From assembly GCA_026400535.1 (NCBI GenBank), contig JAPLOU010000043.1, forward strand, positions 115,729-179,728: 64,000 nucleotides of DNA. The letters run 5' to 3'. Positions within the stretch are counted from its first letter, which is position 1; every line of letters begins with the position of its first letter. A program made the position numbers and the translations under genes. This DNA is from Hyphomicrobiales bacterium. GTDB lineage: Bacteria > Pseudomonadota > Alphaproteobacteria > Rhizobiales > Beijerinckiaceae. Below are positions 1-64,000 of this stretch, piece by piece. Below the pieces are notes generated by a model that saw nothing but the letters and a program-made list of their open reading frames with translations, had not been told where the DNA came from and did no database searches.

Positions 1-2
1 CC

Positions 3-383
3 GGCGCGATCCAGACCCGGAGCCTGCCCGAGGGGCCGCCGCGCATCGCAGGGCCAAAGCCGATGCTCGACGCGCTGGCCAAGGTCTATGCCTTCGACGC
101 GCAGCCGAAGGTGCCGTCGTTGGCGCTGAGGCTCGCCCGGATCGCTGAGGGATCGCTCGACGGTGGTCTGATCTCGCCCGATTCGCGCGACTGGGATCTG
201 GCTGCCGCCGACCTCATCCTCAGCGAGGCGGGGGGCAAGATAACCACCCTGGCTGGAGACCGTCTGGTCTTCAACCGCGTCCGCCCGGTCCACGCGACGC
301 TGGTGGCGGCGGGGCATGGCGGACACCTGACCCTCCTTGCTGCGGCAAACGCCATGCGGGACCATGCTTTTTCGCGCCATTGA
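3..383 (+). CDS. Inositol monophosphatase family / 3'(2'),5'-bisphosphate nucleotidase (CysQ-like), C-terminal part, cut by window edge
   Basis: Frame 3 is open from base 3; GGLISPDSRDWDLAAADLILSEAGGKIT matches the C-terminal WD.AA motif of the IMPase superfamily. Confidence 0.75.
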   Translation, partial: GAIQTRSLPEGPPRIAGPKPMLDALAKVYAFDAQPKVPSLALRLARIAEGSLDGGLISPDSRDWDLAAADLILSEAGGKITTLAGDRLVFNRVRPVHATLVAAGHGGHLTLLAAANAMRDHAFSRH

Positions 384-470
384 TGCTGCAGCCGGTGCGC
401 TGGCCTCTCGCAAGAACCGGCGCGATAGCGTATCGCAACCTGAGGGATGCCATTGCATCGGGGAGCGCCC

Positions 471-707
471 ATGGCTGATTCAACACCTCACAAACAGTTG
501 CCGCACCTCGTGTTCGGCGGCGAGTTGACCCATCTCGACGGCGTCGAGTTCCGGGATCTGTCCAAGCTCGACATCGTCGGAATCTTTCCGAACTACGCCA
601 GCGCCCATGCCGCCTGGAAGGCGAAGGCCCAGGCCTCGGTTGACAATGCCCACATGCGCTACTTCGTTGTGCACCTGCACCGCATGCTTGACCCCTCCAA
701 GCCCTGA
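471..707 (+). CDS. DUF4170 domain-containing protein
   Basis: Short ORF MADSTPHKQLPHLVFGGELTHLDGVEFRDLSKLDIVGIFPNYASAHAAWKAKAQ..; looks like the small alphaproteobacterial DUF4170 family; sits ahead of the lipid A genes. Confidence 0.65.
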   Translation: MADSTPHKQLPHLVFGGELTHLDGVEFRDLSKLDIVGIFPNYASAHAAWKAKAQASVDNAHMRYFVVHLHRMLDPSKP

Positions 708-725
708 GCGGGACCACGCGGTCCG

Positions 726-1493
726 ATGGCGCTTGCAATTCTCAAGAAGCCACTCGTCCAGGAGGCCGTCGGCCGTCTGCTGGCCGGCTATCTGCGGCTG
801 GTGCGCAAGACCAACCGGATCACCATCGCGCCCGAGGGTGTCTATGAGACGAGAGTACGGCCGGACCTGCCGGTGATCGTCGCCATGTGGCATGGCCAGC
901 ATCTGATGGTGCCTTATGGACGCCCTGACTGGATGAACGCCTCGTCGCTGGTGTCGCGCCATGGCGATGGCGAATTCAATGCCATCGCCCTGCGTCAGCT
1001 GGGAATAGGCGCGATCCGCGGATCGGGAGCCCATGGCCGCAAGGTGCGCGAGAAGGGCGGCATCAGCGCCTTCATGGCGATGACGCGGGCGCTGGCTGCG
1101 GGTCAGACCATGGTCCTGACGGCCGATGTGCCCAAGATCGCGCGGGTTGCGGGCACAGGAATCGTGAAGCTGGCCCAGGTCTCCGGTCGTCCGATCTATC
1201 CGGTCGCTGTCACGACGAGCCGCCGCTATTCAGCGCGCAACTGGGACGCGACAACCATCGGTCTGCCCTTCGGTCACTGCGCCATCGTGGTCGGGGATGC
1301 GATCCATGTCGCGCGCGACGCCGACGAGGCCGCCGTCGAGGCGGCGCGGCTGGCGGTCGAGGCCGGGCTCGACGCGGTCCATGCCCGCGCCTTCGCCTTG
1401 GTCGGGCGCGCCGACCCTGCCGAGGGCATGCTCGCCCCAAACCGCGCGCAGGCCGCCGCCAAACGCGCGCAGCAATTGGCGCCACAACCATGA
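726..1493 (+). CDS. Lysophospholipid acyltransferase family protein (DUF374)
   Basis: VIVAMWHGQHLMVPYGRP, VSRHGDGEFNAIALRQLGIGAIRGSGAHG; followed directly by waaA. Confidence 0.8.
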   Translation: MALAILKKPLVQEAVGRLLAGYLRLVRKTNRITIAPEGVYETRVRPDLPVIVAMWHGQHLMVPYGRPDWMNASSLVSRHGDGEFNAIALRQLGIGAIRGSGAHGRKVREKGGISAFMAMTRALAAGQTMVLTADVPKIARVAGTGIVKLAQVSGRPIYPVAVTTSRRYSARNWDATTIGLPFGHCAIVVGDAIHVARDADEAAVEAARLAVEAGLDAVHARAFALVGRADPAEGMLAPNRAQAAAKRAQQLAPQP

Positions 1494-2791
1494 GCCAAAG
1501 CCCGTGGCAATTGCGGCTGTACCGGGCCGCGACCCGTCTGGTCCAGCCGGCTGCCGGGTTGATCCTCCGTCAGCGTCTGAAGAAGGGTAAGGAAGACCCT
1601 GCGCGCATCAAGGAGCGCATGGGCGTGGCCGGCATGGCGCGTCCGCAAGGTCCTCTGGTCTGGCTGCACGGCGCCAGCGTCGGGGAAACGGTCTCGATGA
1701 TCCCGATCATTGAACGCCTGCAGGAGCGCGGCATCCACGTGCTGGTGACATCGGGGACTGTCACCTCGGCCCGGGTCATGGCGGAGCGGCTGCCAGCGGC
1801 GGCGCTGCACCAGTTCATCCCGCTCGACACGCCCGGCTTTATGCGTTGCTTCCTCAGCCACTGGCGTCCCGCTATCGGCGTTATGGTGGAATCAGAGCTG
1901 TGGCCAAACCTGATTGTGGAGGCGAACACGGCGGATGTTCCCCTGATGCTGCTCAATGGCCGCATGTCGGAGCGCTCCTTTGCCCGCTGGATGAAGCAAC
2001 CTGGGATGGCCCATGCCCTGCTCTCGCGCTTTGATGTGGTGATGGCGCAGTCGCAACGCGACGGCGAGCGCTTCTCGCGGCTGGGCGCGCCGCACGTCAT
2101 GCTGGGTGGCAATCTCAAATACGATGTCACCCCGCCACCGGCCGATCCGGCCGCGCTGGCAATGCTGCAGGGCGTCACCTCAGGACGGCCGATCTGGGTC
2201 GCGGCCAGCACCCATCCCGGCGAGGAGGAGATGATCATCGATGCGCACCGGCGCATCGCGGAGCGACTGCCTGGGCTGCTCACCATCATTGCGCCCCGGC
2301 ATCCGCAGCGTGGATCCCAGATCGCGGCGCTCGCGCTGGCGGAAGGGCTGGCCAGCGGTTGCCGGTCGACCGGGCTGCCCCCCGACCGCGCCCTCGACCT
2401 TTACGTGGCCGACACTGTTGGTGAACTCGGCCTGTTCTACAGGCTGGCTCCGGTCTGCTATCTCGGCGGTTCGCTGGTGCCGCATGGCGGGCAAAACCCG
2501 ATCGAAGCCGCGAAACTGGGTGCCGCGATCGTGCATGGACCCCATATCCACAATTTCATCGACGTCTTCGCGTCACTTAATGACGGCGGAGGAGCGGTCA
2601 GGGTCCATGACACGGGCGCGCTGGCCGGGCAGGTCCTGCAGTGGCTTATGCATGCCAATGAGGCGCGGACAGCCGGCAGGCTCGCCGCGCAGGGCGTTGC
2701 CGCGCTGACAGGGGCGACGGACCGCAGCATGCAGGCCATGGATCCGCTGCTGGCGCGGGCGGGGCTGGTGGCCCGGCGTGCCGCACCGTGA
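1490..2791 (+). CDS. waaA: 3-deoxy-D-manno-octulosonic acid transferase
   Basis: LVWLHGASVGET, LMLLNGRMSERSFARW, YLGGSLVPHGGQNPIEAAKLG; overlaps the previous gene. Confidence 0.93.
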   Translation: MSQSPWQLRLYRAATRLVQPAAGLILRQRLKKGKEDPARIKERMGVAGMARPQGPLVWLHGASVGETVSMIPIIERLQERGIHVLVTSGTVTSARVMAERLPAAALHQFIPLDTPGFMRCFLSHWRPAIGVMVESELWPNLIVEANTADVPLMLLNGRMSERSFARWMKQPGMAHALLSRFDVVMAQSQRDGERFSRLGAPHVMLGGNLKYDVTPPPADPAALAMLQGVTSGRPIWVAASTHPGEEEMIIDAHRRIAERLPGLLTIIAPRHPQRGSQIAALALAEGLASGCRSTGLPPDRALDLYVADTVGELGLFYRLAPVCYLGGSLVPHGGQNPIEAAKLGAAIVHGPHIHNFIDVFASLNDGGGAVRVHDTGALAGQVLQWLMHANEARTAGRLAAQGVAALTGATDRSMQAMDPLLARAGLVARRAAP

Positions 2792-3795
2792 TGCGCGCGC
2801 CCGCCTTCTGGTGGAAGACCCCGCCAGGTCTGACGGCGCGTCTGCTTCAGCCGCTGGCCGCGCTCTACAGCGCCGTGACCTTGCGCCGGATGTGCCGGCC
2901 CGGCGTGCGGGTCGGCTGCCCGGTGATCTGCGTCGGCAACTTCACCAGCGGCGGGGCAGGCAAGACGCCGACGGCGCTGCTCCTCGCCAGCCTCCTGGCC
3001 GCACGCGGCGAACGTCCGGTGTTCCTGAGCCGGGGCTATGGCGGCTCGGTGCGCCTCGCAACGAGGGTGGACCTGTCATGGCACAGCGCGGCCGAGGTCG
3101 GCGATGAACCGCTCCTGCTGGCGCGGGCCGCGCCAACCATCGTGTCGCGCGACCGGGTCGCGGGGGCGGCGAAGGCGCTCGAAGCCGGCGCCAGCGTGAT
3201 CATCATGGATGACGGACTGCAGAATCCTGACATCGAGAAGACACTCACTCTGGCCGTCATCGACGGCCAGAGTGGTTTCGGCAATGGTTTGGCCCATCCT
3301 GCCGGGCCGCTGCGGGCGGACGCGGCGCTTCAGGCAAGCCGGGTCGACGCCGTCATCTTGATCGGCTCCGACGAAGCCGGCAGGCGTGCGGCGGCCCTCA
3401 CGGGCCTGCCGGTCATCGGGGCAGAGTTGATGCCCGCGCCTGCCGCCGCGGCGCGCCTCGCGGGACGCCGCGTGTTCGCCATGGCCGGGATCGGGCTTCC
3501 GGACAAGTTCCGCGCCACCTTGCGGGCCTGCGGGGCGGAGCTGGTCGGCGAGCATGTCGTGGCTGATCATGCGCCCTACAGCGCAAAAGATCTCGCGCAG
3601 GTCAGCGCGGCTGCCACGGGTCTTGATGCGCTGGTGGCGACAACCGCGAAGGACCAGGTGCGGATCGGGGCCAGGCTGCCGCAATCCTTGCGCGAACGCC
3701 TCGTCGTTGTGGATGTCACGCTTGAGCCGGTCGACGGCTTGGACAGACTGATCCGCCTGCTCGACCGCTGCCTCAGCGCGTCTTCGACCGGTTGA
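2788..3795 (+). CDS. lpxK: Tetraacyldisaccharide 4'-kinase
   Basis: VICVGNFTSGGAGKTPTALLLASLL, FLSRGYGGSVR, IIMDDGLQNPDIEKTLTLAVIDG; overlaps the waaA stop. Confidence 0.95.
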   Translation: MMRAPAFWWKTPPGLTARLLQPLAALYSAVTLRRMCRPGVRVGCPVICVGNFTSGGAGKTPTALLLASLLAARGERPVFLSRGYGGSVRLATRVDLSWHSAAEVGDEPLLLARAAPTIVSRDRVAGAAKALEAGASVIIMDDGLQNPDIEKTLTLAVIDGQSGFGNGLAHPAGPLRADAALQASRVDAVILIGSDEAGRRAAALTGLPVIGAELMPAPAAAARLAGRRVFAMAGIGLPDKFRATLRACGAELVGEHVVADHAPYSAKDLAQVSAAATGLDALVATTAKDQVRIGARLPQSLRERLVVVDVTLEPVDGLDRLIRLLDRCLSASSTG

Positions 3796-4018
3796 GACGG
3801 GCGAGCACCGCAGCGGGCGAGGCATAGGCCTCGTTGAGGTCGACCGACCAGTAGCGCAGTTCCTCGATCGGAATGCGCACGCCGGTGACGGCGCAGCGGA
3901 CATAGGTTCCCTGTTTCAGGACAGCGAATTCGCCGTCACCGAAACTGAGCACGGCCTCCTGTCCGCCCAGAAACGGCGTTTCATGCCGGTTCATTGCGCT
4001 CACTCCCCAATCTTGCAA
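3773..4018 (-). CDS. DUF2093 domain-containing protein
   Basis: 81 aa, AVLSFGDGEFAVLKQGTYVRCAVTGVRIPIEELRYWSVDLNEAYASPAAVLARL; convergent overlap with lpxK. Confidence 0.7.
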   Translation of the reverse strand: MQDWGVSAMNRHETPFLGGQEAVLSFGDGEFAVLKQGTYVRCAVTGVRIPIEELRYWSVDLNEAYASPAAVLARLNRSKTR

Positions 4019-4059
4019 AAGTGCGATAGCATGTCATCGACAGTGTTGGAATGTCCTGA

Positions 4060-4992
4060 TTGCGGGACATGCGTGAACAAGGACGCTGGGTGGTAGGCGC
4101 ATTTCCGAAACTCCGGTCACCTGGAATGGCCGCGCGCAGGCTTGCCGCAGGCCTTGCTGGCGTCGCGCTGATCGCAGCCTTGCCGGCGCCGCGCGCTTTC
4201 GTCGGCGCGGCAAGGGCTGACGGCCTTCCCGAGATGGTGCGCGTCCCGGCCGAAGACGTGGAACTGGCCGCGGCGCTCTATCGTCCCCAGGGTCCAGGCC
4301 CGCATCCGGCCGTGATCGCGCTGCATGGCTGCGGCGGCCTGTTCAATTCAGCCGGCCTGCCTTCGGCGCGTCACGCGGATTGGGGCCAGAGGCTGGCTGC
4401 CAAGGGCTTTCTCGTGCTGATGCCGGACAGTTTCAGGTCACGCGGCCTTGGTTCGCAGTGCGGCACCGCCAACAGGAGCGTCCGGGCAGGCCGCGAGCGG
4501 GTCGCCGACGTGCTCGCCGCCAAGACATGGCTTCAGGCGCGCAGCGAGGTGAAGCCCAACGCTGTCTCGCTGCTGGGGTGGTCCAACGGTGGCTCGACCG
4601 TGCTCGCCGCGATCCGCAAGGACCGCAGGCCGGCAGACCTGTCCCCCGATATCGCCAGGGCCGTCGCGTTTTATCCAGGTTGCCGGGGTCAGGCTGAATC
4701 GGCGGGGTTCAAGGCGCGCCTGCCGCTGCTGATCCTGATGGGAGAGGCGGATGACTGGACGCCTGCTGCGCCCTGCAAGACCCTTGTCGAGGCCGCCAAT
4801 GCCCGTGGCGAGGCCGTGGCCATCAAGCTTTACCCGGACGCATTTCATGACTTCGACCATCCCGGCAGGCCGCTGACCCAGCGCAACGACCTCGCCTTCA
4901 GCGCCAATGGCAGCGGCATGGCCCATGCCGGCACGAACCCAGCCGCTCGGGCGGACGCGCTGGAGCGCGTGCCCGCCTTCCTGGCGCGCTGA
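4060..4992 (+). CDS. Dienelactone hydrolase family protein with signal peptide
   Basis: VIALHGCGGLFNSAG, LLGWSNGGSTVLAA, YPDAFHDFDHPG (alpha/beta hydrolase triad context); start uncertain (ATG near 4126 also possible). Confidence 0.8.
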   Translation: MRDMREQGRWVVGAFPKLRSPGMAARRLAAGLAGVALIAALPAPRAFVGAARADGLPEMVRVPAEDVELAAALYRPQGPGPHPAVIALHGCGGLFNSAGLPSARHADWGQRLAAKGFLVLMPDSFRSRGLGSQCGTANRSVRAGRERVADVLAAKTWLQARSEVKPNAVSLLGWSNGGSTVLAAIRKDRRPADLSPDIARAVAFYPGCRGQAESAGFKARLPLLILMGEADDWTPAAPCKTLVEAANARGEAVAIKLYPDAFHDFDHPGRPLTQRNDLAFSANGSGMAHAGTNPAARADALERVPAFLAR

Positions 4993-4999
4993 ACCGAAG

Positions 5000-5461
5000 C
5001 TAGAGACCCCGCCTTTCGCGGAAGAAATCCCTGAGCAGCGCCGCCGCCTCGCTCTGGGCCATGCCGCCGTAGACCTCGGGGGCGTGGTGGCAGGTCGGCG
5101 AGGCATAAAGCCTGACGCCGCTCTCGACCGCGCCGCCCTTGGGATCAACCGCACCAAAATACAGCCGCCGGATGCGGGCAAAGGAAATCGCGCCTGCGCA
5201 CATCGGGCATGGTTCGAGCGTGACGTGCAGATCGCAGCCGGTCAGCCGCTCAGCGCCGAGCGCGTCGCAGGCGGCGCGGATCGCCAACATCTCGGCATGG
5301 GCCGTGGGATCGTTCCGCTCGCGCGTGCGGTTCCCGGCGCGGGCGATGACCAGTCCGGCACGCACCACCACCGCACCGACCGGCACCTCGCCGCGATCGG
5401 CGGCAGCCTGTGCTTCGGCGAGGGCCATCTGCATGGGCGACATGGTCTCGGCGTCAGGCAT
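5000..5461 (-). CDS. tadA: tRNA-specific adenosine deaminase / nucleoside deaminase
   Basis: DPTAHAEMLAIRAAC and LEPCPMCAGAI zinc-deaminase motifs; start chosen at 5461, ORF extends to 5491. Confidence 0.9.
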   Translation of the reverse strand: MPDAETMSPMQMALAEAQAAADRGEVPVGAVVVRAGLVIARAGNRTRERNDPTAHAEMLAIRAACDALGAERLTGCDLHVTLEPCPMCAGAISFARIRRLYFGAVDPKGGAVESGVRLYASPTCHHAPEVYGGMAQSEAAALLRDFFRERRGL

Positions 5462-5569
5462 GGTTCGGGATTTTTCTCGCTCGGCGGGCAAATCCCTGTT
5501 ACCACGCCGCCATTCCGGTGCGAAGCGCGTGAGCCCTCCGAGACACCGACACAGAAAGAGCCTTCCGTG

Positions 5570-7767
5570 ATGCTCCGCCTGCGGGCGAACGGACCGAGCG
5601 GCCGCGCCGTTTCGAGAGCGACCGGAGCGAGAGACCCTCTCGCAGCGAACGGCCTGAGCGCGGTGATCGTCCCTTCAGCCGGCCGCGCGCCCAGGGCGCT
5701 GACCGCTCCGGCAGGTCTCAGCAGGAGGGAACCGGCGACGGGTTCAAGCCCAGAGCCAGCGGCAAGAGCTTTGGTCCACGCACGGATTTCCCAGATCGCC
5801 CGCCACGCCGCGAAGCGTCCGGGCGTCCGCCGCGGGCGGACGGCGACAGGCCGTTCAGAAGGCCGCGCTTTGACCGGCCGGATGGCGAGCGCCGCGAGGA
5901 AGGCTTCAAGCCACGTGCTCCGAAAGGCAACGGGCCGCGCCGTGATTTTGGCGACAAGCCGCCGCGCCGTGAGTTCAGCGACCGGCCGCCGCGCCGCTTC
6001 CGCGATGACGAGCGTCCACAGCGCAGCGATGATCGTGGCGCCGAGCGTCCGCGCAGCGCCTCCCGACCCGAGCGCCGCCCCTTCCTGCCGCGGGAGGGCA
6101 ACCCGGAACGGCTTGCCGCAACCGAGAAGGCCGGTGGTGTCGAGCGCATCGCCAAGGTAATCGCCCGGGCCGGCGCCGCGTCGCGGCGAGACGCCGAGGC
6201 GATGATCGAACAGGGCCGCGTCAGCGTCGATGGCGAGGTAATCACATCGCCGGCGCTCGACGTGCTGCCGACGGCCCGGATCATGATCGATGGCGAGACG
6301 CTGCCGGCGCGCGAGCGCACCCGGCTCTGGCTCTATCACAAGCCGTCCGGGCTGGTCTCGACCAACCACGACCCCGAAGGCCGGACAACGTTGTTCGAAA
6401 CCCTGCCCGAGGACCTGCCGCGGGTCATCACCATCGGGCGGCTCGACATCAACACCGAAGGGCTTCTGCTGCTCACCAATGATGGCGGTCTTGCACGCGT
6501 GCTCGGACACCCCGAAACGGCCTGGCTCCGGCGCTATCGCGTGCGCGCCTACGGGCTGATCACGCAGGACAAACTCGACGCCGTGCGCGGCGGCGTCACC
6601 ATTGATGGCGAGAATTTCGGTCCAGTGGTGGCGACGCGCGACCGGGAGGTCGGCGACAATACCTGGCTGACGGTCGATCTGCGCGAGGGCAAGAACCGCG
6701 AGGTCAAGCGCGTGCTTGAGCATCTCGGCCTGACCGTGAACCGGCTGATCCGGATCTCTTTCGGTCCGTTCCAGCTTGGCGATCTGGCCGAAGGCGACGT
6801 CGAGGAGGTCCGCACCAGGGTCCTGCGCGACCAGCTCGGCGAGCAACTGGCCAGCATCGCCGGTGTCGATTTCGAGGCCCCTGTCCGCAACGAAAACAGG
6901 CTCGATCGGCCCCATGCCCATGAAGACGAGCGTGGCGCGGGACGCAGACCGGACCGCGGCCCGTCACGACGCGATGAGCGCGGCGAGCGCGAGCGCTTCG
7001 GTGAGCGTGGCGGACGACCCCGTTTTGACCGCGACGCCCCCACTGAAAAGCCCACCCGCAAGCCGCGCGAAGGTGCATATCACCGCGCCCGGGAGGAAAG
7101 CGGCGAGGCCCCGCGCGACATCCTGTTGCGCGCCGAGGAAGGCCGCGGTGCCATCTGGCGCGACGAGGACACGACCCAGATGAAGCCGAAGCGGACCGGT
7201 CCACGCCGGGGCAGCGACCCGCGCGAGGAACGCGCCCAGCGCGAGGCGGCAGGCGGCCGCGAGCGCGTGCGCGCCAAGCCGATCGAGGATCCAAAGGGAC
7301 GCCGCGTAACCGTGGAGCGCGTGGCCGGGGCCTCGCCCGACATTCCGCGCAAGCCGCGCTACACGCGCGCCGATTTCGCCCCGCCTGGCGGCGACGAGCG
7401 TCCGGCGCGCCGGCCCCGGCAGGAGGATGACAGGCCGCCGCGCCGGGACTTTGTTGGTGGAGCACCCTGGGGCGGCGACAAGCAACGGCCACCGCGCACC
7501 GATGCCGAGAGGCCGTTCAAGCCGCGCGGACCGCGCAGCGACGCAGGTCCACGCCGGGATTTTTCCGATCGTCCGCCGCGCAAGGATCTTGGCGACAGGC
7601 CGGCCCGCACGGTCCGGCCGCCGCGCACCGAGGACGAGCGCCCACAGCGCCCGTTCCGTGAAGGCGGCAAGCCGCCATTCAAGGGCGGGACGCGTTCAGG
7701 GCCGCCGCGTTCAGGCGGGGCTGGCGGCGGTGACAAGCCGCGCGGGCCGCGCAAGCCGCGGTTCTGA
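5570..7767 (+). CDS. RluB/RsuA-family pseudouridine synthase with long Arg/Pro-rich tails; start not resolved
   Basis: S4 domain ERIAKVIARAGAASRRDAEAMIEQGRVSVDGEVI and catalytic GRLDINTEGLLLLTNDG. Frame 1 is open from the stop at 5530, but its first ATG (6202) is inside the S4 domain; plausible ATG at 5570 is in frame 2 (see finding). Confidence 0.85.
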
Positions 7768-7778
7768 CGGGTTACGCC

Positions 7779-8339
7779 ATGCGGATCGTCGGCGGGAACC
7801 TCAAGGGCCGTGCGCTGCTCGGACCAAAGGCAGGATCGCTCGCTATCCGCCCAACCTCGGACCGGCTGCGCGAGAGCCTTTTCAACATCCTCAGCCATAG
7901 CGCCGACGTTGCGCTTGACGGCGTGCGGGTTCTCGACCTGTTTGCGGGCACCGGCGCGCTGTCATTCGAGGCGATTTCGCGTGGCGCGAGCTTTGCGCTG
8001 CTGGTGGATGACAGCACCGATGCGCGCGGAATCATCCGTGGCAACCAGGACGCGCTCGGTCTCGGCGGCGCGACCCGGATCTATCGCCGGGATGCAACGC
8101 GGCTTGGCCCGATTTCCGGCATGGATCCTTTCAGCCTGGTGTTCTGCGACCCGCCCTATGGCAAGGCTCTGGGGGGACTGGCGCTGGCCTCCGCGCGTGA
8201 TGGCGGCTGGCTGAGCGCGGGTGCGTTCGTGGTCTGGGAGGAGACGGTCGCGGCAGAACTTGAAATTCCGTCCGGCTTCGACACAACAGATCATCGGAGC
8301 TACGGGGATACGCAGGTGCGTTTCCTGATCGCACGTTGA
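7779..8339 (+). CDS. rsmD: 16S rRNA (guanine(966)-N(2))-methyltransferase RsmD
   Basis: MRIVGGNLKGRAL, RPTSDRLRESLFNIL, VLDLFAGTGALSFEAISRGA, LVFCDPPYGKAL. Confidence 0.93.
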   Translation: MRIVGGNLKGRALLGPKAGSLAIRPTSDRLRESLFNILSHSADVALDGVRVLDLFAGTGALSFEAISRGASFALLVDDSTDARGIIRGNQDALGLGGATRIYRRDATRLGPISGMDPFSLVFCDPPYGKALGGLALASARDGGWLSAGAFVVWEETVAAELEIPSGFDTTDHRSYGDTQVRFLIAR

Positions 8340-8348
8340 AGGTCCGTC

Positions 8349-8600
8349 ATGCTGGTTTCCATCCTCGATGCCCTCGCCCTGATCAGTGCCCTTGCGGCCG
8401 CCTACCTCTGGTGGCGCGCCAGCGGCAATCTTGTCCGACGCATCAGCCTGACCGAAAAGCTCGATGCGCAGGATTTCAACCGCATGGTCACTGCGATGAA
8501 CCGATCGCAGATGCTCAACCGCCGCGCCGCACTCGCGACCGCCGTCTCCGCATTGGCGATCGCGATGAAGCTCGCGCATGACCTTGTCACGCGCGGCTGA
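8349..8600 (+). CDS. Small putative membrane protein, unknown function
   Basis: 83 aa, N-terminal hydrophobic helix ILDALALISALAAAYLWWRA; ATG just after rsmD on the same strand. Confidence 0.5.
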   Translation: MLVSILDALALISALAAAYLWWRASGNLVRRISLTEKLDAQDFNRMVTAMNRSQMLNRRAALATAVSALAIAMKLAHDLVTRG

Positions 8601-8615
8601 TACCCCGCGCAGCGG

Positions 8616-10418
8616 TCAGCTTCTCCCGAACAGCCTGTCGATATCGCTGAGTTTCAGCTCGACATAGGTCGGGCGGCCGTGATTGCACTGGCCGGACATC
8701 GGCGTGGCCTCCATGTCCCGGAGCAGCGCATCCATTTCCTCGGGGCGAAGCCGACGGCCGGCCCGTACGGAGTTATGGCAGGCCATCGTGGCCAGCACGT
8801 GGTCCAGCCTGTTGCCCAGCCTGCTGACGCCATCATCGGCCAGGGCATCGGCGACATCATGCACAAGCTGCCTGAGATTGCCGCCGGCAAGTTCGGTCGG
8901 CGCCTCGCGGACCAGCACGGCGCCGGGCCCGAAGGGCTCGATGGCCAGGCCCAAGCCCTCAAGTTCGGAGGCTGCCGCAGCGAGCCGGTCGGCATCCACA
9001 GGGTCAAGTTCGACGACCTCCGGGACCAGCAGCATCTGGCGCGCGATGCCCTGTCCGGCGCGCGCCGCCTTGAGGCGCTCGTAAACCAGCCTTTCATGGG
9101 CCGCGTGCTGATCGACGATGATGACGCCATCGGCGGTTTGCGTGACAATATAGTTGCCATGGAGCTGGGCCCGCGCGACACCGAGCGGGAAGGCTGCGGC
9201 ATGCAGTGCCGTGTCGTCCGTGCTGGCACGTGCATCCACGCTTGGCTGCGCCGCAAGGTCCAGCCCGTGCTGTCGCCTCTCGGCAAGGCCCGAAGTGGCC
9301 GGCACGGCCTGATGGGTGCCGTTCCAGCCAAAACTGACCGGCCCACGTCTTGGCTCAGGTGTCCGGAACAGTCCGCGCATGGCGTCGAGGGCGCGCGTAC
9401 CACCGGTCGTGGCGGCACGATGGCCCGTGCGCGCCAGCGCCTCGCGGATCGCATTGATGACGAGGCCGCGCACCAGCGGCGCATCGCGGAAGCGTACCTC
9501 GCTCTTGGCAGGATGAACGTTCACATCGACCTGGGATGGCTCACATATCACGCCAAGCGCGATCGAGGGGTAGCGATCGCCCGCCAGCACATCGGCATAG
9601 GCCCCGCGCACGGCCGAGAGCAGCAGCCGGTCCTTCACCGGGCGGCCATTGACCGACAGGTGGATGGCGGCGGCGTTGCCACGATTGAAGGTCGGCAGGC
9701 CAGCAAAGCCGGTGATGGTCACCCCCTCGCGGGCGGCATCAACGCCCACGGCGTTGTCCGGGAACTCGCGGCCGAGAATGCGGGCCAAACGCGCCAGAGA
9801 GCCCGCTTCGCCCTCCCCTTCGCGCGGGAAGATGAACGGAGTCAGATGATCGCCTGCCAACGAAAACCGCACATCGGGATGGCACAGGGCCAGCCGACGT
9901 ACCACCTCGGCAACGGCAAGGGCCTCCGAACGATCCGACTTGAGGAACTTCAGCCGGGCCGGCGTGGCGTGGAAAAGATCGGTGACCTCGATGCGGGTGC
10001 CCTTTGCAGCGGCAGCGGGGCGAACCTCACCTTTCTGCCCGGCATTGATCGTGAGGGCTGCGCCCCTGTCAGCGTCTGCTGTGCGGGTGAGGATGTCGAG
10101 CCGCGCGACCGAGCCGATCGAGGGCAGCGCCTCGCCACGGAAGCCGAGCGTGCTGATGGCGAACAGATCACCGGTCGGCAGTTTCGAGGTGGCGTGGCGT
10201 TCGACGCTCAGATAAAGATCGTCCGGCCCCATCCCGGCCCCGTCATCGACCACGCGGATCAGCCGGCGCCCGCCTGCCTCGATGGTCACATCAATGGAGC
10301 GGGCGCCCGCATCCAGCGCATTCTCGACCAGTTCCTTGACCGCCGCAGCCGGTCGCTCGATCACCTCGCCGGCCGCGATCTGATCGACCAGAACCGGATC
10401 GAGACGGCGGACGGCCAT
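8616..10418 (-). CDS. mutL: DNA mismatch repair protein MutL
   Basis: IAAGEVIERPAAAVKELVENALDAGA, GFRGEALPSIGSV; C-terminal DQHAAHERLVYERL and ACHNSVRAGRRL. Confidence 0.96.
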   Translation of the reverse strand: MAVRRLDPVLVDQIAAGEVIERPAAAVKELVENALDAGARSIDVTIEAGGRRLIRVVDDGAGMGPDDLYLSVERHATSKLPTGDLFAISTLGFRGEALPSIGSVARLDILTRTADADRGAALTINAGQKGEVRPAAAAKGTRIEVTDLFHATPARLKFLKSDRSEALAVAEVVRRLALCHPDVRFSLAGDHLTPFIFPREGEGEAGSLARLARILGREFPDNAVGVDAAREGVTITGFAGLPTFNRGNAAAIHLSVNGRPVKDRLLLSAVRGAYADVLAGDRYPSIALGVICEPSQVDVNVHPAKSEVRFRDAPLVRGLVINAIREALARTGHRAATTGGTRALDAMRGLFRTPEPRRGPVSFGWNGTHQAVPATSGLAERRQHGLDLAAQPSVDARASTDDTALHAAAFPLGVARAQLHGNYIVTQTADGVIIVDQHAAHERLVYERLKAARAGQGIARQMLLVPEVVELDPVDADRLAAAASELEGLGLAIEPFGPGAVLVREAPTELAGGNLRQLVHDVADALADDGVSRLGNRLDHVLATMACHNSVRAGRRLRPEEMDALLRDMEATPMSGQCNHGRPTYVELKLSDIDRLFGRS

Positions 10419-10421
10419 GGC

Positions 10422-11705
10422 TCAGCCCAGCCCGACCGGCTGGCCAACCGCCACCACAAGCTGGCGATCGCCGCCATACAGGCGGTCTGCAACGCGCATG
10501 GCATCATCCATGGTCACCGCCCGGAACAGGTCGTTGCGGCGCACGGTGTAGTCGATGCCCAGATCCTGGATGGCGAAGGACAGGAGCTGGCTCGCGATCT
10601 TCGACGAGGTGTCGAAGCGCAAGGGAAAGGAGCCGATCAGGTAGTCCTTGGCTTCTTTCAGTTCATCCGCCGTCGGTCCGGCCTTGGCGAGCGACCTCAT
10701 TTCGCTCCGCATGACATCGAGCGATTCAGCGACGCGGTCATTCTTCGTCGCGGTCACGCCAACATGGATGGCCGCGTGGCGCATGCTGACCAGCGCGCTG
10801 GACACGCCATAGGCGAGGCCACGCTTCTCGCGCACCTCCCGAAAGAGCCGCGAGGTGAAGGCCGACCCGCCAAGCACGTGATTGACGATCTCTGCGGCGA
10901 TATAGTCTGGATCGGTGCGCAAGAGCCCCGGCGCGCCATAGCGCAGTGCGGTCTGCGGCACATCCATCCCGGTGATCCGGACCTCGCCGAGACCGGCAAT
11001 CGTTGTCATCGCCGGCGGAACCAGCACGCTGTCGGCAGCCAAGGGGCCGAAGAGCTCGTCGAGCGCCGCGATCAGTTCGGCTTCCGTGATGTCCCCCACC
11101 GCCACGACCCGCAGGTCCTTGCGCTGGAACAGGTTCTTCACCAGCGCCTTGAGGTCAGAGCCCTCGATGGCCGTTACACTGGCCAGCGTGCCGCGCGTCT
11201 GCTGGCCGTAGGGATGGCCAGGAAAGGCGATCGACGAGAAAGCGCGCCGGGCGATGCTGTCGGGATCCTGCTCCTCGCGACGCAAGCCGGCGCTGATCTG
11301 CGCCTTGACCCGTGTCACGGCATCATCGTCGAAGCGCGGCTTGTGCAGCGCGAGCGCGAGCAGCCGAAAGGCCTCGGCGCGGTGTTCGCGCAACGTCTTC
11401 AGCGAGCCGCGGAACTCGTCGCGATCAGCCGAGAACGACAATTCGATGGCATGATCGGCCAGCGCGTTCTGGAAGGCCTCCGCGTCGAGGGCGCCGGCGC
11501 CTTCGTCGAGCAGGCCCGAGACGAGGTTGAGCGCACCGGCCTTGCCGGCAGGATCATGGCTGGCCCCGTGCAGGAAGGCAAAATCGAGCGCGATCAGCGG
11601 CAGGTTCCGGTCCTCGACCAGCCAGGCGGTGACGCCGCAGGCAGCCGTCACGGTGCGGATTGCTGGGCCGGTGTGGCCGACGAGGGTGTTTGCGGTCATG
11701 GTCAT
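10422..11705 (-). CDS. M16 family peptidase-like protein lacking the zinc motif
   Basis: M16 fold: DFAFLHGASHDPAGKAGALNLVSGLLDEGAG, FREVREKRGLAYGVSS, LIGSFPLRFDTSSKIA; HxxEH absent. Confidence 0.88.
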   Translation of the reverse strand: MTMTANTLVGHTGPAIRTVTAACGVTAWLVEDRNLPLIALDFAFLHGASHDPAGKAGALNLVSGLLDEGAGALDAEAFQNALADHAIELSFSADRDEFRGSLKTLREHRAEAFRLLALALHKPRFDDDAVTRVKAQISAGLRREEQDPDSIARRAFSSIAFPGHPYGQQTRGTLASVTAIEGSDLKALVKNLFQRKDLRVVAVGDITEAELIAALDELFGPLAADSVLVPPAMTTIAGLGEVRITGMDVPQTALRYGAPGLLRTDPDYIAAEIVNHVLGGSAFTSRLFREVREKRGLAYGVSSALVSMRHAAIHVGVTATKNDRVAESLDVMRSEMRSLAKAGPTADELKEAKDYLIGSFPLRFDTSSKIASQLLSFAIQDLGIDYTVRRNDLFRAVTMDDAMRVADRLYGGDRQLVVAVGQPVGLG

Positions 11706-11784
11706 CTGAATACGTCCAATGGGCACCGCCGGCAGGTGCAGCCGTCTGTGGCGATGCTGGGCATCAACGAGCCTTGCGGCCCCG

Positions 11785-13101
11785 TCAGTCCGCGCCTGTC
11801 AACTTGCCGGTCACGCCACGCCTGAGGTCGATATGCTTGCGAATGGCAGCCGTAACAGCCGCGGCGCTGACCTTGGCCATCCGGTCCGGCCAGCTTTCGA
11901 TATCGGCGATGCTGTCCCCGACGCACAGCGACGACCCATACAGGCGGGCAAGGCTGGACTGGCTGTCGCGGTTGTAGATCGTGTCGGCAATCAGGCGCGT
12001 GCGCGAGCGCCGCATCTCGGCTTCGGTGGGTCCGCTCTGCTGGAACCGCGCGATCGCTTCCGACAGGGCGGCCTCAAGTTCGTCGAGCGTCGCCGTCTCG
12101 GTCGGCGCAGCACTGAAGGAAATCCGGCCGGAATCGAGCATCGAGCCCCAGTACGACCCGCCCATGTGTGATGCAATCTTCCGGTCGACCACCAGCTCAC
12201 GATAGAGCCGCGAGGTTGCGCCGCCACCCATGATGTCGAGGGCCAGATCGAGGGCGAAGGCCTCGTCGCCTTCGGCATTGCCATAATTGGGGGCAACGAA
12301 CTGACGGTAGAGGATTGGCTGGCGCACGCGCGGATCCGCCACGATGATGGTTCTCGCGGCACGCGCCGGCGGCTCGGCCAGGCGCTTGCGCGCTGGCTTT
12401 GCTCCAGTGGACGCGATCGGGCCGTAGATCCGGCCGGCAAGCTCGCGGACCTCATCGGCCGCGACATCGCCGGCGACGATCAGGATGGCATTGTCCGGCG
12501 TGTAGAAGCGCCTGTAGTAGGCGAAGGCGTCGGCATGTTCGAGGCTGGCGATCTCATGCTCCCAGCCGATCACCGGCAGGCCATAGGGATGATGCATGTA
12601 CAGGGCAGCGGTCATCTCCTCGGATAACTGCGCGCCCGGGTCGGCATCGACGCGCATGCGACGCTCTTCGAGGACGACATCGCGCTCGGGTGCCACCACT
12701 GCCTCGTCGAAGGACAGCCCGGTCATGCGATCGGCCTCGTAGTCCATCACCGCCGGCAGGTGCTCCTTGGCCACGCGCTGGAAATAGGCGGTGTAGTCGT
12801 AGGAGGTGAAGGCATTTTCCTGCCCGCCGAGCCCCGCCAACTGGCGCGAGAAGGCCCCGGCCGGATACCTCGCCGTGCCCTTGAACATGAGATGCTCGAG
12901 GAAATGGGCGATGCCTGACTTGCCGGCCGGATCATCCGCAGAGCCATTGCGGTACCAGACCATGTGCGTGACGACAGGGGCGCGGCGATCGGGGATCACG
13001 ACGACCTGAAGCCCGTTGTCGAGATTGAACGCCTCGACGCGCGGTGCTGCGCCGGCGGCGGCTGGTTGGCCGGACTGGCCGTATTCAGCAACACTCATCA
13101 T
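11785..13101 (-). CDS. M16 family zinc metallopeptidase (pitrilysin type)
   Basis: GIAHFLEHLMFKGT contains HxxEH; ERDVVLEERRMR. Confidence 0.93.
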   Translation of the reverse strand: MMSVAEYGQSGQPAAAGAAPRVEAFNLDNGLQVVVIPDRRAPVVTHMVWYRNGSADDPAGKSGIAHFLEHLMFKGTARYPAGAFSRQLAGLGGQENAFTSYDYTAYFQRVAKEHLPAVMDYEADRMTGLSFDEAVVAPERDVVLEERRMRVDADPGAQLSEEMTAALYMHHPYGLPVIGWEHEIASLEHADAFAYYRRFYTPDNAILIVAGDVAADEVRELAGRIYGPIASTGAKPARKRLAEPPARAARTIIVADPRVRQPILYRQFVAPNYGNAEGDEAFALDLALDIMGGGATSRLYRELVVDRKIASHMGGSYWGSMLDSGRISFSAAPTETATLDELEAALSEAIARFQQSGPTEAEMRRSRTRLIADTIYNRDSQSSLARLYGSSLCVGDSIADIESWPDRMAKVSAAAVTAAIRKHIDLRRGVTGKLTGAD

Positions 13102-13162
13102 GACACCTGCGGAAACGTTGCGGCCCAGAATCAAGGCGTAACCGGATCATCATATAGGAACC

Positions 13163-13183
13163 CCGGATGACATCGTCATCCGG
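13163..13183. repeat. Perfect inverted repeat CCGGATGAC-ATC-GTCATCCGG
   Basis: 9-bp perfect arms with 3-nt loop, between the DUF3035-like and M16 genes. Confidence 0.9.
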
Positions 13184-13235
13184 CGCAAGCCTGATAACGG
13201 AGCGAGATACCGCAGATTGCAGTCACATCCGCCGA

Positions 13236-13934
13236 TCACCGTCTCGCGTTCTGGCGGTTGAAGTCGTTGATCCCGAGTTCCCTGTCGCGCTCGCTGAAGA
13301 TCGGGGCGGTCTTGGGGGCGTCGACGCGCTGCGTCGCCGCACGATAGCCAGCCGGCGGCTCGCTCAGGTAGCGCCTCGGCGGCTCAGCGCCGATCGGGCG
13401 CTCATTGGCGCGTTGCTTCGCGCGCGCGTCCTGCTCGCGCATCTGACGCATCGGATCATACATCATCGTCGACCCGCCGGCGCGGTCGTCAAGGATCGAG
13501 CCCTGACCACCAAGCGGCCCGGTGGCCGGCGCAGGCCCGCTGCTGCGGACGCGGGCGAGTTCATCCGGGCTCAGACGCATACGACCGACATTGTCGTCAT
13601 TGTTGCGGCTCTTGTCCGACAACAGATAGCCCAGAACGCCGTCATCCTGGGCGGCGGACCTGCGGCGCTTGTCCGGATCGATCGGCCAGTTGGCGCGGGC
13701 GCGGGCCGCCTCGCGTTCCTGCGGCGTTGGCAGCGTCGACTTCGGAGGCACGACGAGCGGTGCGCGCTCGCGATAATCGATCTCCGGAGTGGAGCTGCCG
13801 CCACCGAGCAGCGAAGCAAAAATCCCGGCAAGCCCGGACGGGCCTTCCTGGGCATGGGCCGGAACCTGGACCATGACCACGCCAAGACCGAGAAGGGCCG
13901 CTGCGGTCCGCCGCATCACCTGCACCTGAATCAT
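13236..13934 (-). CDS. DUF3035-like exported protein (BamF-like?)
   Basis: Signal peptide, then PEIDYRERAPLVVPPKSTLPTPQ; next to lspA. Confidence 0.5.
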   Translation of the reverse strand: MIQVQVMRRTAAALLGLGVVMVQVPAHAQEGPSGLAGIFASLLGGGSSTPEIDYRERAPLVVPPKSTLPTPQEREAARARANWPIDPDKRRRSAAQDDGVLGYLLSDKSRNNDDNVGRMRLSPDELARVRSSGPAPATGPLGGQGSILDDRAGGSTMMYDPMRQMREQDARAKQRANERPIGAEPPRRYLSEPPAGYRAATQRVDAPKTAPIFSERDRELGINDFNRQNARR

Positions 13935-13989
13935 CTGCCGTCCATCCTGTCCAACGCCTGAGCGGCCATGCCATCCGCTTGCGGCAAAC

Positions 13990-14535
13990 TCAAGGCACCC
14001 CGGCCTTGCTGACGCCCTTGCGCCATTCGCTTGCGACGCTGTCATACAACAGAGCAGCCACGCCGACAACAATGGCAGCATCAGCGATGTTGAAGACATA
14101 CCAGCTGAACCCGCCCCAGTGCAGATGGACGAAGTCCGCGACCGCCCCATAGGCGATCCGGTCGATGACGTTGCCGAGCGCGCCGCCGATGATCAGCCCG
14201 AGCGCCAGCGCCTCCATCCGCCGCGCGGACCGCCTGAGCCACAAGCCCAGCCAGATTGATGCCGCAACCGACAGCATCACCAGCGCCCAGCGGCCAACAT
14301 CGCTCGACTGCTGGAACAGGCCGTAGGAAATGCCGCGGTTCCAGACCATGACGAAATCCATGAAGGGCAGAAGCGGCCATGGCCCGGTATCTTCCAGCCG
14401 GACCACGAACAGGATCCAGAGCTTGGAGATCTGGTCCGCCACGAAGACCGTCAGCGCCGTGACGACGCCAAAGCGTACCCCTTCGCCCGCTGGCGCGGCC
14501 CCGGCGGCCGCGTTGGCTGGCTCGCCGGTCATCAT
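13990..14535 (-). CDS. lspA: Signal peptidase II (lipoprotein signal peptidase)
   Basis: [54 protein letters not shown]; start overlaps the ileS stop. Confidence 0.93.
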
Positions 14536-17500
14536 GGTCCTGCGGCCTCGCGCTCGCGCAGCGCCTGCGCGTCGCGGGGCGTGATGTCCGGATAGGCCGG
14601 ATCGGCGGTGGCGGGATCGAAATACTTCCAGGAGCGGGCGCATTTGATGCCATCGGCGCGCCGGAAGACGACGCAAACGCCTTTCACGTCATCGATCCGG
14701 AAGGCATCGGCAGGGCCCTCACCCGCCTCGATCCGGATGGCGGAGGTGATCGACACCTCGGCCAGATCGACGCCGGTCAGGGCCGCCAGCAGGTCCGCGT
14801 CGGCGATCCAGACGTGCGGTGCAGCTTCGAGCGACGAGCCGATGACCTTGGCCGCGCGCTGACGTTCGAGCGCGCCGGTGACGACACGGCGGACCTTGCG
14901 GACGGCTTCCCATTTGGCGTCGAGCGCATCATCGCGCCAGCAGGACGGCAGCTCGGCGAAGGTCTCCAGATGCACGGAGCCACCAGTCTGTTTCAGTGAC
15001 GGATACCGTTCCAGCCAGGCCTCCTCGGCGGTAAAGACCAGGATCGGCGCCAGCCAGACCGTGATGCTGTTGAACAGATGGTCGACCACGGTGAGCGCCG
15101 ACCTGCGGATATGGCTGGAGGCCGGATCGCAATACAGCGCGTCCTTGCGCACGTCGAAATAGAAGGCCGAAAGGTCAGCCGTCATGAATTGCGACAGAAG
15201 CGCGATGACCTTCTTGTAGTCGTAGGCTGCGTAGGCCGCCTTGACCTGCCCGTCGAGCTCGCTGAGCCGGTGCAGCATCAGCCGCTCAAGCTCGGGCATC
15301 GAGGCCACCCCCGTGAGGCGTTCGGCCTCGTCGACATGCGCCAGCGTGCCGAGCATCCAGCGGATCGTGTTGCGCAGCTTGCGGTAGGTCTCCTGCATGG
15401 TCTTCAGGATTTCCGGGCCGATGCGCTGATCGTCGGAATAATCGACCGAGGCGACCCAGAGGCGCAGGATGTCGGCCCCCGACTCGGCGATGACCTTCTG
15501 CGGCGCGACCACGTTGCCGAGCGACTTCGACATTTTCTGGCCCTTCTCATCCATGGTGAAGCCATGGGTCAGCACCACGTCGAAGGGCGGGCGGCCGCGC
15601 GTGCCACAGCTCTCGATCAGCGAGGAATGGAACCAGCCGCGATGCTGGTCCGAGCCTTCGAGATACATCACCGTGTCGCGCCCGCCATCGACCTTGCGCT
15701 TCGTTCCGGCGAGATCGGGGAAGTGCACCGCGTCTTCCAGCACATAGGCATGGGTCGAGCCTGAATCGAACCAGACGTCGAGCACGTCGTTGACCTTCTC
15801 GAAGTCAGCCGCCCGATAGCCGAAGGGATCGAGGAACCGCGCGCCGTCGGCGCTGGCGAACCATGCGTCGCCGCCATCCTGTTCGAAGGCCTCGCCAATG
15901 GCGCGGTTGACCCGCTCATCGCGCAGGATGTCGCCGTCCCTGAGGCCGTGGGCCGGAAGGTCATGCCGCGCCACGAACACGGTGATCGGCACGCCCCAGG
16001 CGCGCTGGCGCGAGACGACCCAATCGGGCTTGGCCTCGATCATGCCGCGGATGCGGTTCTCGCCCGAGGCCGGCACCCATTCGGTCGCCCTGATGCCGGC
16101 CAGCGAGGCTTCGCGCAAGGTCGGCATGGCGCCGCCTGCGGCGAATGGCTTGTCCATCGCGATGAACCATTGCGGTGTATTGCGGAAGATGACCGGCTTC
16201 TTGGAGCGCCAGGAGTGCGGATACGGGTGCTTGAGACTGCCGCGCGCGAACAGACGACCTGCGTCGATCAACGCCTTGATGACCGCCTCGTTGGCGTCGC
16301 CCTTGTCGCCCTTGTCGGTGATGACCGAGCGACCCTCAAAACCGGGAGCATCCTTCGTATAGAGCCCGTCCGGGCCGACCGTGTAGGGGATTTCGGTCGG
16401 GATCCCATGGGTGCGCAGCATTGCCTGGGTGTCCGCGCGCATCCAGATGTCGAAGTCCTCGCGGCCATGGCCGGGCGCGGTGTGCACGAAGCCGGTGCCG
16501 GCGTCATCCGTCACATGCTCGCCGTCGAGCAGGGGAACGTCGAAGTCATAGCCCTGGCCCGCGAGGGGATGGATGCAGGTTGCCCCATGGAGCGCATCGG
16601 CAGGGACCGCACACATCCGCTCAAGGGTTAGCCTTGCCTGACCTTGTACCGACTCTGCGAGCTTGTCAGCCAGGATATAGCGCTCACCAGGTCGAGGCCC
16701 GAAGCCGCGCTCGTTCGCGGTCACTTCATACAGGCCATAACCGATCTTGTTGTGAAAACAGATCGCACGATTACCGGGGATGGTCCAAGGCGTTGTTGTC
16801 CAAATCAGGACCGAAGCGGACTGGAACACGTCCGAGCGCGCAAGAGCGCCTTGCATCGACGCTGATCCCGCGCCCCCACTGCCCATGCTGGCAACAGGAA
16901 ACGCCACCCAGACCATGTCGCTCTGATAGTCGTGATACTCGATCTCGGCTTCGGCCAGCGCGGTGCGCTCGACGACGCTCCACATCACCGGCTTTGAGCC
17001 GCGATAGAGCAGGCCGTTCATCGAGAACTTCATCAGTTCGCGCGCAATCCGGGCCTCGGCCGGATAGGTCATGGTGAGGTAGGGCTTGTCCCAGTCACCC
17101 TCGACGCCCAGGCGCTTGAACTGCTCGCGCTGCACGCCGACCCAATGCTCGGCGAAGGCCCGGCATTCCTTGCGGAACTCGATCAGCGGCACCTCATCCT
17201 TGTTCCTGCCCTTGGCGCGGTACTGCTCCTCGATTTTCCATTCAATCGGCAGGCCGTGGCAGTCCCAGCCCGGCACATAGTTGGAGTCATAGCCGGCCAT
17301 CTGGGCGGAGCGGACCACCAGATCCTTCAGGATCTTGTTCAGCGCGTGGCCGATGTGGATGTCGCCGTTGGCGTAAGGAGGGCCATCGTGCAGCACGAAG
17401 CGGTCGCGGCCCCTGGCAGCCTGCCGGAGCTGGCCGTAGAGCTTGGTCGCGGCCCAGCGTTCGAGCAGGGCCGGCTCGCGCTGGGGCAGGCCAGCACGCA

Positions 17501-17582
17501 TCGGGAAATCGGTCTGCGGCAGATTGAGCGTGGCGGAATAATCGCGCGCCTCACCGGCTGTGGTCTTGGGTGCATCGGTCAT
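14532..17582 (-). CDS. ileS: Isoleucyl-tRNA synthetase
   Basis: [43 protein letters not shown]. Confidence 0.97.
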
Positions 17583-17781
17583 GGCTGTTCACTGGACTGG
17601 AATGATCGGGTCAGCGCGAGGCTGGCGGCATAACGGCAATCCCGGCCCGCCGGCGCCCGTCACAGGGCGCGAGGGACCGGGCCGGTAATTCGCAAGGCTG
17701 CGGCGGATTGCCTGTGGCGATGACACATCATGGCGCGTCCATAGCACCGGCGCGCACGCTGCGGAAGGGCGCACCGCCGTC

Positions 17782-19500
17782 TCAGGCAGCCTTGATGCTG
17801 CAGATGTGATGGCTGATCGCCTTGCGCAGCGTCTCGGCGGTCTCGACCACGCGGTCGGCCACCTGTTCGAGGTCGGAGGCTGCGAAGGAGGTCTTGCTCG
17901 AGGCCGCATCGACGGCGACGATGGCGTTGTTCACATCCGTGCTGGAATTGGCGGCATCCATGATCGAGCGGGCAATCTCCTGGGTGGCCGCGCCCTGCTG
18001 CTCGACCGCGCCCGCGATCGAGATGGTGATCTTGTCGATGGTGGCGATGGTGTCGCCGATGCCGCCAATCGCGCCGACGGCCTGATCGGTCGCCGACTGC
18101 ATCTCCTCGACCTGGCGGCGGATTTCATCGGTGGCGCGGGCGGTCTGGCTGGCAAGCTGCTTGACCTCCTGGGCGACGACCGCGAAGCCACGCCCGGCCT
18201 CGCCGGCGCGCGCCGCCTCGATGGTCGCGTTCAGCGCCAGTAGGTTGGTCTGCTCGGCGATGCTGGTGATCAGGGTGACCACTTCGCCGATGCGGGCGCT
18301 CGACGAGGCAAGCACGCCGACAAGGCTGCGGGTCTGGTCCATGGCGCTGACGGCCTTGGCCGTGACCGAGGAGCCGCGCGAGATCTGTTGGCTGATGTCG
18401 GCAAGCACCACGTTCAGCTCCTCGGCGGCAGCGGCGGCCGTGCGCACGCTTTCCGACGATCCGGACGACGCGGTGCTGGCGGCGCCGAGCTGCCATGTGG
18501 TCATCTCGGCGGCGCCGCGCAATTGCTCGGCGCTATGGCGCAACACGTTGGTGGAGTCCAGCACGCTGGCGACGGATTCATTGACAACCCTGTTGAGTTC
18601 GCCGGCCGCTGCCTCGAGCGCTCCGGCACGGCGGGTCTGCGCTTCGGTTTCGTGCGCTTTATGCTCGAACATCATCGACTTCTCGATCAGCGAGACCCTG
18701 AGCGCCTCCAGCGAACGGGCCATGACCCCGAAGGCGTCATCACGGGTACGGCCTTCCACGACGGTGGACAGCCTGTCCGCGCCGAGGTCGTTCACCGCCC
18801 GCGCCAAGGCCGACAACGGCCTGAGGCCCCATGTCACCATGAGAAAGCCAAGCACGGCGCCGACACTGGCGAGCATGACGGCAGCCACGATGATACCACG
18901 GTCGATTGCGTCGGCCTGGGCTGACACATCCTCGATGCGCGTGCCGACATGCAGGGCCCCGATGACATCGCCGTCCGCCTGCAGGATCGGCACGAACAGC
19001 GTGTAGTAATCCGTACCGTAGACGCTTCCCTGCCCTCTTGCCACCTGCGCCGACCGCAGCTCGCGGAAGGCATGGTGCGCAGGGCCCAGCGCTTCACCGG
19101 TCGCACGGGTGTTGTCCGGCCGCCGTGTTGTGGTGGAAACCCGTTCGAACTCGCCGCGCGCACGGTCCCATCTGAGCATGGTGACCTTGCCGCCGACGAT
19201 GCTCAAGACCTGATCGACAAAGCGGTGGTCGGAGATGTCGGGAAACGCCGCAACGCGGATGCGATCCACACCCGTCGGGGAATACAGCACCTCGGTACCG
19301 GGATAGGCCCCGCGCATGACATGCGCCGCAACGCGCATCGCAGTGTTCTGGGTCTGCAGAGCCTGCCTGAAAATGCCGCGCTCGACCGACGACACGGCCC
19401 AGGAACTGATCGCGGCGACGCTGGCCGCCACCAGCAAGGCCACACCGATCGCCATCCTGATCCGCAAGGACACGCGCGACATCAAGCCAACCAATTTCAT
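17782..19500 (-). CDS. Methyl-accepting chemotaxis protein with Cache-type sensor and HAMP
   Basis: TM helix, extracellular [26 protein letters not shown], signalling hairpin [40 protein letters not shown]. Confidence 0.93.
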
Positions 19501-19590
19501 CGCAGAAATGTCCTCCTCGGCAACCGGGAGATTTGATCCAGTTTGGTTAACGAATGGACAACAAACCGGCGCGGCCGGCACGCGATCCGC

Positions 19591-20550
19591 TCATCCGAGC
19601 TGCCGCCTGGCCTCGGCGCAATCGCGCTGCATCTGCCCGATCAGGGCATCGGGCGACTCGAATCTCTGTTCGGCGCGCACGAAGCCCGCAAAACGCACGT
19701 CGAGCACCTTGCCGTAAAGATCGCCGGCGAAATCGAACACGAAGGTCTCGAGGCGGGGGGCGCCGTCATCGAAGGTGGGACGCCGGCCAAAGCTCGCGAC
19801 TGCCTTATGCCAGGCATCGTCGAGCCTGACCTCGACGGCATAGATCCCATGGCGAAGCTTGTTGTCGGCGGGCAGGACCATGTTGGCCGTGGGAAAGCCA
19901 AGCAGGCGGCCGCGCTTGTCGCCATGGACAACCTCGGCCCTGATGGTCCAGCGCCGCCCGAGCAGGAGATTGGCCGCGGCCACATCGCCGTCAGCGAGGG
20001 CCTGGCGAATGCGCGAGGACGAAATCACCTGCCCTGATGCGTCATGAACCGGGTCAAGCGCTCGCACGGGCCGTCCGATGCTGCCGAAAGCCGCTGTCAG
20101 TGTCGCGACATCGCCAGACCGGGCTTTGCCGAAGGCGAAATCCGACCCCACAACCAGCGCCGCGGCATCGAGCCCTGCGAGCAGCAGATCATCGATGAAG
20201 CCGGTCGCGCTGAGCGCGGCAACGTCGCGGTTGAAGGCGAGTTCCAACACATGGCAGCATCCGCAATCCCGCGCCAGTTCGCGCTTGATCGGAGGAGGCG
20301 TCAGGCGAAATACCGGCTGCTCGGGGCGAAACAAGCTGCGCGGATGGGGTTCGAAGGTCAGTAACCCGAGCGGACGGCTCATCGTGGCGGCGAGCGCCCG
20401 GCCCTCCGCCAGAAGCGCCTGATGGCCAAGATGGATGCCATCGAAGTTACCGACCGCCAGAACGCAGCCGCGCGGTGGCCCGCCTTGCAGCCCTCGATCG
20501 GTCCAGGCGAGGGCTGTTGCCGTGGCCACGGGGAATTCGTCAGTCGTCAA
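19591..20550 (-). CDS. ribF: Bifunctional riboflavin kinase/FAD synthetase
   Basis: AVGNFDGIHLGHQALL, SSSRIRQALADGDVAAANLLLGR, GFPTANM. Confidence 0.95.
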   Translation of the reverse strand: MTTDEFPVATATALAWTDRGLQGGPPRGCVLAVGNFDGIHLGHQALLAEGRALAATMSRPLGLLTFEPHPRSLFRPEQPVFRLTPPPIKRELARDCGCCHVLELAFNRDVAALSATGFIDDLLLAGLDAAALVVGSDFAFGKARSGDVATLTAAFGSIGRPVRALDPVHDASGQVISSSRIRQALADGDVAAANLLLGRRWTIRAEVVHGDKRGRLLGFPTANMVLPADNKLRHGIYAVEVRLDDAWHKAVASFGRRPTFDDGAPRLETFVFDFAGDLYGKVLDVRFAGFVRAEQRFESPDALIGQMQRDCAEARRQLG

Positions 20551-20696
20551 GAGCGTCTCAATCTGTCAGCAACCACGTGCCAGCTTCGGTGACGCGTAGC
20601 CTCGCTTTCGTCAAGCCGTCAGCCGTGTGCCAACGGTGGCGCTTAACGCGTTATCAACCCGCTTGAACTATCCCAAAACCAGCATGGTCCGCTTTC

Positions 20697-20722
20697 CGGC
20701 CTGCATTCAGCATTGCAGGCCG
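20697..20722. repeat. Perfect inverted repeat CGGCCTGCA-N8-TGCAGGCCG upstream of cheY
   Basis: 9-bp perfect arms, ends 28 nt before the cheY ATG. Confidence 0.9.
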
Positions 20723-20750
20723 TCGCCCATGAGTTCACGGAGTACGTCTG

Positions 20751-21134
20751 ATGGCCCTTGATACGTCTATACCGATCCTGGTTGTGGATGATTACCAGAC
20801 CATGGTTCGCATCATCAAGAACCTGCTGAAGCAGCTGGGTTTTGAGGACGTCGATGATGCCGCCGACGGAGCAGCAGCCCTTGGCAAGCTCAAGGAGAAG
20901 AAATACGGCCTCGTCATCTCCGACTGGAACATGGAGCCGATGAGCGGATACGATCTGCTGCGCCATGTGCGCTCGGATGACGGCCTGCGTTCGACGCCAT
21001 TCATCATGGTGACAGCCGAATCGAAGACCGAGAACGTGATCGCCGCCAAGAAGGCCGGTGTGAACAATTACATCGTCAAGCCGTTCAACGCCCAGACACT
21101 GAAGGCCAAGATCGAGGCCGTGGTCGGCACCTGA
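20751..21134 (+). CDS. cheY: CheY-like single-domain response regulator
   Basis: ILVVDDYQTMVRIIKNLL, LVISDWNMEPMSGYDLL, MVTAE, YIVKPF. Confidence 0.92.
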   Translation: MALDTSIPILVVDDYQTMVRIIKNLLKQLGFEDVDDAADGAAALGKLKEKKYGLVISDWNMEPMSGYDLLRHVRSDDGLRSTPFIMVTAESKTENVIAAKKAGVNNYIVKPFNAQTLKAKIEAVVGT

Positions 21135-21166
21135 CGGATCCGGCGGCCCTTTCGAAAGGTGGAGCC

Positions 21167-21691
21167 ATGACGGCGTCCGGCGTTGAACAACGGCAAACGG
21201 ATCGGTCGGACCTTGGCAGCGCGGCGGCCTACATTGCCGAACTGAGGATGGCGATCAACGGGCTGGGCCTGCTCGACCTCGCCGAACGCAACCTTGGAAC
21301 GGCCCACGCCGACATCGAGGACGTGCTCTGCCAGACCCGCAAGGCGGCCGCTGTCATGCTCGAAACGGCCGAAAGTCTGCTCGGCAGCTGCGCCACCGGG
21401 CAGGCCTACAAATCCCTGGTCGAGCAGCGCATGATCGGCCTGATCGAGGCCAGTGGCTTTCAGGACCTGACCGGCCAGCGGCTCTGCCGCATTGTCCATT
21501 CGCTGCACGCGATCGAGGAGCGGCTTCGGCTGTTCGCGGCCCATGTCCAGGCGCAGGACGGCGAACTCCGCCTTGGCACCCACGAACTCGCGCGCAAGGC
21601 CCGCGCGATGGAGCAGATGCTCGCCGGCCCGGGCGCGCCGGGCGCCATGACCCAGGACGGAATTGACGAGTTGATGCGTCTGGCGGGTTGA
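21167..21691 (+). CDS. cheZ: CheZ-type protein phosphatase
   Basis: IEASGFQDLTGQRLCRIV (CheZ FQDLTGQ motif) and C-terminal TQDGIDELMRLAG resembling the CheY-binding tail. Confidence 0.82.
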   Translation: MTASGVEQRQTDRSDLGSAAAYIAELRMAINGLGLLDLAERNLGTAHADIEDVLCQTRKAAAVMLETAESLLGSCATGQAYKSLVEQRMIGLIEASGFQDLTGQRLCRIVHSLHAIEERLRLFAAHVQAQDGELRLGTHELARKARAMEQMLAGPGAPGAMTQDGIDELMRLAG

Positions 21692-21703
21692 CCGCGGACA
21701 CAA

Positions 21704-22591
21704 CTACCAGCTCAGGCGCGGCATCACATAGCTTGGACGGGCTTGCTGAGCCTCAAGCCAGGGGCCGAAGCCCCGGCGCCAGTCCTGGCCGCCGACATCG
21801 GCCCAGTGAATACCCTCGAACAGCAAGATCGCCTCGATCCCGAACGCGTTGGCGCCGGCCACATCGGTCCGCAGCGCATCCCCGACAGCGCGGACGCGAA
21901 CGATATCGACCGGGAGGCCCCGCACGCCCTCGGCCAGCACCAGCGCGCGCTCGTAGACCGGGCGATGCGGCTTTCCGGCATAGATCGTCTGGCCGCCGAG
22001 CTGTTCATAGGCCAGCGCCATGGCACCGGCGCAGGGGATCAGCCTGTCGCCGCGCTCGACGATGAGGTCCGGATTGGCGCAGATCATCACAAGGCCACGC
22101 TCCGCCATGCGCGCCAGCGTCGCCGCGTAGTCCGCGGGCGTCTCGCGCTCATCGTCGGTGAAGCCGGTGCAGATGCAGTAGGAAGCGTCGTTCAGCCCGG
22201 CCAGCACCATGTCCAGCCCCTTGAACAGGGTGTGATCGCGGTCTGGTCCCAGATGGAGCACCTTCTGGCCGGCGCGCTCCGTGATCAGCCCGCGCGTGAC
22301 GTCGCCCGAGGTGACGATGGCATCGAAGACGTCGCGTGGCACGCCGAAACCCATCATCTGGGGAATGACATCAACCGAAGGCCGCGGAGAGTTCGAGACC
22401 ATGACCACGGTTCCGCCGGCCGCGCGAAAACGCTGCAAGGCCGAGCAGGCGGCGGGATGGGCACGGTGGCCATTGTGGACCACGCCCCAGACATCGCAAA
22501 TCAGCACATCGGTGCTGGCGGCGAGCCCCGCAAATCCGGACAGGAGTTCGGGTAGGTCTGCCCGGCTCGCCACAGTCTGGCTCATCATCAT
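21704..22591 (-). CDS. HAD-superfamily hydrolase (TIGR01459 / NagD-like)
   Basis: VLICDVWGVVHNGHRAHPAAC, VVMVSNSPRPS, GGQTIYAGKPHRPVYE. Confidence 0.85.
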   Translation of the reverse strand: MMMSQTVASRADLPELLSGFAGLAASTDVLICDVWGVVHNGHRAHPAACSALQRFRAAGGTVVMVSNSPRPSVDVIPQMMGFGVPRDVFDAIVTSGDVTRGLITERAGQKVLHLGPDRDHTLFKGLDMVLAGLNDASYCICTGFTDDERETPADYAATLARMAERGLVMICANPDLIVERGDRLIPCAGAMALAYEQLGGQTIYAGKPHRPVYERALVLAEGVRGLPVDIVRVRAVGDALRTDVAGANAFGIEAILLFEGIHWADVGGQDWRRGFGPWLEAQQARPSYVMPRLSW

Positions 22592-22685
22592 CCCTCAAGG
22601 CTCGTTGCGGACCATTCGCCCGCATCACCAAAGCGACGCTGCAGTGGCCGAGAGCGCCAGGATCGTCAAGTACCGCCGGCCCGGC

Positions 22686-24170
22686 TCAGGCGCTGGCGCG
22701 GCGCAGGGTAGCCCTGAAGGGAATGCGCTCGGCTTCCGGTTCCGGGCGCGGCAAGGCCGGAGGCGCGGCGGGCTCCACTGGCGCGGGTTCGGCGGGCGGG
22801 CGGCTGGCCTGCTGTGCGGCCGACTGGAAAACATCCGACCGCACCGGTCTTGGCGCGGATATGGCGAGGCCCTGCGCCAGCCTCACGTCAAGCTCAAGCA
22901 GATCGGCCACCTGCCTGTCGCTTTCGGCCTGCTCGCCGATGATCTCGATTCCCGCCCGGCGCATGAGCAGCGCAACGTCAGCCATGTCGACATCAAGGCC
23001 AGCGCTGCCCATGGCCTCCCCCGCCAGAACCCTGGTCGGCAACTTGACGAAGCGAACGCCACGCTCGGACAGCGAGGCCGGGTCCATGCGCAGGTCGGCG
23101 ACCTGGTCGACCGAAAAACGGATTCCCTTGGCCGAGATCGCGCCGATGATTCCGAGCCGCGTTGGATCGAGCTGGCGGAAAATCCGCTGCGGAATGTCGA
23201 TCACGAGGCGCGCGGCATGGCGCTGGTAGGTTTCGAGAACGCGGGCGATCGAGCCGAGCGAGCGGGCCTCAGCCCAGGTGCTCGGCGTCAGGTTGATCGA
23301 CAGGAACTCGTCCGTTCCCTTGGCATTGAGATGGCCGGCGATGGCCAGCGACTGGGTGAGGACCTGCGCGTCAAGGCTGGCGGCCTGGCCGGCGCGCTCG
23401 ATTGCGGGAATGAACTGCGCCGGCAGCAGCAGGGCGCCGTCGCCGAGGCGCAGACGCGCCAGAACCTCGTAGCCGACGGTCCGGCGATGGGGCAAAGCGG
23501 CGATGGGCTGCAAATGCACCTCGACGCCGCCGGCCTCGAAGGCATCGAGGATGGGCTGCAACCTGGCCTGCTCGCGGCGCACCATGTCCGCGTCGACGAC
23601 ATGGACCGGCTCGGCCGTCAGCACGGGCTGGGAGGCTGTCTCGGCGGCCGGTTTGGCAGCCACGCCGCCGGGGTTCGGCCTGCCGGCTGGCGACCGCGCC
23701 TCCTCCTGATCAGCGATCCGCCTTTCATGCTCCGACACGGCCGTGGCGACGTCGCGCAGGACGCCACCCAGAAGGCCGACTTCTGCCGTCAGCTCCGACA
23801 GGGCCAGCCGCGTCGGCGCGATGTCAGCTTCCCGAAGCGGTTCGGAGTTGATCCGCGACTGCAAACCTTCGAGCTTGATCCGGGTGGCGCCGAGCCGCAC
23901 GTTCAGCTCGCCGACATTGCGGGCGAGAGCCTCCGCCTGCCGGCGTCGGACGGTATCGAGGGCCAGCATGGCCGACAGACCCGACAGGGCAAGCACGACA
24001 ATGGCGGCGGGCAGGGCGAAGGCTGCCGGCAGGACCATGGCAAGGCCGACGCCCGCGAGCAGGCCGACCACCGTGCTGATCAGGGGCGCGCGCAGGGCAG
24101 GTTCAATGCGCGGCAGCCGGCGGCGCGTGTCGCTTGGCACAGGGGGCATTGAAGGGGGCGCATCAGCCAT
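22686..24170 (-). CDS. Degenerate EAL-domain membrane protein, TipF-like architecture
   Basis: Two N-terminal TM helices, coiled coil, then EAL-like VEVHLQPIAALPHRRTVGYEVLARLR...INLTPSTW with altered catalytic motifs. Confidence 0.8.
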   Translation of the reverse strand: MADAPPSMPPVPSDTRRRLPRIEPALRAPLISTVVGLLAGVGLAMVLPAAFALPAAIVVLALSGLSAMLALDTVRRRQAEALARNVGELNVRLGATRIKLEGLQSRINSEPLREADIAPTRLALSELTAEVGLLGGVLRDVATAVSEHERRIADQEEARSPAGRPNPGGVAAKPAAETASQPVLTAEPVHVVDADMVRREQARLQPILDAFEAGGVEVHLQPIAALPHRRTVGYEVLARLRLGDGALLLPAQFIPAIERAGQAASLDAQVLTQSLAIAGHLNAKGTDEFLSINLTPSTWAEARSLGSIARVLETYQRHAARLVIDIPQRIFRQLDPTRLGIIGAISAKGIRFSVDQVADLRMDPASLSERGVRFVKLPTRVLAGEAMGSAGLDVDMADVALLMRRAGIEIIGEQAESDRQVADLLELDVRLAQGLAISAPRPVRSDVFQSAAQQASRPPAEPAPVEPAAPPALPRPEPEAERIPFRATLRRASA

Positions 24171-24417
24171 GCTTCGACCTCAAGAAGACGACAATCCAAA
24201 CGGCCTCAGCGCCCGCGAATCACCACTCCAAGCCTACGACAGGCGCCGGATTATCGACAGTCGTGCTGTGCCCGGCGGCCTTCGCCGGCAGACAGGCGCG
24301 ATCATGCCGCCAGCGGGGCCTCAGCCATGCCGCCGCAGCGGTTTACTTGGCCAGCAAGCTTGCTACCCTGCAATCACGACAAGCCGCATCGCACGCCCAA
24401 TCCGTCAGGAGCCTTTC

Positions 24418-25758
24418 ATGTCGCCGTCCAGCCCGCGCCCAGCCCAACAGCCGAACGATCTTGAGTCGTTCTGGATGCCGTTCACCGCAAACCGCGCCTT
24501 CAAGAAGGCGCCCCGCATGATCGCCCGCGCGGAGGGAATGCACTACTACACCACCGACGGCAAACCGATCATGGATGGCACCGCCGGCCTGTGGTGCTGC
24601 AACGCCGGCCATGCGCGCAAGCCGATCATCCGGGCGATCCAGGCGCAGGCCGAAGAACTCGATTTCGCGCCGACCTTCCAGTTCGGCCACCCCAAGGTGT
24701 TCGCCGCCGCAGCGCGCGTCGCGGCGCTGGCGCCGGGCGATCTCGACCATGTGTTCTTCGCCGGCTCCGGCTCCGAGGCTGTCGACACCGCGCTCAAGAT
24801 CGCGATCGCCTACTGGAACGTCACCGGCAAAGGTTCGAAGACCCGGCTGATCGGCCGCGAGCGCGGCTATCACGGCGTCGGCTTCGGCGGCATTTCGGTC
24901 GGCGGCATCGTCAACAACAGAAAGTTCTTCGGCTCGCTCCTGGCCGGTGCCGACCACATGCCGACGACCTACAACCGCGAAAAGCAGGCCTTCTCAAAGG
25001 GCGAACCGGAATGGGGCGGGCATCTGGCGGACGAGCTTGAGCGCATCGTCACCTTGCATGACGCCTCGACCATCGCCGCCGTGATTGTCGAGCCGATGGC
25101 AGGCTCAACCGGCGTGCTGCCGCCGCCTGTCGGCTATCTCAAGAAGCTGCGCGAGATCTGCACCAAGCACGGCATCCTGCTGGTCTTCGACGAGGTGATC
25201 TCGGGCTTTGGCCGCCTCGGCTACGCCTTCGCCGCCGAGCGTTATGGCGTCATTCCGGACATGATCTGCTTCGCCAAAGGCGTCACCTCCGGCGCCGTTC
25301 CAATGGGCGGCGTGCTCGTGCGCAAGGGCATCTATGACGCCTTCATGAACGGGCCGGACCACGCCATCGAATTGTTCCACGGCTACACCTATTCGGGCCA
25401 TCCGCTGGCCGCCGCAGCAGCCCTGGCCGCCCTCGACATCTACAAGGAGGAGGGCCTGTTCGAAAATGCCAAACGGCTGGAGCCGATCTGGGCCGACGCC
25501 ATCATGTCGCTGAAGCAGGAGCCGAACGTCGTCGACATCCGCACGCTTGGACTGGTCGCCGGCATCGACCTCACCCCGCATGCCGACGGGCCAACGAAGC
25601 GCGGCTTCGCCGCGATGGACCACGCCTTCCACACTGAAGGGCTGATGCTGCGCTACACCGGCGACACGCTGGCACTGACCCCGCCGCTGATCATCACGGA
25701 AAGCCAGATCGACGAACTTGTGGAGAAGGTGAGGCGCACGATCAGGGCAGTGGCGTGA
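24418..25758 (+). CDS. Class III aminotransferase (aspartate aminotransferase family; omega-amino acid/beta-alanine--pyruvate type)
   Basis: FWMPFTANRAFKKAPRM, LIGRERGYHGVGFGGISVGG, LLVFDEVISGFGRLG, CFAKGVTSGAVPMGGVLV. Confidence 0.92.
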   Translation: MSPSSPRPAQQPNDLESFWMPFTANRAFKKAPRMIARAEGMHYYTTDGKPIMDGTAGLWCCNAGHARKPIIRAIQAQAEELDFAPTFQFGHPKVFAAAARVAALAPGDLDHVFFAGSGSEAVDTALKIAIAYWNVTGKGSKTRLIGRERGYHGVGFGGISVGGIVNNRKFFGSLLAGADHMPTTYNREKQAFSKGEPEWGGHLADELERIVTLHDASTIAAVIVEPMAGSTGVLPPPVGYLKKLREICTKHGILLVFDEVISGFGRLGYAFAAERYGVIPDMICFAKGVTSGAVPMGGVLVRKGIYDAFMNGPDHAIELFHGYTYSGHPLAAAAALAALDIYKEEGLFENAKRLEPIWADAIMSLKQEPNVVDIRTLGLVAGIDLTPHADGPTKRGFAAMDHAFHTEGLMLRYTGDTLALTPPLIITESQIDELVEKVRRTIRAVA

Positions 25759-25806
25759 GCGCGAGCGCGTCGCCGGCGCGCCATTGCTGGCGCGCCGGGG
25801 CTGTGG

Positions 25807-26781
25807 TCATGGGATCAGGATAATCGAGCCAGTGGTCTTGCGGCTCTCAAGAGCGATGTGGGCCTGGGCCGCGTCCTTGAGCCTGTACTCGACCGGCTTC
25901 TGGATCTTGACCGCACCCGACATCACCACCTTGAATACGTCGCGGGAGCTGGCGAGCAGATCCGGGCGGGTGGCGATATGGTGGAACAGCGTCGGCCGGG
26001 TCAGCGACATCGATTTGCTGGCGAGGATGCCGGGCGAGATCGGGTCCGGCGGGCCGGATGCGGCACCGTACAACACCATGTGGCCGCGCAGGGCAAGGCA
26101 TTCGAGCGACTTCAGGAAGGTGTCCTTGCCGACGCCGTCATAGACGACCGCGACCCCCTTGCCGCCGGTGATCTGCTTCACGCGGGCGACGAAATCCTCC
26201 TTGGCGTAGATGATCGGGTGTTCGCAGCCATTCTTCCTGGCGAGTGCTGCCTTCTCCTCGGATGAGGTGGTGCCGATGACGTGGCAGCCGAGGTGGCGGG
26301 CCCACTGGCAGAGCAGAAGCCCCATGCCGCCCGCCGCCGCGTGCACCAGGATCCAGTCGCCCTTCTTCACCTTGAACGTCTGCTTGAGCAGATAGCGGGC
26401 GGTCATGCCCTGCAGCATGATGGCGGCGCCGATCTTGTCGGGGATTTCCTTCGGCAGCTTGACCATCTGGGCGGCATTGAAAATGCGCTTCTCGGCATAG
26501 GCGCCCGGCCCGCCGCCGGCATAGGCGATGCGGTCGCCGACCTTGAAGCCGCTGACAGCCGGGCCGAGCGCCTCGACCACGCCGGCGCCTTCAAGGCCGA
26601 TCACGCCGGGGAGCGCGGGCAGGACATAGGCCCCGGTGCGCTGATAGACATCGATGAAGTTCACGCCGATTGCCGTGTGCCGGATGAGCACCTGGCCCGG
26701 GCCCGGCTGGCCAACCTCGATATCCTCGTAGACCAGGGCATCGGGGCCACCGGGTTTGTGAATGCGCACTGCCTTGACCAT
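25807..26781 (-). CDS. Quinone oxidoreductase (zinc-independent MDR family)
   Basis: MVKAVRIHKPGGPDALVYEDI, GVNFIDVYQRTG, VHAAAGGMGLLLCQWA. Confidence 0.93.
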   Translation of the reverse strand: MVKAVRIHKPGGPDALVYEDIEVGQPGPGQVLIRHTAIGVNFIDVYQRTGAYVLPALPGVIGLEGAGVVEALGPAVSGFKVGDRIAYAGGGPGAYAEKRIFNAAQMVKLPKEIPDKIGAAIMLQGMTARYLLKQTFKVKKGDWILVHAAAGGMGLLLCQWARHLGCHVIGTTSSEEKAALARKNGCEHPIIYAKEDFVARVKQITGGKGVAVVYDGVGKDTFLKSLECLALRGHMVLYGAASGPPDPISPGILASKSMSLTRPTLFHHIATRPDLLASSRDVFKVVMSGAVKIQKPVEYRLKDAAQAHIALESRKTTGSIILIP

Positions 26782-26951
26782 CGCTGTCACCTTCTTGTGG
26801 TTGTCACTTGCACGCGATGGCGATGCCTGACGGACAGGCCGCTCGCCCATTGGCGTGGGACAAGACCATGGCCCTGAACCGGAGTGAATCGCAAGCCCGC
26901 AGGGCCGGGCCGCGCTTGACGCCACTTGCAGGGATGGCACAACCGTCGGCC

Positions 26952-27293
26952 ATGGAGGCCCTCATGCACCGTCTGATTCGCGCTGCCGTCCTCGCCCTTG
27001 GCCTTGCCGCCTGCACCAGCAGCGGGCAGTCCCCTGCCCCTTCGCCCCAGAACGCTCCGACCGGCGTGACGCCGAACACCTTCGTGCTGCCGACCGGCTC
27101 TGGCTGCTCGGGTGAGATCGCGCGCTTCCAGGCCGTCATGGACAATGACCTTGCCACCGGCCACACGACTGCCGGCGTGCATGGCCGGGTCTCCGCCGAG
27201 ATCGCGACGGCGCGGGCAACCTGCGCTGCGGGCCATGAAGGCGGCGCCGTCGGACAGCTCAACGCGACAAAGGCGAAGTTCGGCTATCGCTGA
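26952..27293 (+). CDS. Small putative lipoprotein, unknown function
   Basis: LIRAAVLALGLAACTSS lipobox-like motif; short secreted domain with 2 further Cys. Confidence 0.6.
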   Translation: MEALMHRLIRAAVLALGLAACTSSGQSPAPSPQNAPTGVTPNTFVLPTGSGCSGEIARFQAVMDNDLATGHTTAGVHGRVSAEIATARATCAAGHEGGAVGQLNATKAKFGYR

Positions 27294-27319
27294 CGGTGTG
27301 CGGGCGCTAGGATTTCACC

Positions 27320-28441
27320 ATGCGCCTGCGTGTCGGAACCTTCAATGTCGAGAATCTGATCACGCGCCAGCGGTTTGGCGGCGCCGAGAGGTTCGGCGAC
27401 ACCGCGGCCGCCCTGTCGCTGTTCAACTTCCCGCAGGCCACCCAACGCGACGCGGTCGAGCAGTCGCTGGCCGTGGCTCTGGAGGATGACAAGCGCCAGA
27501 TGACGGCACTCGCCATGGCGGAGGGCGCAGCCGACATCTGGTGCCTGCAGGAGGTTGACTCGCTCGCCAGCCTGCAGGCCTTCTTCGCCAATTACGTGCA
27601 CCGCATCTCGGATCACCGGTTCGGACATTTCGCGCTGCTGAATGGCAACGACCGGCGCGGGATCGAGGTGGCGTTCGCGGCGCGGCGGGACCTGATCGCG
27701 CCAGCCGACGTGACGGTGACAAGCCATGCGGACGCAACCTATGGCGATCTTGAGGTGCATGACCGCGCGCTTGCGAACGCCGGCATCACCCGCGCAGACC
27801 GGCTGTTCAACCGTGACTGCCTGATGGTGGAGATGACCTGGACTGACCGGGCGCTCACGCTGTTCCTGTGCCACTTCAAGTCGATGAACAATGGCTCGGA
27901 CGATGGCCGGGCCGCTACCTTGCCGGTGAGGCGCGCCGAAGCACTGGGCGTGACCCGCATCATCAAGCGCCATTTCGGTCCGGGCTGGCGCGACGCAAAC
28001 TGGATCGTGGCGGGCGACCTCAACGGGTTCCGAGAGGCCATCGGCCCCCTGGGCGTGCTGCAGGACGAAGGGCCAAGCGGCATCGAGCCGCTGCTCGACA
28101 ACTTCGCGACCGACCCGCTGGAGACGCTGCCGCGGCATGAGCGGTGGACCCATTTCCGCCGCTGGTGGAGCGAGGCGGACGGAGCCTTGCGCGAGCAGCA
28201 CATGCAACTCGACCATGTCCTGCTGTCGCCCGCGCTCGCCGCAGCCAATCCGGCGCCGCGCATCGATATCGTCCGCCGCGGGCAGCCCTACCGCGTGCCG
28301 CTCGATCCGCTCAGCGCAGACCGCAGCATCGCCGCGCTCTCACGCACGGCGGACCGCTATCCGCGCGTGGGCTGGGACAGGCCGAAAGCCTCCGATCACT
28401 GCCCGGTGGTGGTGGAGATCATCGTGCCCCAGGCGCGGTGA
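27320..28441 (+). CDS. Endonuclease/exonuclease/phosphatase family protein
   Basis: LRVGTFNVENL, DIWCLQEVDS, WIVAGDLNGFRE, KASDHCPVVVEI. Confidence 0.9.
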   Translation: MRLRVGTFNVENLITRQRFGGAERFGDTAAALSLFNFPQATQRDAVEQSLAVALEDDKRQMTALAMAEGAADIWCLQEVDSLASLQAFFANYVHRISDHRFGHFALLNGNDRRGIEVAFAARRDLIAPADVTVTSHADATYGDLEVHDRALANAGITRADRLFNRDCLMVEMTWTDRALTLFLCHFKSMNNGSDDGRAATLPVRRAEALGVTRIIKRHFGPGWRDANWIVAGDLNGFREAIGPLGVLQDEGPSGIEPLLDNFATDPLETLPRHERWTHFRRWWSEADGALREQHMQLDHVLLSPALAAANPAPRIDIVRRGQPYRVPLDPLSADRSIAALSRTADRYPRVGWDRPKASDHCPVVVEIIVPQAR

Positions 28442-28544
28442 ACTGCCCGCTTCCGGCACGGTGTCATGCACGTTTTGTCTGGCCAGCATCGGCGCGATCC
28501 GGTAACCCGGAGATAGGCGATCCATTGATCGGGGAGTTCTGAGC

Positions 28545-29447
28545 ATGACCCGCCGCTTTTTCACGCTGGATGTCTTCACCGAAAGCGCGCTCGCAGGCAA
28601 TCCGCTCGCGGTGGTGCTCGACAGCGAGGGGCTCAACGACCACGCGATGCAGGCCATTGCGCGCGAGTTCAACCTCTCGGAAACGGTTTTTGTCTCTCCG
28701 CCGGTTGACGCAAAGTCGCGCGCCTCGCTGAGGATCTTCACGCCCGGGCGCGAGCTGCCCTTCGCTGGTCATCCCACCGTGGGGACCGCCGTGCTTCTGG
28801 CGATCCGCGATCGTGGCGGCCAGCATGGCCATGCCGCCTTCGATCTTGAAGAAAAGGTCGGGCTGGTGCCATGCTCGGTGGAAGTCATCAATGACGGTCT
28901 GGGGCGCGCCGTCTTCACCTTGCCAAGGCTCCCTCAGATGATCGGCGACGCAGCCCATGATCTGGCGCTGGCGCAGGCGATCGCGCTGAAGCCGGGCGAT
29001 ATCGGTCTGGGCAGGCATCGCCCCGGAGTGTTTTCGGCGGGGGTCGGCTTCACGACCATTCCCGTCAGGGGCCGCGATGCGCTGGCGCGCGCGCGACCGG
29101 ACATCGCCCACTGGAGCGGGATCAAGCCGGCGGACCATGCCAATGCCTTTGTCTACACCGCGGAGACGTTGGATGCGGGCCATGCCTACAGGGCGCGGAT
29201 GTTTGCGCCCGGTCTCGGCGTCGGCGAGGATCCAGCCACAGGATCGGCGGTCGCCGCTTTCGCTGGCGCAATCATGGCCTTCGATGCACCCGAAGATGGC
29301 GAGCACCGGCTGACCATCGAGCAGGGCTACGAGATGGGACGCCCAAGCCAGATTGACCTGCATCTCACGGTCAGTGGCGGCGAACTGGTCAAGGCGGCGA
29401 TTGGCGGTTCGGCGGTTCTGATCAGCGAGGGGCAGCTTCATCTGTGA
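28545..29447 (+). CDS. PhzF family isomerase
   Basis: FTLDVFTESALAGNPLAVVLDSEGL, EFNLSETVFV, LPFAGHPTVGTA, EDPATGSA. Confidence 0.93.
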   Translation: MTRRFFTLDVFTESALAGNPLAVVLDSEGLNDHAMQAIAREFNLSETVFVSPPVDAKSRASLRIFTPGRELPFAGHPTVGTAVLLAIRDRGGQHGHAAFDLEEKVGLVPCSVEVINDGLGRAVFTLPRLPQMIGDAAHDLALAQAIALKPGDIGLGRHRPGVFSAGVGFTTIPVRGRDALARARPDIAHWSGIKPADHANAFVYTAETLDAGHAYRARMFAPGLGVGEDPATGSAVAAFAGAIMAFDAPEDGEHRLTIEQGYEMGRPSQIDLHLTVSGGELVKAAIGGSAVLISEGQLHL

Positions 29448-30169
29448 GCACACAAAGCGGGAGGATCATCCCGATCGCGCATGTCGACGCGCGTCAGGTG
29501 TCCTATGACTGGCCGTTCAAGGTTGAGCGCAAGGCGGATATTGCAGCGCACTGGGCGGGGCTGACGGCCAGCAAGCCTGCGATCTTCAACGGCCAGGTGC
29601 TGCTGCAATGCCAGGGTGCGGTTGAGGGTGGGCGCTTTGTCGCCGACTATTTCCAGACCGACTATGCCAGTTTCATCGCCTGGAACCGCTGGGGCTTTCC
29701 GGCGACAGATGGTGCCCTGATCCGCAACGGCTTTGCCATGGGCGCGCTGCGCAGCCGCGACGGCGCCTTCCTGATGGGGGTGATGGGCGCCCATACCGCC
29801 AATGCCGGCCGCATCTACTTTGCTGCAGGAACCCCCGACCCGAGCGACGTGACCGCCGACGGCAAGGTCGACCTCGCCGGCTCGCTGCTCAGGGAGCTCG
29901 AAGAGGAAACCGGACTTGCGCGCGGCGAGGTGACCGTGGGTGACGACTGGCGCATTGTGCCGTGCGACGCACGCGTGGCCTTCCTGCGCGATGTGCTGAT
30001 CGACCTGCCCGCCACCGAGGCGCGCGCCCTGATCCGCGATCGCCTTGCCAGGCAGACCGAACCAGAGCTGTCCGACATCATGATAGCCCGCTCCGAAGCC
30101 GACATCGACACCGACCGCATGCCCGTGTTCATGCAGACATTCCTCAAAGACGCCTTTTCCAAGCGCTGA
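29444..30169 (+). CDS. NUDIX hydrolase
   Basis: GKVDLAGSLLRELEEETGL (Nudix box core); overlaps the phzF stop. Confidence 0.82.
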   Translation: MSTQSGRIIPIAHVDARQVSYDWPFKVERKADIAAHWAGLTASKPAIFNGQVLLQCQGAVEGGRFVADYFQTDYASFIAWNRWGFPATDGALIRNGFAMGALRSRDGAFLMGVMGAHTANAGRIYFAAGTPDPSDVTADGKVDLAGSLLRELEEETGLARGEVTVGDDWRIVPCDARVAFLRDVLIDLPATEARALIRDRLARQTEPELSDIMIARSEADIDTDRMPVFMQTFLKDAFSKR

Positions 30170-30179
30170 AGGTCAGATC

Positions 30180-32237
30180 ATGCCAGTCCTGCCCGTCGAC
30201 AATCCGTTTGCCGCCCCCTGGACCACTCCATTCGGCCTGCCGCCCTTTGCCGAGATCAGGCCGGAGCACATCGGCCCAGCCCTGCACGCCGCGCTGGCCG
30301 AGCACATGGCCGAGATCGAGGCGATTGCACGGGAGACCGCGCCGGTCACCGTCGCCAACGTGATCGACGCGCTCGAACGCGCCGGCCGCAACCTCAATCG
30401 CGCGGCCGGCGTTTTCTACAACCTGTCCGGAGCGGACACCAATGACGCCCTGCAGGCGATCGAGCGTGAGATGGCGCCGGTGATGTCGCGGCACTGGTCG
30501 GCCATCGGCATGAACCCTGAATTGTTCGCACGGGTCGATGCCCTGCGTGCCAGGCGGGCCGAGATCGACATGACGCCCGAGCAGGAGCGGGTTCTCGAAC
30601 TCACCTGGAAAGGCTTCGTGCGGTCCGGCGCCAAACTCGGCGAAGACGACAAGACACGGCTCAAGACGATCAATGAGCGGCTGTCGGTGCTGGGCACGCA
30701 GTTCTCGCAGAACGTGCTCAAGGACGAGGCCAGCTTCGCCCTGATCCTTGATGGCGAGGAGGACCTGGCCGGCCTGCCAGATTTCCTGATGGCCGCGATG
30801 GCCAAGGCCGCAGAGGATCACGGCCACAAGGGGAAGCATGCGGTGACGCTGCCGCGCTCGATCGTCGAGCCCTTCCTGACCTTCTCCAGCCGCAGGGATC
30901 TGCGCGAGAAGGTCCGCAAGGCCTGGGACGCGCGCGGCGCCAATGGCGGGGAGACCGACAACGCCGCGATCGTGGCCGAAACCGTGCGCCTGCGCGCCGA
31001 GAAGGCGAGGCTGCTGGGCTATGGGAGCTACGCCGCCTTCAAGCTCGATGACAGCATGGCCAAGACCCCGGCCGCGGTGCGCGAACTGCTCGAGCTGGTC
31101 TGGGCTCCCGCCAAGCGCCGGGCAGCGCAGGAGGCGGCGGACCTTGCGGCGCTGGCTCGTTCGGAGGGTCAGTACCACCCGATCGCGACCTGGGACTGGC
31201 ACTACTACGCCGAGAAGGTACGCAGCGCCCGGTTTGCGCTCGATGAAGCCACGCTCAAGCCCTATCTGCAGCTTGACCGGATCGTCGACGCGTCCTTCGA
31301 TTGCGCCAGCAAGCTGTTCGGGCTGGTGTTCACGCCGCGCCCGGACCTGAAGGGCTATCACCCCGATGTGCGCATCTGGCAGGTCAGCGAAGCCGGCGGG
31401 AAGCATATCGGCGTGTTCATGGGCGATTATTTTGCCCGCGCCTCGAAGCGATCGGGCGCATGGATGAGCGCCTATCGCGGGCAGGACAGGCTCGACGGCG
31501 AGGTTCGCCCGATCATCGTCAATGTCTGCAATTTTGCCAAGCCGGCTGCCGGACAGCCAGCCCTGCTCTCGCTCGATGATGCGCGCACGTTGTTTCATGA
31601 GTTCGGCCACGCGCTGCATGGCCTGCTCTCTGACGTCGTCTATCCGTCCGTCTCCGGAACATCCGTGTCGCGCGACTTCGTCGAGCTTCCATCGCAGTTG
31701 TACGAGCACTGGTTCACGACGCGCGAGGTGATGCGCACTTACTGCCTCCACGCCGGCACCGGCGAGCCAATTCCCGAGGAGCTGATGGACAAGGTCAAGG
31801 CCGCGCAGACCTTCAACCAGGGCTTCGGCACCATCGAATACACCGCGTCGGCGCTGGTCGACCTGGCGTTCCACGAACTCGGCGAGGCAGACAGGATCGA
31901 CCCTCTCGTCTTTCAGGCTGCCGAACTTGCGCGCATCGGCATGCCAGCGGAAATCGGCATGCGCCACAAGACGCCGCATTTCGCGCATGTTTTCGCCGGA
32001 GATGGCTATTCCGCAGGCTACTACAGCTACCTGTGGAGCGAGGTGATGGATGCCGACGCCTTCGACGCCTTCACCGACACTGGCAACGTCTTCGATCCCG
32101 CGACAGCGGCCAGACTGAAGCGATTCATCTATTCGGCGGGGAACTCGCGCGATCCGGCCGAGCTCTACACAGCATTCCGGGGCCGCATGCCGACGCCGGA
32201 AGCGCTGCTGGACAAGCGCGGGCTGGCGAACGTCTGA
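30180..32237 (+). CDS. M3 family metallopeptidase (oligopeptidase A / Dcp-like)
   Basis: TLFHEFGHALHGLL zinc motif; EYTASALVDLAFHEL. Confidence 0.94.
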   Translation: MPVLPVDNPFAAPWTTPFGLPPFAEIRPEHIGPALHAALAEHMAEIEAIARETAPVTVANVIDALERAGRNLNRAAGVFYNLSGADTNDALQAIEREMAPVMSRHWSAIGMNPELFARVDALRARRAEIDMTPEQERVLELTWKGFVRSGAKLGEDDKTRLKTINERLSVLGTQFSQNVLKDEASFALILDGEEDLAGLPDFLMAAMAKAAEDHGHKGKHAVTLPRSIVEPFLTFSSRRDLREKVRKAWDARGANGGETDNAAIVAETVRLRAEKARLLGYGSYAAFKLDDSMAKTPAAVRELLELVWAPAKRRAAQEAADLAALARSEGQYHPIATWDWHYYAEKVRSARFALDEATLKPYLQLDRIVDASFDCASKLFGLVFTPRPDLKGYHPDVRIWQVSEAGGKHIGVFMGDYFARASKRSGAWMSAYRGQDRLDGEVRPIIVNVCNFAKPAAGQPALLSLDDARTLFHEFGHALHGLLSDVVYPSVSGTSVSRDFVELPSQLYEHWFTTREVMRTYCLHAGTGEPIPEELMDKVKAAQTFNQGFGTIEYTASALVDLAFHELGEADRIDPLVFQAAELARIGMPAEIGMRHKTPHFAHVFAGDGYSAGYYSYLWSEVMDADAFDAFTDTGNVFDPATAARLKRFIYSAGNSRDPAELYTAFRGRMPTPEALLDKRGLANV

Positions 32238-32317
32238 GGCCCAGTCGTCAGCCCTGCCCCCGTCCCCATCCTTCGACGGTCTCGGCCCGAGGATCGGGGC
32301 ACCATGGGCAGCCGGGC

Positions 32318-32965
32318 TCAGAACACCCGGTGCTGCATGTAGGCCTCCTGCGGATCCGCGCCCGCCCTGATCGCTTTCATCATGCCGCCCTCGGCGGCCA
32401 TCTTGGCCTCGGCGGCGACAAGCACCTCCTCGATCTCCACTCCGGGGATGAGCACGATGCCGTCGCGGTCGGCGAGCACGAAATCGCCGGGCCGGACCAC
32501 GCTGGAGCCGAAGATGATCTCCTCGTCGAACGCATCGGCCCGCCAGCTCCCGACGATGTCGATCGGGGCATAGAATCGGCAGAAGACGGGGAAATCCTGG
32601 TTGACGATGTCCTGGGCGTCGCGGCAGCCGCCATCGACAATGTAGCCGCGTGCGCCCTTGATCTTGAGGGCCTCGGCGGACAGGCCGCCCATCAGCGCAC
32701 GGATGTCGTCCTGTGGCTGGCAGATCAGGACATGGCCGGGCTTGGCCTTCGACAGCACGCCGGCCCATTGGTAGAGCGAGTCATGCTGGCTGAGCGTCGG
32801 ATCAGGCCGCCCACGCACGGTCATCACCGGTCCAGCGCACTTCATGGCGGGTTCTATGCCGCGTACATGGCGGGGCAGCACACGCGGCGGCGTGCCCCGG
32901 TTGCGCATGACATCGTAGATGACGCTGGAATGGCAGCGATGCAGTCGGTCGGCGAGTGTTGTCAT
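32318..32965 (-). CDS. RraA family protein (demethylmenaquinone methyltransferase-like fold)
   Basis: GARGYIVDGGCRDAQDIVNQDFPVFCR, PGDFVLADRDGIVLIPGVEIEEVL. Confidence 0.87.
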   Translation of the reverse strand: MTTLADRLHRCHSSVIYDVMRNRGTPPRVLPRHVRGIEPAMKCAGPVMTVRGRPDPTLSQHDSLYQWAGVLSKAKPGHVLICQPQDDIRALMGGLSAEALKIKGARGYIVDGGCRDAQDIVNQDFPVFCRFYAPIDIVGSWRADAFDEEIIFGSSVVRPGDFVLADRDGIVLIPGVEIEEVLVAAEAKMAAEGGMMKAIRAGADPQEAYMQHRVF

Positions 32966-33015
32966 TGTGCTTCCTCCGCCACCGATTATGCATCCGGTTG
33001 CAGGATTTGTCAGCC

Positions 33016-34413
33016 TCACTGGCGACGCGCACAGCGGATTTCGACCAGCGACGCCGCAGCCGCGTTGACCAGACGCGGCGATGGTTCCGGCAGCTGCGCG
33101 GGCGCGGTGCCCGCCGGGGCCAGCGGGACAACAACATAGCTCGCCTCCGGGACAATACCGCCGACCACGCGCTGGTTACGCGGCCCCTCACGCACAAGAC
33201 CGACAAGACGACCCTGGCCATCCACCACCGGAGCGCCGCCCGGCCCGATCTGGAGTGCGGAGGTCACGCGCACCACGGAACCGGTGGCCTCCCAGCGCCC
33301 GGCGGCGACCATCACGGCGCGCTGGGTGCCATCTTCTATCGACAAGGTGAAGACGCGTGCTGCAGAGGCAGCGGCGCCGATCTGCAGGGCGGGCTGATTG
33401 AGGCCGGCAACCGCGAGTGTGACCGCGTCGCCCATGGTGGCGGCTGCGGCCGCATCAATCGGCTGGCCGTTGATGGTCGGGCCGGCGCAGGAGGCCAGTG
33501 CAACCCGGCTGGTCATGACACGGCCACCGCCAAGGCTGGCTCCTGAGATCGCATGCCGCGCTTCGGCAACGCGCAGCCCGGGCTGGATCAGGGCCGGTGC
33601 GGGCGCAACGGTTGCGGCTGCGGGAGCGCGAGAGGGATTGACCGCGACATCGGTGCCGGGGAAGGGCTCGAATGTGTTGGCGATGGCGATCATGATCCGG
33701 TCAAGCGTGGCGGCCTGATCGGCGGGATAGCGGAAGGTATAGCCACGCACGCCACCCGGCCCCTGGGCGAGGCGGGTATAAAACTTGCGCCCGTTCTCCT
33801 CGCCCGAGACCACGAACCAGTCGGGCCGCTGCAGACGGTAGGTGACCTTGCGGCCCGGACCATCCTGCCGCATCTGTTCGAACATGTCCGCAAACGCCTG
33901 ATCCGAGGGCAGCTTGACCAGCTGGAGCGACACCGCGCCATCGGCCCTGCGCCATACCACCCCGCTGTCGACAGCGATGCGTTGGGTCAGCAGCGCCGCG
34001 GGCAGGCCGATCCGGATGCCGGTGGCTGCATCGTTGATCTCGGCAAAGCGCAGAGCAAGCCGCGCCTCGTCCGCGGCGCGTTTCAGACTGGCGCGTTCCG
34101 GCGGGGTGAGGATGCCGTCCGCCACAGCCCCCGTGCGGCGCTCGAAACCGAGCATTGCGTCATAGGTGCGGCGTCCGAATTCGCCGCCAGCGACCCCGTT
34201 GAAATCGCCGCTCCAGATCAGGTCATTCTGGATGGCCTTGCGCTCGGCCTCGTCAAGACGGTCAAACGCCGCCTTGGAAGCGGCCTGGGCGGGATCAAGC
34301 GCCGGTGCGGCGGGCGGGCTCGCCGGAGCGGCCGGGCGCTGGGCCTGCGCGAGGGCCGGCATCGACGAGGCGAGAAGCGATGCGATCATGATGGCGGACA
34401 TGCTGTGCGGCAT
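33016..34413 (-). CDS. Exported protein with PG-binding-like N-terminus and degenerate trypsin-like domain
   Basis: Signal peptide; LIWSGDFNGVAGGEFGRRTYDAMLGFERRTG; GPGGAPVVDGQGRLVGLV at the GNSGGP position of trypsin-like proteases. Confidence 0.6.
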   Translation of the reverse strand: MPHSMSAIMIASLLASSMPALAQAQRPAAPASPPAAPALDPAQAASKAAFDRLDEAERKAIQNDLIWSGDFNGVAGGEFGRRTYDAMLGFERRTGAVADGILTPPERASLKRAADEARLALRFAEINDAATGIRIGLPAALLTQRIAVDSGVVWRRADGAVSLQLVKLPSDQAFADMFEQMRQDGPGRKVTYRLQRPDWFVVSGEENGRKFYTRLAQGPGGVRGYTFRYPADQAATLDRIMIAIANTFEPFPGTDVAVNPSRAPAAATVAPAPALIQPGLRVAEARHAISGASLGGGRVMTSRVALASCAGPTINGQPIDAAAAATMGDAVTLAVAGLNQPALQIGAAASAARVFTLSIEDGTQRAVMVAAGRWEATGSVVRVTSALQIGPGGAPVVDGQGRLVGLVREGPRNQRVVGGIVPEASYVVVPLAPAGTAPAQLPEPSPRLVNAAAASLVEIRCARRQ

Positions 34414-34492
34414 TGCTGCGCTCCTTCACTGACCAGCCTGCGCCGTACTGTCGCAAGCCGCGCCGCGCTTGTCGAGCCGCAGCGTCCGCCGC

Positions 34493-36169
34493 TCAGAACA
34501 GCCCTTCGATGCGGCCTTGCGCGTCGATGTGAATGCGTTCAGCCGCCGGGCTGCGCGGCAGGCCAGGCATGCGCATGATATCGCCGCAGAGCGCCACAAC
34601 GAAGCCCGCCCCCGCCGACAGCGAGATGTCCCGCACCGGCACCGTATGGCCGGAGGGCGCGCCGCGCAGCGTAGGATCGGCGGAGAATGACATCTGCGTC
34701 TTGGCCACGCAGATGGGCAGGTGACCAAAGCCACCCGCCTCCAGCTCCCTGAGCTTGTCGGCGGCCTTCTGGTCAAGCGCGATGTCGGCTGCGCCATAGA
34801 TGGATGTGGCGATTGTCCTAATCTTGTCAACCAACAGCATCGTGTCGGCATAGAGCGGCTTGAAGGGCTGGGCCCGTGGAGCCTCGGCCAGCGCCACGAC
34901 GGCATGGGCCAGTTCCTCCGCGCCAGCGGATCCATCGGCCCAGTGCCGGCAGATGATCGCCTCGACCCCCAGGGTCTGGCGGCAATAGGCCTGGATCGCA
35001 GCGTGCTCCGCTGGCGTATCGGATGTGAAGTGGTTGATGGCCACCACGACCGGAACGCCGAACCCGCGCACATTGCGGACATGGCGGCCCAGGTTCACCA
35101 GTCCGGCCTTGAGCGCGTCGATGTTCTCGGTCGACAGCTCGTCCTTGGCGAGACCGCCATGCATCTTCAGTGCCCGCACGGTGGCGACGATCACGGCGGC
35201 GGCCGGCTCAAGCCCGGCCTTGCGGCACTTGATGTTGAAGAATTTCTCGGCTCCGAGATCGGCTCCGAAGCCGGCCTCGGTGACCACATAGTCGGAGAGC
35301 TTCATGGCAGCCTTGGTGGCGATCACCGAATTGCAGCCATGGGCGATGTTGGCAAAGGGGCCGCCATGAACGAAGGCCGGATTGCCTTCCAGCGTCTGCA
35401 CCAGATTGGGATGGATCGCATCCTTGAGCAGCACGGCCATGGCGCCGGGTGCCTTCAGGTCAGCCGCCGTGACGCTGGATTTGTCATGGCGCTGGCCGAT
35501 CACCATGTGCCCGAGCCGCTGCTCCAGATCGGCGAGGTTCTCCGCCAGGCAGAACACCGCCATGACTTCCGACGCCACGGTGATGTCGAAGCCATCCTCA
35601 CGCGGAAAGCCGTTCTTGGCGCCGCCAAGGGACGAGACGATGGCGCGTAGGGAGCGGTCGTTCATGTCGAGCGCACGGCGCCAGCTCACCCTGCGCTGGT
35701 CGAAGCCGAGCCCGTTGCCCCAATAGATGTGGTTGTCGATCAGGGCCGAAAGCAGGTTGTGCGCCGAGGTGATGGCATGGAAGTCGCCGGTGAAATGCAG
35801 GTTGATCTGCTCCATCGGCACGATCTGGGCGTGACCGCCGCCGGCCGCGCCACCCTTGACGCCAAAGCATGGGCCGAGCGAGGGCTCGCGCAGGCAGATC
35901 ATCGTCGATTTGCCGATGCGGTTGAGCCCGTCCCCCAGGCCAACCGTGGTCGTTGTCTTGCCCTCGCCCGCCGGTGTCGGATTGATCGCGGTGACAAGGA
36001 TCAGCTTGCCCCCGGGTCTGGCCGGCCGGGCCGTGATCCAGTCGAGATCGACCTTGGCGATGTGCCGCCCGTGCGGGCTGACCGCATCGGCGGGAATGGC
36101 GAGCCTGTCAGCGATGCTCTGGATCGGTCGCAGTTGCGCGGCACGGGCGATGTAAATGTCGGTGGGCAT
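34493..36169 (-). CDS. fhs: Formate--tetrahydrofolate ligase
   Basis: [68 protein letters not shown]. Confidence 0.97.
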
Positions 36170-36344
36170 GAGGTCTGTCCGGTGGTCTGAGCCCTTATAG
36201 CTAGAGGCCGTGCGCCATCGTGCAAGCCTTAGCTGTGGAATGGCAGTGGATGGCGGCTTGGCTTGACCGGGCGCGCCGCGCCGATAAGCTGCTGGTTCAC
36301 CGATTGCCTGGCCGTCCCCAACGCTCACACAAGGATACCGCACC

Positions 36345-37292
36345 ATGAACAAGACAGTTCTCTTGGCAACGGCTTTGGCCGCCGGTCTTGGCTTGGCCAG
36401 CGCTGCGCAGGCGCAGACCAAGGTCGCCATCGGCATTTCCGGCTGGACCGGCTTTGCCCCGCTGACCCTTGCCAAGGAGGCCGGCATCTTCGCCAAGAAT
36501 GGCCTGGACGTCACCATCCAGAAGATCCCGCAAGCTTCGCGTCATCTCGCCATTGCATCGGGGTCCATCCAGTGCGCTGCCACCACGGTGGAAACCTGGA
36601 TCGTCTGGGATCAGGCGGGTGTGAAGACCAAGCAGTTGTTCCAGCTCGACAAGAGCTACGGCGCCGACGGCATGGCGGTGCGCGGCAACATTGCCTCGAT
36701 CAAGGACCTCAAGGGCAAGACGGTGGCGGCCTCCGCGCCGGGCACCGCGCCCTACTTCACACTCGCCTGGTTCCTGCGAGAGAACGGCATGACCCTCAAG
36801 GACGTGAACATCGTCAACATGGAGCCTGGACCGGCGGCCCAGGCCTTCGTGGCCGGCCAGAACGATGCCGCGATGACCTATGAGCCCTTCCTGTCGGCCG
36901 TGCGCGCGGCGCCGCAGTCCGGCAAGATCATCGCCACGACGCTGGACTATCCGATGGTGATGGACACCTTCGGCTGCACGCCCGCCTTCATCTCGGGCAA
37001 CGAGCCGGCAGTGCGCGCGCTGGTCAAGAGCTATTTCGAGGCACTCGACATGATCAAGACCGACGAGGCCAAGGCTTTTGGCATCATGGGCGCCGACGTC
37101 AAGCAGAGCGCAGATCAGTTCGGGGCTTCGGCCAAGTTCCTGCGCTGGCAGGGTCCGGAGGATAACAAGACATTCTTCTCCGGCCCCTGGCAGGAATTTT
37201 CAGCGAAGGCTGCCGATCTTCTGATGGACATCGGCCTGATCAAGAGCAAGCCGGACATCGCCAGCCTCGCCGACACCCGCTTCGTTCAGTGA
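36345..37292 (+). CDS. ABC transporter substrate-binding protein (NitT/TauT family)
   Basis: Signal peptide; [35 protein letters not shown]; followed by permease and ATPase genes. Confidence 0.92.
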
Positions 37293-37495
37293 GCGGACCC
37301 GTCGATCTGGCGGCTGAGCTGGCAAGCTTCCCGGAACACTGGTTGCCGAAGATCATCGCAACCTTCAACGGCCATGACATCATGGTCGTGAAGGTAAAGG
37401 GCGAATTTGTCTGGCCTTCGCATCCCGACACACGTGATGTCTGCCTCGTTCTGAGCAGACACCGGGGATCGCCGGACGGCCGCCAACAGGGTTGA
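37289..37495 (+). pseudogene. Truncated cupin-domain ORF between SBP and permease
   Basis: GTG start overlapping the SBP stop; FPEHWLPKIIATFNGHDIMVVKVKGEFVWPSHPDTRDVCLVLS resembles the cupin N-terminal half, then ends. Confidence 0.6.
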
Positions 37496-37505
37496 AATCG
37501 AGCGC

Positions 37506-38279
37506 ATGAAACCCCTCCAGCCCGTGACCGCGCAGGCCCGCATCAGCTACGGGATCGGCTTCTTCGCTCTGTTCGTCGCCGCATGGGCCATCGCGACCCT
37601 CGGCGGCTTCGTGCCCAAGCTGTTCCTCGCCTCGCCGATCACCATGGTGGAGGAGGGCTGGCAACTGATGACGGTGCATGGCTTTGCCTTCGACATCGCC
37701 ATCACCATCTGGCGCGTCGTCGGTGGCTTCGTTCTGGCGGCCATCATCGCGCTTCCGCTCGGCATCATGATGGGGGCGTACAAGCCGATTGAAGCCTTCT
37801 TCGAACCCTTCGTCTCATTTGCGCGATACCTCCCTGCCTCGGCCTTCATCCCGCTGCTGATCCTCTGGGCTGGCATCGGCGAGACGCAGAAGCTTCTCGT
37901 GATCTTCATCGGCTCGTTCTTCCAGCTCGTGCTGATGATCGCGGTCGCGGTCGGCGGGGTGCGGCGCGACCTTGTCGACGCCGCCTACACGCTTGGGTCG
38001 TCGGACCGGTCCGTCGTGACGCGCGTGCTGCTGCCCAATGCCGCCCCCGAGATCGCGGAGATCCTGCGCATGGTGCTCGGCTGGGCCTGGACCTATGTGA
38101 TCGTGGCGGAACTGATCGGCTCGTCATCGGGCATCGGCCACATGATCACCGACAGTCAGGCGCTGCTCAACACCGGACAGATCATCTTCGGCATCATCAT
38201 CATCGGGTTGATCGGGCTGATCTCCGACTTCCTGTTCAAATGGGCCAACCAGCACCTGTTTCCCTGGGCGGCACGATGA
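37506..38279 (+). CDS. ABC transporter permease (NitT/TauT family)
   Basis: Multiple TM helices; EAA-like loop VGGVRRDLVDAAYTLGSSDRSVVTRVLLPNAAPEIAEIL. Confidence 0.93.
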   Translation: MKPLQPVTAQARISYGIGFFALFVAAWAIATLGGFVPKLFLASPITMVEEGWQLMTVHGFAFDIAITIWRVVGGFVLAAIIALPLGIMMGAYKPIEAFFEPFVSFARYLPASAFIPLLILWAGIGETQKLLVIFIGSFFQLVLMIAVAVGGVRRDLVDAAYTLGSSDRSVVTRVLLPNAAPEIAEILRMVLGWAWTYVIVAELIGSSSGIGHMITDSQALLNTGQIIFGIIIIGLIGLISDFLFKWANQHLFPWAAR

Positions 38280-39052
38280 GCAAACTGTCGATCGAGGCCG
38301 TCGGCAAGCTCTTTCCGGCGCGTGGCGCCACCGAACCGACGCGGGCGCTGACGCCGACCACGCTCGCCATCGCAGCCAATGACTTCATCACCATTCTTGG
38401 CCCGTCCGGCTGCGGCAAGTCGACCCTGCTCCGCATCGTGGCGGGGCTCGAAACAGCATCCGAGGGGCGCGTTCTGCTCGACGGCCAGCCGGTAATGGGC
38501 CCGGGTGCGGACCGGGGGATGGTCTTCCAGAGCTACACGCTGTTTCCTTGGCTCACCATCATCGAGAACATTGCCTTTGGCCTGCGCGAGCGCGGCGTCT
38601 CCGAGCGCGAGCGGCGCGACGTCGCCCGCAGCTGGGCCGAGCGCGTTGGGCTGAAGGGTTTCGAGAACCACTTCCCCAAGCAGCTCTCCGGCGGCATGCA
38701 GCAGCGCACCGCCATCGCCCGTGCCCTGGCCAACGATCCCAAGATTCTGCTGCTGGACGAACCTTTCGGGGCGCTCGACAACCAGACCCGCGCCCTGATG
38801 CAGGAAATGCTGCTCGGCATCTGGGAGCGCGAGCAGAAGACAGTGATGTTCGTCACGCATGATGTCGAGGAGGCCATCTTCATGGCCTCGCGCGTGGTGG
38901 TGATGAGCGCACGCCCGGGCCGCATCAAGGCCGACATCGCGGTCGACCTGCCCCATCCGCGGCCCTACACGATCAAGACCTCGTCGGATTTCGTCGCGCT
39001 GAAGGAACGGCTGGTCGAGGAAATCCGGGTCGAGGTCGTCGGCATGCACTGA
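38276..39052 (+). CDS. ABC transporter ATP-binding protein (NitT/TauT family)
   Basis: GPSGCGKSTLLRIVAGL, LSGGMQQRTAIARALANDPKILLLDEPFGALD; ATGA overlap with the permease. Confidence 0.95.
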   Translation: MSKLSIEAVGKLFPARGATEPTRALTPTTLAIAANDFITILGPSGCGKSTLLRIVAGLETASEGRVLLDGQPVMGPGADRGMVFQSYTLFPWLTIIENIAFGLRERGVSERERRDVARSWAERVGLKGFENHFPKQLSGGMQQRTAIARALANDPKILLLDEPFGALDNQTRALMQEMLLGIWEREQKTVMFVTHDVEEAIFMASRVVVMSARPGRIKADIAVDLPHPRPYTIKTSSDFVALKERLVEEIRVEVVGMH

Positions 39053-39069
39053 CGGTGGCGGCGCGCGAA

Positions 39070-41127
39070 CTACTGCAACCTGACCATCACGCTGTCGCTC
39101 GCGCCACTGGCGTCAATCACGGAGACGCGCGCGAAGCCGACGCCCGTGGCGGGCAGCGTCGCGTCGCGGCGGTTCAGGCCCTGGGCGACCGGCGCACCAT
39201 CGATCAGCCAGGTCAGCGGCGCTGTGCCACCCAGCGCTTTCACGCTGAGCACGCGTTCGGCCCCGGCCAGATCAACCACTGCGCCATCGGGCGGAAAGGC
39301 AATCCGCAGCGAGAGGCGTGCTGATGCGCTCTCGGTCTTGGCGATGTCACGGCGGATATGACGCAAGGGTGGTGGCAACTGCGAAGTTCGGGCCACGATC
39401 GCGCCTGCAGGCGCTGGGGCAACATCCGGCTCCATGCCGATCCGGGCGAAAGCGTCGAACAGGATCGGGGCCGCCACCTGCCGCGCCACCAATCCCGGCA
39501 CAGAGGCGTTGTCAGGCCGCCCGACCCAGACCGCAATGGTGTGCCGGCGGTCATAACCAATGGCCCAGGCGTCGCGGTAGCCATAGGACGTCCCTGTCTT
39601 GTACGCGATGCGGCCATTGAGGGCATTGGCCGGCGCAGGCGCGCCACGCAGCACGTCGCCGACATACCAGCTGGCGAGCTGATCGCTGAGACGGCGTTCG
39701 TCCGAGTCCGCATGGCCGTCCTCGCGCCATTGCAGGTCGATGGTTTCGCCTCCGCGCGCGAGGCCCGCGTAAAGGCGGGCCAGATCGGCCAGACGGATGC
39801 CGACGCCACCGAGGCCAAGCGCCAGACCGGGCTGGCCGTCCCTTGGCAGCACGAGTGCGCCGCCGGCATTGTTGAGGCGGCTCATCAGCCGCTGCGGCCC
39901 GACTTCCGCCAGAAGCGCGATGGCGGGAAGGTTGAGCGATTGCTGCAGGGCTGTGCGGGCGGTGACGTTGCCCTGAAAGCCGAGATCGAAATTCTCGGGC
40001 GCATAGGTGCCGAACCGATTGGGCCGATCCTCCAGCATGGTTTCGGGATGGGCGACGCCCTGCTCGAAGGCCAGCGCATAGATGAATGGCTTGAGTGCCG
40101 AGCCGGGCGAGCGTACGGCCTGCACGAGATCGAGCGCCCCTGCCCGCTCACGGTTCAACAGGCCGAGCCCGCCGACATGCGCGCGCACCTTGCCGGTGGC
40201 ATGCTCGATGACGAGAATCGCACCGGCAAGCTTCGGCCCCAGCGGCTCGATCCGCTCGCGCGCGAGAGCCTCCAGCGAGGCCTGCCAGACCGCGTCAAGG
40301 CTCAGCCTGTGCTGCCGCGCCGTTGGCCGTTCCGCCACCACGCGCTCCGCTGCGTGGGCGGCCAGGACCGGAAAGAGCTGCCGCGCCTGCGGCACGGGTT
40401 CGGCGCGCGCCTGCTCCGCCTCTTCCGAGGTTGCCAATCCTGCCTTGACTGCCCGGGCGATCACGGCATTGCGCACGCGGGTCAGGTTCGCCGCATGCCG
40501 GTCCGGTCGGCGGGTTTCGGGCGATTGCGGCAGCGACACCAGAAGTGCGCGCTCGGCCAGCGTCAGCCGTTTGGGCTCCTTGCCGAAGTAGGACCAGGTG
40601 GCGGCACGCAAGCCCTCGAGATTGCCGCCATAGGGGGCGAGCGCGAGATAGATGTCGAGGATTTGGCGCTTGCTGTAGCGCCGTTCCAAGTCGATGGCCC
40701 GCAAAGCCTGCCGAAGCTTGAGCCCGAGCGAGCGCTCACCGCGCGTCTCAACCAGCCGGGCTGCCTGCATGCTTAGGGTCGAGCCGCCGGAGACGATGCG
40801 GCCATGGCTGAGCACTTGCCAGCCGGCGCGAGCGATGGCGGCCGGATCAACGCCGCGATGGCTGTCGAAACGACGGTCCTCGTAGGCCTTTAGCAGTGCA
40901 AGAAAGCGCGGATCAACCTCATGCGTGGTCAGCGGCAGACGCCAGCGCCCTTCATCCGTGGTGAAGGCGCGTAGCAGCCGGCCATGACGGTCGGAGACGG
41001 TCACCGACCGCTCGCGCGCGCCGGCAAGGTCCAGCGGCGGCATTGCCCGCCACGCCGCCGCGACGCCGCCCGCAACGACAAGAGCGGCGGCGAGGCTGAA
41101 GCCGGCAAGGGCGCGGAGGGCTTTCAT
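39070..41127 (-). CDS. pbpC: Penicillin-binding protein 1C
   Basis: GT51: AYEDRRFDSHRGVDPAAIARA, SGGSTLSMQAARL; transpeptidase GSALKPFIYALAFEQG and YKTGTSYGYRDAWAIG. Confidence 0.95.
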   Translation of the reverse strand: MKALRALAGFSLAAALVVAGGVAAAWRAMPPLDLAGARERSVTVSDRHGRLLRAFTTDEGRWRLPLTTHEVDPRFLALLKAYEDRRFDSHRGVDPAAIARAGWQVLSHGRIVSGGSTLSMQAARLVETRGERSLGLKLRQALRAIDLERRYSKRQILDIYLALAPYGGNLEGLRAATWSYFGKEPKRLTLAERALLVSLPQSPETRRPDRHAANLTRVRNAVIARAVKAGLATSEEAEQARAEPVPQARQLFPVLAAHAAERVVAERPTARQHRLSLDAVWQASLEALARERIEPLGPKLAGAILVIEHATGKVRAHVGGLGLLNRERAGALDLVQAVRSPGSALKPFIYALAFEQGVAHPETMLEDRPNRFGTYAPENFDLGFQGNVTARTALQQSLNLPAIALLAEVGPQRLMSRLNNAGGALVLPRDGQPGLALGLGGVGIRLADLARLYAGLARGGETIDLQWREDGHADSDERRLSDQLASWYVGDVLRGAPAPANALNGRIAYKTGTSYGYRDAWAIGYDRRHTIAVWVGRPDNASVPGLVARQVAAPILFDAFARIGMEPDVAPAPAGAIVARTSQLPPPLRHIRRDIAKTESASARLSLRIAFPPDGAVVDLAGAERVLSVKALGGTAPLTWLIDGAPVAQGLNRRDATLPATGVGFARVSVIDASGASDSVMVRLQ

Positions 41128-41167
41128 GCCGGCACCCCCGGCGCCAGCAACGCAAGGGCCGGACGCC

Positions 41168-44100
41168 TCACCGCCCGATCACGTCGATTTGGCCGTAGCC
41201 CGTGCGGCCGAACTTCTCGGGGCGGTACATGTCCTCGATCACGGCGGGCGGGTGGATATAGCGGCCCGGAGAGACGGCTCGCACCATGTAGGCCACCGAA
41301 TAGATCGCCTGCCTGTCGTCCCAGCGATCGAACACGGCCACAAAACGATCATCGCGGTATTCGGTGGTGGTCGGCTCGACCTCGCGCTTGAGCCAGTTCA
41401 GCGCCTCGACCTTGCCGGAATCGACAAGGCTGGGGTTGTCGATCTCCAGACCTGCCGGCAGATGATCCACCAGCAGCAGTGATCCACGGCGCTTTTCACG
41501 CTCGGTCACTGTCAGCACCACGACCAGACGGTCATTTTGCGCCACGGTCGACACATCAAGCTTCTGTCCGTTCAGGCGGTAGTAGCTGCGCTCGACCTGA
41601 TAGCCATGGGTGGCGGACGGCTGCGGCTCCAGTGGATTGCCACTGACGGTCAGCACGGCATCGACGGGGGCAGCGCCGGTGTTGGCGATCACCAACGGCC
41701 TGGCTTGGAGGGCAGCAGCGCTGTCCTTGCGGTGCAGTGCGCCGGCCTGGGGCTGGCCATCCACCGTCAGGGTCAGCTGGCTGGCGTCGCGCTGCCCGGC
41801 CTGCGCCGCCAGCACCAGCCAGGCGTTCTCTTGGGTGGAGGTGTATCGGCTGGCGGTGCGGGCTTCGCTCACGACGGCGGCGGTTTGCAAAAGTTCTCCG
41901 CGCGCCAGATTGGCCTCCGCCGCCAGCGTCAGGATCGCGGCCGAATCCCGCAGGCGGGAGCCGTAGTCGCGGCGCGCATCGGTCGGGCTGTCCCGCAAGG
42001 CGACCAGCGCCCGGATGGCGTCCTGAAAGCCTCGCTCGGCGCGCGTGCGATCGCCGAGCAGCGCCAGCGCTGCAGCGATCTGGCCACGCGCCAGAGGCGT
42101 CGGCGCTTCGGAAAGCTTGGTGTCGATGATGTAGCGCAGATCGCTCATCATCGGCCGGCCATTCCGGGCGAGCACATAGAGGGCGTAGGTGATCTGCTCG
42201 CCGCCATCGGCCTTGAACTCGGGCTGGTTGACAATGCGGTTGCGCAGCCGGTCAAGCCCGACATCGAGCGCGCGGGCCGGCACGGTGAAGCCCTTCTCAC
42301 GCGCACGGGTCAGGAAGTCGAGCGCATAGGCGTCCAGCCAGAGATCATCGCCGCCGACCGACCACAGTCCGAAGGCGCCGGAGGAATCCTGCCGCGCCAG
42401 AATGCGGTCGATGGCGTCGCGCACACGGTCATCAAGCTTGTCGTCGAGCGCGAGACGCTCGCGACTGGCAAGTTGGTTGACATAGAGCAGCGGCAGCGCG
42501 CGGCTGATGATCTGCTCCGTGCAGCCATAAGGGTAGCGATCCAGCGCCGCCAGCAAGGCCGGCACGTCGATGCCGCCATAGAGCGAAACGGAGGTGGAGA
42601 CAGAGCCGGAGCCAGGCAGCAGGTCCTCAGTCAGGTCGGACGAAACGGTCAGGCTTTCGCCGGGCGCAATCCGACGCACGACGCGCCGCAGCAGCGCGTC
42701 AGAGCCCGGAGCAACACGGATTGGCAGGCTGCGTTCGACGCCCACGCCGCCGGGACCGGTCAGTCTGATGCGGACCCCGCCGTCGCCCACGCCGGCTGCG
42801 GTCACCGGAATGGTGACTTGCGTCGCAGCGCCTGCCGCGAGTTGCACGCGGCGCGACAGAGCCTCGGCCGGCATGATCACCGGGCCGGAAGGCTCGATCT
42901 CGACGGCGTAATCGCCTGCCGGGCCTTCGACATTGTCGATCCGGACGTGGAAGCGCGAGCGGTCGCCGAGATTGAGGAAACGCGGCAGGGTGGCCTGCGC
43001 CACCAGTGCGTCGCGGATGATCACCTCGCGCGAGGCCGAGCCGACCTTGCCGGCCGTCCAGGCAATCACGTCGACGCGCACGGCGCCGTCAAAGGCGGGG
43101 ATCTCGAAATCGACCGTCGCCTTGCCGTCCGCGCCGACCTTGACCACGCCGGAAGTGCGCGCCAGCGGGGCCTCCCGCGGCGGCGAGATCGAGGTGTCGA
43201 CGCCGGCGTCGCCGCCAGAGCGTATGGCGCCGCGGGTGCCCTGCATCCCGTCGATCAGGAACCCGTAAAGGTCACGGACCTCGGAGCCGAGCTGGCGCTG
43301 GCCAAAATAGAATTCCGCGGGCTTCGGCGGTTCGTGACGGGTCAGGTTGAGAATGCCGACATCAACTGCCGATACGGTGATGAAGGCCTCCTCGCCCGCA
43401 GCAAGCCCGGCGAGCGAAACAGGAATACTGAGCGCAGTGCGCGGCCTGATACGCTGAGGCAAGTCGAGCGCGACAGGCAAGGTCCGAGCGGCCTTGTCAA
43501 CCGAAAACCAGGCCACGCCGAGCGCGCGGCCCGGCATGCGTCTGGCGGCCTGATCGAGCGGCCTGTGCGCAAGCACGACCGCATAGGCTCCCGCGCCCCA
43601 GTTGCCGCTCGCCTCAAGCCGGACCTGCGCGCCGCCTGCCGGCAGGTCGATTTCGCGCCATTCCTGCACCTTGTCCGCAATGATCGCGACGGTTGCCCGG
43701 CCGGCAAAGCGGGGCTTGATGTTCATGGTCATCGCCTCGCCAGCGCGGTAGGCCTCCTTGTCGAGAGCGACGTCGAGCACGTCAGGCGTGTCCGCCGTCG
43801 GCTCGCCGGTGTAGCCAACCGAATAGGTCAGCGAGGTCTGGGCGCGGCCCATGCTGATATCGAGGCGATAGGTGCCCCAATCGACTGGGATGGCCAGACG
43901 GGCGGGATCGCCGGCGCCGACACTGAGCCGTCCGTCGGCGATGCGGCGCGTCGTACGGGTCGCCTCGTAATTCCAGCGGCCATCGCTGAGATACCACTGC
44001 CAGGTGCGGTCGATGCGCGACACGGTCCAGGTCAGGCCTTCGCGGGTGAGGCGTGAGCCATCCGGGTTGGCGGCGATCACGGCGAAATTCGCCATGGCTC

Positions 44101-46423
44101 CCGCGCTCAGGGAGCCATCCTCGAACAGTTTCTTCACCGCCACGACAGGCTCGGACAGGGCAACCGGCAGCTTCAGCGTGCGCTCGACGGCGCGGCCACC
44201 GGATTCGCCGACACGAAGCTTGATGGTGGCCTCAAGCGGTCGCTGGCTTTCGGTTGCCGGCAAGGTCACGGCCACGCGGGCCTTGCCTTCCGTGTCGGTG
44301 TTGCCGGCCTCCTCGATCTCCTTGGTGACAGGCTCGACCTTTTCGTCGGTCAGGCCGACGAGATAATCCTCATAGCCCTTCAGTGGGGTCCGGGAGGCGG
44401 CGCCAAGCGACACCTCGCCGCTGATCGCCAGGTCAGCTCCGGCAGCGCCATAAAGATAGCGGGCCGTGACGTCGACCAGGGCAGCGGAGCCCGCGCGGAT
44501 CGTCTCGGCGCGGGACGCCACCGTGACGTCAAGGCGGTCAGGCACATAATCCTCGACAAGGAACCTGGCTTCGCCGATCGGCCTTGCCTTGAGGTCGGCA
44601 TAGGCCTCGACGCGCCAGGTGCCGCGCGCGGCGCCGGAGAACAGGGCGAGCGAATGAGCCCTGCCGCCACCGCCCTGATCCTGCACCACGATCCGGCGGT
44701 GCTCGACGCCGTCCGGGCGCTTGTAGATCAAGGTGATGGGCAGGCTGGCGACGGCCCTGCCCGCTGCGTCGCGCAGCAGCGTCGTCACATTCACCGTCTC
44801 GCCGGGGCGATAGACACCGCGTTCGGTGGCAAGGAACGCGTCAAGGCCGACCGGCGCCAGCCGGCCCTTGACGCCCCGATCCGCCAGATCGAAGGCGGAC
44901 CCGGCCAGATCGAGGAAGCCATAATCGCCCCTGCCGTCCGCTGCTGCAACCAGCGCCGGGGCCATTCCGTCAGCACCGCGCGCGAGGCCGCCGTCAAAGC
45001 GGGCATGGCCGGACGCGTCCGTCTTCAGCGTGGCGAGCACCTCGTTGTTGCGCGCGATGAGCCGCAGTTCCACATCGGCCATGGGTTGGGCAGTCGCGAG
45101 CGAACGGGCCAGCACATGCACACCGTCCGCCCCCGTGAAAGCGGTCAGGCCCATGTCGGAGACCACAAACCACTGGGTGACGAGGTCTTCGCCCGAGAGT
45201 CCGTCCTCCGGGTCCCCTGTGGGCGAGAGCGCCGGGCGACGCACGCGGGCGGTCATGACATGCACGCCGGGCTCGAGCTTCGGCACGGCCTCGGTCACGG
45301 GAAAGGCCGTGATCACGTCGCGGTTCAACTCGTTCCGGGTGGCAAGCTGGCCGCTCCAGAGCTTCACACCCTTCTGGCGCTCGATCTCGCGGGCCGAGAA
45401 ATCGCTGAGCTGTTTGAGAAAGTCATCCGAACGCACCGTCGGCGCCAGCGAGCGGTCGCCGATGCGGTAGATGTCGATCTCGACCTTGTCGGTGTTGACC
45501 GACACGACCGGAATGCCTTCCTGCCCGGTCTTGGGCAACACGTAATTGCGCCCGGTGAAGCGCGCTGACGGCGTCCGGTCGCGGACGTAGATGTCGTAAT
45601 CCGCCGTCTTCAGGAGTTGTTCCTCGACATTGGAGGGCAGGCCCTGCCGCAGTGCAATCCGGTAGCGCTCGCCATGCCTTAGGCCATCGACGCACAGTTG
45701 CTGGCCTTCGGCCGTGATCGCGGGCGACTGGGCGCCCTGAACGACGACGAAAGGCGCGAAATCGACGCGGCCACGCGCCAGCGGATCGGAAAAGCTGAAG
45801 CAGATGCGCGGCGTGGCCGCATCATTGTCGACCTTGTAGTCACGGATCTGGAAGCCGCGCTTCTCACGCAGTTCCGTGTAGGTGGCCCGCAGGCGCGGAT
45901 TGTCGGCGGCGGCAAGGCTCAGGCGATAGGCGTCGAGGGCTGGCCGCCACATTTCGCGGGCTTCATAGGCCCGGCCGAGAAGGGCCAGCGCCGAGGCCTC
46001 CTGCGGCCTCGTCCGCGCGCGCTCGTAGGCGGCATAGGCGGCGGTGGTACCGGTTTCCCGGTTCGTGTAGCGCTCGCTCCAGTCCTGTGTGGCGTCAGCA
46101 ACGCCCAGCGCGGTCTGGGCATAGCTCAGCCAGTTGGAGGGATCGCGCGGGTCGGCTGTGACGGCGGCGGCGGCGGCGGCCAGGGCGGGCTTGGGGTTGC
46201 CAGCACGCAAGGCATTGGCAGCATCCTGCCGCCAGCCCTGCGCCGGCTTGGCGGACGCGTTTGGTACAGCCCGGCGCAAGGTTTCCTCAAGGCGCACCGC
46301 GTCCGAGCGAAGATCTTCCCGCACCAGCGCCTTCTGCGCGAAGGCGCCGCCCGGAACCAGAACGGCGAACGACAGCACGGCCACGCACACAAGTACGGTC
46401 CAAAGGCGGCCCAGCATGGTCAT
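41168..46423 (-). CDS. Bacterial alpha-2-macroglobulin family protein (YfhM-like) with thioester motif
   Basis: About 1750 aa; YPYGCTEQIISRALPLLYVNQL contains CxEQ; GVYRPGETVNVTTLLRDAAG; downstream of pbpC partner. Confidence 0.93.
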   Translation of the reverse strand: MTMLGRLWTVLVCVAVLSFAVLVPGGAFAQKALVREDLRSDAVRLEETLRRAVPNASAKPAQGWRQDAANALRAGNPKPALAAAAAAVTADPRDPSNWLSYAQTALGVADATQDWSERYTNRETGTTAAYAAYERARTRPQEASALALLGRAYEAREMWRPALDAYRLSLAAADNPRLRATYTELREKRGFQIRDYKVDNDAATPRICFSFSDPLARGRVDFAPFVVVQGAQSPAITAEGQQLCVDGLRHGERYRIALRQGLPSNVEEQLLKTADYDIYVRDRTPSARFTGRNYVLPKTGQEGIPVVSVNTDKVEIDIYRIGDRSLAPTVRSDDFLKQLSDFSAREIERQKGVKLWSGQLATRNELNRDVITAFPVTEAVPKLEPGVHVMTARVRRPALSPTGDPEDGLSGEDLVTQWFVVSDMGLTAFTGADGVHVLARSLATAQPMADVELRLIARNNEVLATLKTDASGHARFDGGLARGADGMAPALVAAADGRGDYGFLDLAGSAFDLADRGVKGRLAPVGLDAFLATERGVYRPGETVNVTTLLRDAAGRAVASLPITLIYKRPDGVEHRRIVVQDQGGGGRAHSLALFSGAARGTWRVEAYADLKARPIGEARFLVEDYVPDRLDVTVASRAETIRAGSAALVDVTARYLYGAAGADLAISGEVSLGAASRTPLKGYEDYLVGLTDEKVEPVTKEIEEAGNTDTEGKARVAVTLPATESQRPLEATIKLRVGESGGRAVERTLKLPVALSEPVVAVKKLFEDGSLSAGAMANFAVIAANPDGSRLTREGLTWTVSRIDRTWQWYLSDGRWNYEATRTTRRIADGRLSVGAGDPARLAIPVDWGTYRLDISMGRAQTSLTYSVGYTGEPTADTPDVLDVALDKEAYRAGEAMTMNIKPRFAGRATVAIIADKVQEWREIDLPAGGAQVRLEASGNWGAGAYAVVLAHRPLDQAARRMPGRALGVAWFSVDKAARTLPVALDLPQRIRPRTALSIPVSLAGLAAGEEAFITVSAVDVGILNLTRHEPPKPAEFYFGQRQLGSEVRDLYGFLIDGMQGTRGAIRSGGDAGVDTSISPPREAPLARTSGVVKVGADGKATVDFEIPAFDGAVRVDVIAWTAGKVGSASREVIIRDALVAQATLPRFLNLGDRSRFHVRIDNVEGPAGDYAVEIEPSGPVIMPAEALSRRVQLAAGAATQVTIPVTAAGVGDGGVRIRLTGPGGVGVERSLPIRVAPGSDALLRRVVRRIAPGESLTVSSDLTEDLLPGSGSVSTSVSLYGGIDVPALLAALDRYPYGCTEQIISRALPLLYVNQLASRERLALDDKLDDRVRDAIDRILARQDSSGAFGLWSVGGDDLWLDAYALDFLTRAREKGFTVPARALDVGLDRLRNRIVNQPEFKADGGEQITYALYVLARNGRPMMSDLRYIIDTKLSEAPTPLARGQIAAALALLGDRTRAERGFQDAIRALVALRDSPTDARRDYGSRLRDSAAILTLAAEANLARGELLQTAAVVSEARTASRYTSTQENAWLVLAAQAGQRDASQLTLTVDGQPQAGALHRKDSAAALQARPLVIANTGAAPVDAVLTVSGNPLEPQPSATHGYQVERSYYRLNGQKLDVSTVAQNDRLVVVLTVTEREKRRGSLLLVDHLPAGLEIDNPSLVDSGKVEALNWLKREVEPTTTEYRDDRFVAVFDRWDDRQAIYSVAYMVRAVSPGRYIHPPAVIEDMYRPEKFGRTGYGQIDVIGR

Positions 46424-46620
46424 CTCCCCGGCTCTGTCCATCCATGCAGCAGCCGCAGGCCGCCGCACTCCGCCTTGAAGCTTAGCAGCGAAGAAGGCGT
46501 CCGCAAGGCAAAGCCGCCTGGCCTACCCGCAAAGATCGGCGCATGAGCCGACCCAATGCCATCGCGACATCGCCGCAAAGGCGCACTAGGCTGCAAGCCG
46601 CCTGGACAGAGGAGAGTTTC

Positions 46621-47277
46621 ATGCCGACTTCAACGCCCATCACGGTTGCCATCTACTCCGATGTGATCTGCCCCTGGTGCTATCTCGGCAAGAAGCGGCT
46701 TGAGGAGGGGCTGAAACGCGCAGGTGTCAGCGATGCCGAAATCGCCTGGCTGCCCTATGAGCTCAACCCCGGCATGCCCGAGGAAGGCGTTGAACGGACC
46801 GCCTATCTCGACGGCAAATTCGGGCCCGGCCAGCGCGCCGCGATCGAGGCACGGCTCACCGACGCGGCGCAGCAGGACAACCTCGCCTTCAACTGGCCGG
46901 GTATCAAGCGCACGCCCAACACGCGCAAGGCCCATGTTCTGGTGGCACTCGCCAGCGGCCAGGGCCAGGGCCACGCGGCCAAGGGCGCGTTGATGAAAGC
47001 CTATTTCGAACAGGGCCGGGACATCGGCCAGAACGAGGTGCTGATCGACATCGCCATGGCGCATGGCCTTTCCGCAGCCGAGCTTCTGGCCGCCTTCAGG
47101 GACCAGGCCCTCAACGCCGAGATTGTCCGGCTTGAAGCGCAGGCGCAGCAGATGGGAGTGCAGGGCGTGCCCTTCTTCATCGTCAACAACCGCTTCGGCG
47201 TGTCCGGCGCGCAACCTGCCGTGATGTGGGCGGAAGCCTTGCCGAAGATGATGGCGGAGCGCGCGCAAGCCGTGTGA
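46621..47277 (+). CDS. DsbA family oxidoreductase (FrnE-like)
   Basis: VAIYSDVICPWCYLGKKRLEEGL (CPWC), GVQGVPFFIVNNRFGVSGAQP. Confidence 0.92.
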   Translation: MPTSTPITVAIYSDVICPWCYLGKKRLEEGLKRAGVSDAEIAWLPYELNPGMPEEGVERTAYLDGKFGPGQRAAIEARLTDAAQQDNLAFNWPGIKRTPNTRKAHVLVALASGQGQGHAAKGALMKAYFEQGRDIGQNEVLIDIAMAHGLSAAELLAAFRDQALNAEIVRLEAQAQQMGVQGVPFFIVNNRFGVSGAQPAVMWAEALPKMMAERAQAV

Positions 47278-47372
47278 GTGCGCCGGCCAGGATGATCAGC
47301 GCAACCAAGGTTGCGCCGCATCAGGCTGTGCCCTAGTTCTCTGGAAGCCATCTGTTTCCGGAGATCCGACAC

Positions 47373-48482
47373 ATGTTCAAGCGGCTCGTTTCGCGTTGTC
47401 TTCCATGGTTGCCGGCTGCCGCCCTGCTTCTGGGGGCAGGCGCAGCCCTCGCCCAGGAGCGTGTCGTCAACGTCTACAACTGGACGGACTATGTTGATCC
47501 GAAGGTGCTGGAGGATTTCAGCAAGGATACGGGCATCCGGGTTGTCTACGACATGTATGACAACAACGAGATCGTCGAAACCAAGCTGCTGGCAGGTCGC
47601 TCGGGCTACGACGTCGTGGTGCCTTCGGGCCCCTTCCTGGCCCGGCTGATCAAGGCCGGCGTGTTTCTGCCGCTCGACCGGAGCAAGCTGCCCAACGCCG
47701 CCAGCATCTGGCCCGACGTTGCCAGCCGCCTCGCCACCCATGATCCGGGCAATCGCTTTGCGGTCAACTACATGTGGGGCACCACCGGCATCGGCATCAA
47801 CATCAAGAAGGTGCAGGAGCGGCTTGGGACGGCTCTGCCGCTGAACTCCTGGGACCTGGTGATGAAGCCGGAATTCTCCAACAAGCTGAAAGATTGCGGC
47901 ATCTACATGCTCGACGCGCCCGAGGACCTCTTTCCGGGCACGCTCAACTATCTCGGCATCAACCCCGATTCCAAGACCGAGGCCGACCTCAGGAAGGCGG
48001 GAGACGCGCTGTTCCGGATTCGCGGCAACATCCGCAAGTTCCACTCGTCGGAGTATATCAATGCCCTCGCCAATGGCGATATCTGCATGGCTGTGGGCTA
48101 CTCAGGCGACATCCTGCAGGCGAAGAAGCGTGCCGAGGATGCGAAGAACGGTGTCGAGATCGGCTATATCATCCCCAAGGAGGGCGCGCTGATGTGGTTC
48201 GACTCCATGGCGATCCCGGCGGACGCGAAGAACCCGGCCGAGGCCCATGCTTTCATCGACTACATGCTGCGGCCAGACGTAGCCGCGCGGAACACCGACT
48301 TCGTCTCCTACGCCACCGGAAACCTGCCGGCGCGGGCGCTGGTGAAGCCCGAGATCAGAGGCAATCCCGGCGTCTACCCGGACGAGGCGACGTTCAAGCG
48401 GCTGTTCACGAACACGGCCTACGATGAGCGTGCGCAGCGGATCGTCACCCGCCTCTGGACCCGGATCAAGACAGGGCGTTAG
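47373..48482 (+). CDS. Polyamine ABC transporter substrate-binding protein (PotF-like)
   Basis: VVNVYNWTDYVDPKVLEDFSKDTGIRVVYDMYDNNEIVETKLLAG; DSMAIPADAKNPAEAHAFIDYML. Confidence 0.93.
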   Translation: MFKRLVSRCLPWLPAAALLLGAGAALAQERVVNVYNWTDYVDPKVLEDFSKDTGIRVVYDMYDNNEIVETKLLAGRSGYDVVVPSGPFLARLIKAGVFLPLDRSKLPNAASIWPDVASRLATHDPGNRFAVNYMWGTTGIGINIKKVQERLGTALPLNSWDLVMKPEFSNKLKDCGIYMLDAPEDLFPGTLNYLGINPDSKTEADLRKAGDALFRIRGNIRKFHSSEYINALANGDICMAVGYSGDILQAKKRAEDAKNGVEIGYIIPKEGALMWFDSMAIPADAKNPAEAHAFIDYMLRPDVAARNTDFVSYATGNLPARALVKPEIRGNPGVYPDEATFKRLFTNTAYDERAQRIVTRLWTRIKTGR

Positions 48483-48537
48483 CGCAACAGCATCGCTGCG
48501 GTGCCACGCGCGGCTGCGGCCGGCGGCACTTCCGTCC

Positions 48538-49656
48538 TCACACGCGCATCGGCATCAGCACATACAGTGCGCTGGCACCCTCGCGATCCTGAATGATGGT
48601 GGGTGAGCCAGGATCGGCCAGCCTGAACAACGCGGTGTCACTGTCGAGCTGCGCCATGATGTCGAGCAGGTAGCGGGCGTTGAAGCCGATATCGAGCGGG
48701 CTGGCTTCGAAATCGACCTCGATCTCCTCGGTCGCGGAGCCTGAATCAGGATTGGTCACGGCGAGCGTCATCCGGCCATCGGCCATCGACAGCTTCACGG
48801 CCCGGCCTCGCTCCGACGAGATCGTCGAGACACGGTCAACGGCGATGGCGAATTCGGCGCGGTTGACCGTGAGCCGCTTGTCATTGCCGGACGGGATCAC
48901 GCGACCGTAGTCAGGGAAGGTACCGTCGATCAGCTTCGAGGTCAGGACCACATCGCCGACGGCGACGCGGATCTTCGAGGCCGAGAGTTGGACTTCGACG
49001 GTGTCTTCGCCACCCTCGAGCAGTTTCTGGATTTCCGTCACGGCCTTGCGCGGCACGATCACGCCCGGCATGCCGGCGGCGCCCGCAGGCGCCGGGGTCT
49101 CGACGCGCGCAAGCCTGTGCCCGTCGGTCGCGACTGCGCGCAGGACCGTGCGGCCTTCGACGTCGAGCGTGTGGAAATAGATGCCGTTGAGATAGTAGCG
49201 CGTCTCCTCGGTCGAGACGGCGAACTGGGTCTTGTCGATCAGCCGCTTGAAGTCTCCCGCCGGCAGCGTGAAGACATGCGGCATCTCACCGGCAGTGATG
49301 TCAGGAAAATCGGTCTCGGGCAGGGTCTGCAGGGTGAAACGCGAACGGCCGGAGCGCACGGTCATCTGGCCGGTCTCGCCGGTGGTCTCCAGCGAGATCT
49401 GGCCACCCTCGGGCAGCTTGCGGACGATGTCGTAGATCACGACCGCCGGTACGGTGCTTGCGCCGGCCATCGCCACATCGGCCTGGACGCTCTCGACGAC
49501 CTCAATGTCGAGATCGGTGGCCTTCAGGCGCAAACCCGTCACGCCAGCGCTCATCAGCACATTGGAGAGGATCGGAATCGTATTGCGGCGCTCAACAACG
49601 CGATGCACATGGCCGAGTGCTTTGAGAAGCTGCGACCGTTCGACAGTAACCTTCAT
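48538..49656 (-). CDS. dnaN: DNA polymerase III beta subunit (sliding clamp)
   Basis: MKVTVERSQLLKALGHVHRVVERRNTIPILSNVL; C-terminal YVLMPMRV. Confidence 0.96.
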   Translation of the reverse strand: MKVTVERSQLLKALGHVHRVVERRNTIPILSNVLMSAGVTGLRLKATDLDIEVVESVQADVAMAGASTVPAVVIYDIVRKLPEGGQISLETTGETGQMTVRSGRSRFTLQTLPETDFPDITAGEMPHVFTLPAGDFKRLIDKTQFAVSTEETRYYLNGIYFHTLDVEGRTVLRAVATDGHRLARVETPAPAGAAGMPGVIVPRKAVTEIQKLLEGGEDTVEVQLSASKIRVAVGDVVLTSKLIDGTFPDYGRVIPSGNDKRLTVNRAEFAIAVDRVSTISSERGRAVKLSMADGRMTLAVTNPDSGSATEEIEVDFEASPLDIGFNARYLLDIMAQLDSDTALFRLADPGSPTIIQDREGASALYVLMPMRV

Positions 49657-49744
49657 GACCAACCTGAGCTTGGAGAAGCGGGCGGGAACCGCACCGCACA
49701 ACCTCTAGCAGGTCCCGCCGCGCGATTCCACAATCCTTGCCCAA

Positions 49745-49781
49745 GCCGCAGGGCGCGCGCAAGGCGCGCGCGCCCTGCGGC
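49745..49781. repeat. 16-bp perfect GC-rich inverted repeat between dnaA and dnaN
   Basis: GCCGCAGGGCGCGCGC-aaggc-GCGCGCGCCCTGCGGC read directly. Confidence 0.93.
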
Positions 49782-49818
49782 CGGCGCCATCAACAGCTTA
49801 AGGCAGGGGCAGGCGAAC

Positions 49819-51210
49819 TCAATCCATCAGCATCCGCTTGAGCAACTCGACCTCTTCGCTCAGTGTGCGATCGTCGCCGATCGCTCTTTCGATCTTGCGG
49901 ACGGCATGAAGGACTGTGGTATGGTCCCTGCCGCCGAAGCGTCGGCCAATTTCCGGCAAGGAACGCAAGGTCAGCGACTTCGACAAGTACATGGCGATTT
50001 GCCGCGGTTTCACGACGGCGGCGGTGCGGCGCTCCGAAAGGATGTCGGCACGGCTGACATTGTAGCGCGCCGCCACGAGCTTCTGGATGTCCTCGATCCT
50101 GACCCGCCTGGGCTCGCGAAGACGGACAAGGTCGCGGATGGCGATCTCCGCCGTCTCGACGGTGAGCGCAGTTCCCGACAAGGTGGAGTGGGCGAGAAGC
50201 CGGTTGGCGGCGCCATCCAGATCGCGGCCATTGGTGGCGATGGCGTGCGCCACATAGGTCGCCACATCGGCGGATATCTGGAAGCTGGGATGCACCGCGC
50301 CGAGCGCGTTCAGCCGTGCCGTCAGGATCTTCAGCCGCAGTTCCTCGTCGAGCGTTCCGATCTCCACCACAAGGCCGCCGGCCAGGCGCGAGCGGACCCG
50401 CTCGTCAAGGCTCTCGAGCTCGCTGGGCAAACGGTCCGCGGCGACAACAACCTGCTTGCCGGCGTCGATCAGCGCATTGATGGTGTGGCCAAACTCAAGC
50501 TGAATCTGTCGGCCCTGAATGAACTGGGCGTCGTCGATGACGAGCAGGTCGATGCCGCGCAGTTGCTCCTTGAATGTCAGCGCCGTCTGCGCCTTCAAGG
50601 CTGAGACAAAGCCATACATGAACTTGTCGGCGGTGAAGTAGGCCACCTTCTTGCCGAGGCGGATGGCCTCCTGGGCCACGGCCTGCACGAGGTGCGTCTT
50701 GCCGAGACCCACGCCAGCGTGGAGATAGAGCGGATTGTAGGGCGATGGCGAACCGACCAGCGCCGCGATGCGCTCGGCGGAGGCGAAGGCCAGCGCGTTG
50801 GAGCGCCCGACCACGAAGGAGGCGAACGACAGGCGGCGGTCAAGCGGCGAGCCGAGATGGTCGGCCAGAACCGTCGGCTGGGGCGCGAGCGCAGGCTGCG
50901 GGCGAACGGTCGCCGTCTGTGCCGGCGGCGCAGGGACGCTCGCAGCCCGTTGCTGGTCACGGTTGACGGTGCGCACTTCGACGACAAAGCCGCCGCCGGC
51001 GCCGAGCTCCGATGCGACCAGACCCATCAGGCGGTCCACATAGTGCGTTTCGATCCAGCTCTTCAGGAACCGGGTTGGAACGGAGACGACCGCGAGGTGG
51101 TCCTCGATGCGCTCGAGCTCCATGCGCGCGAACCAGCTCGAAAAAACGTCTTCTCCCAGTTCCGCACGCAAGCGCTGGCGCAGTCGTTCCCAGCCGGTTG
51201 CCCTGCTCAT
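49819..51210 (-). CDS. dnaA: Chromosomal replication initiator protein DnaA
   Basis: NPLYLHAGVGLGKTHLVQAVA, LLVIDDAQFIQGR, C-terminal GGRDHTTVLHAVRKIE; alternative start at 51258. Confidence 0.97.
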   Translation of the reverse strand: MSRATGWERLRQRLRAELGEDVFSSWFARMELERIEDHLAVVSVPTRFLKSWIETHYVDRLMGLVASELGAGGGFVVEVRTVNRDQQRAASVPAPPAQTATVRPQPALAPQPTVLADHLGSPLDRRLSFASFVVGRSNALAFASAERIAALVGSPSPYNPLYLHAGVGLGKTHLVQAVAQEAIRLGKKVAYFTADKFMYGFVSALKAQTALTFKEQLRGIDLLVIDDAQFIQGRQIQLEFGHTINALIDAGKQVVVAADRLPSELESLDERVRSRLAGGLVVEIGTLDEELRLKILTARLNALGAVHPSFQISADVATYVAHAIATNGRDLDGAANRLLAHSTLSGTALTVETAEIAIRDLVRLREPRRVRIEDIQKLVAARYNVSRADILSERRTAAVVKPRQIAMYLSKSLTLRSLPEIGRRFGGRDHTTVLHAVRKIERAIGDDRTLSEEVELLKRMLMD

Positions 51211-51353
51211 CGTGTCGTTCCCACCCGAGGGCTTGTGGCTTTCGGAGTCGAGATACATGTCTTCACCCTACGCGCGACGCCGCCGCCCGGCGCACACGGT
51301 CCATTGACGTTAAGTTGAGCGTTCCCTTGATGCCCTTCCCCCGGCATCTGGGC

Positions 51354-51380
51354 GTGCCTCATGTTCGGGACATGAGGCAC
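51354..51380. repeat. 11-bp perfect inverted repeat upstream of dnaA
   Basis: GTGCCTCATGT-TCGGG-ACATGAGGCAC. Confidence 0.92.
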
Positions 51381-51548
51381 AATTCCTGTTGAACCAAACC
51401 ACTTGACGCTAGGGATTGCCGGCTTTCCAACAGCAAACCGTGACACACATAGGAACAACAGATCTCATTCCCGCCCCCAGCTGCTTCCAGCGCGGTCTTG
51501 CTACTTTCAGGTTTCTGAATGTCCGTCCGACGGGGAACCCCGCGTTCG

Positions 51549-51564
51549 TTAAGAAAACATTAAC
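51549..51564. promoter_or_regulatory. Candidate CtrA-type site TTAA-N7-TTAAC
   Basis: TTAAGAAAACATTAAC; exact match to the published CtrA consensus TTAA-N7-TTAA(C). Confidence 0.6.
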
Positions 51565-51662
51565 GACCAGTTTCGCGCCGGAGCAAGCAGCTTTTTTTAA
51601 ACTTATCCGGCACAGTCCTTAACGATAGCGGGAATGCCGACGAAACCGCGCAGGAGCCTCGA

Positions 51663-51868
51663 GAATCCTTGGACGATTCAGGCGGGAAGCCGACGAAAAA
51701 TATTTTCGCCGGCTTTGTCGCTTTCACCGGTCTGCCCTGCGCCAAGCCTCGGGTCGGACCGAGGGCCTCATCGCTTCATCGCTAAGACTCTGACGAAAAT
51801 AAGTTATTTTTGCGCACTCTGGATGATTTCAGATGCTCCGCCGCCGGGCGGCGGGACGCGCATGAGTC
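51663..51868. promoter_or_regulatory. Cluster of four GANTC (CcrM-type) sites upstream of dnaA
   Basis: GAATC 51663, GATTC 51675, GACTC 51786, GAGTC 51864. Confidence 0.55.
51687..51715. repeat. AT-centred inverted repeat in dnaA-rpsT intergenic region
   Basis: AAGCCGACGAAAA-ATA-TTTTCGCCGGCTT; 13-bp arms with one mismatch. Confidence 0.9.
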
Positions 51869-51944
51869 AAGCGGTCGCACCCCAAAAAACTCCTGACTTT
51901 GAAGCTTACGGTTACTGCCGCAGGTTCAGAAGGGCAGGCTGCAC

Positions 51945-51977
51945 CAAAAAGGCCCTCGCCTGACGGGCAAGAGCCTT
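51945..51977 (-). terminator. Rho-independent terminator for rpsT
   Basis: Minus strand AAGGCTCTTGCC-CGTCA-GGCGAGGGCCTT followed by TTT: 12-bp stem with two G-U pairs then U-run, about 75 nt after the rpsT stop. Confidence 0.82.
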
Positions 51978-52049
51978 GGATGACGACGACAATCGCCTGG
52001 TGATCTCTCCAAGGATGGCGACACGAAGGCCGCCACCCTCCGGCGGACC

Positions 52050-52316
52050 TCAGGAGGCCAGAGCCTTCACACGCTTGGCAAGGCGCGACACCTTCCGCGA
52101 TGCGGTGTTCTTGTGAGCCACGCCCTTCTGAACGGCGCGCATCATGATCGGCTCCGCGGCCTTCAGCGCAGCGGAGGCTGCTGCCTGGTCGCCGGCTTCG
52201 AGCGCTTCCTCGACCTTGCGCACATAGGTGCGCATCTGGCTGCGGCGCGACTTGTTCACCTCGGTGCGGCGAATGGTCTGGCGGGCAGCCTTCTTTGCGG
52301 ACTTCGTATTCGCCAT
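52050..52316 (-). CDS. rpsT: 30S ribosomal protein S20
   Basis: [56 protein letters not shown]. Confidence 0.96.
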
Positions 52317-52439
52317 GGGCGTCCTCGCTTCTGATCCGTGGGATACACCAGCTTGCCGGACAAAGGGCATCTGCTGGGAGAACGGCATCATTGATTGAAA
52401 ACAGGTCCCGGCAACCGTCAAGCTGCGGGAAGGTAGCCG

Positions 52440-52468
52440 CGTATAGTCGCAACGCAGGCGCGCGTCAA
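52440..52468 (-). promoter_or_regulatory. Sigma-70-type promoter for rpsT
   Basis: Minus strand TTGACG (52468-52463), 17-bp spacer, TATACG (52445-52440), upstream of rpsT. Confidence 0.6.
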
Positions 52469-52486
52469 CGCGAAACAGCCCCTCGA

Positions 52487-53476
52487 TCAGGCCGCTGCCA
52501 GCAGGCGGCAGAAACCGGCCAGATCGGTGTTGCCGCCCGAAAGGATGACGCCAACCCTGAGCCCTTTGACGGGCGTCTTGGCGGTGAAGGCCGCCGCCGC
52601 GGCCAGGCATCCGGTCGGCTCGACCACCAGCTTCATCCGCTCGGCAAAGAAGCGCATGGCGGCCACCAGATCGGCATCGCTCACCGTGACGATGGCGGCC
52701 ACGTCGCGCTGGATCAGCGGAAAGGTGATCTGCCCGAGCGCGGGCGTCTGAGCCCCGTCAGCGATCGTCTTGGGCACGTCGATCCTGATGATGCGTCCTG
52801 CCATGAGCGACTGCTGACCGTCATTGCCGGCCTCAGGCTCGACGCCGATGACCTTGACGCCAGGCGACAGCGCATGCGCCGCCAAGGCGCAGCCGCTGAT
52901 CAGCCCGCCACCGCCAAGGCAGACGAGCAGAAGATCAAGCGGGCCAGTCTCCTCGATGAGCTCGAGAGCGGCGGTGCCCTGGCCGGCGATCACGTCGGGA
53001 TGATCGAACGGCGGGATCAGGCTCGCGCCGCGCTCCGCCGCCACCTGTCGCCCAAGCGCCTCGCGGTCCTGGCTGTAGCGATCGAACAGGATCACCTCTG
53101 CGCCATAGCCGCGTGTCGCCTCGATCTTGGCGACCGGTGCGTCCCTGGGCATCAGGATGGTCACCGGGACGCCGAGCAATTGGCCGGCCAGCGCCATTCC
53201 CTGGGCATGATTGCCCGAGGAGAAGGCGATCACACCGCGGCGGCGGATGGCGTCCGGCAGGCTGGCGATGGCGTTGTAGGCGCCGCGGAACTTGAAGGCG
53301 CCCATGCGCTGGAGGTTCTCGCACTTGAAGAACAGGGACGCGCCGGTCATCGCGTCCGCGGTGCGGGAGGTCATCACCGGGGTGCGGATGGCGATCCCCT
53401 TGAGCCGTGCGGCGGCACGTTCCACGTCGGCGAAGGCGGGCAGATCCGGCGTCACACGGTGCGGCATCGTGGTCAT
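52487..53476 (-). CDS. Threonine/serine dehydratase (PLP fold type II)
   Basis: [51 protein letters not shown]. Confidence 0.92.
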
Positions 53477-53486
53477 GACCTTGCTC

Positions 53487-54260
53487 TCACTTGTTCCTGA
53501 AGGCGGGCTTTCGCTTCTCGGCGAAGGCCTTCATCCCTTCCTTCTGGTCCGCTGTTGCGAACATAGCCGAGAACAGGCGGCGCTCGAAACGCAGGCCTTC
53601 GGCGAGCGTGGTCTCGAAAGCCCGGTTCACGGTTTCCTTGGTCATGCGGGTCGCGACCTGCGATTTCTCGGCAATCTGCGCCGCGGCCTTCATGGTCTCG
53701 CCCATCAGGTCGGCCAGGGGCACGACACGGGCCACCAGGCCGGACCGCTCGGCTTCCGCGGCGTCCATCATCCGGCCGGTCAGGCAAAGGTCCATGGTTT
53801 TTGCCTTGCCGATAGCCTTGGTCATGCGCTGGGTGCCGCCGGCGCCCGGCATGACGCCGAGGTTGATTTCCGGCTGGCCGAAGCGGGCATTGTCTGCGGC
53901 GATGACGAAGTCGCACATCATCGCCAGCTCGCAGCCTCCGCCAAGGGCGAAACCGGCGACGGCGGCGATGATCGGCTTGTTGCGCTGGCCGATGCGGTCC
54001 CATTCGGCAAACTTGTCGTCCATATAGGTGGCAGGAAAGCGCCGGTCCTTCATCTCCTTGATGTCGGCGCCGGCGGCGAAGGCCTTTTCGGAGCCGGTGA
54101 TGACGATGCAGCCGATGGCCTTGTCCTTCTCGAACCTGTCGATGGCCTTGTTGACCTCACCGATCAGCTGGCCATTGAGCGCATTGAGTGCCTGGGGGCG
54201 GTTCAGCGTGATCACGCCCACGGCACCTGTCGTGTCGACGAGAATGGTTTCGTAGGCCAT
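53487..54260 (-). CDS. Enoyl-CoA hydratase
   Basis: [59 protein letters not shown]. Confidence 0.94.
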
Positions 54261-54405
54261 GGCGCGCTCCCCTGTTCGTTTGGCCAAGGGCTAACGCAGG
54301 TTCAACGGGCCGTCCATGGGCATTGATGCACAGCAAGCCCCGAAACCGGTCATGGCACCCGCTTTGCTCTTGACCGGCGCGCCGCCGCACCCGACACCGC
54401 AGGCG

Positions 54406-55530
54406 ATGACCTCGCTCGTACAGCTCTCCTTGCGCGACTACCGCTCCTACGCCGACCTTGAGATCGGCACCGATGCGGGTGTTGTCGCGTTGGCGGGCGA
54501 CAACGGCGTTGGCAAGACGAACGTGCTGGAGGCGATCTCGCTCCTGTCGCCGGGTCGTGGCCTGCGCCGGGCCGAGCTTGCCGACATGGCGCGCGCCGGA
54601 GGCAGCGGCGGCTTTGCCGTTTTCGCTCGCCTCGACGATTCGACCGCGATTGGTATCGGCCTGATCGAACCGGACGAGGCCGGTCGGCGCCAGCGCGTGC
54701 AGCGGATCAATGGCGCGATCTCACCGACCCAGACGGCCCTGGCGGAGTTTGTGCGCGTTGTCTGGCTGACCCCCGAGCAGGATGGCCTGTTCCGCGGCTC
54801 GGCAGGCGATCGGCGGCGCTTTCTTGACCGGCTCGTGCTGGCGATCGACGCGGACCATGGCACACGGGTCAGCGCGCTCGAGCGCGCCCTGCGCGACCGC
54901 AACCGAATCCTCGAGGAGCGGCCGCACGACGCCGCCTGGCTCGATGCCGTCGAAAAGCAGATCGCGGGTCTCGGCGTCGCCGTCGCGGCAGCCCGTGCCG
55001 AGACCGTCGGCAGGCTTGCCGCGCTGATCAGCGAGACGCAGGATGACGCCTCGCCATTTCCGTTCGCGACGCTCTCGATCGATGGCGAACTGGACGCGCT
55101 GGTGGCGCAATTGCCGGCGCTCGACGCCGAGGACGCCTATGCCGGGCTGTTGCGTGGCGCGCGGCACAGAGACCGCGCCGCGGGGCGGACCCTGATCGGG
55201 CCGCAGGCTTCCGACCTTCTGGTACGCCATGGGCCGAAGGACATCGCGGCCGCGACGGGATCGACCGGCGAGCAGAAGGCGCTGCTGGTCGGCCTTGTGC
55301 TGGCCCATGCACGCCTGGTCAGGGCCATGAGCGGGATCTCGCCGATCGTTCTGCTCGACGAGATCGCTGCCCATTTCGATCCGCTCCGCCGAGGGGCCCT
55401 GTTCCATGCGCTGGGCGAGCTTGGCGCGCAGGTCTGGATGACCGGGGCCGACGAGGCGCTGTTCCGTGACCTGCCGGCGGGCGCGGTCCGGTTCCGGGTT
55501 GCGCCGGGACGAATGGAGCGCGACGCATGA
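54406..55530 (+). CDS. recF: DNA replication/repair protein RecF
   Basis: LSLRDYRSYADLEI, LAGDNGVGKTNVLEAISLLSPGRGLRRA, GEQKALLVGLVLAHA, PIVLLDEIAAHFD. Confidence 0.95.
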   Translation: MTSLVQLSLRDYRSYADLEIGTDAGVVALAGDNGVGKTNVLEAISLLSPGRGLRRAELADMARAGGSGGFAVFARLDDSTAIGIGLIEPDEAGRRQRVQRINGAISPTQTALAEFVRVVWLTPEQDGLFRGSAGDRRRFLDRLVLAIDADHGTRVSALERALRDRNRILEERPHDAAWLDAVEKQIAGLGVAVAAARAETVGRLAALISETQDDASPFPFATLSIDGELDALVAQLPALDAEDAYAGLLRGARHRDRAAGRTLIGPQASDLLVRHGPKDIAAATGSTGEQKALLVGLVLAHARLVRAMSGISPIVLLDEIAAHFDPLRRGALFHALGELGAQVWMTGADEALFRDLPAGAVRFRVAPGRMERDA

Positions 55531-56387
55531 CAGGGCAGCCCCAGCACTACGCGCCGTGGCTGGGGGGTGCTCATGCCCGCCTGCGCGGGCTACTCGGATC
55601 GCTGCATCCGTGGCTGGCAGAGTTCATCATCTTCGGGTTCAAGCAAGGCTGGGCCTGCCTGTTCGGCGGGGCGATGCTGGGCCTGCTGATCGTCAGCAAG
55701 CTGATCTGGCAGCCGGGCTGGCCCGTGGCCCGCTATGACGCCCTTCTCGCGTGCGCGATTCTCATCCAGATGGCCATGCTGGCCCTGAAGCTCGAAAGCT
55801 GGGAGGAAGCGCGGGTCATCTTCCTGTTCCACGTGGTTGGCACCGCGATGGAGGTCTTCAAGACGGCGATGGGTTCGTGGAGCTATCCGGAGGAGAGCCT
55901 GCTCAGGATCGGCGGCGTGCCATTGTTTACCGGCTTCATGTATGCCTGCGTCGGCTCCTACATGGCCCGCGTGATCCGACTCTTCGACATGCGGTTTGTC
56001 CATTACCCGCCTTTCGGGGTGACGGTTGCGCTGGCCTGCGCGATCTACATCAACTTCTTCAGCCATCACTACATTATGGACCTGCGCTATCCGCTGTTCG
56101 TCGGGGTGTTCGTGGTCTTCTGGCGCACACGCATCCACTTCACGGTCGACCGGGTTCCCCGATGGATGCCGCTTCTGCTGGCGGCGTTCCTGACCTCGTT
56201 CTTCCTCTGGGTCGCAGAAAACATCGGCACATGGAGCGGGACCTGGCTCTATCCGAACCAGAATGTGGCCGGCTGGCGGCCGGTGACCGTCCACAAGATG
56301 GGGGCATGGTATCTCCTGCTCGTCATCTCGTTTGTGCTCGTCACCATCGTCCATCGCCCTGACAAGCTGGGACAAAGCTTTGCCTGA
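55527..56387 (+). CDS. DUF817 family integral membrane protein
   Basis: EFIIFGFKQGWACLFGGAMLG, MEVFKTAMGSWSYPEESLLRIGGVPLFTGFMYACVGSYMARV; ATGA overlap with recF. Confidence 0.85.
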   Translation: MTGQPQHYAPWLGGAHARLRGLLGSLHPWLAEFIIFGFKQGWACLFGGAMLGLLIVSKLIWQPGWPVARYDALLACAILIQMAMLALKLESWEEARVIFLFHVVGTAMEVFKTAMGSWSYPEESLLRIGGVPLFTGFMYACVGSYMARVIRLFDMRFVHYPPFGVTVALACAIYINFFSHHYIMDLRYPLFVGVFVVFWRTRIHFTVDRVPRWMPLLLAAFLTSFFLWVAENIGTWSGTWLYPNQNVAGWRPVTVHKMGAWYLLLVISFVLVTIVHRPDKLGQSFA

Positions 56388-56448
56388 GACGCACGCATGC
56401 GCTAGGCGTTGCTGCCAGGGACATTGACACACACGTACGAGGGCTGCC

Positions 56449-57177
56449 GTGAACCGTTATATTGCGCGGATACCGATGTCGCTGGCCGTGCCGGCCGCGA
56501 TGCACTGGGCCATCAAGGATGTGCTCGAAGGTGAATACGAGGCGGGCTATGACGGCGTTGGCCTCGACATTCTTGATGTCGGGGCCAATGTCGGCTCGTT
56601 TGCGCTGTGGGCAACGGCCCGCTGGCCGGGCAGCGTTGTGACATCCTACGAGCCGCATCCGGGCACGTTCGCCTTCCTCAAGCAGAATACGGTGCAGCGG
56701 CGCGACATCATCGCGGTAAACGCCGCGCTGTTTCCCGGCGGCCAGATGACGGCCACCTTCATGAGTCGCTTCGCCGGAGATGGCGAATCGGGGCTCGCGG
56801 CCTATATGGGCGACACGTTCGTCGCTGGCGCGCAGCCTGACAGCTACGAAGTGCCCGTGGTCGATCCCGCCAGCCTGCCCTCGCCCGACATCGTCAAGAT
56901 CGATATCGAGGGCGGAGAAGGGGACGTGCTCGATCACATCGACCTGAGCCGCACCTCGCTCGTCCTGCTCGAATACCAGAACCGCAAGAACAAGGGGCAG
57001 CTTGAGGCGCGGCTGAAGGCCGATTTTGAAGTGATCGACACGGTCGAACACGCCTGGGATCCGCTCCTCGAACAGGGTTGCTACCGGCCCGACCTCGCCG
57101 GCGACGTCTATGGCCGGATATTCGCCATCCGCAACGGCGTGACGCGCATGGTGCGCAGGGCGGACATGACGGACTGA
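56449..57177 (+). CDS. FkbM family methyltransferase
   Basis: LDILDVGANVGSFALWATARWPGSVVTSYEPHPGTFAFLKQN, PDIVKIDIEGGEGDVLD. Confidence 0.87.
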   Translation: MNRYIARIPMSLAVPAAMHWAIKDVLEGEYEAGYDGVGLDILDVGANVGSFALWATARWPGSVVTSYEPHPGTFAFLKQNTVQRRDIIAVNAALFPGGQMTATFMSRFAGDGESGLAAYMGDTFVAGAQPDSYEVPVVDPASLPSPDIVKIDIEGGEGDVLDHIDLSRTSLVLLEYQNRKNKGQLEARLKADFEVIDTVEHAWDPLLEQGCYRPDLAGDVYGRIFAIRNGVTRMVRRADMTD

Positions 57178-57237
57178 TTCCGGCCGCCGGCGGCGGAACG
57201 GCTTACGCCTCCTTCCGCGCCCGAAACGGAGGCTCCC

Positions 57238-57855
57238 ATGGACATTGCAGCCCTGATGCTGTTCGCCGGTGTGTATCTTGCAGCCGTCGCGTCGCCCGGG
57301 CCTGGGCTTGCGGCGGTGGTCGGCCGCGGCCTCGGGCAAGGCCTGTTTGCGGCGCCGGCCTTCGTCGCGGGCTTCGTGGTCGGTGACCTGATCTGGTTCA
57401 CCGTCGCAGCGACCGGTCTTGCCGTGCTCGCCAAGAGCTTCGAGGCGCTCTTCCTCGCCATCAGATATGCCGGCTGCGCCTATCTGATCTTTATGGCGTG
57501 GAAGATCTGGACGGCGCCCGTCAAGGCCGCGGAGGTTGCCGCCGCAGCGGGCAAGGCCAGGTCATGGCCGTCCTTTCTGGGCTCGCTGTCGCTCACGCTT
57601 GGCAACCCGAAGGTCATCGTCTTCTTCCTGTCGATCATGCCGCTGGTGATCGATCCAAAGGCGATCACGCCCCTGGTTTTCGCTGAAATGGCTGTGGTGA
57701 TCGTGCTTGTCATCACCCCTGTCATGGCCACGGCGCTCGTCCTGGCCAACAGGGCCCGCCGCATCTTCACCTCACAGACGTCGCTGCGGCGGATCAACCG
57801 CGTCACCGCCACGGTGATGGCCGGCGCGGCGGCCGTAATCGCCACACGCGGCTGA
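57238..57855 (+). CDS. LysE family translocator
   Basis: SPGPGLAAVVGRGLGQGLFAAPAFVAGFVVGDLIWF; FLGSLSLTLGNPKVIVFFLSIMPLVI. Confidence 0.92.
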   Translation: MDIAALMLFAGVYLAAVASPGPGLAAVVGRGLGQGLFAAPAFVAGFVVGDLIWFTVAATGLAVLAKSFEALFLAIRYAGCAYLIFMAWKIWTAPVKAAEVAAAAGKARSWPSFLGSLSLTLGNPKVIVFFLSIMPLVIDPKAITPLVFAEMAVVIVLVITPVMATALVLANRARRIFTSQTSLRRINRVTATVMAGAAAVIATRG

Positions 57856-57910
57856 ATCGCTTTCGTCTCAGCTCTGATCTGGCGCAAAGGCGTGAGCCGA
57901 TTTCCGCGCC

Positions 57911-58252
57911 ATGATGTCGGGCATGAACCGAATCATGCCCGCTCTCGCCGCCGCATTGACGCTCGGCCTCACGCTGCCGGCGGCTGACGCACAGGCGCAG
58001 GATATCCGGGCCGGTCAGGCGATTGCACGTCAGAACTGCGCTCCGTGCCATGCCATCGGGCGTTCGGGGCGCAGCGCCCGGCCAGAAGCGACACCGTTCC
58101 GCCTGATCCCGCGACGCTATCCGGTCGAGGCGCTGGAGGAGGCTTTCGGCGAGGGCATCAGCGGCAACCATCTCGGCATGCCGGATTTCCAGTTCTCGCC
58201 GCGAGAGGTGGACGACCTTCTGGGCTATCTCCGCAGCCTCGGGCGGCGCTGA
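57911..58252 (+). CDS. Monoheme c-type cytochrome
   Basis: Signal peptide; AIARQNCAPCHAIG (CxxCH); MPDFQFSPREVDDLLGYLRSL axial-Met region. Confidence 0.88.
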   Translation: MMSGMNRIMPALAAALTLGLTLPAADAQAQDIRAGQAIARQNCAPCHAIGRSGRSARPEATPFRLIPRRYPVEALEEAFGEGISGNHLGMPDFQFSPREVDDLLGYLRSLGRR

Positions 58253-58309
58253 GCCTCCTGTCCGCCCGCCCAACCTTGCATCGCTGCGGCGGTCGCCTAC
58301 ACCTGAACC

Positions 58310-60133
58310 ATGCCCGATTCGCTTCACGCCGCGCGCAGCACGCTGAAAACCACCTTCGGCTATGATGATTTCAGGCCCGGCCAGGCCGAGGTCATCGAGG
58401 CCGTGCTGCGCCGTGAGAATGTGCTCGCCGTGATGCCGACCGGCTCGGGCAAGTCCATGTGCTACCAGTTGCCAGCGCTGGTGGAGGGCGGGCTGACCGT
58501 CGTCGTTTCGCCGCTGATCGCGCTGATGCGCGACCAGGTCAAGCAGATGCATGCCGTCGGTGTGGGCGCGGTGACCCTCAACTCGCTGAACAGCGATGAT
58601 GAAGCGACCGCCGCCTGGCGCTCGCTCAAGCGCGGCGATACGCACCTGGTCTATGTTTCGCCCGAGCGCCTCGCCATGGACGGGATGGCGGCACGCCTGC
58701 GGGAGATGGGCGTGACGCGCCTCGCCATCGATGAGGCGCACTGTGTCAGCCAATGGGGCCATGACTTCCGGCCCGACTACCGCGAGATCAGGCGGCTGGC
58801 GCAGTCACTGGGCAATCCACCGGTCCTCGCATTGACGGCAACAGCGGATCAGAACACCCGCCAGGATATCAGTGTACAGCTGTTCGGGGCGCAGCCGACG
58901 GTCTTCGTGCATGGCTTCGACCGTCCGAACATCGCCTTGCGATTCGAGGCCAAGGATCAGCCTCGCCGTCAGATCGAGGCCTTTCTCGCGCCACGCAAGG
59001 GACAGTCCGGCATCATCTACTGCTCGTCGCGCAAGCGCGCAGAAGCCCTGGCCGAATGGCTGGCAGGCAAGGGCTCGCCGGCGGTGTCCTATCATGCGGG
59101 AATGGAGCAACAGGCGCGCAATCTGAGCCAGGACCGGTTCCAGCAGGAGGACGGCGTCATCGTCTGCGCCACCATCGCCTTCGGCATGGGCGTCAACAAG
59201 CCCGACGTGCGCTTCGTCATTCATGCCGACATGCCCGGCTCGATCGAGAGCTACTATCAGGAGATCGGGCGGGCGGGGCGCGACGGGCTGCCGGCGGCGA
59301 CGCTGACGCTCTATGGCATGGACGACATGGCGCTGCGCCGCCGCCAGATCGACGAGAAGCAGATGGGGGACGAGCGCAAGCGCATCGAGCAGCGCAAGCT
59401 CGACGCCATGGTGGCCCTGTGCGAGGCCTCCACCTGCCGGCGCGGCGCGCTGCTCAGCTATTTTGGCGAAAGCACGGTCGACTGCCAGGGCTGCGATCTG
59501 TGCGGAGCAGGCTCGGCTTCGCTCTATGATGGGCTGATCGACGCGCAGAAGGCCCTGTCCGCCATCATCCGCACCGGCCAGCGTTTCGGTGCGTCCCACA
59601 TCGCCGATGTCCTCACCGGCAGGCGCACGGAGGTCGTGGCCAAGCAGAAGCACGACGAGATCAAGACCTTCGGCGTGGGCAGGGACAAACAGCCGAGGAC
59701 CTGGATGAGCATCATCAGGCAGCTCTTTGCTGCCGGAGCGCTGGCGCATCGCGACGCGTTCGGCGGCCTTGTCGTCACTGACAAGGGTGAAAGCCTGCTG
59801 CGCGGACAGCAGAACATCCGCCTCAGGAACGAGACGCCGACGGAGCGTCTGGCCAGGATCAGGAGCCCGTCAGGGCCCTATGCCAGCCAGCTTGATCCGG
59901 ATCACGACGTTGTCTTCCAGCGGCTGCGGGCCTTGCGGGCGACGATCGCGCGCGAGGAAGGCGTCGCGGCCTACATGGTCTTTCCCGACCGCACACTGAT
60001 CGAGATGGCACGCGAGCGGCCGACGGATCTCGACGGCATGGCCCGGATCAGCGGTGTTGGCGAGCGCAAGCTCAAGTCCTATGGCGATGTGTTCCTGCAG
60101 GCCCTGTGGGACGAGGACAGCAAGGCCGCGTGA
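58310..60133 (+). CDS. recQ: ATP-dependent DNA helicase RecQ
   Basis: MPTGSGKSMCYQLPAL, AIDEAHCVSQWGHDFRPDY, ATIAFGMGVNKPDVRFVIHADMPGSIESYYQEIGRAGRDGLP, HRDC domain. Confidence 0.96.
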   Translation: MPDSLHAARSTLKTTFGYDDFRPGQAEVIEAVLRRENVLAVMPTGSGKSMCYQLPALVEGGLTVVVSPLIALMRDQVKQMHAVGVGAVTLNSLNSDDEATAAWRSLKRGDTHLVYVSPERLAMDGMAARLREMGVTRLAIDEAHCVSQWGHDFRPDYREIRRLAQSLGNPPVLALTATADQNTRQDISVQLFGAQPTVFVHGFDRPNIALRFEAKDQPRRQIEAFLAPRKGQSGIIYCSSRKRAEALAEWLAGKGSPAVSYHAGMEQQARNLSQDRFQQEDGVIVCATIAFGMGVNKPDVRFVIHADMPGSIESYYQEIGRAGRDGLPAATLTLYGMDDMALRRRQIDEKQMGDERKRIEQRKLDAMVALCEASTCRRGALLSYFGESTVDCQGCDLCGAGSASLYDGLIDAQKALSAIIRTGQRFGASHIADVLTGRRTEVVAKQKHDEIKTFGVGRDKQPRTWMSIIRQLFAAGALAHRDAFGGLVVTDKGESLLRGQQNIRLRNETPTERLARIRSPSGPYASQLDPDHDVVFQRLRALRATIAREEGVAAYMVFPDRTLIEMARERPTDLDGMARISGVGERKLKSYGDVFLQALWDEDSKAA

Positions 60134-60236
60134 TCGTGTGGGCCCGCAGGCGTGAATCCGTTTGAACGCGGCGGCGTTGCTGGCAGACCTGTTGGATATC
60201 CGCAGATCGCGCGACGCCCCCCCGGAGGATGACCCC

Positions 60237-61358
60237 ATGCGGCAAGCCCATCGCATGTCACGCCGTGCGGTTGTGACCGGACTGGCCGCCGGGACAGGTG
60301 CGCTTGCGCTTGGCGGCCCCGCAGTGGTCGGGCAGGCGAGGCCCAGGGTGGTCGTTGTCGGCGGCGGCACTGTGGCGCGCTATGTCGCGAAGGATTCGGC
60401 GGGCGCGATCCATGCCACGCTGGTCGAGCCCAACAGGCGCTTCGTCACCTGCTTTCACGCCAATCTCTATCTCGGCGGCTACAAGACGATCGAAGACCTC
60501 AGCCATGGTTATGAGGCCTTGGCACAGGCGAACGGCATCACGATGATGCATGACAGCGCGTCCGTGATTGATCGCGACGCACGCGTGGTCCGGCTCCTGT
60601 CGGGACAGCGGTAGGGGGTGATCGTCATGATCGCGCCGCCCAACCCCTACCGCTGTCCGCCCGGGCCCTACGAGCGCGTCTCGATGCTCGCCGCGCGCCT
60701 GACCAAGGCCGGCAAGACCCGCTGCAAGATCGTCATCATCGACCCCAAGGAGAGCTTTTCCAAGCAAGCGCAGTTCGAGCAGGGCTGGGAGCGGCACTAC
60801 CGGGGCATGGTGGAATGGCTTGGCCCGAAGATCCATGACGGCGTCAAGCGCATCGACCCTGCCACCATGACGGTCGAGACCGGCTTCGAGACCTACAGGG
60901 AAGCGGCGCTGGTGAATGTGATCCCGGCGCAATGGGCCGGCGCGATCGCCCGCAATGCCGGGCTCGCCAGTGCTTCCGGCTCCTGCCCGATCGATCCGGC
61001 GAGCATGCGCTCGACCATCGACCCCGCAATCGTCATTGTCGGCGATGCCTGCCTTGCGGGCGACATGCCGCGTTCGGCCTTCTCCGCCAACAGCCAGGCA
61101 AAGGTCGCGGCCATGACCGTGCGCGGCGAGTTGACCGGCTCACGCACCTTCCCGGCCCGCTACAGCAACACCTGCTGGAGCCTTCTGTGGGATGACGACA
61201 CGATCAAGGTCGGCGGGCAGTTCGAGCCGCGCACGGGGAAGGTCACATCGACGGCGCCCTTCATCTCGCAACCGGGCGACAGCCCCGGAACGCGCCACCA
61301 GAACCAGGCCGAGAACCTTAGCTGGTATGCCGGACTGGCTGCCGACATCTTCGGGTGA
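60237..61358 (+). pseudogene. Flavocytochrome c sulfide dehydrogenase flavoprotein subunit (FccB/SoxF-like), decayed
   Basis: N-part MSRRAVVTG..VVVVGGGTVARYVAKDS..NRRFVTCFHANLYLGG; in-frame TAG 60612-60614; C-part VIVMIAPPNPYRCPPGPYERVSML..SAFSANSQAKVAAM..NTCWSLLWDDD; middle segment missing. Confidence 0.8.
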
Positions 61359-61484
61359 CGGCGAGGCCCAGAAGTGCGCAACCGGGCGATTTCGGCCCAT
61401 CCAGGACCAAGGCGTCACGGCCCATCCACAATCAATCTCTAAGCATTTGATTTTCAATTTGTTTTTCGCAACCTTCCGGGATGA

Positions 61485-63974
<2,490 letters not shown>

Positions 63975-64000
63975 GGGCTGGCAGCGCGGGGGCCGGGCTA

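Follow-up and report, generated by a model that had tools for sequence, protein, structure and literature searches.

The chromosomal origins of Caulobacter and Rickettsia lie between hemE and a gene of COG1806, and contain sites for DnaA, CtrA and IHF (PMC1914354, after Brassinga et al.). In Caulobacter the dnaA leader is 155 nt long, and dnaA is controlled post-transcriptionally via the leader and the start of the gene (PMC4489657, PMC8443254). In Sinorhizobium meliloti dnaA also has a long 5′ UTR, which is a target of the sRNA EcpR1 (PMC4414408). A 2010 survey of alphaproteobacteria remarked that Rhizobia lack CtrA sites in front of dnaA, and proposed other regulators, not identified there, as a possible link (PMC2877005). 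A literature search on the region between rpsT and dnaA in related genera found nothing specific. Here we describe this region in a 64,000-nucleotide stretch of the genome of a Hyphomicrobiales bacterium (the window), for which an earlier note had left the choice between a chromosomal origin and a heavily regulated dnaA leader.

Layout of the rpsT-dnaA gap

The dnaA gene (49819-51258, minus strand, 479 aa) was identified by the Pfam domains Bac_DnaA, DnaA_N and Bac_DnaA_C and by NCBIfam TIGR00362 above its cut-off. Its upstream neighbour on the same strand is rpsT, encoding ribosomal protein S20 (52050-52316, minus strand; Pfam Ribosomal_S20p). The gap between the dnaA start at 51258 and the rpsT stop at 52050 is 791 bp (51259-52049), in agreement with the roughly 0.8 kb given previously, and its length is conserved, being about 550-1050 bp in most of the 74 relatives compared. 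The gap has a G + C content of 57.5%, the window one of 66.3%. The AT-rich tracts described in the earlier note were confirmed: TTTTTTTAAA and AAAAATATTTT are the only A/T runs of at least 9 in the window, and the gap holds two runs of at least 10 versus 0.18 expected (p=0.015). An AT-rich palindrome, CGAAAATATTTTTCG, was read directly at 51694-51708 (minus strand), and a similar A-tract, GAAAAAAAAGATTCGG, is found in Bosea. At the rpsT end, a probable rpsT terminator (GGCTCTTGCCCGTCAGGCGAGGGCCTTTTT, 51946-51975, minus strand) was missed by a simple scan; it aligns with the strong GC-stem and T-run terminators of relatives.

Clustering of GANTC sites had also been proposed. Four sites are present, at a density above the window average, but this is no excess over shuffles (mean 3.4, p=0.44). 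We therefore limit any epigenetic claim to the conserved TTGACTC, in which the GANTC lies inside CTTGACTC. The genes dnaN, recF and gyrB are all within the window as stated, with recF and gyrB on the far side, beyond rpsT. The segment 54316-63974, which carries recF, recQ and gyrB, lies on the opposite side of rpsT from dnaN-dnaA; the replication and repair genes are thus spread out, without a dnaA-dnaN-recF-gyrB cluster.

A candidate origin between hemE and ppsR

No convincing DnaA box had been seen in the rpsT-dnaA gap, and this was upheld: neither TTATNCACA nor the looser Caulobacter consensus [TC][TCG][AG]TCCACA (PMC2877005) has a match, and TTATCCGGC is not a box. A Caulobacter-type origin has several DnaA boxes and the gap has 0; it gave no IHF match, and its flanks are rpsT and dnaA, not the hemE and ppsR of alphaproteobacterial origins. 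It does carry one full CtrA site (51549-51563), as a Caulobacter-type origin does. Across 74 dnaA leaders, 13 Caulobacter-type DnaA boxes were counted versus 3.2 expected, and a CtrA site was present in 7 of the 74. Over the whole genome (3.79 Mb) there are only five copies of TTATNCACA, compared with 19 of its reversed control.

A region resembling an origin was found on another contig, C7, between hemE and the divergent ppsR, which we take to be the COG1806 gene. This gap (C7:43639-44029; L011 3639-4029) is 391 bp long, with an AT content of 41% compared with 35% for the contig. It contains two Caulobacter-type DnaA boxes, CCATCCACA and TCATCCACA, one full CtrA site, TTAACCGTTTGTTAAC, and a half site, TTAACCAT, giving the best count of boxes plus CtrA sites of all same-size segments on C7 and C22; a perfect TTATCCACA and an IHF match were not found in it. 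In the region upstream of ppsR in 29 relatives, 57 Caulobacter-type boxes were present versus 1.3 expected, and 26 of the 29 have a full CtrA site. In Bosea-type relatives (L102-L129) the same region carries a near-invariant AATGATTCACGTGAAACA, close to a parS site, which is missing from the hemE-ppsR region of our genome.

A strand-skew switch and a nearby parS are usual at alphaproteobacterial origins, without strictly defining them. The search of the whole genome for parS, with at most two mismatches, returned only two sites, both perfect and both on C7 (37310 and 39307), 4-7 kb from hemE; there is none near dnaA. Skew was read on two contigs of this genome (C7 and C22) and on samples from two relatives (G010 and G012). 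It is flat across C22, with no step around dnaA; on C7 it has clearly negative values as far as hemE and values close to zero past it. In the closed genome of G010 the skew is near zero round dnaA and positive from ppsR, mostly so for the next 2 Mb; the samples from G012 were too noisy, and in our own lineage skew is weak and noisy. In the majority of complete relatives compared, 100-200 kb separate dnaA from ppsR.

Like the origins of Caulobacter and Rickettsia, the hemE-ppsR gap has DnaA boxes and a CtrA site between the same flanks; it differs from them in that it has only a single full CtrA site and gave no match for IHF (PMC1914354). On its sequence features it is a strong candidate for oriC, at the canonical alphaproteobacterial position.

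The evidence on the two loci was then set against the possibility that the rpsT-dnaA gap is itself the chromosomal origin, with DnaA loading beside its own gene and CtrA blocking it there. The gap is large, conserved and AT-rich, adjoins dnaA and dnaN, and has a CtrA site, all of which would suit an origin. However, it has no DnaA box by the strict or the loose consensus and no skew step, nearly all relatives lack DnaA boxes in the same region, and the parS sites and the cluster of boxes and CtrA sites at hemE-ppsR, together with the skew step, are on another contig. The earlier note had named a skew switch and replication peak elsewhere, for example near hemE, and no DnaA binding as what would speak against an origin; the skew step does lie at hemE-ppsR, and the gap has no DnaA sites. 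Because of these data the gap is very probably not oriC, and we give that reading hardly any probability. Of the two alternatives left by the note, the origin loses its ground, and the regulated leader with its CtrA site is favoured by conservation in about 80 relatives. Setting the gap aside as oriC avoids a wrong origin annotation.

A probable proximal dnaA promoter, its CtrA box and the leader

A proximal promoter of the form TTGC-N~17-TGTAAGGT, nearly 300 bp upstream of the dnaA start codon, is kept across families, and was recognised in alignments of Bosea, Microvirga, Camelimonas, Alsobacter and others. In the window its -35-like element is TTGCTCC (51580-51586, minus strand). In our own lineage the sequence at this position is TTGCTCC-N-CGTTAATGTTTTCTTAACG, and the -10 position is inside a full CtrA palindrome, the box CGTTAATGTTTTCTTAACG (51547-51565, minus strand). 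The CtrA-type site pointed out previously is indeed perfect: its core TTAAGAAAACATTAA (51549-51563) is the window's only exact one, and such a match arises in 0.17% of shuffles. Measured against the E. coli consensus, the window has weak promoter hexamers, and a simple scan found none.

All six lineage members (the window and L020-L024) share the CtrA box, and no other relative has one at this place; the sole other match, in L095, is unrelated and far upstream. In a DnaA tree the six carriers form a single clade (support 100/100) whose sister is Bosea, so the box was probably gained once. Exact TTAAN7TTAAC occurs about 14 times in the 3.8 Mb genome, and two of these sites are at hemE-ppsR and at dnaA. 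CtrA is encoded at C91:69941-70612 (427 bits), and the genome also has genes for GcrA and a CcrM-type RAMA protein. The locus thus combines TTAA-N7-TTAAC at a conserved promoter position with a CtrA gene in the genome, as would be expected of a CtrA-regulated promoter. A CtrA motif that covers the -10 works as a repressor site in Caulobacter (PMC4287350), so repression of dnaA by CtrA would be the likeliest outcome. The arrangement is like that of CtrA-repressed promoters such as ctrA P1, where a CtrA motif also covers the -10, with the difference that the target here is dnaA (PMC4287350). From this arrangement we infer promoter use, CtrA binding and repression at dnaA.

Downstream of the promoter, the leader contains a perfect hairpin, GTGCCTCATGT-cccga-ACATGAGGCAC (51354-51380, minus strand). 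This stem agrees with the palindromes noted before; no shuffle gave a stem of at least 10. The alignment with the nearest relative, L020, shows that the hairpin is kept via two compensatory changes. Taken as a whole, the window's leader is no more stably folded than its shuffles (z -0.59). A short upstream ORF (51409-51468, minus strand) with a Shine-Dalgarno sequence (MRSVVPMCVTVCCWKAGNP) was also found. Its start and Shine-Dalgarno are kept in relatives and its peptide is not, and a coding role is doubtful. In Bosea (L025-L053) the leader after the proximal promoter is about 300 nt. Some 85-90 nt past its dnaA -10, in the position that the ORF takes in our lineage, a conserved Shine-Dalgarno and ATG begin an ORF of 6-8 codons (MRLFVF-like). 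In two Bosea-type genomes ATG-TGA stands in place of the longer upstream ORF, so the start site, and not the peptide, seems to be kept. A conserved leader peptide is unsupported, given these two genomes and changes which, in alignments read by eye, do not favour third codon positions.

Like dnaA of Caulobacter crescentus, the gene here appears to have a promoter of its own followed by a long leader, but the predicted leader is almost twice as long and the -10 is overlaid by a full CtrA box (PMC4489657, PMC8443254). A long dnaA leader is shared with S. meliloti, another rhizobial lineage (PMC4414408).

The distal element and a model for dnaA control

A second conserved element is located about 200-300 bp further upstream than the proximal promoter, and has the pattern TTGAC-N~50-GCRCA-N18-CA-N5-TTA. 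In the window this tripartite element (51774-51871, minus strand) consists of CTTGACTC at 51864-51871, GCGCA inside GTGCGCAAAAA at 51807-51817, and CA-N5-TTAG...AAG at 51774-51792. It was found in 37 gaps from several families, represented by our own lineage, Bosea, Chelatococcus, Pseudochelatococcus, Microvirga and Alsobacter, and also in seven further Bosea-type genomes; in Bosea its distance to the proximal -10 is about 225 bp. Measured from start to start, the spacing from [CG]TTGAC to the GCRCA block is 53-56 bases, and from there to TTA[AG] it is exactly 31 in 37 of the 37 gaps, in a search that tolerated spacings of roughly 48-60 and 20-35 bases. Among 33 sequences no variation was seen in the columns TTGAC, GC-CA, CA and TTA; these sequences were chosen by a pattern including parts of those columns. 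The flanking GGCAAAG block and CA columns lie outside the search pattern, and are therefore better evidence of conservation.

The pattern has a single match in our genome, and RNAalifold predicted zero pairs in the element. With no RNA structure, fixed spacing and one genomic copy, the distal element looks protein-bound, and it is probably a DNA site of fixed geometry. Two other interpretations of the element were rejected. As an ordinary sigma-70 promoter it would need a -10 after TTGAC, and none was seen by eye in most relatives; as a structured RNA it has zero RNAalifold pairs and belongs to no Rfam family. In four Microvirga (L076, L083, L090 and L096) one perfect TTATCCACA is found beside the distal element, about 750 bp upstream of dnaA. 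As this box is shared among them, DnaA may autoregulate dnaA there.

Taken together, we think it likely that the gap is the dnaA promoter and leader and not an origin, and that CtrA at the -10 would repress dnaA alongside oriC. Transcription of dnaA would most likely start close to the downstream edge of the CtrA box, at about 51545-51550, giving a leader of roughly 280-290 nt. The -10 element of our lineage has been absorbed into the full CtrA palindrome, and CtrA~P on the box would then cover both the -10 and the start site and keep RNA polymerase out. For as long as CtrA holds oriC at hemE-ppsR blocked as well, dnaA would be silent, and clearance of CtrA would release dnaA and oriC together. 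Further control of dnaA may come from the distal element, to which a protein probably binds, and from the long leader.

The control region could be as described and yet behave differently, with CtrA activating dnaA, or making no difference overall since the promoter actually used is elsewhere, for example at the distal element. Many Caulobacter promoters are activated by CtrA (PMC4287350), and the distal element shows high conservation and a constant spacing. A box placed on a conserved -10 position is, however, the arrangement of a repressor, and no recognisable -10 follows the distal TTGAC; we regard this alternative as unlikely. A small RNA or a structured RNA element encoded in the gap upstream of dnaA would account for the conserved blocks, the local hairpins and the long leader, but there is no Rfam match, the distal element gave no RNAalifold pairs, and the window leader, as noted, is no better folded than its shuffles. 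This explanation is very improbable.

We return to the reading of the gap as a promoter and leader under CtrA. More tentatively, and with somewhat less than even confidence, we propose that two undescribed features control dnaA: a lineage-specific CtrA box that replaces the dnaA -10, placing CtrA on both the origin and the initiator gene, and a distal element of fixed spacing, bound by a regulator, that would act across Bosea, Chelatococcus, Microvirga and our own lineage. If the CtrA box acts at the dnaA promoter, one protein may restrain both the origin and its initiator, which would be a clear case of rewiring. The conserved distal element, in turn, is a candidate binding site for a missing regulator of dnaA.
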